From: Struthio camelus
Taxonomy: Eukaryota; Chordata; Aves; Struthioniformes; Struthionidae
Direction of reading: 5' to 3'
Assembly (NCBI RefSeq): GCF_040807025.1
Contig: NC_090954.1
Location: 134,001-198,000 of the forward strand
DNA: 64,000 nucleotides
A program made the position numbers and the translations under genes. Shown here piece by piece: positions 1 to 64,000 of the stretch. The notes below the pieces were generated by a model. It was not told the DNA's origin. It worked only from the letters and a program-made list of their open reading frames with translations, and ran no database searches. Each line of letters begins with the position of its first letter. Position 1 is the first letter of the stretch.

Positions 1-286
1 TATGGCTCCCTAACCTGGGCAAATCAGATCCTCCCTTAAGCACTGTAACAGTTTTTATTCTGGGGTCCCAAGTTACTGTTATTACATTAAGCAGCAAAGC
101 AAGGCAAAGACAGGTGGGGTCACAGGTTACTCATCTAGCGACAAAAATTCTTATTTTAGGCCTCACTGTTTATTCCAGGTAAACAGACAAAAATAAAGCT
201 CCAAACAGGCAGGTGAGGCTTCACACAGACCTTGTGACTATTCCCCTTCTCCTTTCCTGGTCCATGAATTGTGGCTTATTACTCAC

Positions 287-474
287 AAGTCCAGTGAGGA
301 TGCAGCCAACCTTCCTACAGCTGAAGTTCTTCAGCAGTACCACGCAGAGAATCTTTCCACTGGCATTTGGATTCTCCTGGCCGCTCTTGACACGCTGTAA
401 CTTACAAAGGTCTGAGAGCCGTAGCCTGTAGTTCTTCATGGCAGCATGTAGTCGATCCGCGATGTTCTGAATAC
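287..474 (-). CDS. Putative internal coding exon, unrecognised gene
   Basis: On the minus strand an acceptor (TCTTAG before base 474) and a consensus donor (GTGAGT after base 287) enclose 188 bases. These read as 62 codons plus the last two bases of a split codon, with no stop. The peptide starts VQNIADRLHAAMKNYRL, contains ENPNASGKILCVVLL, and ends RKVGCILTGL. The first half looks alpha-helical with heptad-like spacing and the second half looks beta-rich. I do not recognise the family; it is not ETF1, REEP2, HSPA9 or KDM3B as I know them. It could be a middle or late exon of a minus-strand gene starting at the CpG island near 4.8 kb or the one near 13.5 kb. Splice sites and frame are visible; that it is a gene is inference. 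Confidence 0.45.
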
Positions 475-633
475 CTAAGATTAACACAATTTATAAACAC
501 AAAAATACTGCCGCTATAGGGTGTACAGTCAAGCTAAAATTTCTGCCACCAAAGAAAAACCCTCCGTGTCTGCCAGAATGAGCCATATGCATCAGCGCCT
601 ATAGCTCAAGGCTAGCAACCCCTCCCAGGTGAC

Positions 634-687
634 GTTCTTCTGGCAGGCTGCGTGTCTGAACTCCTCCGTCTTGCCTAAGAGTCTCCG
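634..687 (-). CDS. Weak candidate exon
   Basis: After an acceptor-like GTCCCAG the minus strand is open for RRLLGKTEEFRHAACQKN and stays open past a poor donor-like GTCACC. The peptide looks natural, but the phase does not join cleanly to the exon at 287-474, and a stop follows shortly if no donor is used. It may be a chance reading frame or an alternative terminal exon. Confidence 0.18.
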
Positions 688-1159
688 CTGGGACATTATA
701 ACTTTGTCAGCCAGCACTTGTTGATGGAGGCACGGTAAAATCCATCATCCTCCGAAAGTATAAAGCAAAGCAAAAAAAAAAAAAAAATCAGAGCTCTGCA
801 GAAAATCATAAGACAAACCCGTTTATATGCACAAAAGCAGATCTAATATACACACAAGCAAAGCAAACGAGCACAGGCAAGCCACAAATACCGCTTCCCC
901 CAACTCCCCTTTTGGAAGCCATGAGGACACTTGGGTTGCTGTGAAAGGGAAGTTAGACTAAGTAGCTCCTAGAGCTTAATCTTTCAGAAGCCTTCTGTGT
1001 CCACATTTTTGGCACAACCACGCTCTACCCCTCATTCAATTCAGATGCACAGAAGATGATCTGCTTCTTGGTACACTTGCACTGTAACTCCCCCCTTGTT
1101 AAGATCAGTGCCCACTGTCCCACTTAGACAGAGGATACTCTGCTGCCTATTCATTTCCC

Positions 1160-1840
1160 TGACGTTAGCTAGTTTAGAGGGAATTGAGCAGACTGGACTG
1201 TATCTACGCCATCAAAGGTAAAAGTCTCAAAGATAGTTACAGCCCGGATTGCTGCTAAACAGTCTTTCTCACAGCCAGAGAATTTTTGCTCTGGCCCCAG
1301 AGGGGATGTAGGGATGCTGCTACTGGCACCCACTTTCCCTTACCACTGTTTTCTAATGGTGCTCCTCCCACGGAATCAGTAGATGTGGGAATCCTTACTG
1401 AAAAAGGCTTGCCTTGTCCTGGGAATTTGAGGACATGGAGATTTCACAGCTGCTTCTTTCAGTTTAGTGAAAGCAGCATCCCGTTCCTTGTTCCAGCTCC
1501 ATTCCTGACTCCTTTCCCGTAATTCCCACCATGGTCTGCTGATACCGGTAAAGCTACATTAACACTGCTACAAGAATTTAAATCCTGCAATTGCCCTAAG
1601 TTGGAACTGATGAGAAGGAAACTTAATTCCACAAAGCTTTAACATTTCCTCTACCTACCTGTCTTCCTGTTTTCCCAAACACAATTCCCATGTCATTAAC
1701 CTGGGGTTGCACCAATTGAGCCTTCCTGAAATTCACCTCTTAATTTTATAATTCAGACACTGCTGTTTCTCACTTCCTCTTCGGGAACTTTGGTCACTTG
1801 ACTATCATTCCCCTAAGATAATAAGTTGCTGTCTTGTAGC
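1160..1840 (-). mobile_element. Decayed endogenous retrovirus pol fragment (copy A)
   Basis: Read on the minus strand, the interval from about 1.6 to 1.16 kb resembles the end of a retroviral reverse transcriptase and the start of RNase H. There is a W-x-W segment followed by the AF-x-x-LK-x-A pattern and a later E-K-x-C-x-A-A-I segment. These are the conserved positions of the thumb/connection region in ERV-L-like and gamma-like elements. In-frame stops and frameshifts interrupt it, so it is non-functional. The stretch 1468-1840 is recognisably similar to 7872-8240, so two related fragments sit in the same orientation. No LTRs or target-site duplications were identified. The 2133-2402 minus frame may be further remains of the same insertion. 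Confidence 0.5.
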
Positions 1841-2915
1841 TCATAAAATATGAGCTTTCAGAGATACATAAAGTCACACACAGAAAAATATATGTATGCA
1901 GCATACTTTTCGTAACACATACAGATGCATACATATAATCTTCTGTTACACGTTGGTGATCTGATATCCTGATGACTATTCCTAGGGATCTTTCCTCAAC
2001 AGGAGGAATGGGATTTCTCTTCTTGGGAGATGGAGACAGCTTTCAGTTGGTTCCATTTGATTTTATTACTTCAGCTTGCTTACGTTTTCCTGGTCTGTTC
2101 AATTTCAGCCATAGCAATTAATCTAACAAGTATTATATCTTTTCCTTTTTGTATACGGATATCAGATAACAACACCAAACAGAAACAACCAAAGCAAAAC
2201 TGAGGCAGACACAGTTAACAATATCCAAAGGGTAAGAATGGGTTACTTGGTCCCCAGTGCTGCCCCCGGAAGACAGAAATAACAGGGATTTGTTATTTGT
2301 TATAATAGTTACCTTAGTTACCCATGGTGGAACGCCTCCTTCTGTAGCAGTTTCTGGTGATATTAAGGGTCCATTTTTGCTTCCTTGTTTCATCCAGTCC
2401 ATTAGGTATTAATCACAAAAAAATGCTTGTCCATCTTTTCTCTTTGTCAGCATTTGCTATCGTTGCTTCCATCTCTGTAACAAACAGATAAACTTGCATT
2501 TTACCTTCAATGAAACGCTTACATTTGTGCATGTTCTTTTTCTCTTTACCATGTTCTTTTTCTCTTTTTTCTTTTCCTTAAAGGAAAGGTGCTATAACAG
2601 CACTTGGCATCATACGTTACAGGGTAAACAGTTTGGTAACAAAACATACAGCAACTAGGGCTAGGTTATTAGACAGGCAGGCACATCACCTAGTACACAC
2701 CTATGCCATCTTCCATGAAACCTTAGTCTGGTTCAGTATTATTGTACCGTTCAATATCCTTTCTCAAACCCTTGTATACACGTGCTTAACCAACAATTCT
2801 CTCAGTCTTTAACTACATGGAAGAATGACAGCACTTAATTTGCCTGCCTCTGTTTCAAACCTGTTACCTTTTTGATACATCTCCTAGATTATTCCTCCTG
2901 TACTTGGACGCTTAC
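1841..2915. other. Intronic or intergenic DNA, no supported gene
   Basis: AT-moderate DNA with short pyrimidine-rich stretches (for example TTTTTCTCTTT near 2.54-2.57 kb). An 89-codon minus frame at 2133-2402 shows no convincing domain. A 32-base AG...GT interval at 2340-2371 on the minus strand has splice-like edges but is too short to support alone. Confidence 0.4.
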
Positions 2916-2998
2916 CTCAGAGGCGATGACCAAAATGAACAACTGCATCATGACGTCTAGCTGCTTCTCTTCAAGGTGTCCCCCTTCAGTGGGCCACC
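2916..2998 (-). CDS. Putative internal coding exon, unrecognised gene
   Basis: A strong acceptor (TTTGGCAG before base 2998) and a consensus donor (GAG/GTAAGC after base 2916) bound 83 bases on the minus strand. Only one of the three frames is open. It gives 27 residues beginning WPTEGGHLEEKQLDV and ending QLFILVIASE, and leaves the frame in phase 0. The peptide looks like the start of an acidic then hydrophobic helix. Its EE-(K/R)-x-(L/I)-hydrophobic pattern resembles the candidate exon at 8585-8650. No family was recognised. It lies 1.8 kb inside the minus-strand direction from the CpG island at 4.43-5.24 kb. Confidence 0.4.
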
Positions 2999-4420
2999 CT
3001 GCCAAACAAACCCAAAAGACTGATGAGGCCATGAGGGTACCAGATTTTTGACCACTTCTCCAAGGTTTTCAGGGTGACTGACTTAACCACTTCTCTTCAC
3101 GTTACTTAAAGCTACATTCATCTATTACTTAGGACTAACGTTTTTCTATTTTAAGAGAAGATTGTTGTTTCAACTTTACATATAGTCCATAATCTGCTAT
3201 GCATCATCTCTAACCCTTTCTCCTTTCACAACGCTTTTGGTAATTAAAGGTGGTAATTAATAGCACCCCTTATTGTCCCATGGATTGGAGTAACACATCT
3301 CTCCTTCTCTGAGGACGTGCCTAAGACCCACACTTTTTTCTACAGTATGGTTGGGGGCTTCCCATAGCCCTTCAGCGTTCCCTTAGGCTTTTCCTGAGCC
3401 TTTTATTTGTTTAGGTTATTCCTTAGCCTGCAATTGTATGTTAATGTTCTCCTTAAGCATTGCACGGAGCACAATTATCCTAGACCAGCCGCATTTAGAA
3501 AGTCCTCTTGCAGGCACAGAGGGTTCTGAGAGGTGGCTCAGAAAAAGAGAGAGAAAAATCGGTTTGTCATCTGTGCACCCACCTGCCAACATTCTTCACC
3601 AAGAAGTGCTGCAAATTCTCTTTTCTCCAAAGCAGGACTGAGTCAAGGGGGACACAGATTACACCCTCTAATTAGGACACCTCACTGCTGTGGAGACAGG
3701 GTCTAGGAGTGGTTTTAGGACTATATGGGGCTTGGAGGGGGAAAGTCTGGAGTCAGGGACAATGTTGTGGCAGGGTTTGGAGGCATTTTGGGGTCTGTAG
3801 GGGTGTTAGAACAGGATCTGTGGGTGGTTTCTTGGCTTTTGGGGGAGCTGGATGCAGGAAGGGTGGGAATCTGCAGGGCCCTCAGGGCAGGGGTGCCACC
3901 CCAGATGCGTACTGAGTGCACAGCAGTGCTGCATGTGGCTGTCAGCTTTGCAGGAGAAGCCACTGGAGGAGGAGGAGGAAGGATCTACGAGCTTGTACAG
4001 AATGCCAGAAGAGGCAGCAGGGAACTCACCAAGAGCCCAGAAGAGCTGTGAAGGACCCCACCTTCCAGACAAGAGGCATCAGGCTGCTGTGCCACTGCTG
4101 GAGACACCCACACCCCCGTGCAGCATACGCGTGCCTGGGGAGATGTAAGAGGCAACGGAGGACCCATCGACACACACTGGACTGGGGAACCCCACAGCTG
4201 TGGGGCAGCTGTGCAGGAGGGCGCGGGGCTCAGCGAGGCTCAGCAGGGGTTACAGTCAGTTGGTGCCCGGGTTGGCTGGGGCCCACAGTCTGGGCCTGCG
4301 ACTGGGGGAGGCCTCAGGGTGCGGGTGCCTGGGCGTATTTTTCCCCTGTCCACCTTCTCGTTTCCCTAGCTACAACTCTCAAGTAAACGTTCTCGGCGCT
4401 GCGCTAACTGCACCTGGCTC
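2999..4420. other. Non-coding interval upstream of the CpG island
   Basis: No frame here is supported as a gene. From about 3.7 kb the DNA becomes G-rich on the plus strand, then grades into the CpG island. Overlapping frames of 60-156 codons at 3.7-4.4 kb on both strands are mutually inconsistent and reflect the lack of stops in GC-rich DNA. Confidence 0.4.
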
Positions 4421-4803
4421 AAAGTGACCTTAAATCGGTTTGGTCCGGTAGCTTTAAGCTTCCTGGCGTCTTACCAGCACCCTCGGGCAGGCCTGCCGCG
4501 ACGGGAGCCGTCCGCCCAGCGCCGCTCCGGGGCCCGCCTGACTCGCCGCTCCTCCCGGCCGCCTCCGCAGGGGCGAGCGCCCGCCCCGGCCTCGTCAGGG
4601 AGGAACCGGGGCCCTGAGGGCGGCACGCGGCAAACGGACGGTCAAACCCGCGCTCCCGGCAGACCCTGGGCCGCGCTGCCGGCGCCAGGCCCGAGCCCCC
4701 TCCCCAAACCTCGCCCCACACCTCCGCCTCCACGCAGCGACGGCCCCCGCGGGCAAGAACCGCCCGACGCCCGCGGCCACCCGAAGAGACGCGCTCACCT
4801 CAC

Positions 4804-4889
4804 CGGGGCCCCCAGATCCCCGACTCCGGGCGGCCTCCGCCCTCACCCGCCGCCGCCCCAGCGAAAACTCCGTCCCCGCGCGCCGCCAT
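4804..4889 (-). CDS. Candidate first coding exon, unrecognised gene
   Basis: The minus strand has ATG at 4889-4887 with A at -3 and G at +4. It is followed by 28 codons (MAARGDGVFAGAAAG, then a Gly-rich stretch, ending GIWGP) and a consensus donor CCCG/GTGAGG after base 4804, just before an in-frame TGA. Two bases of a split codon are left at the junction. The position just downstream of the NRF1 palindromes suits a first exon. Low-complexity Ala/Gly content limits confidence, and its phase does not match 2916-2998 directly, so an intervening exon would be required. Confidence 0.3.
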
Positions 4890-5002
4890 GCTGCTCCCCG
4901 CCGCCGCGCATGCGCCGCCCGCCGCGCATGCGCCGCCCGAGAACGGGGCGCGGCAGCGCCGGGGGCCCGGCTCTCGAGCACCGCGCATGCGCCGGCTCCG
5001 CC

Positions 5003-5105
5003 CCGAGCGGGAGGGGAGGGGAGGGGAGGGGCCAGGAGGGGAGTGGGAGGGACGGAGGGAAGGGGAGGGGGCGAGGGGGGGAGCGGGAGGGGGGCCAGGC
5101 GGGGA
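5003..5105 (+). repeat. G-run tract with quadruplex potential
   Basis: Successive GGGAGGGGAGGGG blocks separated by one to a few bases occupy about 100 bp of the plus strand, inside the CpG island and between its NRF1 palindromes and the CTCF-like array. There are many more than the four G-tracts needed for an intramolecular quadruplex. Confidence 0.6.
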
Positions 5106-5469
5106 ACGGCGCCCCCGCGTGCTCCCGGCGCGGGGCTGCAGCCCGCCGCCCCCGCCGCGGCCCCGCGGGGCTCGCGCTCAGCGGCGGGCGCCCCGGGGCT
5201 GCTCGGTCCGTGCCCGAGAGCCCGGCGGGGATCAGCGAGCGGGCTCCGGTGCTGCACCGGTGCGAGGGCACCGCGGAGCAGCGCCGAGGCGGCACTGCCC
5301 GTCCCCGCGACAACAGGAAGGAAGCACCAGTACGGAAAAGCACTCTGCGCTGCGGGTCTGTGAGCACGGGGAAGGGGCGAGGAGCACGGCCCCTTCGCTT
5401 ACCCGTTACCGAAACACTGCAGAGCAGCGGCGAACACGGCGACCGGCAGTGTGCAGGTGTGCGCCGGCT

Positions 5470-7510
5470 GGCTGCAGTATTCTTTGTAAGGGGGCGAGGG
5501 TAGTGGCTGCTGCAGTACTGGCTTATCGACACCCGAGGGCAGCAGTGATCACGGCGAAGTCCCTGCGCATGCGGGCCCCCCCGCTGGGTGCAGTACTGCT
5601 TTTCTGCCACCCGAGGGCAGCAGAGACCAAGGGAGTCCAGTACTGCGTTGTCGACACCCGAGGGCAGCCGTGAGCAGGGCGGAAACATTGCGCATGCGCA
5701 GGCCCCACTGGCTGTAGTTCCGCTATTTCGACATCCGAGGGCAGAAGGGAACATAGGGGAAGGACGGCGCATGCGCAACTCCTTGGCGTGCAGCGCCCCT
5801 TTTTTTACACCTGAGGGCAGCAGTGAGCAAGGGTAAGCCAGTACGCATGCCCGCCCCCCTCAGGTTACAGCACTACTTTGTCGACAAGGTGGGTAGCAGT
5901 GAGTACCGAGGGATCACAGCGCGTGCGCATCTCCGCGGGGTGCCGTACTCCTTTGTGCACAAGCGAGGACAGCAACGAGAGCTGCAGGAACTGCGTATGT
6001 GCCCTCCTGCCAGGTGCAGTACCGAATTGTCGACACTCGAGAGCAGCAGTGAGCACTGCGGAAGCACTGCGCAAGCGCGCGTCTTCTGTGTACAGTACTG
6101 CTTTGTCGACACGCGATGGCAGCAGTTAGCATTGCGGAAACATTGCGCATGCGCGCACCCGATGACTGCAGTACCCCTAATTAAACACTCGGGGCCAGCA
6201 GTGAGCACTACGGGAACAATGCACATGCGCGACCTGTCGACGCAGTATCACTTTTTCGACATTCGTGAACAGCAATGAGCACGTCGGACCCACTGAGCAT
6301 GCGCGCCCGCCGCAGAGTACAGCACCGCCTTTCCGACAGCCGAGGGCAGCAGGGAGCACTATGAGGACGCTGCGCATGCGTGCGCCGATCACCTGCAGTA
6401 CTCGGCTGTGCTCAAGCGAGGGCAGCAATGAGCACGAGCGCCCACTACGCATGCCTGATCAGTCTGGCTGTAATACCGAGTTGTGATCAAGGGAGGGCAG
6501 CAGCGAGCAAAGAGGCGCCATAGCGCATGCGTGAGCCTGCTTGCTGCGGTACTGCGCAGTGATGAAACGGTGGCAGCAGGGAGCATTGTAGCGCCACCGC
6601 GCACGCGTGCGCTGGCTCGCTGCAGTACTGCGTTGTGTCCTGGAAGGGGTGGGGGGGGCAGAAGTGAGCATCGCGCCGAACCGGCGCATGCGCTGAGATT
6701 TGGCTGCAGTATTGTTTGCAATCATGCGAGGGCAGTAGTGAGCATAGTGAACGCATTGCGCATGCGTGTCACGCTTGGGGTGCAGTATTGGCATGTTATC
6801 GCCTGGGGGCAGCAATGAGCTGTGCGAACTCACTGCGCATGCGTGCGCCCGTTGTCGGCAGTACTGGGGTGTCATCGCCAGAGGGCAGCAGAGAGCTCTG
6901 GTGGGCTGCAGTACTGTCTTGTCGTCACCTGGGGGCAGCAGTGAGCACGGTGCGCACGCTCTCTGCAGTACTGGGCTGTCGTCACCGGAGGGCAGCAGGG
7001 AGCACGGTTGACGTCTGACTGCAGTACTGGTTTCTGATCACGCGAGGGCAGCAGCGAGCGGTACGGCAGCGCTGCGCATGCGCGCCCACCGCCTGCAGTA
7101 CTTGCTTGTCGTCACCCGAGGGCAGTAGGGACAAGATGGGGGGCGCACTACGCATGCGGGAGCCGGTTGGCTGTCGTACTGGAATTTAATCGCCCGAGGG
7201 CAGCTCTGAGCAGATCGGCCCCAGTACGCAGGCGTTCCTCGGCTGCCTGCAGTACTGGGGTATCATCATCCGAGGGCAGCATTGAGCATCGGTGGGGCAT
7301 TGTGCATGGTTACTCGCCGGGCTGCAGTACTGGTTTGTCGTCACTTGGGGGCAGCAGGGAGCAGAGCGGCGCTGCTGCACGCCTGAGCTGAGCGGCTGCA
7401 GGCTGCAGTAATGGGGTGTCACCGCCCGAGGGCAGCAGTGAGCTGGTCGGCCTCAGTGCGCGTGCGCGACCCCGCAGGCCGTAGTACCATACCCTCCCCC
7501 AGGGCATCGG
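5470..7510 (+). repeat. Tandem array of ~27 CTCF-like/NRF1-like units (about 76 bp each)
   Basis: Each unit contains, in order: an upstream motif close to TGCAGTACT; about six variable bases; a core close to CGACACCCGAGGGCAGCAG; GTGAGCAC or similar; then, in most units, GCGCATGCGC. Core motifs start near 5531, 5607, 5654, 5731, 5806, 5884, 5959, 6032, 6108, 6184, 6259, 6336, 6412, 6485, 6563, 6643, 6722, 6799, 6875, 6924, 6980, 7037, 7112, 7188, 7265, 7340 and 7422, with degenerate copies at both edges. The core matches the CTCF consensus CCASYAGRKGGCRSY at 13-14 of 15 positions in good units. The leading motif and 6-bp gap match the known CTCF upstream (U) motif arrangement. All units point the same way. 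Spacing is mostly 73-80 bp; the short intervals (47-57 bp) are those lacking the NRF1 palindrome. CTCF binding itself is inferred. Confidence 0.85.
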
Positions 7511-7519
7511 TCGGCCGCA

Positions 7520-7840
7520 GTGCGCACGCGTCAGCCTGCCGGCGGCCGGGTGGAGCTCCCCGCGCCCCCGGCCCATCCCTTTGTGCCCCCCGACCCTTCC
7601 GTGCCCTCCCCGCTGGGCACCTGCGCCCTGCAGGAGGAGACAGTGGTGGGGACCTCCCGAGCATCCCGGCGGCGGTGCAGCGCCGGGGCACAGCAGCGCC
7701 AAGTGGTGGTGGAGGCGGCCGGGGCGCCCCGGCAAGCAGGCGGAGCAGGCCTCAGGCGGCGGGGCGCACTGGGTGCCCGCAGGCAGGGCCCAGGGCAAGG
7801 GCCCCAGCCGGGGTGGGCCTCGTCCTCATCGTTTTATGGC
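7520..7840. promoter_or_regulatory. GC-rich block flanking the array
   Basis: About 300 bp of GC- and CpG-rich DNA immediately right of the tandem array, without array units. It may be the right shoulder of the same CpG island, separated from the 4.43-5.24 kb part by the expanded repeat. Open frames here are short, overlap on both strands and are not supported. Confidence 0.35.
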
Positions 7841-7869
7841 AAGCATGCTTACAGCCGCTGCCGTCTGGT

Positions 7870-8250
7870 TAGGGAAAGCAGTGTCATTCCCTTGTTCCAG
7901 CTCTGCTCCTGACTCCTTTCCAGTAGCTCCCCTTCCAGTCTGCTGCTACCAGAAAAGTTATGGATATGCTGCCATAGGAAATGCAACCCTCCTACTCAGG
8001 ACGGATCAGAAAGACCCTTTATTTCACACAAAGCTTTAATCTTCTGTCAGCTTTCTGTTTCCCCAATTACAATACCCATATAGTGATCTTGGGGTTGGGC
8101 TAATCCTCCCATCAGGATTCTCCCATCAGGATTCTCTTCCTCTTTCTCCACTCTCAAGGGAATCTCGGTAGCTAGTCCTCCTCTTCCTGTCTTGGCATGA
8201 CTGGAAAACTGGGCTACCGACTTCTCTCGGCTGCTTCCCCCACCACTAGA
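7870..8250 (-). mobile_element. Decayed endogenous retrovirus pol fragment (copy B)
   Basis: Diverged relative of the stretch at 1468-1840 in the same orientation. Shared blocks include CTTGTTCCAGCTC, CCTGACTCCTTTCC and CACAAAGCTTTAA in the same order. The reverse-transcriptase-like reading seen in copy A is broken by frameshifts here. Two related insertions or one insertion later duplicated could explain the pair. Confidence 0.45.
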
Positions 8251-8314
8251 TTGTCATTAGAAGCACATCCACCATACTCTTCGATATCAGATCAGAAAGG
8301 TGTTTCCTTTACTT

Positions 8315-8351
8315 AAAAAAAAAAAAAAAAAGAAGAAGAAGAAGAAGAGGA
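8315..8351 (+). repeat. Poly-A followed by GAA microsatellite
   Basis: A run of about 17 A passes into AGAAGAAGAAGAAGAAG. Its position at the edge of the retroviral fragment suggests a retroposition tail, but no source element was identified. Confidence 0.7.
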
Positions 8352-8584
8352 GGCAAGGTCATTCCTGGGAAGAGCATATGTATACTAACAAGCACCAGAT
8401 GAGGGAGATCATGCGCAATGACAACACAAACTTTGTTTTACACTCAGTTATCACAGTAAGACAGTTAAGACAAATATCCACATAAAAAGATGGAAAGTTT
8501 TTTCAAAGAGCACAAATGACAACTGGAAATAGCAGCCCCTGAGACAGACAGAACCCGTGACCGCCTCACATTCAGTTCACAAAC

Positions 8585-8650
8585 CTGAATGATGCCCAGC
8601 AGCACATCGAATAGGCTGAAACAGTGCCAGGCGATTTCCCTCTCTTCTCC
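8585..8650 (-). CDS. Candidate coding exon, unrecognised gene
   Basis: A minus-strand acceptor (TTGCCAAG before 8650) and donor (CAG/GTTTGTG after 8585) enclose 66 bases, exactly 22 codons, reading GEEREIAWHCFSLFDVLLGI then Q. The peptide resembles an amphipathic or membrane-facing helix. The donor is weaker than consensus. Phase 0 at both ends would allow direct joining to a preceding phase-0 segment such as 9770-9816 on the same strand. Confidence 0.28.
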
Positions 8651-10197
8651 CTTGGCAAGGAAGCTAAATTAATATTAGTTTCATTCAAAAAACAGAAGAA
8701 TAATTTTGTAAAGTCCCGCTGTTTCCACCTTTCCACTTGGAGGCAAAATGGCCCTCAACTGTTTAATGATGTTGCCATGGAAGCAACTGCCCCAGCATAT
8801 TTTAGGATCTCCAATACTGAGCATTTTCAATAACCACCAACACAAATGCAGGGAATAGTTTTACTATCCCATTTCACGATGTAAAAAATTTTCAAGACGA
8901 CTCCTTTTCCTGTGTGCTCCAGTTCTCTCAAACATCTAGTCCAAAATCCGTGCTAGAAACTCATTAGCTATGCCCAGCTTCTGTGGCATATTCACTTTAT
9001 ATTTGCACAGAAAAGGTAGTATTTCAGTAACAGCTGTGAAGATAATGACTTTGCATTCTATAACTGTGTGCCAAGGTGCAACTTCAGCCCTCAAAATTGG
9101 AGACATTTTTGCTCTTTATTTCTCTCAGGGAACTCTTTGGTGTCCCAATTAAATGGTTTTAAGCATGGGAAAAAAGGAAAGGTGTGCTTAGCTGTGAAAC
9201 TCAGCACACAGGCACTCTTTTTGGCTGCATTAAAATGTTTTGAAAAGCACTACTCCATACATTTGGCAGCTAGCGGGGAGTCATAATATATTGTTTTGTG
9301 TAATCAGTACTACAATCTGCCAATACGTCCATCTACTTGTTTGCAAGGGTCAGTGGGGACTGGTTTTAGGTGCTTTCCCCTCTTCTTTCCATCGTCCTCC
9401 CCCATTTTTAAAACATATATTTGCAAAGAAAAGAAACATACTAAGAAAGATACTATGAGACATACTCTGAAACATACAAAAAAGAAACATACTAAGACTG
9501 GGCTTTAAGTGCTATAAGAATAATCATATCATTCTAATAAAATTGTTTCAATTTATATACAATTTATATAATTTACATAAATTTATATAATTTATATACA
9601 GGTCAAACTGGTTTCATAAACTTCAGAACTATGTGAATAAGTTCAGTTCTCAAGTTAACTGTGCAATGCCAGTACTAATTCACTGCCATTGCCTAATCTG
9701 ATCTTTCACTATTTTTAAGTGCCTTGTGCTACACACAGATGCTGTACATAGTATACTCAAACCACTTACGCTAAAAGCTTGAACTGGCAAAACTTTCATT
9801 TGAACAATCCAAAATGCTTTACAAAATTACCCAAAGGCTGCATAAAAAAGGTAACACATACTTCTTAATGAGACAATTTGCAACCACTGAATAGGCAATG
9901 GTCTTAATCCTTTAGGACTTTGAACATCTTGTCTTTATAACTGTTACACAAAGTAAATAGCCAGAAAAGCTGCACTATTTCCTTGACAGTCTGCCCAGTT
10001 TTTAAGATTAAACAAGTAAGGGATATTTGCACAGAGTATGCCTACCACACTAAAGCATGAAAAATACGTGTTCTGATCATCTTTTGCAGTCCTGCAGGCA
10101 ATAAGCTAAGGACGCGTGTTCCGTTTGTAAAACATCTGGAGTTCTTGAGCAACGATCACAGCTTGTAGGCTATTACTCTGTGAAAAAGACTACTCAC
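8651..10197. other. Intron or intergenic AT-rich DNA
   Basis: No gene is supported. A tandem AT-rich repeat of ATTTATAT-like units lies at about 9545-9600. On the minus strand two short open stretches have splice-like edges: 9770-9816 (FWIVQMKVLPVQAFS, with a good GTAAGT donor) and about 8939-9033 (opens with VTEILPFLC, ends ARILD, then a stop). Either could be an exon or a chance frame. Confidence 0.3.
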
Positions 10198-10232
10198 TTG
10201 ATCTCCCATATACCATTTACCTGGCTTGAATA
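10198..10232 (-). CDS. Candidate short coding exon
   Basis: A good polypyrimidine acceptor (TTCCTAATACCTGTAG before 10232) and a GTGAGT donor after 10198 bound 35 bases on the minus strand. The frame that joins without a stop to the exon at 10804-10892 reads YSSQVNGIWEI plus two bases. It is too short to be convincing alone; the support is the compatible phase with its neighbour. Confidence 0.28.
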
Positions 10233-10803
10233 CTACAGGTATTAGGAATGAAAGTATACAGCCTTTTAAAAAAGCCAAATACTGTCTTTTAAATTTTCTC
10301 AGAATCGTCATTACTTTTGATTGTTAGCCACCTTCTTGCAACCAAGCTGCAAGAACTTTAAGACAACAAAATATTTTGCCTTCAAGTCATAATAACTGTC
10401 TGCTCCCCAGGACTTAAAGAGACACTATTGTCTGGTAAAACCTGTACTAAACCCTACAGCAAATCACAAGATGCTTTCTCCAGAGGATCTGACCACTGTA
10501 TGCCCTTCACCTTCACTAAGGTTGTTCAGTATCATATTCCATTCAATAAGCAAACCAGTACAATCAATGTTTTAATCTGCTCTAAATGCGTTCTAGAAGA
10601 GAATAAAAATGAGGTATTACAGCATTTAGTCTTCATTATACATGCTACCCCAAGTGTCACAGACTTATTTTAAAACATCAGTAACATACGCTTTTCACAA
10701 TAATGTTCAAGGAAGGAATATATGCTTGATCTCAAGTATGACTGTTCTTAAAAAGCTATGACAGTGGGGCTAGGTAACAAACTTTTGTCAGGCCATTACT
10801 CAC

Positions 10804-10892
10804 TCGGAACCTCTGGCTCTCGGCGCTTCCAACGTAGTCAAAGCTATCTTTTCCACATCCCACTGGTATGGCCTCCCCAGCAACTTCTGCAA
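10804..10892 (-). CDS. Putative internal coding exon, unrecognised gene
   Basis: The minus-strand acceptor ATCTATAATACAG lies before base 10892 and the consensus donor CGA/GTGAGTAA after base 10804, enclosing 89 bases. Two frames are open. One gives AEVAGEAIPVGCGKDSFDYV, then ends GSAESQRFR in phase 0 and joins cleanly to 10198-10232. The other begins LQKLLGRPYQWDVEKIALTT and would hit a stop in that next exon. I favour the first. No family was recognised. The CpG island with CCAAT boxes at 13.38-13.76 kb lies upstream on this strand and is the natural promoter candidate. Confidence 0.4.
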
Positions 10893-11569
10893 CTGTATTA
10901 TAGATGAAATTTAAAAGGTAGAAATTATGCACTGCCTTGAAGTGCCAAATGCATTGCAAGATTAAGACAAACTGCTGCAAGTGAAATGGATTTGCACAGA
11001 AGCCACAGACCTTTTCACATGGTCACAGAGATATTTAGGTATTATTTCCTATTAGTGCCACAGGAAACAAGGTATCCAATTACCTCTGGGGCTATAGGCT
11101 TATTCAATTTAAAAATGATAGAAATGGACAGCCACTCCTCACTCCCTTTCACATAACATAACACCTTTTCTTCATTCTGTGCCAACAATCATTCTAACAC
11201 GTCTGACTGACTGACTGTGTGTGACTGCAGGCACGTTGTGAAAAACCTCACAGGACCTGAAGAAAGGTTTGTCTCTAAATGTGAAAGCCAGTCTGTAAAT
11301 TGATTTTCTTCAGTAAAGGCAAAGAAATAGTTAGCTCTAAAACTGACAGCCCCTTGTTATCCTCTTGTGACTTACCAACACCCTCCGCACACATGCTACA
11401 CGGTGGCTATCCCCTGGGGAATTCACGCCAAAATCCTGCTCAAGGGCCAGCTCACCTCCCTGCACCCTCTACGTCATCTATGTCCGCAAAAGTGAGGGTG
11501 CACATACTGGCTGCTTTAGGAAAGAACCTCAGCCCTAAAGGCAAGAGGGAAATGGGGGCCTAAAGAGAG

Positions 11570-13350
11570 GGACTGGGGGAGGGGGAGGACAGAAGACAGG
11601 AATGAAAAGGAAAGAGAAGGATGGAGAGATAAAGAGAGGGCCAGGGAGCCAGATAAAGGCACTGTGGGCCAGATAGCACAACATGGAGTAAAAGAGAAGG
11701 ATGGAGAGCCAGATAGTGAGACAGGCAGTGGAAGAGAGGAAAAGAGGGATGAAGAGCCTGAGAGAGGGATGGGGAGGCCGGATAGAGAGAGGAAGGGGAG
11801 AGGATGACAGCAACAGAAAGCTGGATGAGGGAATGGAAAAAGAAGAATGGAGACCCAGACAGAGGGACAGGGAGCCAGTCACAAGGACACAATGAGAAGA
11901 AGCTGGATCGAGGACCAGACTGATGGACAGCTAGACAGCCAGATGGGAGGGCTAGACATAGGGAGGGGGAGCAGAAGAGAGGAAAACAGGGATGTAGAGG
12001 TGGTCAGAGGAATAGAGAGGAAAAGAGGGAAGGGGAGTCAGACAGAGGGATGGAGCAGAGAAAAGAGGGATGGGGAGACAGACAGAGGGACGGAGAAGGA
12101 AAGAGAGGAAAAGAGGGATAGAATGGGAAAGAGAGGGATGGCAAGGCAGACAGAGGCATGGCAAGATAAGAAGAGAGACAAAGAGCTGGAGAAAGTGATA
12201 GGGGCCAGACAAAGGAATGGGGGTTGAAAGAGAGGAAAAGGGGGATGTAGAGACAGACAGATGAGGAGTGGGACAGAGTAAAGGGAGACCATACAGAGTG
12301 ATAGGGAGAGAAAGAGAAGGATGGAGAGCCAGAGGGATGGGAAGCAGAATAAAGGGATGAGGAGCAGAAGACTGAAAGGGGGATAAAAAGAGACAGAGGG
12401 ATGGCATGAGAGAGGGATGGCATGAGAGAGGGATGGCATGAGAGAGGGATGGCATGAGAGAGGGATGGCATGAGAGAGGGATGGCATGAGAGAGGGATGG
12501 CATGAGAGAGGGCAAAGAGACGGAGAGCGCAAACGGAAGGACAGGGTGCTGGAGAGAGAGGAAGAGAGGGATGGAAAGCAGGACAGAAGGATGGAGTGAA
12601 GAGAAAAGGTACAGCCATCTGGAATGGGGGATGGAAAGAGAAAGAGAGGAATGGAGAACCACATAGGTGGAATGAGGGACAGGGAGAAGAAGGAGGATGT
12701 AGAGGGACATGTAGAGGGATGGAACAAGGAGAAGAGGGATGGGGAGACGGACAGAGTAGGAAAGAATGAAAAGAGAAATAGAGAGGCAAACAGAGAGGCA
12801 GTTTGAAAGAGAGAGAAGGATAGGAAGTCACACAGAGTTACAGGGGCAGACAAAGGGATGCAGAGCAAAAGAGGCAGTGGGAAAGGGATGTAGAGGCAGA
12901 GAGAGGGACAGGGAGCTGGACAAAACAATAGGGGGCCAGACGCAGTGGCAAGGAGAGGGAGAGAAGGATAGAGAGCAGGATAGAGGGATGCAGAGATGAT
13001 GAGAGGGATGGGAGCCTGACAGAGGAATAGAGAGTGGAATAAAGGAAAAGAAGAATGTAGAGTCTGACAGAGGAGCAGAGAGCTGGAGAGAGGAATAGGG
13101 AAAGGAAGACTGGAAAAGAAGAATTGAGAGGTGGACAGAGGGGTGGAGAGAAGAAAAGAAGGACAAGTAGCCAGAGAGAGTGAGGGGGAGAGAAAGAGAA
13201 GGATGGAGAAGCAGTCAGAGGGAGGGAGAAAGAAAGGCAGATGGAGAGGCTGACTGGAGCAAGCAGAGATGGAAGGGGGGAAACACTGAAAGAAGGACGA
13301 GGAAGGGACGGAGAGAAGGCGGTAGGGATGAAGACGATCACGATAGCTAG
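11570..13350 (+). repeat. 1.8-kb degenerate polypurine minisatellite
   Basis: The plus strand is almost entirely A and G, built from shuffled GAGGGATGG, GAGAGG, CAGACAGAG and AAAGAGG words with a loose period of roughly 15-25 bp. Long open frames on the minus strand (up to 499 codons, rich in Leu, Ser, Pro and Phe) are a side effect of the missing purine-strand stops and show no domains. The tract sits between the CpG promoter at 13.38-13.76 kb and the putative exon at 10.8 kb, so it would be first-intron DNA if that gene model is right. Confidence 0.8.
12401..12512 (+). repeat. Seven perfect 16-bp tandem repeats
   Basis: ATGGCATGAGAGAGGG is repeated seven times in register starting at 12401, with no visible substitutions. 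It lies inside the otherwise degenerate polypurine tract, so it is a recent local expansion. Confidence 0.95.
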
Positions 13351-13379
13351 ATGGGGGCAGGAACAAAGGGAGAGGCAGG

Positions 13380-13760
13380 CAGGAATGGAGGTGCGGGGAT
13401 GCGGGGGGGGGCCGGCAGGGGGGAAGCAGGGACCCGAGCGCCCGGCCCTTACTGCAGCTCCTGGTCTCGGCGCGGCCCCGGACGCCGGGGTCCCCGCTCG
13501 GTTCCCAGCCCGCCCCCCGCCCCCGTCGCCCCGGCAACGGGATGCGGTGGTGACGTGACGGTCCCCTCCCGCTCCAGGGAGACCGCCAACCCCGGCGCCG
13601 CGCCCCTCCGCCGCCCAGCGCGCGCGCAGTGAGGCCGCAGCCTGATTGGCTGAGCCAGACCGAAAATTGAGGCGAGGGAGACGAGCGAACTTCCCATTGG
13701 CCCGCGCGGACCCGCTCAGCGACTCGCCAGTGCGGTCAGAAGCGGCCTTAGGGCTTCCGT
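13380..13760 (-). promoter_or_regulatory. CpG-island promoter with paired CCAAT boxes, minus-strand direction
   Basis: A CpG-rich block. ATTGG at 13645-13649 and 13696-13700 reads as two CCAAT boxes on the minus strand, about 50 bp apart, the usual NF-Y spacing style. About 190 bp further along the minus strand lies a donor-like CTGCA/GTAAGG at 13453, which would end a non-coding first exon. A TGACGTGACG CRE-like word is at about 13551-13560. Putative coding exons at 10.8 kb and beyond lie in the same direction. Promoter identity is inferred from composition and motifs. Confidence 0.55.
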
Positions 13761-16700
13761 AGGCTCCGGCCAGCCTGCGTGCCGCGGCCTCTCTCGGCCT
13801 CCAGGGGGCTCCAGCCCTGCGGTCTGTGCCCGCAGGTGCCGGCCCCGGGGCAGGGGGCCGGGAGCTCACGGACGGCTTTAGGGCCGGGAGGCTGCAGGGG
13901 ATGTTGATGGTGTTGGGGCAAGGCCCTTGGGGGGGGGCGGGGTGGGGCCCCGTCCCAGAGGGGCGCTGCGCACCCACAGGTGTCGGTACCACGGCTGCTG
14001 CGCGTGGCTGTCAGCGTTGGAGGCGGCGCCCTGGGGGACCCTGCAGGTGGAGGGGACCTCGTAAGGACGCTCTGTCCTAGATGTAGAGGGGGGCACCAGG
14101 ATGGCACAGCAGTCTCCAAAACTCCCTGAGCCCGGCATGCAGCACGGGTGCCAATGCCATGTACAGGATCAGGGTGAGCAGGGCTTATGGGGGGACTTGG
14201 CTGGGTACCTAGTTTGTGCCCCAGGGTAGGGGTGGCCCTAGGGTGCCCAGGTGTGTTTGTGTCCCCACTCAAGTTTGTGGTTCCCACTTCCCAGCTGGGG
14301 GAGCCTTAGAGCTCTCTGTGTTCCCTCTTGGGGTACAACCCCTCCCTCCCTCTCATCCATCCTGCTTTAACTAATTCAAGTTAACACAGGTTGAGTAGTC
14401 TGATCATAATATAGCTGCAAACCCCTCTCTGCCCTCATAAGGCTAATAGAGGGCCTAATTATTAGCAAATCAAAGCATGGTTATATGATAAGTCAATTCG
14501 AAAATGATATAGAAAATAGGTCTTTTGAGTTTTCTTTTCAAGCTTGCAGGTCTGTAATGCACTTACCCTACTCCCACATGGTATTCAATAAAAAGATAGC
14601 AATACATGCCATACTAATGCTCTAGCATAAGTGAACTAAAAATAACTGATAACTTTTTTAGAAGTTTAGACAGCACCACTGTCCCAAAGACAACTAGCAA
14701 TGCAGTCCTGCTGGAATCTGCTCTCAAGTCCAAAATATTCTTCACCTTTCCAAATGATTTAAGAGGAGCTACAAAATCAGACCTGTTACGCTTGCAGAAA
14801 AAAAAGCAAGTTGTTTCTATAGGAATAGTTAATATATAATTGTTAATCAAACTGGGCTTCTGGGTAATAAGTTGAACAAAATTTAGAATGCTGCAATTGA
14901 TAGTAATACAACATAGCTAGGAGAAGAAAGCATGGTTGCTTACAATGGGGGGGGGGGAGGGTCACATTAGCATATTACCATATTGAAAGGATTTAAAAGA
15001 AAGGGTAGAAAAACAGCCTAGCATGAGCTTCAGCACTGCACTATTAGACTTAGCACAAAGACGTACAAGGTGAGATACAGATAGTACCAGGAAATGGCAT
15101 TACTTCATTAGTAACTCAGGACACAGCCAACTGTTAACAAATGTCTGTTTCTGGGGTCTATATATCATATTTAAGTCAACTGCACTGTTTGAGAATAATT
15201 ACTGAAATCATAGACCTAGCTTATTCTTCATCTGACATTTTTGATGAAGGCTTGATGTCCTTACAAAAACAGTTATGCCTTTCATGAAAAATAGAATCTG
15301 TGATCTTTGTTGAGAATGTACTTTTGTCTTTAAAATTTATGCAGGAATGGGTTTCTGAATATTTGAGAATATCAGAAGAGGGAAGAAAAAAAATGGGTCA
15401 CAGGTTGCCTATCTAGCCCTGGGGGCACGTGATTTATATGAACACTACGCATCGCGACAGGCTGCAAGCTCACTACTATTTGACATGAAGACCCAAGGGG
15501 TTATAATCGATTCTTTTATACAAAAGACAGCTACAGAGGCATCAAAAATCTGTCATTGAATGAGTCATTGAATACTAGGAATTACAGCAGGCAGAAGGGA
15601 AGAAAAAGCAAAAATAAAAATCAGAGTGCAGTTATGTTACTCTCTTTAAAGGGACACCTGCATCTTGAATCCTGCCTGCAATTCCAGGGCCTCCACAATA
15701 ACAAGGCTATATTAACAGAAACAGCTAGATGCCTTGTTGCAGAAAGTATCAAAGGCTAGCAATTTGCATGCTTTTAGCAGCACTGCATGCCTCAATCTAC
15801 ATCAGGCTCAGCCCCTGCAACTAGCCTAAGACAGATCTGTGACACCAGCCAGGTGTTTTGTGGAACAGAGAAAGAGGGGGACTGACTTCAAAATAAAATC
15901 ATAATGGAACTGAAGGAAAGACAGGAGGAATTAGTTTTGACATTTTTAACGCAAAACCTGCTTTTCCATATTTTCACCGCATGTGGACCTATTCCCAAAG
16001 TCCCCTTAAGGCAAGGGACAAAGAAAAAGGGAGCAGGAGAAGATGCGCGTAAGAGCTGAATCCCAGCATTTCTTACTCATCTCCTCTCTCATATAGTTAC
16101 CTCCTTAGGAGACCTCCCTTTACAACCTATGTAGAATAAAGCGACAAGGAGTCAGCATGGACTAGTAAGAGGACTGACTCAAGTACCACATTAGCACAGG
16201 AACTCTAGGTTCATTGTCAACTGCACAGGCTAACAAGCCCAGATGTAGGAGTAAGTCATGAGGTCAGGGCATTTCTTCATGATGTGTCCATTGCTATAAT
16301 GGAATGACTAGTCATACACCCTCGTTGTTGTGTATATCAATATTGAGGGTTTCTCTCCAAGTTTTCTGTATCATCTGATATTCCCAGGGAAAGCTGTGGC
16401 CCATCCTTCTGCACAGCAGGCAAGGGAAAGCCTCTTAGTTCACTAAATTGTTATGCTGTATTCTATACTCACAGGAAGGCAATGGCAAGCACCACAGGGG
16501 CTCCCATATTCACCCTTAACTCCACAGAGGGAGGTGATCCAAGTCCCATGTGTGACATCTGCTTGAGTGCAGGGACAACACATCTACCCTGGTGACTCAG
16601 TCAGACATTTCAAGCCTACTTCCTAAGTTTTGTGGCCTGTTTTTCATCGCTCCCATGCTGCAGGCAGGGAAGCTGCACCCCTTACTTCACTTCTGTCCAT

Positions 16701-19700
16701 GGTTAGCACAGCTCAGAGAGCTATGGACAGTCTGAACGCAGTTTAAAAGGCTGCACGCTCTTCAGCAGTGCCCTAGGTTTTTAATGGAGCCACAGCATTC
16801 CCTGGCAAGTCTAGCTTCAGTATCTGAAGAACTGCTGAATTGTCTGAAGTCAGTGCACATCCTTCTCAAAGGCCTGCAAGTGGTAGGCTTTATGTTTTCA
16901 TTGATGGCCGGCCCACTCCTTCAGCAGCAAGCATACAGGGTTTTTAAGACAGTTTTGTAAAACTTTCTTTCACCCTGAAATTCAAGTGTCTGAGATTAGG
17001 GAATAGCACAGCTGTGTTACTGCTCCGGAATGTTCTCTGCAAGTTTTGTGTACGTTTCTGAGCAAAGGCTGGAGGACATAGTCAGAAGGGAAGTTGTTCT
17101 ACAGGATGCCACACAACTAATCTCAGTTCCTTGAGAAGGAACACAAAGCTCTTTGGTGGGAGATAGTTTTGGGAGACTAGCTGTCCCAGTAAGGGGGCTC
17201 AGATCTTGTTTATCCTCCCTTTCCTAGTGAGTTCAGATCATTCCCTTAGTGCTGTTCCCATGTACTCTCTCTCATGCCCTCCTCTCCTCGCCTTTAAAAA
17301 CTGTAGGTGGTGGGTTTGCCATTCCTTTAATTCCTTGAAGGGCAGCTGTGAGTATTCACCACTGCCACATCATCTCTGCCTGTGCAGGAGGGTAGCAAGA
17401 CATGCCCATGGAGCATGTGGACAGTTATAAGTTCTTGAGTATTCTATGAAAAGTGTAAATGGCTCAAAAAGTCAAGGTCTCAAACTATAAGGAAAGGAAA
17501 AATTTGCTTCTGAACAACTGCTCATAGAGCCTCAAGGAAATGCACCCAGTTCTGAACATCCTGGGAGCTCTGTATGGGCAACAGATTAGAGATATAGAAA
17601 GCATCACTCTTCCACCATCTGCAACCCCCAAACAAAGATCATCTTCTCAGCCTGGCTCAGTAGCAGGGAATTTTAGTATCTATCTCAGATTCCAGAACGC
17701 ATTAAGAATTAGTGAAATTTAAACTAACAGAATGGAGCATTTGCTGTATCAGTACTCAGTAGTACGCCATGGACAGCCTCAGTGTGGTTCTTTCCATGGA
17801 CATCTCCTTTTGGTGGCAAACTTGAATAGTTTTGACAAACTTTCTCATAAAAAGTCTGCTTTGATCCTTCTGTCATTCAAAATCTAGCTCCACATATGAC
17901 CATCCCTTCCCTCCAAATCTAGAGTGTAGAATTAAAATATCCTTTGTCTGCCAGCACTGAAACACTGTCACTTCAAAGTAGAAAATGTCACTTCAGAATT
18001 CATTTTAACAGAGACAGTGACAATCCCTGATCTTGCAAACATGTTTGCCATAAGAACTGGCTGTACTAGTCTACAGTTGTTTGAATTAGACTACAAAAGT
18101 AACATGACTGCAGTGCCAAGGCCTTATATCTAAGCCTTTACCACTGACATGTTTGCTGCATTCTTCTGCCTGGGGTTGCACTTGGTTCCATTCTCTTACA
18201 TTTCTAAAGTCTCTGATACTGAAAAAAAATGTTTACTGTACAGTACTCTGTATATTGGCTCAAATGACTTGAGTGTCATGACAATGGCCAGCACAGGTAC
18301 ACAAACAGCATGCAGATACCTTGCTGTGGTATGGCAGCACAAGCCTTGCTGTACCAGAACTCATGCTTAGACTGCACCCAGTGGCACTTAAAATTCACTC
18401 CTCGTTGCTCTGGTCAGAATGTCCTCAGCTGTGACAAACTCCTCCAAGGTGGGCTAAAAGGAGGGCCTTCCTTCCCTCCTCACCCCTGATATCATCCTTC
18501 CTCTCTTTCCTCTAGCCTGGAGTCCCATTCATCACCAAATCAACTGAGGCACTGCACAGTAATATGTGCTTTCAGACACTTCTGTATTTACTGTCCACGT
18601 TTCTTCCATGTATGTTAAGTCTCCAGACCAATTTAACTCCTTTGGTCAGAAGGATAGTATAATCCAAAGATCCAGTCTCACAGTTCAGATGGCTGTTCCC
18701 TCCTTGAGCCACAGTGGGGTACATTGGCAGGCAGCCAAGAGCTGAAACTGAACTACAGCAGTGCACTCACAGGCACAAAGACTAGTTGCTGGCCAAACCA
18801 GTCCTTGCTGAATTGAGGGGTGGCAGCCTGGAAGGATCATCATGTGAAATTCGGGCTTAAAATTATAGTACTTGATGCTACCTTTTTTTTTTTTTTTTTG
18901 GGGGGGGGGGGGAAGAACCACTGTTTTCCTATGGTCAAGTAGTAATAACGTAAAAGATACAAGTTGTAAACTTGCTTATATTTAGCTTGTATAGAAATAT
19001 CAGGACTCAGTGTGATGCACACTACCCTGCTGCGAGCCTCCTAGTGATGGGGGTGAAACGTACCTAATGCTGTTCTGCAGCAACAATATATTGTCAATAA
19101 AGAAGCAGTAAGTTTGTAATGAGACTTAGAGGTTTCCTCCTTGGGCATCACTGAACAATTCCAACTATAGTAGGTATAAATTTGCCATGACTGCACGGGC
19201 AAAGCTTACATTCTGCACTGAGAAAGGATTGTAGGATTTCTGCAAGGCCTTTAAACCTATCAACTGCCTGCACACCCATATGCCAGACAAAAAGAAACAG
19301 CCTGTGTGGGCACAGCTACAGTTTGTCTTGTTTTGTTTTTTAATGTTAAAAGGTTTTCCAGTTAGTTGGTTTATGTTTTTACTCTTGCTCTTCCATATTC
19401 TTTGCCTTATGAAAGTAATATGTGATTTAAGGATATGGATACCAGGCTAGTTTATGCGAGGAGGTGCCCATGCAATAAATAGGCTGACTGCTTATGACAA
19501 GAGGACAAGGAAAGACAAGGCAACATCAGTGGGGATAGGGTGGGGAGAGAGAAAGGGCTAGAGAGGGACAGTAAAACCAGAAACATCTCACATCAGGTAC
19601 GCATTCTCTGAAACCACCTGTCAACCCTGAGCTGCCCCTGTCACTGAACAGGGAGTTTATGGGGATTCAGGCTAAGGCCTAAGAGTAGGGAGGCTGGTAG

Positions 19701-22700
19701 AAGCTATGAAAGTTTATAGCATTAGAAGAATGATGAGAGTACACTAAAAATCTCACTGTTTAAGGACTAAGCATTCCATTATATCCACACACACCCCCCA
19801 ATCCACATACATTCCCCTCCCTATATGCCAGTCTACCTGCCCTGTCTCCTCCTACAGGAGGACTTATATCCCCCAACTGTCCAACCCCTCCAGTGACCCC
19901 ACACACACACTATACCCCACAATGTCAGCCATGCTGCACACTTCTGCCACCACTTAGCCTTCCCACTCCAATCTCATCTGACAGCCACCGTCCTTGAATT
20001 GGCCAAGTCACACTGCAGCACAGCGGTTCTTCAGTAGTATCAAACTTGGATCCACAGCACAATCCACCTATGGATCCAAAGCTACGTCACCAGTTCAGCA
20101 CAAGCCCCAAGGTCCCGGTCTCTCTGGCCCACCATATCTGTCCATATTCCTAATCATTAGCTGCACACAGATCTCACTCCCACCCCAATGCCCTACTGGT
20201 CCACCCAACGTTATTCCATCATCAAGACCCACCTCCAGCACACACCTCTGCATACTCCTTGTGTTCTCATTTTGGCCAACAGTCAAGCTTACCAATCTGC
20301 ACCCCCTCTCTGTGCCATTGATCCCTACATTGGTCTCTGCCCTGTTAAGCACAGTCAAATCTTTTGCTCTGCTTAGAAAACATGACCATCTTCCCTGAGC
20401 TACTTGGTCAAAAAAAATACACATGCAAAGCACCTTCAAAAATGCCCTGCTGTACAAAAAGGACTGCTGAAGTAGAGCACATCAGGAAGAGCATTGGTTT
20501 CTAATAAGGAAATAGTTTCCTACAGATACTGTATGCAACAATCAAACAAAAGTGACAGCCATCCCAACAGGGCACTTGCAACAAAAAGCCTTCTCATCAT
20601 GCAAATGGTGTCAGCATTAGAAGCTTATACCTCAGTGTTCTCTGGACTTCTATGGGAGCACGTGAAAGGATTATTTTTTTAATGCACAAATCAGGACATT
20701 CCAAATCCTGCTGTATTTGTCGGGACAGCCTGACAACTCTTTCTTTTCGGGTAAGAAAGCATCAGCCTGATGACAGGACAGCAGTTTGAGCACCCCACCC
20801 TATTCTCACTTACCTCCCTGTCCTCTCCCCCCTCAAAAATTGAACTTCATGAAGTGCCAATCCCCCTTCATCTGCCATCCCATCCTACTCCAATTTTCCT
20901 CTCTGGATCAGGATCACAGCCTGGAACAGAGCATTAGTAGCCATAGTAAATTCTCAGTATGCTCCAGACAGCTGTTCTACTTCTGGCTCCCCTTCTAGAA
21001 CCACATACTGGTCCAAAGAAGAAACACTAAAATTAAGAGGTGGCTGTAAGGTATGGTTGGCTATATTAGTTCCCATCTGTAATGTGCTGCTTGGGGACTA
21101 AGAAGCTATCACCTAAAGCACTTTCTATAACTGACAGCAGACCAAACAGTCAAGTGTCAAACGACACCAAAAACATCTTTACGGCACACATCACCTGAAT
21201 TCTTTAGATTCTAAAAAACACACACCCCACAAACACACACACCCACCACACAGGAATCGTTTTGTCTTTCCCAAAACTTTTTTGGTAAACAATGCATCCA
21301 TACTATACATTGTGCAGTAGGGTTCTGTGTCACAGTTAGGGCTTCCATGTACCATAGTACTACAAAACCATCGAAGCAAAGACCAGGGCTCTACACAGAG
21401 CTGTTATCACTTCAAGAGTTGCCCCTTCACAGACTGCTATCTGTGAAACATGCAGTAAAACAGCTTCCTGAAACTCGTTTTTTTCTTTAATCTTGCTATG
21501 CTGCTACTACAGCATGACCTGTTGTAACACCACAGGGAGCAATATTAGCTCCTTGGTTTGGACATCTTGTGACATGGCTCTAAAGCACCATGGCTGGTTT
21601 GGAGAGAACAAACAAAATTCTGTATAATAAAGTTTTGCTAGATTTTTTTACTATAACTCAAACTTTAATACACACAAATATACATTATTTTCATATTCAT
21701 AGACGATAACTCCCAATTGAAATTTGATTTAATGCAAAAAAAAGTCTGTTCTTTTTATTAATTTCCACCTGATAACAAAACTTTATAATTATATCTGAAA
21801 CTGTGGTTAATTTATATGTGCAGCACAACATGGAAAAAAGCTTCTGTGAATTCCTCAAGTTCTCTAATGCATGAGAAACACCACACTTAAAGCATAGGCT
21901 ACTAGATCTCAGTGCAAGAAAAGGAAAAGAAGCTGAAGGTTACCAATTCCCTTCTTTTTCCATCCAGTATGATTAAAATTCATAGCTTTCAGATAAAAAT
22001 CAAGACTCTGAACACAGTTTTTCTTCAAAATCAACCTGACTTAAAATTATTTAGCACTGTCTGTGTTTAGTGAGCACAGGCTTATATAGTTCACCACCTA
22101 GATATTCTGCCTGATGCAGACCTGGTTATTAACTTATTCATTGCAAGTGTTCAAATTATCTAGCAGAAGGAATCCAGAGAAATCCAAGGTAAATTCTGAA
22201 GTGGTATGGATGAAATTCATATCCTACAATGAGCGCAGCGCTATTTTCACTTTATAACAGAGTAAGTGATGTATAAGCTTCATGTATCGTCCTCCTCTTC
22301 CCCAGAGGAGATTCCATCATTAAGGATAAGCTCTCATTACCAGACACCTAAACCATCTGGCAAAATTACTGACAACTCAGGAAAGTGTAGCAGAGGTGGC
22401 ATGGTTATACAGTGTTTGAAGTTTGGAGTAATTTAAAACTTTTTTCCATGATTGCAGAAATGCTTTCTGCAATCGTAAGAAGTGTTATCTAATTCACATA
22501 CTCTATCTTTTTGAGTTGGCTCCTTTAAACTGCATTTAGAAATCTAGCTAAGGCTCACATTCTCACCTCTCAGGTATTGTATGGGAATTCGGCAGTTAAA
22601 TAGTTTTCCATTATGCTCCCAAATACATAGATACACCCAGGTCTGTTCTCAAGTATTCACTGATGCCAGAACACAACCTTTTTGATCCCACTTTCTTCCC

Positions 22701-25700
22701 ACTGGACTTCTTCCAGGTGTTGAAAAGACCTATAAAAAGGCAAGGTATTCCAAGAGGCATAGAGCAATTTTGACTCACAGATGCATCCAGGTGATGCACA
22801 CAAAACATGCAGGTGAAGGAGGATTAAGAGCACTTTTTATCCTACCCAATCTGGTGCACAGAGAGGGCTTAGTGTTTCTTTGTGCCTTCTCCAAATATTG
22901 GAAGCAGCTTGACTAATACTCCTTAAAAGCAGGATATAGAAGTGTGAAGTTTACACAGTGCCTTACAGTGCACTCTTCGCTCTTCCCTTCTGACTGTTGC
23001 CAACTGCCAGCAGGAATGAACCATGAAAAGCAGTGCCAAAAAGAAAAGTTATAAACTTCTATATTTAAGTCATGTTCTTTATGTTGTGCTTCAAAGATCT
23101 GCATTCTAGCACAAAAAAAGATGTATCCACACTTAAAGATGAGCTACTCTTCATTTCACTGAGGAATCTTGTAATGCAACAAAAGAGGAATATCTTGGCA
23201 AAGGTGCTGTCAGCAGCCTGGTGGGACATATGCTTAAGATGCCACAGGTGAAGGAAAGTACTGATAGAAGCACTGCAGCATCTTGCAACAGCTGAAGTCA
23301 CCCTCCATCTAGACGCCAAGGCTGGCATAAACAGCACACATAATGGCGTGCCTTTTTTTTTTTTTTTTAAAACATGGAGGTAGCATTTTGACAGATTCCC
23401 ACTTGTCTGTCATAGAATAAGCACTGCCCACAGCTACAGGTATCAGAAGGGGGACAATCTGGAAACACTACTTATAATGCTGAAGCCTTTGGCTCTTCTC
23501 CCAATTAACTGGTGATTTGCATTCATGTCAAATAACACATTATGGAAGTTGCGCCATCTTCCCAGGCTCCCAGAAGCCTTTTATTGTGAGAGTTGTTTTA
23601 ACCCAAATGCAAGTAGCAATAACCAGGGGGGCAGAACTGTCCACATGACTCCCTCACTGTGTTGCTTGGCCACAGCACATTTGATTAGCTTCTAATAGCT
23701 AATCAAACACATCACTACCCATCACCAAAAAAAAAAAACCACACATTAATTTAAATCTCAGTTCCTGAATCCATGGAATTATAAAAGCATACCCACCTTA
23801 ACCAGAACATAAAACAACTTTAATTCCTACAATTTCAGGGAGGACTTCAAATAGATCAAAAGCCTTAGTCTCGGATTCCAAATTAAAATAGAAGGAACTC
23901 AATTTGTGCAACTTTAAATGTCTCCTTCGAGCTTGACATGATTGTTTTCATGCTCAAGACTAGACATTGTTACAAGGAAATTTAAGGGTGATTAACATAG
24001 GCATTTCCAAACAAGAACAGTCAAGTTGTTTTTGTTTCTAAACATAAGGTGGCAGCACGGGGATACTAGTATCTGAAGCCTACTAGCAGCATCTTTGAAA
24101 AAGCTGAACAGCTCTTTTACAGGAACAAGAGAATGACCCTACCAGCTCTCCCTAAAGTTTAGAAGTTATCAGAAGTCTCTAAAGCCTACACAGCGGAACA
24201 GTTCTGAGCATAATTCTTTCATCTACACCACTCAACTATGACTGCCCACAAAAGCCATCATAAACTACCACCTTCCTAGAGGAAGGGCGCACAATCCCTG
24301 TCACTTTGTCCTGCCGCAGCAAAACGGGAAGACGTGCAGCATCAGCTTACCAGTCATTGCAATCAAGTAGCCAGACTTTCAAGCGCATGAACAGATGGCA
24401 TGGATTAGGGTGACTTTAACCTCTCCTCTGCTTAGAGTTATGAGAGTCCACCCTAGGAACGAGAAGAAAAGGGAGGGGGGAAGATATTTCTTTACACCTA
24501 GCATTCCTGCTTCAAAAAAACGACGCATGCTCCCTGCTTCTGAATGCTTGTCTCTTTCAGAGAGAGCTTATAAACCTCAACTTGCAAGAATAGTGTGAGT
24601 TTTGATATTTCTAATGGAATCTATATGCATTTACCCCTTGCCAAATTCTGTTTAAGCAAAAGAACATTCTGTATTAGATAAAGAAAGATTATAACAACAT
24701 GGCAAAATCTGCAGCTAGGAGGAGGAGACATTTGGTTCTAAATATCTCTAGCTTACTTCACTTACTTTGGGAAGAACTAGTTTTGCGACCAGCCCTCTCT
24801 CTTCTAGAGCTGATTTCTGTTTAGAAATTATATATAAACCAGTTCACCTTCTCTAATGAAGAAGGCCAAAACCTTAACTGTGCTGAAGAATTTCAGTTAT
24901 CATAGTTTGGTTATCTAAATGACTTCAATGCAGGACTGACAACTGTGCAATGGGGAAATAAATGATTATGACAACTCTCAGCATCATCCCCATCACCAGT
25001 ACCTGGCAGAGGGGTTCCCAATTTGTTGCACCAAGGGCAATTCAATTACTAGCCCCAGGGGCACAGGCAGAGCAGGGTTCCCAGGAAAAAAGTTATCTTG
25101 AGGCCAAGGAACATAGTGAGACTGTTCAAACAATGACACCTTCAATAACAACAAGCAGAGCTGGCAACCCTCGTGCTATGAAAGAGAGGAAAGTCCTGTG
25201 CTAAGAAAGCATCAGCCTGATGACAGAGCCTGATGATGCTGGGGCAGATACTCCCTAGAAAGAAGATGCCACTTGAGGGCAGGGATGCTGTTATAAGGCA
25301 GAGAGAGGTAAGCTATAGTGATGTGCAATGTGATTATCAGCAACATGACTACCTAGGATTATGACTTGCCAGCCAGGTGCAGAACAGAGGAGTTTGGGGA
25401 GAATTTTTGGAAATATTAGAGAAGAAATTACTTTTCATTTGTGTGGATACCAAGGACACAGGGGAAAAAAGTAGGGGGAGAGTTTTTGATAACAAAGCTT
25501 AAATTTAAATATGAAATTGAAGGCAAAGGCCTCCCTGACAGGTAGGGTTTGGGGGGGGGGGGGGGGTTTGTTTTTTTTTTTGTTTAAATGTTTCTACTAC
25601 CACATAGAGGACCAGGGATGCTGAGTGACCATGCACGGCTAACAAAAAAAAAAAAATGGTGCAAGGAAGGATTCTAAATCACTAGGAACTACAGAAATAT

Positions 25701-26400
25701 TTAAAATAGAAGGAAACTATAGAGGAGGCATGGCTTTCATCATAAGCCACATGCAATCAGTCTGCTGACATTTACAAGTTACAAAAAGAAAGAGATACAG
25801 GAGAGTAACCTAGCGTTACAGAAAAGCTAACAAGTGTGGAAAAAGGGCATAGTTTGGGGTGGTGCATACTGTAGAAATAAAGATACAAAGATCTTCGTAT
25901 TTTTCAAGTTGCAGGGAAAATATTTAAAGACATATGTAATCATACATTATCACCTATTAGGAAAAGCTAAAAGATCCAAAATAATTATTCTGATAAGGGG
26001 GAATTAAGATATCCCTCAAAAAGTGGAAGTTACACTCAGAGGCAGAAAACAGAAGTGGCCACAAACTGTCACTTTAAAGCACAATACCACAGGCCAGAAA
26101 AACAGTTCAAGGAAAACAATTTGTAGACAGCATGAGAACTGATGAGTATTTCCTCAGCCATGTGAGGAACTGGAAGACTATCAAAGAGTTTGTAAGGCCA
26201 ACTGACGGCCAAACCATGAGGGTACTGGAAGTGGATTTTTTTTGCAGGCATTTTACTTCAGGCAAACTTGGGAAAGATCCTGTGCCAAAAGCTTACTTTA
26301 CAGGAATTGCATCACAGAATATTTCAAACAGAAGCATCTGTAGGAAAGATTACAGAAAGGATTAAGCCAGCAAAATGAATAGCAACCAGTCATGAGACCA
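13761..26400. other. Gene-poor interval, no supported gene
   Basis: After a GC-rich shoulder to about 14.3 kb, the next 12 kb is AT-moderate DNA. Frames are short and scattered, and I found no splice-bounded conserved-looking exons. Simple sequences include a G run near 14947-14956, T17 followed by G13 at 18883-18912, a CA/AC-rich stretch near 19.79-19.91 kb, T runs near 23.35 kb, and G16 followed by T-rich DNA at 25551-25580. A 25-base word, TAAGAAAGCATCAGCCTGAT followed by GACAG, occurs at about 20752 and again at about 25202. Confidence 0.4.
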
Positions 26401-27600
26401 TATGGTATTCTTCCCCCTCCCGTCCCCCCCAATGCTCAACTCAAAGATGAAATAGCAGCTGTAATAGCTGCAGTGTTCTGCCGCAGTACCAGAGGACTGG
26501 AAGGTAGCATACATAACACCAATTTTTAAAAAGGTTTCCGAAAGCTTCAGGCATATAAATCCTTAACTCATTCCAGGCACACTGACAGAAGCTATTCTGA
26601 ATGTTAAAATTAGTGGGTGCATGAATAAATAGTAAATGCAGAGAAAGAGTCAGCACAGTTTTTGTAAAGGGAATTCATGCCTGACAAATCTTTTAGAATT
26701 ATTTGGAAGAATCAGTGAGAACATGGACATGAGAGATTCAGTTGATATACTGTATTTGGATTTCCAGAAGCTGTTCAGGACAGACTTTCAGCAAAGTTTC
26801 TTAATCTATGCTGCATGGGACAAGACGAAAGGTTCTGCCACAGAAAAGCAACTAGTCAAAAGACAGAAGTGGGATAAGTGGTTAGCTTTCACAGTCAGGA
26901 GAAATCACCTACAGACTCATGCAGAGATCTCTGCTTAGCCATGAGAAATTTACCATATTTACAGTGGTTTTGGAAAAGATAGTCTAATAGCAAGGTGACA
27001 GAGATTTCTGACAATATTTTGTTCTAGGAAGTTAAAAAAAGCCACCGTCAAGTTGCTACAGGGACTAACAATATTGTGGGAATAGACAATAAAGCTGCAG
27101 ATGAAGTTCAGTGTGGATAATGTATGTAACAAACATGCAGGCACAGGGATGGGGGAATAATGATCTGAATGACACATTGTATGATGGTATCTGAGAAACC
27201 TGTTACCACCCAAAAGAGATCTTGACATAAAAATGGGTTTTAAAGTCAGTTCATTGATCAAAATCCAAATAGAATGTTTGGAAGTACTTGGAAAAGAATA
27301 GAGAATATTTGGGGGGGGGGGGGGGGGGGACATAATTACACCACTATTAATCCAACTTGCTCCTTTATCCTGAATACACGGTAGGTAGTCGAGGCCTCTT
27401 ATCTCTCAGAGACCATAGAGCAGAACTACACGAGGTACGGAAGAGGATGATAAGGTGCAGAACACCTGCTGTACAAAATAGACTCTGCTTCTTCAACCAG
27501 AAAGAAGGGAAGAAGGGGAAAGAGTGATGGAGTTCTGTAGGCGTTACAGACATGGCATGGTTCACTGTCTTCTCCAATAGAAGACTTAAGAGGCATCAAA
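26400..27600 (+). mobile_element. Old CR1-like LINE relic (reverse transcriptase and 3' part)
   Basis: The plus strand around 26.64-26.77 kb reads, with frame breaks, as the LINE reverse-transcriptase segment containing KGNSCLTNLL and VDILYLDFQKLF, which are hallmark positions of CR1-type elements. Upstream at about 26.48-26.53 kb is the diverged PEDW-x-V/I-x-x-I-x-P-I-F-K-K region. Downstream, 27.04-27.58 kb matches the familiar remainder of such elements (AAGTTCAGTGTGGATAA, then AAAGAGATCTTG). Many indels and a 19-G run at 27311-27329 interrupt it. It is a fossil with no coding capacity. Confidence 0.6.
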
Positions 27601-29890
27601 TGAAATTAGGAAGTAGAATACAACTGCTAATTTAACCAGTTTAACTGGTTAAGCCAAAACTTACTTTTCTGCTGAATCCTGTGGATGCTAAAACTTTCTA
27701 TAGATTCAGAAATCATGCAGACAGTCACAGATGAAATATGCAAAGACACCAGCTCTGGCTAATTGTAATTATTAGTCACAGGTCACAGACACTGAAAACT
27801 AGGAGAACATTCCAGGACTACGTACTCATACTGTTCATATACTTTCTCAAGTATCCACTACCACCTCTGACAACATTTCAAACTGGACTCCTTTTGATTT
27901 AGTATGGTAATTTTCTTAACAAACATTGACAATATTTGTCTAAGTATGAACTTCTGTACTTTAATGTAGATATGCTTAAAAAAAAAGACCATTGTATGTT
28001 CATTTTATGGTTCTAGAAAGCCCTGGCATACTACAACCAAAGTTACAACTGGCAGCCTGGTTTTGCCCACAAAAGTCACACCTCCTCAAGGCAATTGATC
28101 AGCAAATGTGAGATGTGTGGACTGTTTCTGCCATTAAATTCAATGCCTATTATAGCTGCTTCCCAGTGCATTTAAATGCATCTTATAATATTCAAACTTA
28201 TTTATGTAAATAGAAGTTAAGAAGCGCCACTGAGTCCTTTAATCACCGGAACCTTCAGATAAAAATGCTGCTGCGGTAGATTCCTCAACTTTATGTCAGA
28301 TTACCAGCTATATACAAAGATCTTTCCAGCCCAGTTCTCAGACTAATTAAGAAAAAGCCTCTTAGATTGTTGTCCAAGAGCACTGTTGATGCTCTGTTCT
28401 AGGAAAATTTTTAAACAAGACTTACTCACTGAGGGTTCGTCTCTTCATTTCCATATGTTCCTGTGTATTTGCAGGTATTCCAAAGACTAACATAGCCAGA
28501 ACTGTTAAAAGTGGAAATAATTAAAGTTAAACTCATTCAGTCCAGTGCATTTGCTTTCCAGGATTTAGTCACGTTTCTTTCACTGCCATTTCAGCTTTAC
28601 AATTATTTTGAGGGATTCCCTGAGGCTACCAAGACTTTGCTGGCTATACATGCAGCCAGCAAACATGAAAGTATAATTCCAGTTCACCCTCTCAGCCCGT
28701 ACAGTGCCACAGGCCTGAACACTAGGAAGTTCAGTGACTTAGCATGCAGCCAGGCACAGTCAAGTAGACCACCTGAGGGCTACCCAGAGCTGTGCAGCAA
28801 TTTGGATCGACTTATTTTCATCATTGATGATGCAGCATGTTTTCAAGGGGTTCTAAAGCCATCCCCAGCCGAACTTTCCAGACTGAAGGATAGCCGCTGT
28901 CAAATAACGTTCAGTCTGCTTAAGTTGCAAGTTTTCCAGTTGCATCTCCACAAGAGGCTCAAAGTATCTATCACCTTTTAAAGCTCAAGCCAAGCTTTTC
29001 TCTCCCTATGCCTCCAACTCTGATGTTTGCAATTCTGTTTTAAATAATCAGCAGTTTGTTACAGGGGAACCCAGCTATCACAGTAGCCAGAACAGAACAA
29101 AAATCAGCTCATACTATTCAGGTCAGTCCTAGGGAGAGCATCTGGCTAACAAAACAACTGGTAGTGTTATTGTGCATCAATAAGTTGTGTGCAGAGATTG
29201 AAAGAGTAGTATGAAAAGCCTACAAGTCAAAAAGATAAACCTATATATTCTGGGGGAGGGGGAGGGAAAGGGGGAGTCTGAGAAGCACATTTTAATAATG
29301 CCTTTTATAATTAAGGAAGTTAAATGTGCATGATCAGAAAACTACTCGGTAACCATCCTTCCTTTTCATTATAGCAGTGCCAAAGAATGATCAGAAACTG
29401 GAGCCCACAGAGTGCTAGACACTATGTATACACATCAGCCTCCATTACATAGAAAATAGAGCTTCATTAAATGAAGTCAAGACCATAAATCACTAAAGGC
29501 TACCAGTCAGGCTTGAACTTTTAAACATAAAGACATTGTTTTCACTACAGCAGAACAGATAACCACTGAAAAGGTTGTTCTTCAGCTACAGATCAGATTT
29601 TATTCAAGTGTCTCAGAGCACTTTCAAGGCATGCAACCTTTCTTCTAGGTGTCGTTAGCACTTACTAGGATTACCTTCAGAAAATGCATACATTTAGACA
29701 CATTGGAGGTTTAGCTCAAGGATCACACACCTAAACCCTCTTCATTACCACCACACTAATTCTCAAAGACTGTACTAGGCCACAAATAGAAAAACGCTGA
29801 AAGAAACAGTCACTCATACAAAAAAGCTAACAAATACAGCCTTACTGCCCTTGTAAACAGTTTGCTTTACCAGGGGCCAAAAACATTCCT
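27601..29890. other. Intergenic DNA, no supported gene
   Basis: AT-moderate DNA. A 156-codon plus-strand frame at 28511-28981 has no recognisable domain, no clear promoter and no splice partners, so I do not call it. A G-rich stretch is at about 29251-29277. Confidence 0.4.
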
Positions 29891-30390
29891 CATGAGCCAA
29901 CCGCACCAACCTAGCCTCAGTCAAACTCGGCAGCAGTAAAGGGGTGCCAGGAGGCAGCTGAGACCCCCTCGATCTCCTGAGGGTCCCTGGCAGCCAGTTC
30001 TGAGTCTGCAAAGTTATGCTTCTCAGGGTTACTGGCGGTCGTCTTCAGGCCCACAGAATCAGCCCTCCACGGTCCAAACATGCATCAGTGAAAACCCCAG
30101 AAGAAAGGCTGGCCCACGATCACATACCTCTTTGGAGCAAAGTCTCTGCTTAGAGATGCCTGTTCTTCTTGATAAGCATGGTCTCTTCACCCATGGCCTA
30201 TTTACCAGGAGCCATTCACAGTAACAACAGAAACAGCACTAACACTTGTGTTCCATGGGTTTTAAATGGATCCTTTAGTAGCATTTCCAGAATATCTCGG
30301 AGCGCAATGCGACAGGTCACGTGGTACACCCTAAGAGAGTCCGAGTTCTTTAAGTTGGCAGACTTTTTAGCTCCTTTCGTCTGAAGCGAA
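29890..30390 (-). pseudogene. Coding-like minus-strand segments, possible exon or broken gene
   Basis: After a good acceptor (TTTCGCTTCAG before base 30380) the minus strand reads TKGAKKSANLKNSDSLRVYH, then continues to DILEMLLKDPF before a stop near 30210. Two further segments follow in other frames: one starts RDHAYQEEQASLSRDF and ends at VGQPFFWGF, and one contains NFADSELAARDPQEIEGV and ends SWHPFTAAEFD then stop at about 29898. The peptides look natural, and the frame changes suggest either a frameshifted retrocopy or several small exons. No parent gene was recognised. The CpG island at 30.40-31.32 kb lies just upstream on this strand. Confidence 0.25.
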
Positions 30391-30399
30391 ATGAAGAAT

Positions 30400-31320
30400 C
30401 AGTTTTCCTTCTAGAAGTGTCCTGAGGCCGAGCAGCGCAACTGAAGAGCGCACAGCCACCAGGCAAGCGCTGCCCGCGCCTCCCAGGCGGAGAGCGGCCT
30501 GCGGAGCAGCTCTGCAGAGGAAAAGCCTGGCGGGCCGGACACCGGCCGCCTGGGGGCTGCCCGGGCGGAGCGGCACCCCCTAGTCCGAGGGGCGCAGAGG
30601 AAGCAGCTCGTCCCTCTGCGGGAAACCGCGCCAGCCGCGGCAGCGCAGGCTGCCGCCACGCAGCGCTCCCGCAGCCTCTGGAGGCGCCGGGGCTGGCGGG
30701 GCGGGGCGGCGGCCCGGCCGGAGTGGAGCAGGCCCCGGCCCCGGGGCGCGGGAGCTCGGCCAAGCGCGGCCCCCCCGCAGCGGCCCCGGGCAGGCAGGAA
30801 GCGCCTTTTTTGGGTCTCGGAAGAGCCATAAAAGGCGCAAAGGAAATACCAAATATGGGCAGGCGCTTCCGCTCGGCCTTGGCCGCCGTGCAGCCACGTG
30901 ACGTGACGCGTCGCGGGGCGGGGCGGGGAGGGAGGCGGGGCGTCCCTGGCGGGGCGGGGCGGGGCGGGGCGGGGCGGGGCGGGGCGGGGCGGGGGGCGGC
31001 AGGCCTGGGCAGCGCGGCGGCGCAGTGGCCCGGGGAGCAGCTGGGCCGCCGCCAGCGGTGACGCGCGGCCTTTCCTGTCGCTAATGGTCGGATCTGGAGT
31101 TTGGCTTAGAGTCACGAACAGCTGCGGTGTAATTTCGCCAAACGGACCTTGGGCCGCCGAGCGGAAAGGCCGGAGGCCTCCGCTCCTGCCCGCTGCGCTC
31201 GCGTGTGCGGCGGCTCGGACGGCGGTGGCTCCCGGCCAGCGGCAGCCCCTGCCGCTTCCCTGGGAACAGCCTCCTTGAGGCGCCGCTCTAGCAGCCATCT
31301 CACCTTCTCGAAGGAAGTTT
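30400..31320. promoter_or_regulatory. CpG island with two CArG boxes, E-box/CRE cluster and GGGGC array
   Basis: About 900 bp of CpG-rich DNA, 2.6 kb beyond the EGR1 polyadenylation site. Perfect SRF sites CCATAAAAGG (30826-30835) and CCAAATATGG (30849-30858) are 23 bp apart, about two helical turns. CACGTG at 30895-30900 overlaps TGACGTGA (30899-30906), giving an E-box/CRE composite. Sp1-type GGGGCGGGG boxes follow. CCATAAAAGG could also act as a TATA-like element on the plus strand. A minus-strand donor GAGAAG/GTGAGA near 31.29 kb would suit a first exon reading leftward. Which transcript starts here is not clear. Confidence 0.6.
30951..30990 (+). repeat. GGGGC pentamer array
   Basis: Eight perfect head-to-tail GGGGC units, flanked by further GGGGCGGGG and GGGGGGC. 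It acts potentially as overlapping Sp1 boxes and has strong quadruplex potential. It lies in the CpG island downstream of the CArG pair. Confidence 0.9.
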
Positions 31321-33930
31321 CTCCTTCTCCAACTTAGCCTGGGGAGCAAGCTTTTTAAGAATCGAAACTCCTGTCCTTTTCAGACCAGCAACAAACAAAA
31401 AGACTTCACTGAAAATGTACAGCCAATGCATTTCTCAAACCTGCAGTCTGCTTTCACATTAGAGGACAAAGGCCAGGAAAGGAGCAGAAGTGAAAAAAAT
31501 GTGCATTTTCTATGCTTTACTTTATAAACAGAGACAGCCAATGCAAAGCAAAAGTTGCAGGAGGGTTGACCAAATGCCAAAGTATGAGCACCTTCTAGGA
31601 AGTTATACCAAAGGGCATTCCCAGGAAAGTGCCCATTGTTGGCATATGTCAACACTTTACAAAATAAGTTGGATTGTTTGTTTTCCCCCAAACAGAAGCT
31701 CCATGGTATCAGGGAGCTTCCTGCAGCAAGACTTGGCTCAGACCAGTCACCCCCAGCTAGAAGTTGTTGTTCACCAGCTTGGAGGCCTTACAGACAGTCT
31801 GTAGTGCTCAGTTGCTGAGCCTTCCCCTGCAGCATTGCTGCCTTGCACTGGTCAGCTACGCTGCCTTTTGGTTGGGGTTGCTGCAGGGCCAGCCCTGGCT
31901 CGGTGCCTCACACCCCTCCGCAGTCAGCAGCTGCTACCTGGAGACGCCTGTGGCTGTTGCCCAGAGCCGTGGGAGGATAGGCTTCTTCCAGCCACTGGGG
32001 GCTGAGACAGCCCTCCAGAGGAAGCTTAAGGAGGTGACATGCTGGGAGGGAAATGGGGCAGATTTCTGGAGGCCTCCACAACTTGAAAGGATCTACCATC
32101 ACAAACTGGAGAAACTATGGGGCAGAGGGGGCCCAGCTTTGCTTTTAGCCAGAGAGAAGCCTTGCAGACCTCACCCCAGCCCCTCTCGCTGCTGCCTTGG
32201 CACCCACAGGCTGTTCCTGTGCGCGGAGAAGGCCGGCCACATGTCAGAAATACGGCCTGCTGCTAGAAGGGTTGCTCTGGCCTTCACTCCTGCAGAGGCC
32301 CACAGTGCTGCCTGACTCAGTCCTCACTGCACAACCCAAGAGGAGCTACCGTCTTTGCTGCCTCATTAGACTCGGCAACTACAATCACTCTTCATGTCTC
32401 TGTGAAGTGCTCTGGCAAACCTGAGCCAGCCCAAGGCTCACTGGGTGCTGCACAAGAGCCGGCCTGGTCAGTCTTTTGTGTGATTGCAGTTCCAGCAGGC
32501 TAGACTAGATTAAACACAGCAATATCTGAGCCAAGCTGTGCCCATGGACCAGAAGAGGTTTGGCCTGGCTCCAACTGTTTGCTTTGCTGTTGACTTTGAG
32601 AACTGGAGTTGGGAGAAAGTTTTGTGGTTAGATTTACATAACATTGTTTGCTTCCTCCTTCAAGGCAGCACACCTCAAGGCCTTTAGTCATAGTCTCCTC
32701 TCCCATAAGTGGATTTCTGTGGCATTTGACATGAGTTGCATGCTCAGACAATGTGAAGAGACATGTTCAGCTTGCCCAGCCAATCTTCCTTGGCAGCAGC
32801 CCCTCGGTTTGAGAAGGGCTAGTGCTTTCCTCTGGAAAGGCCCCGCAGCTCATGTAACCTACAGAGCCAGCTACAGAGTCACACTCAGCAGCTCCCAGCC
32901 TGCACCCTGCACTGTGGGCACAAACGAGTACAGACAGAGCAGCACAGGCCCTTCCCCATACCTTGTCCCAATCCCCTGAGGATGGGCCTACCTGACAGAA
33001 AATGGGCGGGGATTTATCAACTACTCCACTCGTACACAGCCTCCAAATTGCTGCCATTTGTCAGAGGTGGGCAGCATTCCCCAGAAGAAGGAGTAGCCCA
33101 GGTGCTTCAAAAGGTTGCAGCTTCTAGCTGGTGGCTCCCTGCCTCCTACAGAGACTGCTTGCTGGCTTACACGGTGCCAGATGCATTCATCAAGGCTTAT
33201 ATTTGCACCCCAGCTCCTCACAACTCTGAACAGCAGTGGTCTGTAGAGAGTCCTCCTGAAAGAACTGACAGCAGGATCCCCCTCTGTACCTGCAATGCCA
33301 GTTCTCATCGCTGCAATCGCCTCGGAATTCACGCCATAGGAAGAGGAAGCTGCCACACACCCTGATTTCAAACCATCACATAGGGAAGGCTTTTCCTCCT
33401 ATAGAGGCTGAAACAGCTGTTCTAAAGACTATCAGTCATATGGGCTTCTGTGCCCTATGCTGAGTCAAGGAGGAACCTATCACAGCCCTCAGCCCTTTCA
33501 CTGGAGCTCATTGCATTTCCAGGCTCAAAACCATGCTGTTATCTTCCCATCACTCTCCTGACACCAGTTAGATTTCTGACTGTCTGTGAAGACTCAGTTG
33601 AGATACTAGTTTTCATACCTTCTTTTCACCATGGGAACAGTTGGTGTTCTTTGGTTTTGCTGACATGCTTCTGGAGAAGCCAGGGCCAGAAGAGAAGAAT
33701 CATGGCTACTTCCCAAATAGTAGTTGATGCACCTAATGCAAGCGTGTGTCCTCCATCCATACCTTTGCCAGCAACTGGATTCAGGAGTGCTTGAAGTCTC
33801 CCTTCCTTTTTTTTGTTTTTTTAAAGCAGATATTTCTCCAAGAGACAAGAAGTACCTGTTACTTCCCAGCCACTGAAACCCTCAGTAAAAGACTGCTGCA
33901 GTACAGTCTTTTTATGCAGCAGCTTAAAGA
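31321..33930. other. Intergenic DNA between CpG island and EGR1 3' end
   Basis: No supported gene. Several overlapping frames of 100-183 codons occur on both strands between 31.4 and 33.4 kb (the longest at 31764-32315, plus). They lack recognisable domains, promoters and splice partners. Confidence 0.4.
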
Positions 33931-33959
33931 AAAATGTGAAAGTTTGCATGATTTGATAT

Positions 33960-33969
33960 TTTATTTATT
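33960..33969 (-). terminator. EGR1: EGR1 tandem polyadenylation signal
   Basis: Two overlapping AATAAA hexamers on the minus strand, directly after the conserved 3'UTR end block. Confidence 0.8.
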
Positions 33970-34168
33970 TTTTTTCTGAAGGGTATTGTACACCAAATAA
34001 CCCATTGGCAGGAAAGCGCATTCAATGTGTTTAGAAGCCAAACAGTCACTTTCATTTAAACAAACACAATTACAAAGTAAAAATAAACCACAAAATAAAG
34101 AACTGCATGTTCATAACATACAAAATTGCTGCCTACTCAGTAGGTAACTACAACATTCCAACTCCTGA

Positions 34169-34193
34169 ATATATATATATATATATATATATA
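34169..34193. repeat. AT dinucleotide microsatellite in EGR1 3'UTR
   Basis: About twelve uninterrupted AT units inside the EGR1 3'UTR; likely length-variable between individuals. Confidence 0.95.
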
Positions 34194-34937
34194 AATTTAC
34201 AGTTTTTGTAACAAAAATAGACTTTGAGAGTTTTTTTTTTTTTGCTTACATTCTGTCCCCCAGAGCTTCCTTGTGCTCCCCTCCCCCCCCATCCCATGTT
34301 CTCCCATACATTCTTTGAGTAACATCCCTTTCAATTTAAGGCAAGATGCAAAGCATCCATTCACATAAATGCATGACGTCAGCAAGGCTTCACAAAAAGG
34401 CACCAAGACTTGTAACTTTAAAAACAAAAACTTCTGCCACATGTGAGTGTCTCATCAGGTGATATGTACATAGCATCACTCTAACATGCTCAAACACAGT
34501 AAGTACTGTTCCCAAAGAAGTTTGAAATTCATTACAGCATTGTCACTAAAATAGAATTAACATTTACAAAATATGGCCCTGCAAACTCCAAATAATACAA
34601 TGTGGATATGCAAAGATTTTTTTTCACATCAATAGTACGTAAAGGAAAGCAAAACCATGGCACATGTACAATTTACATCAGCAATGTACTTAATCAAAGG
34701 TCCTTTCTTCCTACTAAAAGAGTATTGTTTACGGGGAAAATTATACTGAACTTATATCCACAGTCCATGCAAGTCATTTGACAGAGGTGGAAAACTTAAA
34801 CAGCAGCTGTTTCAGGCAGCTGAAGTTTAAAGAAAAGTTAGGCAGCCTTGCTACGTATGGTGTTGGGGAGTAATCGGAGACTCCATGTCTGATAGTACCG
34901 ATGGAAGAGGTGAACACTCCTGTTCCAGAAGGAGCGC

Positions 34938-36773
<1,836 letters not shown>

Positions 36774-36965
36774 GAGGGCACCGGCGCGGGGCTCCGCCGG
36801 GTCGCGCCGCCGCGGGCCCGGCGGACGGGCCGGCTGCGGCGAGGCGGCCGTCGCCTGCTGCCTGCCCTGCGCCGCGCCGCGGTCGCCCCGGCGCTGCCCG
36901 CTGGAAGCGCTCGGCTCCCCGCCCGCCCGCCCGGGCTCCCCCGCCGCTGCCCGCTGCAAGCGCTC
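36774..36965 (-). other. EGR1: EGR1 5' untranslated region (approximate)
   Basis: GC-rich leader between the start codon and the transcription start expected about 30 bp downstream of the TATA box at 36993-36999. The exact start site is inferred. Confidence 0.6.
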
Positions 36966-36984
36966 GGCTCCCCGCCCGCCCCGC

Positions 36985-37365
36985 GCCGCCCCTATATATC
37001 GGGTCCCACCGGCCGCGGCCCGCCCCGGCCCTGACGTACATGGCCATATATGGGGAGCAGGAAGCCCTAATATGGACGCGGGCTGGAGGACCCCGCCTGG
37101 CGTCAGCGCCTGGCACCGGGGGAAGCCGGGCGGCGGGGCCCCCGCCCGCCCCGCGCCGGGGGCCCCGCCGCCGCCCCAGCCGGCCCCCGGCGCGGACAGC
37201 GCCGCCGCAGCGCCCCGGCGCCGGCCCCGGGCGCGGGGTCCTCGGCCCCCGCCGCCGCCCGGCCCGACACGGCCCGCCGGAAGCCCCCGCCGCACTTCCA
37301 TATTAGGAAAGAGCCTTATAAGTCTCGGTTCCGGCGGAGCCTTCCCGCGCCTTATATGGCGATTC
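36985..37365 (-). promoter_or_regulatory. EGR1: EGR1 promoter: TATA box, CRE and four serum response elements
   Basis: TATA box at 36993-36999 (GATATATAGG on the minus strand). CRE-like TGACGTAC at 37032-37039. Perfect CArG boxes: CCATATATGG 37044-37053, CCTAATATGG 37066-37075, CCATATTAGG 37298-37307 and CCTTATATGG 37350-37359; an imperfect CCTTATAAGT sits at 37314-37323. TTCCGG ETS-type words adjoin the distal cluster near 37329 and 37363, as needed for SRF/Elk ternary complexes. The proximal pair plus distal cluster matches the known EGR1 promoter. It explains serum, MAPK and cAMP induction. Confidence 0.9.
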
Positions 37366-38335
37366 CGGCCCCGGTGGGGGTGGGGGTGCGGGAAGCCCGC
37401 GCGCCAGAGCCAGGAGCCAGAGGCGGCCGCGCCGCCCCCGCGCCCGCCCGCGCCCGCCCCGGCCCCAGGAGCGCGCGGCGGCCGCGGCCCGGCAGCGCGG
37501 GGAGGCCCCAGCGCCGATGCGGCGGGCAGAGCTCCGCGCCCCCCCCCGCCCCGGGCCGGCGGCTCGCGGCAGCCCCGCGGCGGGGGAGGCTCCCGGGCGC
37601 CGGCAGCGCGCCGCGGCGGGGCTGCCCGCTGCCGGGAGAGGGAACCTCTGGGACTCCGCGGCTCCGCAGCCAGCCCTGCGGCACCGCCGCGGCCCGCAGC
37701 GGGAGGGCGGCGGCCGGGGCTCCCCGCGCGCTCCCGGGCGCGGAGGCCGCCGTCCCGCACACAGCAGCCGGGCGGCCGCTCGGGGCCCTGCGCTCACGGC
37801 CCCGGGGCCGCCCTTCCCCAGGGGCGCGGCTGGCTGGCGGCCTGACTCCCTCCCTCCCTCCCTCCCTCCCTCTCCCGGGCCGGCCCGGCGGCGCGGGCTG
37901 CGCGCCGAGCCCCGTCTGCCCGCGGCGGGCGGCGGTGCCCGTGCTATAAACGGCGCTGGGCCGGGCCGGCGGGCGGCCCCGCTGCCGGAGCTGCGCGGCG
38001 CGGGGCTCCCCTGGCGCCGGGCCAGGCGGCACCGGCGACGCAGTGCGGCCGCAGTGCGCCTGCGCGGCCGCCGGGGCTTCCCCGCAGTGCGCGGGCGGCC
38101 CCGGGGCTGGGGCTGCGCGGCGGCGGGAGCCCCCTGGGGCCGCGGGCGGCTCTCCCTCCGCCAGGGGCCGGCCCGGGCACCGGCCGGGCCTCGCCGCCCT
38201 GCCCGCAGCCGCCGCGGCGCTTCCAGGGCGCCCGGCCGAAGCTCGGCCCAGCGCTCGGCTGCCGGGCCGCCCCCCCTTCCCACGGCGAGCAGGCGGCGGC
38301 GTGGGCCGCCGCGCCGGGCTCCTGCTGATTTAGGT

Positions 38336-38830
38336 CCCAGTTGCGAGCGGTGGCAGGGCTCTGTCTGCTCACTTTTATTGCAGCTTTACGCCCCCCTCGT
38401 GTACTGCGTTAGCTGCGTTGCTATCTTTAGGGCCGTACCGTTTCAGTAACGTTGTGCAGTGCCTTTCACACTAACGCGTTTCCACCCTAAAGCCAGTTGT
38501 GGGTTGTGGCCACACAGTGTCTCTAGGAAAGAGGCAGAAAGCTCCTTCTCATCTGCAGCCTATATTACTCAATGCCAATTTATACGCGTTTGGTTCTTAG
38601 TCTTCTGTTAGCTGGAGGGAAATCATACCGGTTTTCAAATATCAGTTTGCTAGGCCAAAATGCTTCTATGAAAATGCGATTCAGTGCTTTTCCTTTCTTA
38701 ACGATTTCAAATATCTACTACCCGTTTGGAGAAGTCCTATAAAAATGATTACAGCTGGTTTCTGGTTTCCACCAGCCTATTGCAGTCTGGAGCCCTCTTA
38801 GAGTAGATCACTGTAATGCAAAGGCCTGCT
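38336..38830. other. Non-coding flank upstream of EGR1
   Basis: AT-moderate DNA after the CpG island; no feature supported. Confidence 0.5.
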
Positions 38831-38831
38831 A

Positions 38832-39295
38832 CAGAGTCACAGGATGGCTGAGGTTGGAAGAGACCTCAAGATCGTCTGCTACAATCCCCTGCTCAAAGCA
38901 GGGTCAACTAAAGCAGGATGCCCAGGACCACGTCCAGTTGGGTTTTAAATATCCCCAAGGATGGAGACTCCGCAACCTCTCTGGGCACCCTATTCCAGTG
39001 TTTGATCACCCTCACAGTAAAAAAGTTATTTCTTATATTTTGAAGGAATTTCCTGTATTTCATTCTGTGCCTATTGCCTCTTGTCCTCTCACTAGATACT
39101 GCTGAGAAGAACCTGGCTCCATTTCTTTACACCCTCCCACTAGATATTTACACCCACTGATGAGCTCCCCACCGGAGCCTTCTGTTCTCCAGACTGAACT
39201 GTCCCAGCCCTCTCAGGCTCCCCTCATGTGAGAGATGCTCCAGTCCCTTAACCATCTTACTGGCCCTTTGCTGGACTCAGTCCAGTATGTCTGTG
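38832..39295 (-). mobile_element. Avian CR1 LINE 3' fragment, minus orientation
   Basis: The plus strand shows the reverse complement of the widespread bird CR1 tail: ACAGGATGGCTGAGGTTGGA, AGAGACCTCAAGATC, CCAAGGATGGAGACTCC, CAACCTCTCTGGGCACCC, TATTCCAGTGTTTGATCACC and CCTCTTGTCCTCTCACTAGA in the family order. The element is 5'-truncated, as most CR1 copies are. This is the strongest evidence that the genome is avian. Confidence 0.9.
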
Positions 39296-42200
39296 ACTTG
39301 TATGGGGAAAGAGACTTGCTTGAGGGTCGCAGACAGAGTGCTGTAACTACCTTGAGCTCCGCATAAATTACAGTAATAAAGACTACTTTGTGACATATCC
39401 TTTACCATTCTGCTGAGGCTTCCTGGCTTTGGTGAAGTACCAGCAAGGCAGCTGCTTTTTGGACAGTTATTGGGATGCACACATACGACCTATAAACTGG
39501 ACACTAAGCTACTGAATTGACTGTTGTCATTCACGCACTGGAACAGATGACATTTGCTAGTTTTATGAACTCATGTTCTATATTCCTTTTTTTTTTTTCC
39601 CTGAATACAATGGCAGATCTGTAGGAACTGCATTACAAGAGCGATTTTTCACTACTGAAAAACAAAATCTATTTAGTTCAGCCAGACAGACGGTTGTTAG
39701 ATTGAGTGAGGTTGTGGCGAGATTGACTGGAAGTAGTGAATGAAAGCTTTTGTAATAAGTGGAACAATTAACTATTAGAATAAGATAATGTTTTTGCTTT
39801 GTTTCCTAGGTAGCATAATTTAAATGACCAAATGACTTGCTCCTGTAGACCGCTACTTTAACATGAATATCTTAATAAATTTTTTAACACTTCATGTTGC
39901 TCATAGTAGAAGCACAGGAGGGTATGAATTTATCAATGAATCAGTCACAATTATATTGAAATATTAATAATTTGGTTGCAATTTTCTGATGAACAAACAC
40001 ATCTGATGCTCTGAATGTCCTTGAAAATCCATCATTGTCAAATGTGCATGCTGTCTTTCAATAAATTTCAGTGAGAGAAAAGCTATTCCAAGGACACAGA
40101 GACAGGAGTGCTGTGAGGGTCAGAGGAGGAGGAGAGGGAATGGGGTACTAAGCTCCATGAATAAGCCATCCATCTCAATTCACTGGCATATGCCAGTCTG
40201 CTTCAAGTGTACAGAACAGTACAAAATACCTATACCAGTAGATTTCTCCATGTTTTCTTTTTATCTAATGTTATAATATTAGAATTCCTTTCTGTTTTCT
40301 GATTCACAGATGATTTATTTCAGCAGCATTTATTTTCTGTACTTAGATAAGACATTACTGCCTAAAACAGGAATAAGAATACTGTTCTGGCTGTAGTAAT
40401 AGCCAGTTTGACAGACTAAAATTTCTCAGTTAATTAAAAAAAAATTAAAAGGCTCAAGTTATTTCCACATATTTGTTGAAACACCTTTTCTGGCTTCTGT
40501 CCATTTCCACTGCATTGAGTAGAAGAAGTTAACCTTTTATTCAAACTATACTGTTCGTGTTGGCTCCTGAGTGTCTTACTGATGTTCCAGAATACTCTCT
40601 CCTTCTTCCCCACCTTTTATTTTTTCCCTTGCTTTTCAAGACCAGAAATAACTTTATTTAAACTTGCATCTGGTTCCAAGTTACAGAATTTCACTCATAC
40701 ACCCTGCATATGCTATGCCTAACATTTTGTTTAACTGAAGTATATCTTTCAGAAAAACATATATTTTTTTTCAAAATCTGAAATCATGAAGAGATAGCAA
40801 ATCCACTGCTTTATTTTGAAGCTTGTTTCAAGAGTCAGTCACCTTCTTTTTTATCAATTTAATTCTAATTTAACAATTCCAATTAGTGGAAGCAACATCA
40901 AAAGAGAAATTCATTATTTCTAATTCACATAGTCCATCTTTAGATTTTTTTTTTTTTTTAGATCTGTCTTTTTCTGTTAGAAAAGAGCCTATCAGAACTA
41001 CTCAGTATTTTCTCTAAAATTGCTTTTACATTGTAATCAAGTTCTCTCTTTTTCCCCCCTCCTCTGTCCTTGGTAAGGTAAACAGTCCAGCCTCATGAAG
41101 TCTTTTGCAGCAAAGCATTTTTCTGCCGTTTATAAACACTTTCTATGCCTTCACTGAAAACCTTCTTCAATTAGTCAACATTATTCTGAAAGTGTGGAAA
41201 CCGCAAACACATGCATTCCAGAACTGGTCTTACTACTATTAAGTAAGGAGGTAAAAACACCTCTCCGTTACAATGGCTACATTCCAGCACCTCATTTGCT
41301 CCTGCTGCACACAATTTCTTCCCCGCTATGTTTGCTATACACTTCAGAGCATCGCTGTCGTGCAGGTCACAGTTCCTCATTTTGTAGCTGCATTCTCTGT
41401 TCTTAGGTTTAGGCCTTTGCATTGTCCACAAATCCTAAAAGTTGTGACTTTTAAAGTTTATTTTTGAAGAACTTTTTGATGACACTAAATAGTGTCATGC
41501 TTACTATTGATTTCTACAGAACCTCACTAAAATATAGTTGTTATTACCACCTATACTTGTAAATCCCTTCAAAAAAAAAAAATCTGATTTGTTTGACAAG
41601 ACCCAGTTTCTACTAAATCATGCTGATTGCATTCATTATAGTCCCATTAATTGATTATTTACTGACCGAATCAGTGTTTTTCATCATCTCACTGAGGATT
41701 TATAATGTGTTAGCTGGGTCATCTAGCTTGCTGTTTGCTAATATTGAGCAACATTGGTATAATTCCGGACCAGAATTTCTCTTGAATTCTAAAATATGTT
41801 AAAATATAGTATCAGTGGGAAACACAGATCAGCAGCCAGTTGTTTCAGGCTTCTTGCATACAAGTTACATGTGACAGTTTACTTAAAAATATTTATTCAT
41901 AATAGATGTTTCCTATCATTTTCCATACTACCTAATAGCCTGGAAAGCACAAAATCCTGCTCTGAAAAACAGAAGTACTTCATCCTGCTGCTTTGAAAAG
42001 TCACAGCAAACACATTCATTGAGCTTTTATGCCTTTTCTGCATTGTATTAATAAATTATTAGCCTCAGCTAGTGATGGACCTATATCATGATTAGGATGT
42101 CTTTTCCATTGGGGTTTAAAGTTGTTCTAATCCACTCCTCCAGCCATAGTTTCCCAATATACTTACTATCTTTTAATATAAATGTGTTGCTTTGCTGTTA

Positions 42201-45200
42201 AATAATCTATTTATTTTCTCTTTTCATTATTATTTTTAATTGTGACTTCATTTCACTTCTTAAGTGGGATGAATGTTTTTGCTATAGTGATTCTTTTATA
42301 CCATTTATTAATTTTTGCTGTCTGGTAACTGATTTTGAAATAACTTTTCATTTTCATTCTCTTTTATTTGTTTACTTAAACTTTACCTTATCATGAATTT
42401 GACAGACCATTTTCTCTGGTGCTAGGAAATCATTCATTTTTTGAGTATATCTGATGTATACTGCTGAGTATATCTGACCTCTGCTTGCTCATACCAACTA
42501 TAATCAGGTCATGATACCTAGGTAACCATGGAAGTCCGGATCCTGCAGGTAAATTACTTGTTTTCCTTCTGGCAAGGAGGTCATCTACCTATTGAGTACA
42601 TTATCTTATATGTTAAAAAAAATTACATCTTTAAAATTTAAGATTTTTAAGTACTGGCAGCATGAGACATCCAGAGCACCTCCCGAACTGTGTCTCGGTG
42701 ATAAAACCAGATGTGGATTTAGCAGAAAGACCAAATGAGCTGTGACCCTCCCAGCTGCAAGAACTACCCCAAGCAAAATGTCCATTACAATATGATGCAG
42801 AGCCCCCGCATAACTGCACAGTCCCCATGTCCAGATCGGAGCTGTACCTGTCCATGATTAAACAATTTTCTATTCTTTATAAATATGAGATTAAGGAACA
42901 ATTTTTATTTTATTTTTTTTTTAAACTTTGTTGCCTGTGATAGACCTCACCTATTGCTTTTACCTTGCCCTAGCCTTTACTATGTAACATACTAATTCAT
43001 AGGCTTTCAAGAGCATGCACCTCAGCATTACAGTCACGCTACAGTGAGTAACAAGTTTCCCTTTCTTTGATAGGTTGAACACTTTGGGATCCAGCTCTTT
43101 TATCTACATCACCCTTCCTGAATGAGTTGTACCCGTGTGTTTTAAACCCTTAAGATACAAGAAGGACATTTCCATTGAAAGTACTAAGCAGAACTGAAGT
43201 TAGGAAGAAAATTACACTCCAGTTGATAACTGTCCTTAGTCAGTTCAGTTATTATAGGATTTCAACATTGGTTCATCTTGTGCCTGACAGAAAGGAAAAA
43301 AAAAAAAAAAGCTTTTAAAAAATTCTACTAGCGAGCAAATGCAAAGGGGAGGTGAGGGGGGATGGGAGCTGTCAGATCATCTGAGTTCTTCTGACTGAAG
43401 GCTGGACATCTCGAGTAAGTTCGTATCTGAGGCTCTCACTATTGTCGATGGAGCAAGGCAACACCTGCAGAAGCCAATTCCTCCCCCCTCATTTATATAC
43501 CTACCCTGAATGGGCTGGATCCCCCTCTGGATCCCCACACGTCACACAGGTGGCTGCAGAAAGAGCCCAGATAATTTTTCTCTGCGTGCATATATTAACT
43601 TTTTTGGTGGTTACAAGTTAGCTGAGATGAATCCTGGGTTTTGTTTTGTTTTCTTTTTTAATAGAAGCTGACACAGATTACTTTGTATTCAGCTCCAGTG
43701 TAGTTACCAATGTTTAATTTTTTAATTCATTTTTCATTCATACTAATTTGTTGTGTTATTGTGCTTGTAAAAACATCATGGTGCCTTAAAAATGTGTTTC
43801 CACATGATTAAAGCTTTCAACTGTTTTTCATGACTCCAGTTTAATTGCAGGTCTTATCAACCTGTGCTGGATATAACTGAGTTCAACTTCTATTGCAGAA
43901 AAATGTTAACAAACTTGCCTTTGTAATCTGTCTAGCGTTCCTAATATGAATTTCATTTTCATTAGATACATTTTTCACTTTTATACACAAACATAGCTTT
44001 CATGTGTTTGAAATGACTATTGACTTTTGGCAAAGTTCAGTCTTTTTTTTTCCAGAGATGTTGGCTTTGTCTGGTTATGTGATAACAACAACAACAACCA
44101 TAACGTCTCTAAGTCCCTCACTAGTTGTTCAAATACATATGCCTTTAATTTTATTTATCCCAAACCTCTGATTACCTTATTCTATCCCCTCTTCTATTTC
44201 TCTGGGTACTATTTTTAATATGCCAGACTGCAAAACAAGCTTACACAGATACTCCTTTTAAAAAAATATGCTGTATTATTCTATAAGTCTGTAGATTTGG
44301 AAACAAGAGGGGAAATGCCATCTTTTTAAAGAAGTGATATAGAGTTGTCTCTCCCCTCCGGTACCAAGCTATCTGACTTAAAAGTTACGACCTTCTTATG
44401 TATTGGAAGTATTGACATTTTATACTTATTTCTTTATTATTTCATTCATTATTTATAAAAATATCTACATATTGTTTACAGTTTTACAGATATTGTAAAA
44501 ATACACTTTACAGATTTTTAAAAAAATGTATTTATCATAAATATTGCTGTCTGTGCCATTAAGTTCACTACAATAGAAGTCTGTGGCTTTTAGATGGAGG
44601 CCTGGAGGAAAGGGTGCAAAAGCACTCATAATTTAAAAATACTTAAATTTAAGTAGCCTTTTCAATCCCATAAACAGCGAGAAACAGATTTTATTGGCAT
44701 TTTCTGAATGCATGGCTTTGCTCTAGTGAAAGAGTTGGACGTCCCTGTGCATGCTGCAAAGGTCTTACCCCATTCCGGTATGTGACCTCCCTTATTTCTG
44801 TAAACAAGTCTGAAATGCAGAACACACCTTTTGTAGTGGTATTATTTAACCACAAGAGGGAACTGTTCCCTGTGATTACTGTCGGAGCAGGGAGTGGTCT
44901 GCACAAATTAAATAGAACATCAGTTGTACAAGCCATAGTCAGTTTGCTTGATTTTTTTTTTGCTTGTTCTCAAACATAATATATTAGCAGAATGTTGACT
45001 TCACAGATTTTCCTCAAAAAGTTAAGAAGGCTGAGAGTTTTTCCTCCAAGCTTTCATATTCCAGTTTATGCAAATCCTGAAAAATAGTTAATTTGCAATG
45101 CATGACTTAATAGCTTTTTAAAGACTGTAAATGTGTCATTGCAAAAAAAATAAAAAAAAAATCCAACCAACCAAACAAAATAAAGAGTTACTAAACACCA

Positions 45201-48200
45201 GCTGAAATATTCAAACATTTCCCTCAGTGCCTAAGAGTACCTCTGTTCTGATAGCCTCATTCATCTCCAGCTTAGACAATTTGGCTGGGGTTGCTAAGAG
45301 ACATGCTGTCCCTTGTTCACCAATAGCCCTGTGACAAATGGCATTAGGTCTTATATGGTATCAGGATGAGTAAGATGACTGACCACATATAAGGTTGTCC
45401 TCTGTTGTCCCTACAGAATTATTATATCAGAAATATTACCAAAGGTAAAGGTAGATAGCAATTGTGAGCACTAGAAGGTTCAACAGGTGTCACCAATGAA
45501 CAAGGAAACCAGATGCCTCTGCCAGCCCTGGGCTCTCACTGCTATTGTGGCACAAGCGCTCATTTTCTACAGTATGTGCTTATATATCTTTAGAGGTGAA
45601 AGGCTGTTGAAGATGCCAAGTAGAATCTCTGTACTAAAGCTAAGGATGTGCATCTCAAAGCAGACAAATATTTATTTTTTTTCAAAATGAAATGTAAAGC
45701 ATGAGCCAAAGAAGGCTGAGGCCTAATGAGACTGTTAACATCTGTACAAAAATTGCCTGAATGAATGTATATGTGGAATCGACATTCACATGAAAGAGAA
45801 GACTGTGAGGGGTTTTATTAGTCAGTACAACTGTAAACAACTCACTTTCCAAGACATTACAGTTACTTTGTCAACTAACCAACTCTGTAGTTTGACTTGG
45901 GAGAAGACAGTAAATCAAAAGGAAAAAAAAAAAAAGTGGACTTCAAAACTGTATTTCGTAGACTATTATGATTCTGTAGTTAGTCTCTGTGCATACCAGC
46001 AGCCAGAGATCCTTATTCAGTACATAAATAAGAAATCTAAATTTTATACATCAATTTGAGCTGCATTATTAAGATTAACTGAATGAAATGTAAGGGATCA
46101 AAAAGAATACTGGATATATTATTTGGAAGCAAGGGAATGAGAAAATAAGCAAGAGCAGTGGTGCCTTTTCTTGAGATTTGTTGTCTTCATTAGGAAATGG
46201 GTTGGGATAGCTAATATCAAGGTAGGTGATCAAGGTAGTATTTAAGTGATTTAAGTATCAAGGTGATACTTAAATCCCATGCAACTTCAATGGCAGAGGA
46301 AATGGCAGGGAATCTTCAGGGAGGCCAATAGAGAGGAAATCCTCCTTGAATCTAAGCTATTCCAGGGTAGCCCAGGTACACAGATGATTTGTCTCGTTCA
46401 GTGTACACCAGCATTTTGTTACTAGGAAGCAGCACCCAGATGAAATACAGTCTCTGATATAGGTCTCATGTACTGTTTAGGGAAAGCTGGGCTGGTTCTA
46501 GTGACTGAAGGAACAATACAGACTTGTGAAAGAGCAATTTCATTGTATGTTCATAGCATAGCGCTAGCAAAAACGATAAAACTACATAGACTCACCTTTT
46601 TGTATTGCACACAGCAGAAAACTTTTTCTGTTAGGCCCAGAAACTTGTTTCCCAGAAACATACATATTCAGCACAACAAAGCAGCCACATACTGCCTCAG
46701 AGACTCTATTCCTGTGACCAAGAAACTGCCTTCAAGATATAAAGGCAGCAGATATCTGCACAGCTGTGCTCCCCATTCTCTGCTCCCAGGTGCTTAACAT
46801 CACACCATTCCACCGGCAACGAGTCTTTCATATGACACCTGTGTACTCAGGACTCTGTCCTGATGCATGTGGAAAGGCTCACACTTATTACCCTGGTTGA
46901 CTCAAAACCGACACACTATCTCTGTCCATACACGTCTTGTGTGTCTGTATGTGCCCAACGCTCCTCTGACTTCAGCAGTGCAACTCTGTTTTACTAATCT
47001 GGCTCAGGTGTGTTTGGTGGGAGATAATGACTGACTTTAGAGCCACTCCCATGCTCTTGAAAGATACGCCTGTGCTGGTACACACACGTAGGCAGGGGAC
47101 CAAATATTGGGCCCTATAAGTCCTTGGTGTTGAAAAAGAAAGTGGTGATTCTCCAGTTTCAAAATAACTTGTCCACGCTTGTGCCCGACTCCTGTGTTTA
47201 CTTAAGTGGTCCTCTTATCTCTTTCCAAGTTTCACACTCACACAGAGCATCATAGGCTTGCTGAAGGCTGGCAGCTGGCAGCAGTGATCAAGCCCTAAGT
47301 GTCAGAAATAGCCAGGATATGGACCTGTCCCTCAGATACTTCTGTAGAATCCAAAAATAAAAAATTGCAAGCAATTTAAGTTCTGTCAGTGTCTTGAGAC
47401 ATATGACAGAATAGACTATTGGCCAGACTCAGCCTGCTGAGACACCTGGACCCTAATAATGCATTTCACAGGTTATGTATGTAGATGCAGGTCCTGGAAT
47501 CGTTACTTTGCAGAGCATTTCCTGCAAATGAACTGTCCATGGACCATAAAAGCACAAAGCGTGACCAGTGCTTTGAGGGCACACTTCCAAGGGACAGAGG
47601 AGTGAGGGACATGAGTGGGATGGCAGTATCCCTGTGACTCAGCAAGTCAGTGACTCGCAAAAAAGGATAGGAGGACAAGAGATGCAACACAGGGGAGAAC
47701 CAGGTACAGGCTGGGGCAGTGAGGGGAGGGAAAGGTTCCTTCTCCCTGCAAGAAAAAGCAAAAGGAAAAGCAATCATGCCTAACATGTTTCTAGGGCTCT
47801 ACAACAGGTTTGCACTCAAAATATAAACACTGGACCATTTTGAAAGTGCTGCCGTGGCAGATGGTCTGTCTAGTGGGGCAGGAGGTGTGGACTATGCACA
47901 TGAGCCATCTGTGGATGCCCAGGAAAGTGGTGATTCCTAGAAAATCCATGCACATGCACCTGCGCTACGATCAGGAGGATGCCCTTGGCCCAGACTGCCT
48001 GACCTCATTTCCCATGGAGCTGAGTGGAGACAAACAGCTTGTAAATATGTCAAGAAAGAAACTGAGCCTAGGAGAAAGCCATCTCCCCCCTGCCCAGCGC
48101 TCCCCAGGATCCTTCCCTGCCTCCCAGGCAAAGGAGACCTATCCTACCAGCTCTGTAGCTGAGGTAGTAGAAGCAGACATATGCCACTGTAACATGCTTT

Positions 48201-51200
48201 AGCTCAAAACCAGTATTGTTCCCTGCCCCATGCGTAAGCCCACTTGTGGCAGCTCCTACTCTTTTCGGGAAACCTTCCTATTAGGGGTGCTCAGAGCCCT
48301 CCTTCATTCCTTACATATTTTGACAATGAGCTGGGAGTCCTCTACCTCTTTGCTGCTGGTTTTGGTAGCTTCTCACTGCTGCTGGCATCAGGTATGCACA
48401 AGCGAACGAGAGTATGCTCAGCAACCTTCCAGAGGCATTTTCTGTAAGGTGAGGGTGAGCCTCAAGGTGCGAGAGGCCTGCCAGGACATATCTGGAGGAC
48501 AAGCAGAGAGCCAAGGCTATGCAGATACCTTACCTTCCAAGAGCAGCAGTGGAACCTCATTCATGTTAATGTCATACATAATCACTGACACATGAAGTCT
48601 CTCCTACAAGCTTTTTTTAAAATTGGTCTTTGTTTATTGAAAGCTAATCTGAGTAAGAGACTATTCACTGTGAGCTACAGGTAAATATCAGCTATCTTTG
48701 CAGCTAAACATATCACACAGGTCCAATGCTCACGTCGTAAAAATGGAGCCTGTGCTCAGTGATACTCGTTCCAAACGTGCTTCCACTTGTCCACAGAAGT
48801 GCTAGAGGACAACAAATACAGTGCTTTTCCACCTCTCTGCAGGCCCTGAATAGCTGCATTATCTCCCTACAATTACATCAGAATAGAAATTTATGAGCAT
48901 CCATTTCCTGCTACAAACACAGCACTAGTACTGACAATATATGTTAGGAAAGCAAGGCCTTCAAAACAATACATATACAGAAGAAAAACCATTCAGCTGT
49001 ATGGGTAAACGCTTCCACTGAAATTATTGCAAATTTGTCCTTAAAGCTTCTACAATAAATTTGTTTCCACATTGTTGCGTCACTGCCAAAAATAAGTATT
49101 GTGGTTTCTCATTGCGTCTCAGCCAGTGTGGCACAGGAAATGTTTCTGTCACACTTTCCATAAGATAGAAGGACATAAAAGTTCAACTCGATCAGCCCAA
49201 CAGAAAGGGCATAAGATGAAAAGCATTACACAAAGATCATTGTTTAAAAACAAAAAAGAAAAGAAAAGGAAAGAAAGAGTCTTTTGTGTGTCATTTTTCT
49301 TATTTGTCATCTTGTTTGGTCCTCTTACAGGTCATTTCAAGCCTTGCTTCCAAGAGGAGACTGAAAGTTCTCTCTTCCTGGGCTACAGCCTATGGAGCCA
49401 GGTACAGGTGTAGAGAAGGGCTGCGAGGGATGGCTTTCTTGGAGAGCTACAACCCTGGAGTCCCCAAACACTCCAGCATGCTGTTCCTGACAACTCCATG
49501 GTAGCGTCCGCACCCCAAACGCTGCTTGGAAATTAAGAGCTATCAAAATGTGGGAACGCCTCCCGGGGTGGTGGCAAGAGGGGAAGTGAGGGACGCTTGG
49601 CTGAAGGGAAAGCTCTGTGCAGGCAGGAGGGGACGCGGAGGCACGTGCCTGTGGCCAAAACAGGTAGGCGAGATGCCTGCTGGGCCAGGACACCCACTCA
49701 TAGCTGGCCGGAGCAGGACGAGGCCCTGAAGGAAGGCTGCGTCCCAACCCGTGGCGCCTCAGCCTGTAGCCGCAGCACACTGCGCATCAGCACGCTCTGC
49801 CCCAGGCGTGCATACGCCAGACCACTGAAGGCACCTGGCAGCTTATCTCGCCTACTGCACTGCAGCCTGGATGTTTCCCAGGGTATAAATTATAGACAGG
49901 GTAGTTGCATTTGCTTCTGCTGTTGATTTACCTATTTTAGGATCTCTTTCCTCGTGTTTCTTTTTTATTTTTCTTTTTTTCAAGCAAGTGTGATTCACAA
50001 AAAATCCCTGTTATACTAGGCAATTCTAAATGAACATGCGTATTTAGGGAGCTATTTTACTAGACTCCAAGACTCAGTCAGTTTGTGGCCCACAATAGAT
50101 GTGAGCCTGTTTTTCTGGAAAAGAGGAGGGACCAAAAAAAAAAAAAGAAGAAAAAAAGAAGAAAAACTTTTGATAGTCATAGCTACTTATTGTTGCTTTA
50201 AAAGTGTTTAGAGAAAGAGGAGGTGGCCCCAGAGAAAATATTTGCATCGCTTTTATTTGCCTGAGCTAGAGCATCTTCAACGATAAAGAAAGAAGCTCAA
50301 TCACAAAGTTAAATTCTAGGTCTCACCATTGAGCTAAAGGTCAGAAGGGATCACTTTATGGTCACGTGTTCTGAAACTACCCATCTCTCCTTTCTGCTCC
50401 TCATAACGCAAGACAAAGCATATCACAGAGCAGGGTCTGCTGAGGGCCACAGCAGCTGTTCAGACAGCAGCGTGTGTTCCTGAAGGACAGCCATTCCCTG
50501 GTCAGACTTGTAATGCTGGGCAATGCATATCTTCTCTATGCAAACAGCCTCAGTGTTTAAAATTGTTCAGTGCTTCAGTAGTCTAAATTCTTCTAGAGTT
50601 AGCTTTCAACCAGTCAAGTTCATCACATCTTTCTTGCTAGAATAAAAACCCAACTGTTCCAGAAACCTTCTCTCCTTTAGAAGCACCTGTAGGTGGTTTT
50701 TCAACTATCCCTTAGCTATAAGCATGCTACATAAGCACCTTACAGTACAGCAGGGTATCCTGACTTTGATTCAATCTTAGAACTTTTCTCCAAGTCCTTT
50801 TCAATTGTTCAGCACCTGTTTTGAAGCTCAGAGCCTTAAAAAAAAACTCCATCAACTATCCCAACAGCAAGCTCACTGATTCTACATGCAGAACTAATTT
50901 TACCTCCTTTCTTTTTTTCTAGTCCCCTACCCAAACAACTAAGAAATACGTTTCCTCCCATAACGATGGCATTGGCTAGTCAACTATTTTTTCACTTTAA
51001 TACTGATTTCTATTACAAACATCTCTTCCCCTAATGGTGCAGCTGCCTGTAATATCAAACAAAGTAAAGTTTAGACAACCTTTCCAAAGCAATGCCATTA
51101 GGCATTTCATTCAGTTAGTGATTTACTCAGCCCCACAATTTGCTGCTTTGACAGGTCAGCACTGTTACTGAGTTTATTTATACTTTTTAAAATTATTTGT

Positions 51201-54060
51201 AAACTAAAAGAGCTTTAAACTTGCAAAAGTCACTCATTACTTAAAGCTTATTAACTTAAATCATACTAAGCTCCAAATCCGTAACAAGTTAGAAGTTTAT
51301 GAAAAACTATTTTTTAGTACTCATAGTGGAGGAACTTCAATATTTTACAGTAAAACTTGTATTACGATTTGGATAACTAAAACCAACAATGTTAGGTTGT
51401 ATGAAACTGAAAGCATAAATAATTTGTTTTCTGTCAAAATGCTTTATATTTCTGTAGATAAGATCTATGAGATTTTTCTCTGCTGACCTATTGGTGCTAT
51501 CATTAATACAATGCCATAATGGCTCCTGGAGACTGCTGATAATTTCTTAGCTGTATGTTTCTCAGAGCAGAGACCATCTTTCAGTGACTGGAAAACGGTT
51601 GTGGTTACGTAGTGGCTGTTACTGTAAACAGCCAAACAATAAAATAAACAGTGTCAGGTAACAACAGCTTATGATAGCTGTGAATGGTAGGCATCTAGTC
51701 AGCCTAAGAACCACCTTTATCATTTCCTCCTCTACCCAATTCCTTCACATAAATTGTTATATTCAATAACTGAATCTTCTTTCAAGATAAGTGGTGCAGA
51801 AACTCTTTTGTGCTCAATGTTTTCTAGATACTACTCTAGAGCAAATAAATGAAATGACAGCGAGGATGATTGTCACAAGTCCTTTTGACTAGTCAGCCTG
51901 TGAAACAAGCATGGTAGGCTGCAGCAGAAAGTTTGAATGACCGAATGCGACACCTTCAGCTAAGCAGTTACCGAAAACCTGCAGCACTTTGCTTGTCTTC
52001 TCCCCGTTCTCAAGTCTATCGGGAGAAATTATTTAGCAAACAATTTGGAAATGATTAATGTGCCTGGCCAACTACACCTGTAATAAAGGGAAAGGCTAAT
52101 TTGTTCATTAACTTCTAGGAGGTTAGTACTCTGAGAACCCTGTTACTTAAGACTGCAGGTAATACTACTTGAATGAGAACCTGTGCATATCTTCTACTGC
52201 TTCCTCTGATCCAGTGAAATGGTCTCTCTCAATACCACATTCTTCTTTCCTTCTCCAGAATGTCCCTTCTAAACTCTGTAGGCTTCTCCATCATCAGCTT
52301 TAATTTCTTCAGTAGAATAGTAGGATTTTTTTTTTGCCCTCAAAGTTAAACTTCCTCAGTTCATATTAAAGCACCAAGAAAATTAGATTGCATAACAGAA
52401 AACACACACCAGCAGTGAATAACAAAGGTTTTACATCTGCAGCTTTGCTCATCAATGCGTGTAATAGCTCTCTCCCCACCTTTCTTTGTGATACTTGGGC
52501 AATGCAATTTAAAAGTCCTTCTCAGGAGTAACTTGAACATGTATTTCTTTCACTTGACTTAATATGAAGGGAACAAGCTCAATAAAGACCTGAAATGGCT
52601 AAAAGCAAGCACCTAGCTAAGGCCATTCTCTAAAAAGAGCAGCAAGCAAAGAGCTTTACAGCTCTCTGCTAGGCCTTGAAAGGTAGACTGGAAAAATGAC
52701 AGTCCTTCATGCCAAGACAGTAACCAAACCATAAATACGTTATAACCAAGTGTTAAAAATGTGTTGGTGTGAAAAACACAGGCATGAATATTTCACACAA
52801 GGATTAGACAAACAAGAAAACATGGTATTAATTATTAAATTCAGCTGATTAAAATCAGCTGTTATCAGCAAAAGTGAAGATGTAATTATTTTGCAATCTG
52901 GTTATGTCTGAACTCTTAGCAGCTTCACAAATAGGTGGTAAGAAATAGTTGCATGTGGTGCTAAGAGAGGGCTTCCCCTATTGCCAAGGGACTACGTTGT
53001 CCCAGATGACACCTATTCCTATCACTGACTGTGAGAAGAGCCCTGATGAACAGTTCAGATTGTATACCTAAATTGCGTATTTCCAAAGGTAGATGAACTT
53101 AATCCTACCTATCAGAAATCCTGCCTCATGTTGCCACATTTGGAAAGCGTGATCCCAATACAAAAGAATCCTTAGACATTGTGGGCAATTTTAGATACAA
53201 GACTAATCCTAGCAGGGTTTTTTTTTTTTTTTTTTTTCATTCTGACATCCTTTAGGCATGGAGTGATAATATATCAATTCACAAGCTCAAAATAAAGTAT
53301 ATATTTGGGTGCTTTTCTAAATTAGAGTCTGTATGAGGCAGGTTTTGCAACTTTTTTGTTTTAATACCATAACAGAAAGGCAAATGGGAGGTGCAGTGAG
53401 GACAATTGCTATCAGTCATGCAAACATTGAAGTGCTGTGATTCAACCAAAAGTCACAAAGCTGTAAGAAAGGACACCTCACTAGTTCTATTGCTTATAGG
53501 AGGACTTAACTTAAGAACCTTACTTTACAAAGTAGTTTTAACTAAGTACTGTCTGTGGACCATTTCTCTTTTGCGCTGAGTCAGGTGTCGCTGAGAAATA
53601 GCAGCACCTGAGCAGTAGAAGTTAGTAGCTTGAAGCTTATGGGACAAACATGAATTGCACGCCTAATCTTGTTCTTTCCTAGGCTTCAGTATGCCACTCG
53701 TCAAACTGTGCGATTTGACAATGCAGTTTTAAATGACATAGCACAAACAGTGCTGCAAGCTGTGTTTATCTGTAAGGCATCACTAGAACCCTAGCACAAA
53801 TCCTAAGGCAAATCAGGCTGCTAGCAAAACATTTGAGTGTTAGACAGCTAACCCCTAGGATTTCTTCATGGAAACGCCTAGGAATTCTCAACTATAAAGC
53901 TTTTTTACTTAACCTGGAGAATCTGTGCAGAATACTCTCCATCACATCATGATGGCTCTCCAGCAGAATAAAAACAATCCACCAGTGTCTACCTAGGATA
54001 TTACAGCAAGAACGGCAGCTTATTGTGCTGATGCTTTGTCCGACAATCCTCAGCCTCTGC
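39296..54060. other. Gene-poor right flank, no supported gene
   Basis: About 15 kb of AT-rich DNA. Open frames are short (mostly 60-130 codons), overlap between strands and show no recognisable domains. Visible simple sequences include T runs near 39.59, 40.95 and 53.22-53.24 kb, A runs near 43.30 kb, and an AAC-type stretch near 44.085 kb. I find no REEP2 exon, which in human lies upstream of EGR1 on the same strand. Confidence 0.4.
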
Positions 54061-54064
54061 TCGG

Positions 54065-54089
54065 CCCCCCCCCCCCCCCCCCCCCCCCC
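54065..54089 (+). repeat. C25 homopolymer
   Basis: Twenty-five uninterrupted cytosines. Such long C runs are rare in vertebrate DNA and error-prone in assemblies, so the exact length is uncertain. Confidence 0.9.
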
Positions 54090-57000
54090 AAATACAGTGC
54101 TGGCTAGGAAGTGGCTTGAGAAAATTACTGCATTATTACAGCAATCTATCTCATGTTCTCTCCAGTCTCAAACAGCAATTCAGGTGTTGGCAGTTTCTGA
54201 TTGGGTGACACTGGTTGATAATTAAATCATAGTACTGAAGGGAGATTCTGGCTCCTTCTGTGGAAGAACTTAATTGACATTGCACTGTTTATCATTTTTT
54301 ATAACCTGGTAGTTTAAGCATTTTAATAAGTTCTACATGGAATATCTTGCCTCCAGGGAAGGGCAGTAAGAGCTCTATGCCTCTGCACCATCTCTTACTT
54401 TCTTTAAGCAGTAGTTTTTGTACTCCAGTGTTTTGTGCATGCTTATCATGACACAGTTGTGATTGTGAGGAAGCATCAGAGACAGAGCAGTCTGGCATTT
54501 TTTTTTTGTTTAATTACTCTGGTTAGCAGATGAACTAGCCCAGTTCTGGGAGGCTGTTCTTAGTGCTGCAGTTTATACTCGTGGAGGAAGCTTGTAGAAC
54601 CCCCATTTGTTGGGTTTCTCCTAAGCCTTCCTGCTTGTCACTGAAATCAACTCCTACCTTGGTTCCAGGCTTTACTTCTGTATAGCAGTATGATTTGGAT
54701 TATATTTTCAGCTAATATTTTTTGTAACCATAGTGGAGTACTATGTTGCTTTGGTAATATCTTTAAGATGTGAAAAGTATAATGTTTTTAAGGCTATCTG
54801 AAGTTCCTAGCTGCATTTCCTAAGCGATGAAGCCTGTCATTTAGAGTATATTAAATTTCAATTCCTACAATAGCATTTTTACTTCATTTTGGCATCTTTC
54901 TAAAACAAATATGATTGTTATTTTGCTGTGTTCACCTATGGAGCTGACCAGGAAGTATGAATATGATTTTGAATATGTCAGCATGATTAGGGTAACCTTT
55001 AGTATGAGAGGTTAACGAGATTTTAAATTAAAATAAGTAGGAACAAAGGTTTTAGGAACTGCTTGACCAGAATGAGTAGTCACTGAAGAGGATCCTGCTA
55101 AGGAATGATTTCAGTTCTATTTTCTTCATGGATGTTGTCACTGTTTATCCTGTATTTGATAGAACGGTGCATGTACTTAATAAGGTCATGAGCTTCCCCA
55201 GATTTCTATTCTACAGCAAATCAAGATTCAGTGCTGGATGCCAATTTGAATCAAAAGGTTTTTGAAATTGCACAAAATAGTTAAATATCCTTCTTTCTTT
55301 TACTAATCTTACGTATTTTTAATGAGAGCCCACCACCCGTCAGTATGTCTAGCAGTTAATTTCTGAGGAAAAACTATAATTTGTTTTTTTTCCTGTATTA
55401 AATTTTTAATGGACAGATATAGTTTGTTTTTTTTTTTAAATTATCATCAAAGTTTGCCTGTCATCCATACTAATACATGCACTGCTGCGGTCGCCTGGGT
55501 GAACAACAGCTACGCTGAAGCCATCTACAGCCCTGCAGTGGAATAGATACTCTTCTTTTATCGTGTCCTTGGTTATAAATTTGTCCTACCAGAGGCCTCC
55601 TTGGTGATCGTCAGAAGGCTGGGCTAAGAGCTTAACAGGCTATGCAGATGACAACAACAACAAAAACCAGAAAAATATATTTTACATATTCTCTGTGTAA
55701 ATAGTTTTAATATATTTCCTTTTATTCCTAATTTTGGCTTAAAATGTACAAGTGGCTTGCATTTCTCACACAAAATCTTCTGGGAAAGGAGTTGTTTTTT
55801 TTTTTTTTTTTAAAAACTCTCCACCCATTTCTCGGATGTCTTTCTGTCTCTCTTTCTTTAAAAAGACAGAATAGAGAATGCTCTGAGTACTCAGAGGGAG
55901 AAAAAGAAACCTACCCTTAGGAAAGAAGCTGTAGCAAAGCTAAGCTCACATTTCCTAAGACTGTCAATGCTGCTTCTGGCTCGGTATCCATGGAAACCTG
56001 CTCTCCCATCGTGCTGCAGGAATTAATTGAAGATCCCAACCCACTTGCTCAGGGAATCACTGTGATATTAACTCACGTCAGGTTGGCTTTATTATCTCAG
56101 ATTCTCGCTTCCTTGTTTCATATCAGAACAAAAGGTTGAATTTGTTTTCACTAAGTTAAATTAAAAAAAAGCGAAAGAAAAAGGCAGTCTAACTCTTTCC
56201 TTCTCAAAACTAGGGCACAACAGAGAGAAGCTACATCTCAGCAAACAGCGATTTCAAAAGCTGCTTGGCCTGAATGTTGACAACGGGAGACGGCTCACAG
56301 CGAGGAGCGCTCTGCACAAAACTCCTTCCCCCTCCGCGTACGCAGTGCTGCTTTTCACCGATGCCACTCGCTGGTACTGGCTCGGAGCAGTGCTGACCAC
56401 CTCTCAGGACCAGGGCGCACCCCCTTCTCCTCCTGCCCTGGGATGCAGTGCGCGAAGCTTCAAAGAAAAGAAGCCAAAAGGGACTTTTGCAAGAGAACAT
56501 CATTTCCAGACTTCTCTGTGAAGGCTTTTCATGAATTACAAACATTAGCATGTCATGTTCCCAAGGGCTCTGCTCCTGGATCACCCATCTCTGGGCATCT
56601 ACCCCTGCACTTACTTTCTCCCTGCCTTTATTTCCTGCTTAATTCCCTAATTGCTCTCTCCTCCGCCTCCTTCATTTCCCCCTGGCCTCCAAATCATCTT
56701 TTACTCCCCACCTTTTGTTCTGCTCGGACATTGATTTTCTGTTTTCATCTTTTGGATACTTTGCATTTAGCAGCTGGTCCTTTTGTAACCATGACAACTA
56801 TATCATGATGTCAGCAAAGGGTCTCACTGCTACCTGAGGAACTGCGTCTCATTAAATGCCAGTGATGCCACTGGAGCTGAAGTTTAGCATCCTGTACACA
56901 AGGGTGGAGTTTTGTTTGGAGTCTTCCGAATCATCAGGAAAAGGCAGTTTGTCACATTAACTGGGATCCTTCAGCAAGCTGCCTTTCTCTGCCTCCAGTT

Positions 57001-57640
57001 CATGTTACTGAGATATGATCCCTTACCCAGATGTGGACTGTTTGAGGAGCATTATCACAAGAAAGATGGCAAGAATGCTATCACAAACTAGTCAGAGAGT
57101 CCATGAGTTAGACCCAGGAAATTATGCCTGCTCTGTTACAACATCCGAACCACTGGCAGCTTATGAGACGAAACGGACAGGCCTCAAGCCATACGCCTTT
57201 GTGCTGCAAAAGCTGCATATATTTGTTATAAAATAGTTTTGAATTCATGTGCATTTTGAGAGCTAAGCAACAATTTTTTTCTCTGACTGTAAATGAAGGC
57301 AGGAGAAAAGTGAAAATAACTTTTTGAACTGACTTAGTGACAATCAAAGCCATATTTGACAAAGACTCGCGAGGAAGAAGAAATACCATAGCTCGGTGAA
57401 AGGCTGTACTGGGCACGTTCACTTGTACCGTGTCTCTCTCTGCAGCTAAGCCATGCACCTGCCTATCCAGAACACAGCCGGCTCAAAAAACAGACTCTGC
57501 TTCAAAGAATGCTCCCGCTGATGCTGTATCATGTTCAAATACCAGGATAATGGTAGTTTCCCTACAGGGGAAGGAGAAAAGGGGCAAGGAGGGGGACAGA
57601 ACCTGCAGATACCTACCAGTCAGTGTGCAAGGAGAAGCTA
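54090..57640. other. Gene-poor flank with one RFX-type X-box
   Basis: No supported gene. A small CpG-containing patch lies at about 56.28-56.46 kb. GTATCCATGGAAAC at 55984-55997 is a full match to the RFX X-box pattern GTNNCCATGGNAAC. Confidence 0.4.
55984..55997 (+). promoter_or_regulatory. RFX X-box motif
   Basis: The 14-bp near-palindrome GTATCCATGGAAAC matches both half-sites of the RFX consensus. Flanking DNA lacks repeat signatures and looks like a possible conserved non-coding element about 19 kb upstream of EGR1. Binding and target are inferred. Confidence 0.4.
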
Positions 57641-57649
57641 CAGGAACGT

Positions 57650-57860
57650 GCACATGCAAATGTATATGCAAGAGAGAAACCGCAAACATTTAACAGTGGA
57701 TTAGTCCACTGATGAATATGCAAATAGAAGATTGCAGATATCGCAGAGGGGAGGAGGAGAGAGGGGAGAAGATGCAGGTACTGTAACTACGTGAAGGCAC
57801 TGCTCATTGGTGAGAGCATGAGAGGTATATAACCTCTCCAGTAAGGCTACATGCGAAACA
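57650..57860 (+). promoter_or_regulatory. Octamer / CCAAT / TATA promoter-like cluster
   Basis: Two perfect octamers ATGCAAAT (57654-57661 and 57718-57725), an inverted CCAAT box (ATTGG 57806-57810) and TATATAA (57826-57832) occur in correct promoter order on the plus strand, predicting a start near 57.86 kb. No coding exon was recognised downstream. It could be an LTR promoter or drive a non-coding RNA. Confidence 0.35.
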
Positions 57861-59535
57861 TTTCACAAGAGTGAGAATCCGGATGATTTACATTGATATT
57901 TGTTTTTTCTTTATATCTGTGTGTTTTATTCTATATGTTTATTATTTTGGTGTGATATTCACCTCTAGATGGAAGGCTAAGACTCCAGCAGAACAGCGTG
58001 CATTTTTCTACCCAACTGCATTTCAACTGTAGCAGAGTAGACTATTATCTTAACGCTCACTTTATGACTAATACGGAAATAATCTATCAAATTTATATAG
58101 CAATATTTCTGCTTTTCCTGAGGCATTTCACATAAGCCAGTGTTTGGAGTCTTAGGCTATGGCTTCCTTATGACAGAGTGCGACTAGTTTCATTTTATTT
58201 ATTGCTGCATTTTGCTTTAAATTTGCTGTTCTTCATTGCAAGCAAAAAGCAAGTTGCTGGTAATTTAGATTAATCTTTTTAGATTCAGGCTAAAAAGCCT
58301 TTTATACTGTTGCATATTACAGGTCCAGCAGGTGCTCAAGAGGCTACAATATCTCACACTTCCTCAGAATTTGGAACAAGAGACTCCAGCAGGTAAATCA
58401 CTAGACTAAAACAACACAGAGGCACACAACTTTCTACCCAGGTGGAAGAAGTTGCAGTTTGGTTTGTTCCCAAAATTCAGCTGCTACTGGGGCTCTTCTT
58501 ACGCAGACTCTCTTTTACCTTTGCTAGTCTTATGAAAGCCTATCTGCATTTTCCCCTTAAAAATATACATCTTTATCTGTAGTGTCACTGAGAGACAAAC
58601 ATATATGGAGTGCACAGGCAGGCACGCACAAACAGCAGGAGCTTCATTCTTTAACACATGTGTATCATCACATGCTGGTTCAGAAGTGATACATTTGGAC
58701 AAAAATGCAGGTACTACTACTAAAAACAGCTGAACTAGCAAGGAGCAGTGAACGTTTTTGAGTTCTCTCTGCTGTGAAAGTCCACAGACCTACTGCAATC
58801 AATCAGGCTTGCTGACTACGTCTGTTCCTCTCAGAGGATGAATAGCAAGAACCTCGCTTGTCTCAAGACAGCGGCTTTGTTCCACGAACATTGTGATTGT
58901 AATTGTTATCTTACTAGCTCACAAGGATCAGTATTTGTAATGGAAAATAACTTTTCCCTTCTAGCTGAAGTTAGAAATTACATGTTGTGTTACATTGTTA
59001 CTTACCACCCAGTTTGGGGTCTCCACCCGGGGCCTGACTGCTCTTCAGCGGCAGAGACACCCAGGCTGCAATTCCCGAGCGCCAGGCTCTTCAGACATTC
59101 AGGGATCCAAATATTGGCAGAGATAGGAGTTAGCCAAGTATACATTCAAAGGAAAAGTGAAATTAGTAGGTAAGTACCTACACCCTCCAGCAAAGTTGGA
59201 TCTTTTCCATGTGCCTCTTCTACCACCGTAAAAACCCCAACCCCCTCATATTTCCTCTTTATCCTCACGTCATTAAAGAGCATCAGGTGCTGTGCATTGA
59301 AAGTCCTTGGATTAAGTAACAGCTCAGTGAAAACACCTGCTTTACGTTCAGCTGCAGTAAAAACCCCAGACATTTTACGCGAACAAAGTGCTGTCAGGAA
59401 CTATAACAGAATATATACAAAATCAGCACACAGCCTCTCATGTATTTCTTCACTCAGTTCAGGCTACTTAGACTTCAGAAAGGACATAAAAAGGGAGGGG
59501 CTAGAGAATATGATTTGATGTGAGCTTCGAATGAA
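57861..59535. other. Intergenic DNA, no supported gene
   Basis: Short scattered frames only; nothing recognisable. Confidence 0.4.
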
Positions 59536-59539
59536 AGGG

Positions 59540-59895
59540 GAACATGATGAAGTAATGAGGCAACAAGTTTAAAACAAATACGAGAAAGCTCTTTTCTGTA
59601 GTAGTATTTATGCAATGGAACTCACTGCCAGATGACGCTGCACAGGCCATAAATATAAAATGATTAAAAAATGGATTACACAAACTAATATAGATCTATT
59701 GGTGGCTACCAAACATAATATCAAAATGCAGCCTCTGGCTCAGGAATCATCTAATGGTACACTGTATAGTGGTGGGCGGGAGAATGAAAAATCACTGTGT
59801 ACTTGACTCCGTTATATATTATCAGCACTACTATAGGAAAGTCAGAGCCAAGGAATAGATGGGTTAAAGAGACCTGATCTGGCAGTTCTCATGGC
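59540..59895 (+). mobile_element. Old CR1-like LINE 3' relic
   Basis: Matches the 3' region of old CR1-like elements: GGCAACAAGTTTAAAACAAA, ATGCAATGGAACTCACTGCC AGATGACG, TCTATTGGTGGCTACCAAAC, and finally GATCTGGCAGTTCTCATGG. Diverged and non-coding. Confidence 0.55.
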
Positions 59896-60927
59896 AAAGT
59901 TCACTATAAGCACAGAAATAGTCTCATGAGATTAAAAATAAATACATATTTATACATACATATTTAAAAAAAAAAAGACTTGCATTTACAAAAGGCACAA
60001 TTAAGATGTAACAAGCAATTTAAAAAAGAGTATTACAAGAGGCAAATAAGAGGGCTAAATATACCATCTCCGAGAATATAAGAGTAGGAACACTGTGAAA
60101 CTAAAAGGAAATACATTTTTGCACAGTACCTAACCCGTGGAACGCTCATAAAACACCACACGGACATACACTCAGCAGATGCAGAAAACATTGGGCACTA
60201 CATCTGATTAACAACACCTTTCAACTTGGATTTCTTTTAAAGAGAGATTCTTCCCCCACCCCCCAATCACTGTTCCTTTATGGCATAAATCAAATTGCTA
60301 ATTACCTGGATTTAAACAGAAACACCGTGACCCAGGTTAACATTATTAACCTCCTGCAATTATCCGCCCTCAATCACTTAGTCCCATTAGAGATATGAAC
60401 CTGAAATGGCTGGACCACAGATCTGAGCTAGTTCAGTAGTTCTGCACCTGGGCTTTGTGGAGAGGGTTTGAAGTTTGCCATATGAACTACTGGAAATAGA
60501 AATTCTGTGTATTTACAGATCAACGTCTAAGTTTAATCAGTAGTATTGGGGGGGAGGGGTCAAGAAGAAGCAAAAAAGACACTCCTGCTCCATTATCATA
60601 GAAATTTCAAACCAGTATCTTCAGATCTGAAATGCCAATGGGAAATTCTTGTTGTTACTACATAGTACATGTAGCGCTCCGTCTTGCTCTCCATGAGCAG
60701 TTACGCTTGTACACAGATCCTGTACTGGCATACATACTCCCTTCTTCTACATCTATTTGCCTTTCTTTGTTGTCCTTAAGAAAACAAAACTGAGTACTAT
60801 AAGCCAGTTGAAACTCAAGTGCTGTATTTACCTGTATTTATCTAATAGATCAGATAACATTATCAGTGAGGTCCCTTCTGGCCTTCAAATCTTTTATAAA
60901 CAATCTTTATCCTTTAGACTGCATCCT

Positions 60928-60963
<36 letters not shown>

Positions 60964-63900
60964 CCCTCTGGGCTTTCTTTCTTTGCTTCTCTGCAACCTT
61001 TTAGCAGCTTCCACTGCTAATCAGATCAGCAACAACTTCCACTACTAGCTAGACGCACCAGTTAATAACTCGCTTTTGCTTGGAAATGTTTTGGTACTGC
61101 AAGGTATAACACAATAGCTCTACAAAAACTAAATAAATTTCCTCTATATCACTGCTGAGAGCTTTTTCCCCTCTTAAGCTTACTTCTCTTTACATTTGCA
61201 ATGTTGCAAGTGAAAAATTCCTACACAAAGGGGAGCAACAGGTGAAAAGGGATAGGAGAAGTGATAATTCCTGGGTCACTAATCTAGTGACCAAAACCTA
61301 AATGTCAATGTTGTTAAATCTTGTTTCTTCCTTGCTTTGGCAAATGAAGTGCTATTCTGATGGGCATTTCTTAGTCCTATACTTTCAAATTCCTTTTTCT
61401 GAAGAATCAAACATTGAGTATTTTCATTATTTTTCACAGGTTTTAATAAGAAACACCGTGACCTACAGGGGAGAAAGGACCCAAGCTGATGGAGAATCCC
61501 CAAAGAGCATCAGCAAGAACGCTGCTGATTTTCTTCTGCTTGTAAACAAGCTTTCATCGCAAAAGAACTTCGGCAAAAGTCACTGAAGTGAGAAAAATCA
61601 CATTTTCCAGTCTATGAAGCATAACATGTCTGTTTTTGTTTATGCAGCTTTCCTGAAGGGCATCTTAATTAGAGTTTAATGCATTGTTGGGGGGAAGGAG
61701 GGGAGGTCTTTTGGACGGGAAGTCAGTTCTTGAGAAGAGAAATTTCCACTAATAAAGGGAATAGCACAACCCTTAAAAAAAAGAAAAGCCAGAGCAGCTC
61801 AGCGCTGGTTTCTTATAATGTTTTGTTTGGGATAATACCACAATTAATTGGGATAATCCAATGAAGTTCATTAAAATTCAGATAATTCCTTAGATTTCTC
61901 CACAAAGTAAGGCTAGGATACTAGGAGTGTTTCAGAATATATGTGCTAGTATTTTCCTTCTTTCTTCAAACTGAAAAGTTTGCTCTCGTGCATCCTTTCA
62001 CAGAGTAAACAGTGATCATGAAACACCTGGCTGAACATCAGCAGTCTCCGTTTCATGCTTTCTTGTTGAGAATATACGTGAACTACAGGGTTTAGAGGAT
62101 ATGGAAATGCATTGATATTCAGCAATTGACACTGTGGAAACGCAACACCTTTTTCATCCCCTACTATAGGGAAACAGTCAGACCTTGACCCTGCCGTTTC
62201 AGTTATTTCTATGCCACTGCCAGTTTTAATTTGACAAAGTTCTGTCTAGCAAAGATCCAGTCAACCTGTATAAAAGAGAATAACACAGTGCAAGAATACA
62301 ATCAACCAAAAACAATGTCACAATTCATGGGAAACAGAAATATTTTCCTATCTTCTTAAAACATTCATAAATATCTTCAGCAATGGTTTCATATATTTAA
62401 TTAAATGTGACATTTAACCAGTATTTATTGTCTAGTTGTTTTCCCTGCAAATCTTTAAAATATACCTGTCTTTGTTTTTGCACTTGGCAATGTAAATACT
62501 TGTTATCTCCAGCTAATTTCTCAGAACCAAACAACAGTTATGCTATGTTACTTTGGCTATGCTACATAGCTAGCGCTATGCTACTTTCAAACACAGCTGC
62601 TCTGAGTTAGACTCGAATCAGTAGTAGTCCCCAGTGCTACTGTTAGTTTCTTGAGGCAGTCAGTATCTTCTGGTTTGAGCATGTTCAAATTCTCACATAT
62701 TTTCCTTTGAAAAAAAAAAACTTACTAAATATTTCCAAAAGCTATTTCTCGCTAATCAGATAAGTTTCACTTTACATTCAGTATGGTTGAATGAAGTTAA
62801 TTCTAAGGGATTGACACATAAGGTTTCACATAAGCTTTCCAGCCTCCTCAGATACCAATATATTACTTTCAGAGAGCACATGACTTCCAAATTAATCTGT
62901 TACCAGCTTCGGATAATCTACAGAGAAGACCAGATGCAACATCTGTCTCCAACATATAATGATGTGGATATCATTGCCTAGTGCTAAATTTTTAAGCTGT
63001 ACAGAAAGAGTTCAGGTCTATACCTCTTAGTAGTGGATATGATAATACTCAGTGCTGTACTAGATTAAAATGAGGCTTAACCTTTAAAAAAAAAATGACA
63101 TTTTCCCCATTTTATAGGTAAAAGTCACAATATGGACCGGACACATGAAAGACACAGTATGGACAAATGGACTGCTTATGTTTGCCCTGAAAGTTTTAAA
63201 TTAATTTTGCCATTTTTTTCAGTATGTAGAAAACAGACAGGGAAAAAGAAATTCTTCTTTCTCATTAATGCTGGCTCTTGTTCAAGCTTACCTTCGACAC
63301 TAGAGTCTGCCTGTGTCATATATCAATAAAACAGAGCTGTTTTGCACTTTCTTCTTTAAGATCTACATGGCAAATAATTGGTTTAAAAAGGTCTCTCCTA
63401 TTAATGTATGTTCTCCCTTTAAATTTGGAAGAAACTGAAACTGAGTCAAAGGTTCCTGGGTTTTTGATTCTGGAAGAGTAGCAAGGTGATGAGGCATTTC
63501 CACAAGGTAAACAGAAGAGGCTTTTGTGAACACCATTTCATGGGTCTTTTTTTCGTAGTTGTTGTCTTGTTCTCTTTCAAAAGTCAAAATCAAGGAAAAA
63601 TATTATTTTCTGAGTATGAGCCCATTGTCTTACCTCCCCCCCGCCCCCCCCAAACTGCAATACAAGTAGCATAGTTTAACACTATGTAAGAACCAAGCGA
63701 AAGCCAGAAGATCCTGGCTGTCTCACTGGGGCGCAAAGAGCTCCAGATATCAAAGCAACAATGAAATTGTGGCTATGCAGCCTGGAAAGCAAGCAGTAAA
63801 GAGATTAACATTTGACCAAAGTTAGGTTTGGGCTTTTTTTGCCATGGTAAATAAGATCCAGATAATTCTGCCCTTGGCCACAGCAAATACAAAGCTAGCG

Positions 63901-64000
63901 AAAGGAAGGTTCAAGGCACTGCAACTATAGAATAATCTGTTACACAGTAAGTCTTTCTCATGCTTGTGATGAGCAAATTGTTGTCTGCGGCAAGAACAGT
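59896..64000. other. Intergenic DNA, no supported gene
   Basis: AT-rich DNA with a T32 run at 60930-60961, an A run near 62.709-62.718 kb and a C-rich run near 63.638-63.650 kb. No splice-bounded or domain-bearing frame was found. Confidence 0.4.

Follow-up and report, generated by a model that had tools for sequence, protein, structure and literature searches.

Most human chromosome ends carry TAR1, a promoter of the telomeric transcript TERRA that contains clustered CTCF sites; in one cell line CTCF occupies these sites and turns its N-terminus away from the telomere (preprint of 2026, PMC13174434). Human TERRA is positively regulated by NRF1, whose binding is sensitive to methylation, and every 29-bp repeat contains two putative NRF1 sites (PMC6600276). 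CTCF itself uses a two-part motif, which is nearly identical in lamprey, chicken and human and is used by the chicken protein (PMC5504073). Of its zinc fingers, 3-7 bind the core and 9-11 the upstream motif; the latter motif is required at the IL3 insulator, and a study cited in the same paper found stronger insulation when the N-terminal side of CTCF is turned towards the enhancer (PMC12885311). The preferred distance between the centres of the two parts is given by Schmidt et al. as 20 or 21 bp in the methods and as 21 or 22 bp in the results (PMC3368268).

The array described here seems to us rather more than evenly likely to be a copy of a subtelomeric boundary element in which polarised CTCF barriers are combined with an open CpG island. 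The array occupies positions 5472..7550 on the + strand of the window, by which we mean the whole 64-kb stretch of DNA analysed (C13:134001-198000 in a genome of 1.45 Gb and 262 contigs; C with a number denotes a contig, L and R its left and right end). It consists of 27-28 units of about 76 bp (27 when counted by core, 28 by core plus upstream word), each with a word like the CTCF upstream motif (TGCAGTACT), a CTCF-like core (CACCCGAGGGCAGCAG) and an NRF1-like palindrome (GCGCATGCGC), in variably decayed form. All units stand head to tail in one orientation (+), with 76 bp as the most frequent spacing (9 of the 26 gaps; the others include 74-78, 47, 85 and 151). The description in the earlier note, about 27 CTCF-like sites head to tail in one orientation, is borne out by these counts. 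In younger arrays of the same family, introduced below, the order within a unit is TGCAGTACT, a 6-bp gap, the 20-bp core TCGACACCCGAGGGCAGCAG, 19 bp, and the palindrome GCGCATGCGC. The palindrome is NRF1-like and adds a third conserved word to the two that the note had named.

The words are concentrated in the array to different degrees. Allowing one mismatch, GAGGGCAGCAG has 19 matches in the window (2.0 expected), all on the + strand and within the array, and TGCAGTACT has 52 (17.3 in shuffles), counted on both strands and partly lying outside it. GCGCATGCG has 21 matches on both strands of the window, with 0.14 expected; 15 fall in the array and 6 in the adjoining CpG island. With the same tolerance, the upstream word is present in 20 and the NRF1-like GCGCATGCGC in 13 of the 28 units. 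An example of the palindrome lies at 5690..5699, and further complete ones are found at 5767, 6145, 6684 and 7074. The GC-rich part of the window has long open reading frames on both strands, and Rfam gave no match in the 64 kb at gathering scores.

Following a suggestion in the earlier note, we scanned positions 5461-7510 with the CTCF matrix (MA0139.1), the one factor matrix used in this study, and counted matches on both strands of 100 dinucleotide shuffles as a control. At 10 bits or more there are 12 matches on the + strand and one on the - strand, as against a shuffle mean of 0.65 (maximum 3) for both strands together; at 12 bits or more the numbers are eight and none (shuffle mean 0.21, maximum 2). 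Two of the 12 matches on the + strand at 10 bits or more are out of register with the units. Of the 28 in-register cores of the window array, 11 score at least 10 bits and 8 at least 12 bits. The highest-scoring two-part site of the array (16.0 bits) lies at 5589..5622 (+), and a complete example with TGCAGTACT, the 6-bp gap and a 19-mer of 12.5 bits at 5511..5544 (+). The core of the window array is a mediocre CTCF match, with fewer than half of the units good; most units have C where CTCF prefers A. The units are CTCF-like, multivalent and uniformly oriented, as had been claimed, and they score better than shuffles, but good cores number about 11 out of 27-28. For counting units we used a looser two-part definition (core plus upstream word). 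It gives 8 matches on both strands of 55.8 kb of window sequence outside the array, a rate that corresponds to about 0.15 expected per strand over the length of the array, in a control region less GC-rich than the array itself; on the - strand of the whole window it gives 10.

From the array to the end of its contig, which is capped by telomere repeats, the distance is 139 kb. C13 begins with 824 copies of CCCTAA in its first 5 kb, followed by 5 kb of N and then more repeats to about 11.5 kb. The first 134 kb of the contig were read as samples, not continuously; those of 4 kb each at 40, 80 and 110 kb are satellite with periods of about 81 and 245 bp and a CpG observed/expected ratio (o/e) of 0.13-0.16. 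The order along C13 is therefore telomere repeats, satellite (as sampled), duplicon, array and a gene region with EGR1, and the array is positioned between the satellite and the genes. The subtelomeric duplicon on the telomere side (1450..5470 of the window) is in parts 98-100% identical to some other chromosome ends. By composition, its inner portion (4200..5470) is a CpG island continuous with the array, containing three further NRF1-like palindromes at 4906..4992; the island as a whole extends over about 4.2-7.7 kb of the window. Two other kinds of tandem repeat were observed. Immediately inward of the telomere repeats on C13, and likewise close to three further contig ends among those sampled (C1L, C2L, C24R), there is a minisatellite with a 17-bp unit, TAAAGAGAGGGAAAGAG, in up to 73 copies with 100% match. 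Purine-rich repeats of the AGAGGGAT type occupy 11977-13150 of the window on the gene side of the array, and in one of them a 16-bp unit recurs 7.4 times with a match of 100%.

Is this array found elsewhere in the genome? A search with 351 bp of it as query gave 272 matches. The 150 listed are without exception no farther than about 441 kb from a contig end; two fall on C125, a small contig of 58.8 kb that is counted with neither the left nor the right ends. In addition to the window we fetched 17 array loci, as well as C25R and C125; C1R is known from the listed matches alone. Among the matches listed, arrays are present at at least 20 contig ends on 18 contigs. Those at left ends (C1, C2, C4, C10, C12, C13, C15, C20) are all on the + strand, and those at right ends (C1, C3, C4, C9, C11, C16, C18, C21, C23, C24, C25, C26) are all on the - strand, so the motifs point away from the end in 20 of 20 cases (8 left, 12 right). 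The 18 ends that were measured, window included, have 690 units in total, from 13 (C26R) to 92 (C4R) each; C25R has 13 units, and C125 has 12, or 11 in one cluster by a second count. The distance between array and contig end is 21-441 kb for the 18 measured, about 224 kb at C1R and about 9 kb at C25R. Clear telomere repeats were found at 12 of the 19 array-bearing ends sampled, which are all but C25R (C13L, C1R, C3R, C4R, C9R, C10L, C12L, C15L, C16R, C20L, C21R, C23R). The termini of C1L and C2L consist of N followed by a few degenerate telomere repeats, the first 800 bases read at C4L are N, and the terminal bases sampled at C11R, C18R, C24R and C26R contain no telomere repeats.

The members of this family resemble each other in more than the unit. 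A common edge on the telomere side, namely a first core followed by a step of 38-39 bp, is present in 15 of 20 arrays, and at C4R the short step occurs one step later. The NRF1-like GCGCATGCGC is found with at most one mismatch in 8-84 units per array over the 18 arrays. CpG o/e is 0.74-1.00 in all 18 arrays measured, which suggests that they are unmethylated in the germ line. The C26R and C25R arrays (contigs of 8.03 and 8.28 Mb) are near-identical in edges, first and last spacings and consensus, and are possibly alternative copies of one chromosome end. Exact consensus patterns had no copies in IMG/VR or in the GTDB contigs, viral, bacterial and archaeal collections that are little informative for this question.

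How might such a boundary element work? We envisage that CTCF would occupy many of the units through the upstream and core motifs and NRF1 the CpG palindromes, and that the two together would keep a CpG-rich stretch of about 3.5 kb between subtelomere and genes accessible and free of methylation. Since every motif points away from the telomere, the N-terminus of bound CTCF would face the chromosome interior, and cohesin extruding from the interior would consequently stall at the array, closing off the gene domain from the subtelomere. By the convergent rule of loop extrusion, arrays of this kind would stop interior cohesin and anchor inward loops. The rightward loops predicted in the earlier note fit the orientation of the window array; they are not specific to the locus, however, and the prediction generalises to inward loops at 20 of 20 ends. 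A non-coding transcript, driven by NRF1 in the CpG island, may be a second output.

Two of the arrays count against the boundary reading in some respect. At the right end of C26, the sequence read from the array edge to the contig end is an 81-bp satellite of 89% GC; its CpG o/e is 1.10, so that the contrast with a CpG-poor tip, as seen at C13, is not general. C23R has a young array of 76 units whose consensus departs from CTCF (TGCAGTTCT; core CAGGCGAGGG): 5 of its 76 cores reach 12 bits, and 69 of the 76 units retain the NRF1-like word. The latter array offers a natural test of which word matters.

A transcript could also be the main purpose of the element. The array would then be primarily the promoter of a subtelomeric non-coding RNA, TERRA-like or PO41-like, with NRF1 driving transcription towards the telomere and CTCF keeping the promoter open. 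The array is indeed flanked on its telomere side by the CpG island with NRF1-like palindromes, 29-bp repeats containing NRF1 sites are required by human TERRA promoters (PMC6600276), and subtelomeric PO41 repeats are transcribed in two galliform birds, chicken and quail (PMC4301066). Human TAR1, however, directly adjoins the telomere (PMC13174434), whereas 18 of the arrays here lie 21-441 kb from the end and the one at C25R about 9 kb, with satellite in between at C13 and C26, and it is improbable that one transcript would extend from most of these arrays as far as TTAGGG. We regard a primarily promoter role as unlikely; it is compatible with the boundary reading and does not exclude it.

We took the 1.5 kb beside each array, compared it pairwise among ends, and calculated the median identity from pairs with more than 20% coverage. 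The telomere-side flanks have a median identity of 92% (120 of 136 pairs) and a median coverage of 85%, while the corresponding values for the gene-side flanks are 78% (75 of 153 pairs) and 17%. For the window, the telomere-side flank is 82-97% identical to 15 of 16 other ends, the exception being C26R, which lacks the shared flank; C23R aligns in only a small part within the stretch compared. On the gene side (7551..11800), the first 1.5 kb, compared with 17 other array loci, is 67-87% identical to 15 of them over 12-100% of its length and has no alignment with the other two. Between 2.3 and 5.3 kb of the window, the identity to other ends is often 95-100%, with shorter drops elsewhere and lower values (76-91% over parts of this stretch) for C2L, C4R, C16R, C18R, C20L and C21R; it is 84-88% in the 300-bp bin at the array edge and 63-73% within the array. 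These comparisons suggest that the array usually marks a change from shared subtelomere to more private sequence. Eight gene-side pairs exceed 90% identity; the step at the array is therefore not universal, which counts against the boundary reading.

The high identity of the telomere-side flank between most of the ends compared is also what would be expected of a passive subtelomeric minisatellite, spread together with its flank by ectopic exchange, in which the motif matches are incidental or disused. The young arrays contain a surplus of exact unit copies (56 of 92 at C4R, 54 of 76 at C23R), as is typical of unequal exchange. The old arrays tell against this explanation. In the window, C21R and C26R the mean ungapped pairwise identity between units is 50-55%, and we aligned these three arrays to the young-array consensus in a wrap-around fashion, with units not preselected; C25R was left out as a replicate because of its close resemblance to C26R. 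The upstream word is 78-86% identical to the young consensus, the core 78-84% and the NRF1 word 77-82%, as against 57-59% for the other columns, and among 76 circular shifts the mask formed by these words comes first. The motif columns, CpG columns included, are thus conserved in three arrays that have otherwise diverged, while a neutral, methylated repeat would be expected to shed its CpGs first. The sites look maintained on this evidence, and we consider a passive repeat quite unlikely.

If the sites are maintained, which protein reads them? On the CTCF matrix the consensus core reaches 12.5 bits, a score with P about 4e-5 at 62% GC; sites sampled from the matrix fall below it in 17% of cases and above it in 83%. 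Position 4 of the consensus core is A (or T) and position 9 is C, where CTCF prefers C and A, respectively. The low score and these non-preferred bases count against the boundary reading in so far as it relies on CTCF, and the two positions would favour a different zinc-finger protein, e.g., BORIS (CTCFL, the CTCF paralogue) in germ cells or an unknown factor that binds subtelomeres. In line with such a protein, the conserved block of the old arrays extends about 8 bp past the CTCF core (GGGAGCAC columns, 71-79% identical), and BORIS and CTCF co-occupy clustered CTCF motifs (PMC4562119). The core match exceeds chance. In the consensus, the upstream word stands at the spacing preferred by CTCF, its centre about 20 bp from that of the core (preferred 20 or 21; PMC3368268), which speaks against another protein. 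Substitutions in the cores of the old arrays are also mild in terms of the CTCF matrix, with a mean change of -1.46 bits as against -2.53 for random placements; none of 5000 random placements was as mild, and the result holds without position 9. A position-by-position fit of core conservation to the CTCF matrix is not supported (the order of conservation ranks 31 of 152 placements). The upstream word is compared here with the letters of the CTCF upstream motif. These letters have partial support in the CAGCTGTTCC-like motif and in the CTGCAGCTTT of IL3 (PMC12885311). We take CTCF to be the likely binding protein, and a different zinc-finger protein appears decidedly unlikely. Within the extended block, the stretch (G/T)GAGCAC 3' of the core is conserved in the old arrays, where a further contact or a further factor is possible. 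Sites for REST were considered as well, as the words resemble its half-sites. REST half-sites require about 16-20 bp between centres, and the half-site-like words here are about 26 bp apart; REST was rejected on this spacing.

The earlier note had placed a CTCF platform near EGR1. The gene is indeed in the window, with a coding exon at 34938..36266 (-) that encodes the EGR N-terminal domain and three C2H2 fingers and belongs to the context, outside the element; copies of the array exist at no fewer than 20 contig ends, however, and EGR1 merely belongs to the gene region next after the C13 end. A platform dedicated to EGR1 is very improbable: the gene does lie about 27 kb inward of the array and the motif orientation favours inward loops, but the element recurs with identical orientation at 19 further ends, which belong to 17 further large contigs, and specificity for EGR1 was rejected because of this presence at 20 contig ends.

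With a little less than even confidence, we suggest a lineage-specific chromosome-end element, in which a composite CTCF and NRF1 unit is amplified at many or most ends with fixed polarity, arrives at the TAR1 design through independent sequence, and fixes the limit between exchangeable subtelomere and private chromosome sequence. We found no description of such arrays in birds in the titles and abstract beginnings of the open-licence papers listed, and the excerpts of duck and chicken papers mention none. If the sites are bound, polarised, inward-facing CTCF clusters with an NRF1 CpG island would exist at chromosome ends in human and here, perhaps on unrelated DNA, and polarised CTCF at chromosome ends would represent a wider vertebrate design instead of a primate oddity. 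The range from 13 to 92 sites per end, together with any ends that lack arrays, would then provide a natural series for relating the number of CTCF sites to barrier strength and to telomere position effects, and the step in identity at the array makes it testable whether CTCF and cohesin limit exchange between subtelomeres.

Among the systems that come closest, PO41 has a unit of 41 bp. PO41 of chicken and quail is likewise an avian subtelomeric tandem repeat, and it is transcribed; compared by description, it differs in that the excerpted account mentions no CTCF or NRF1 sites (PMC4301066). The IL3 site and chicken beta-globin HS4 are CTCF insulator sites, as the units here are predicted to be. 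HS4 lies inside a gene cluster, as IL3 does, and both are single sites in contrast to arrays at chromosome ends. The word preceding the core is CTGCAGCTTT at the IL3 site and CTGCAGTACT in the array (PMC12885311). DXZ4 is a tandem array bound by CTCF, and the sites here are putative. It has one CTCF site per unit, in one orientation; its units, however, are 3 kb long, confined to the X chromosome and tied to X inactivation, whereas 76-bp units on many chromosomes are seen here. The likeness to DXZ4 and FIRRE drawn in the earlier note did not hold up: in place of kilobase units at a single X-linked locus we find 76-bp units at 20 contig ends, and kinship was rejected on unit size and chromosomal spread.

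The nearest counterpart is TAR1 with the 61-29-37 repeats of the TERRA promoter. Both are subtelomeric CpG islands with tandem repeats and clustered CTCF sites (predicted ones here), present at most ends in human and at many here. The CTCF of TAR1 has its N-terminus away from the telomere, and motif orientation predicts the same polarity at 20 of 20 ends in this genome; NRF1 sites are part of the repeat unit in the TERRA promoter and, as predicted sites, in the unit described here. The two differ in arrangement. In TAR1 the NRF1 sites are in the 29-bp repeats and the CTCF site is about 300 bp away, whereas here both words share a 76-bp unit repeated 13-92 times; and TAR1 adjoins the TTAGGG tract of the telomere, whereas the arrays lie 9-441 kb inward, with satellite in between at C13. 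Likened by these described features, the element is classed here apart from TAR1, as one that probably works like TAR1.
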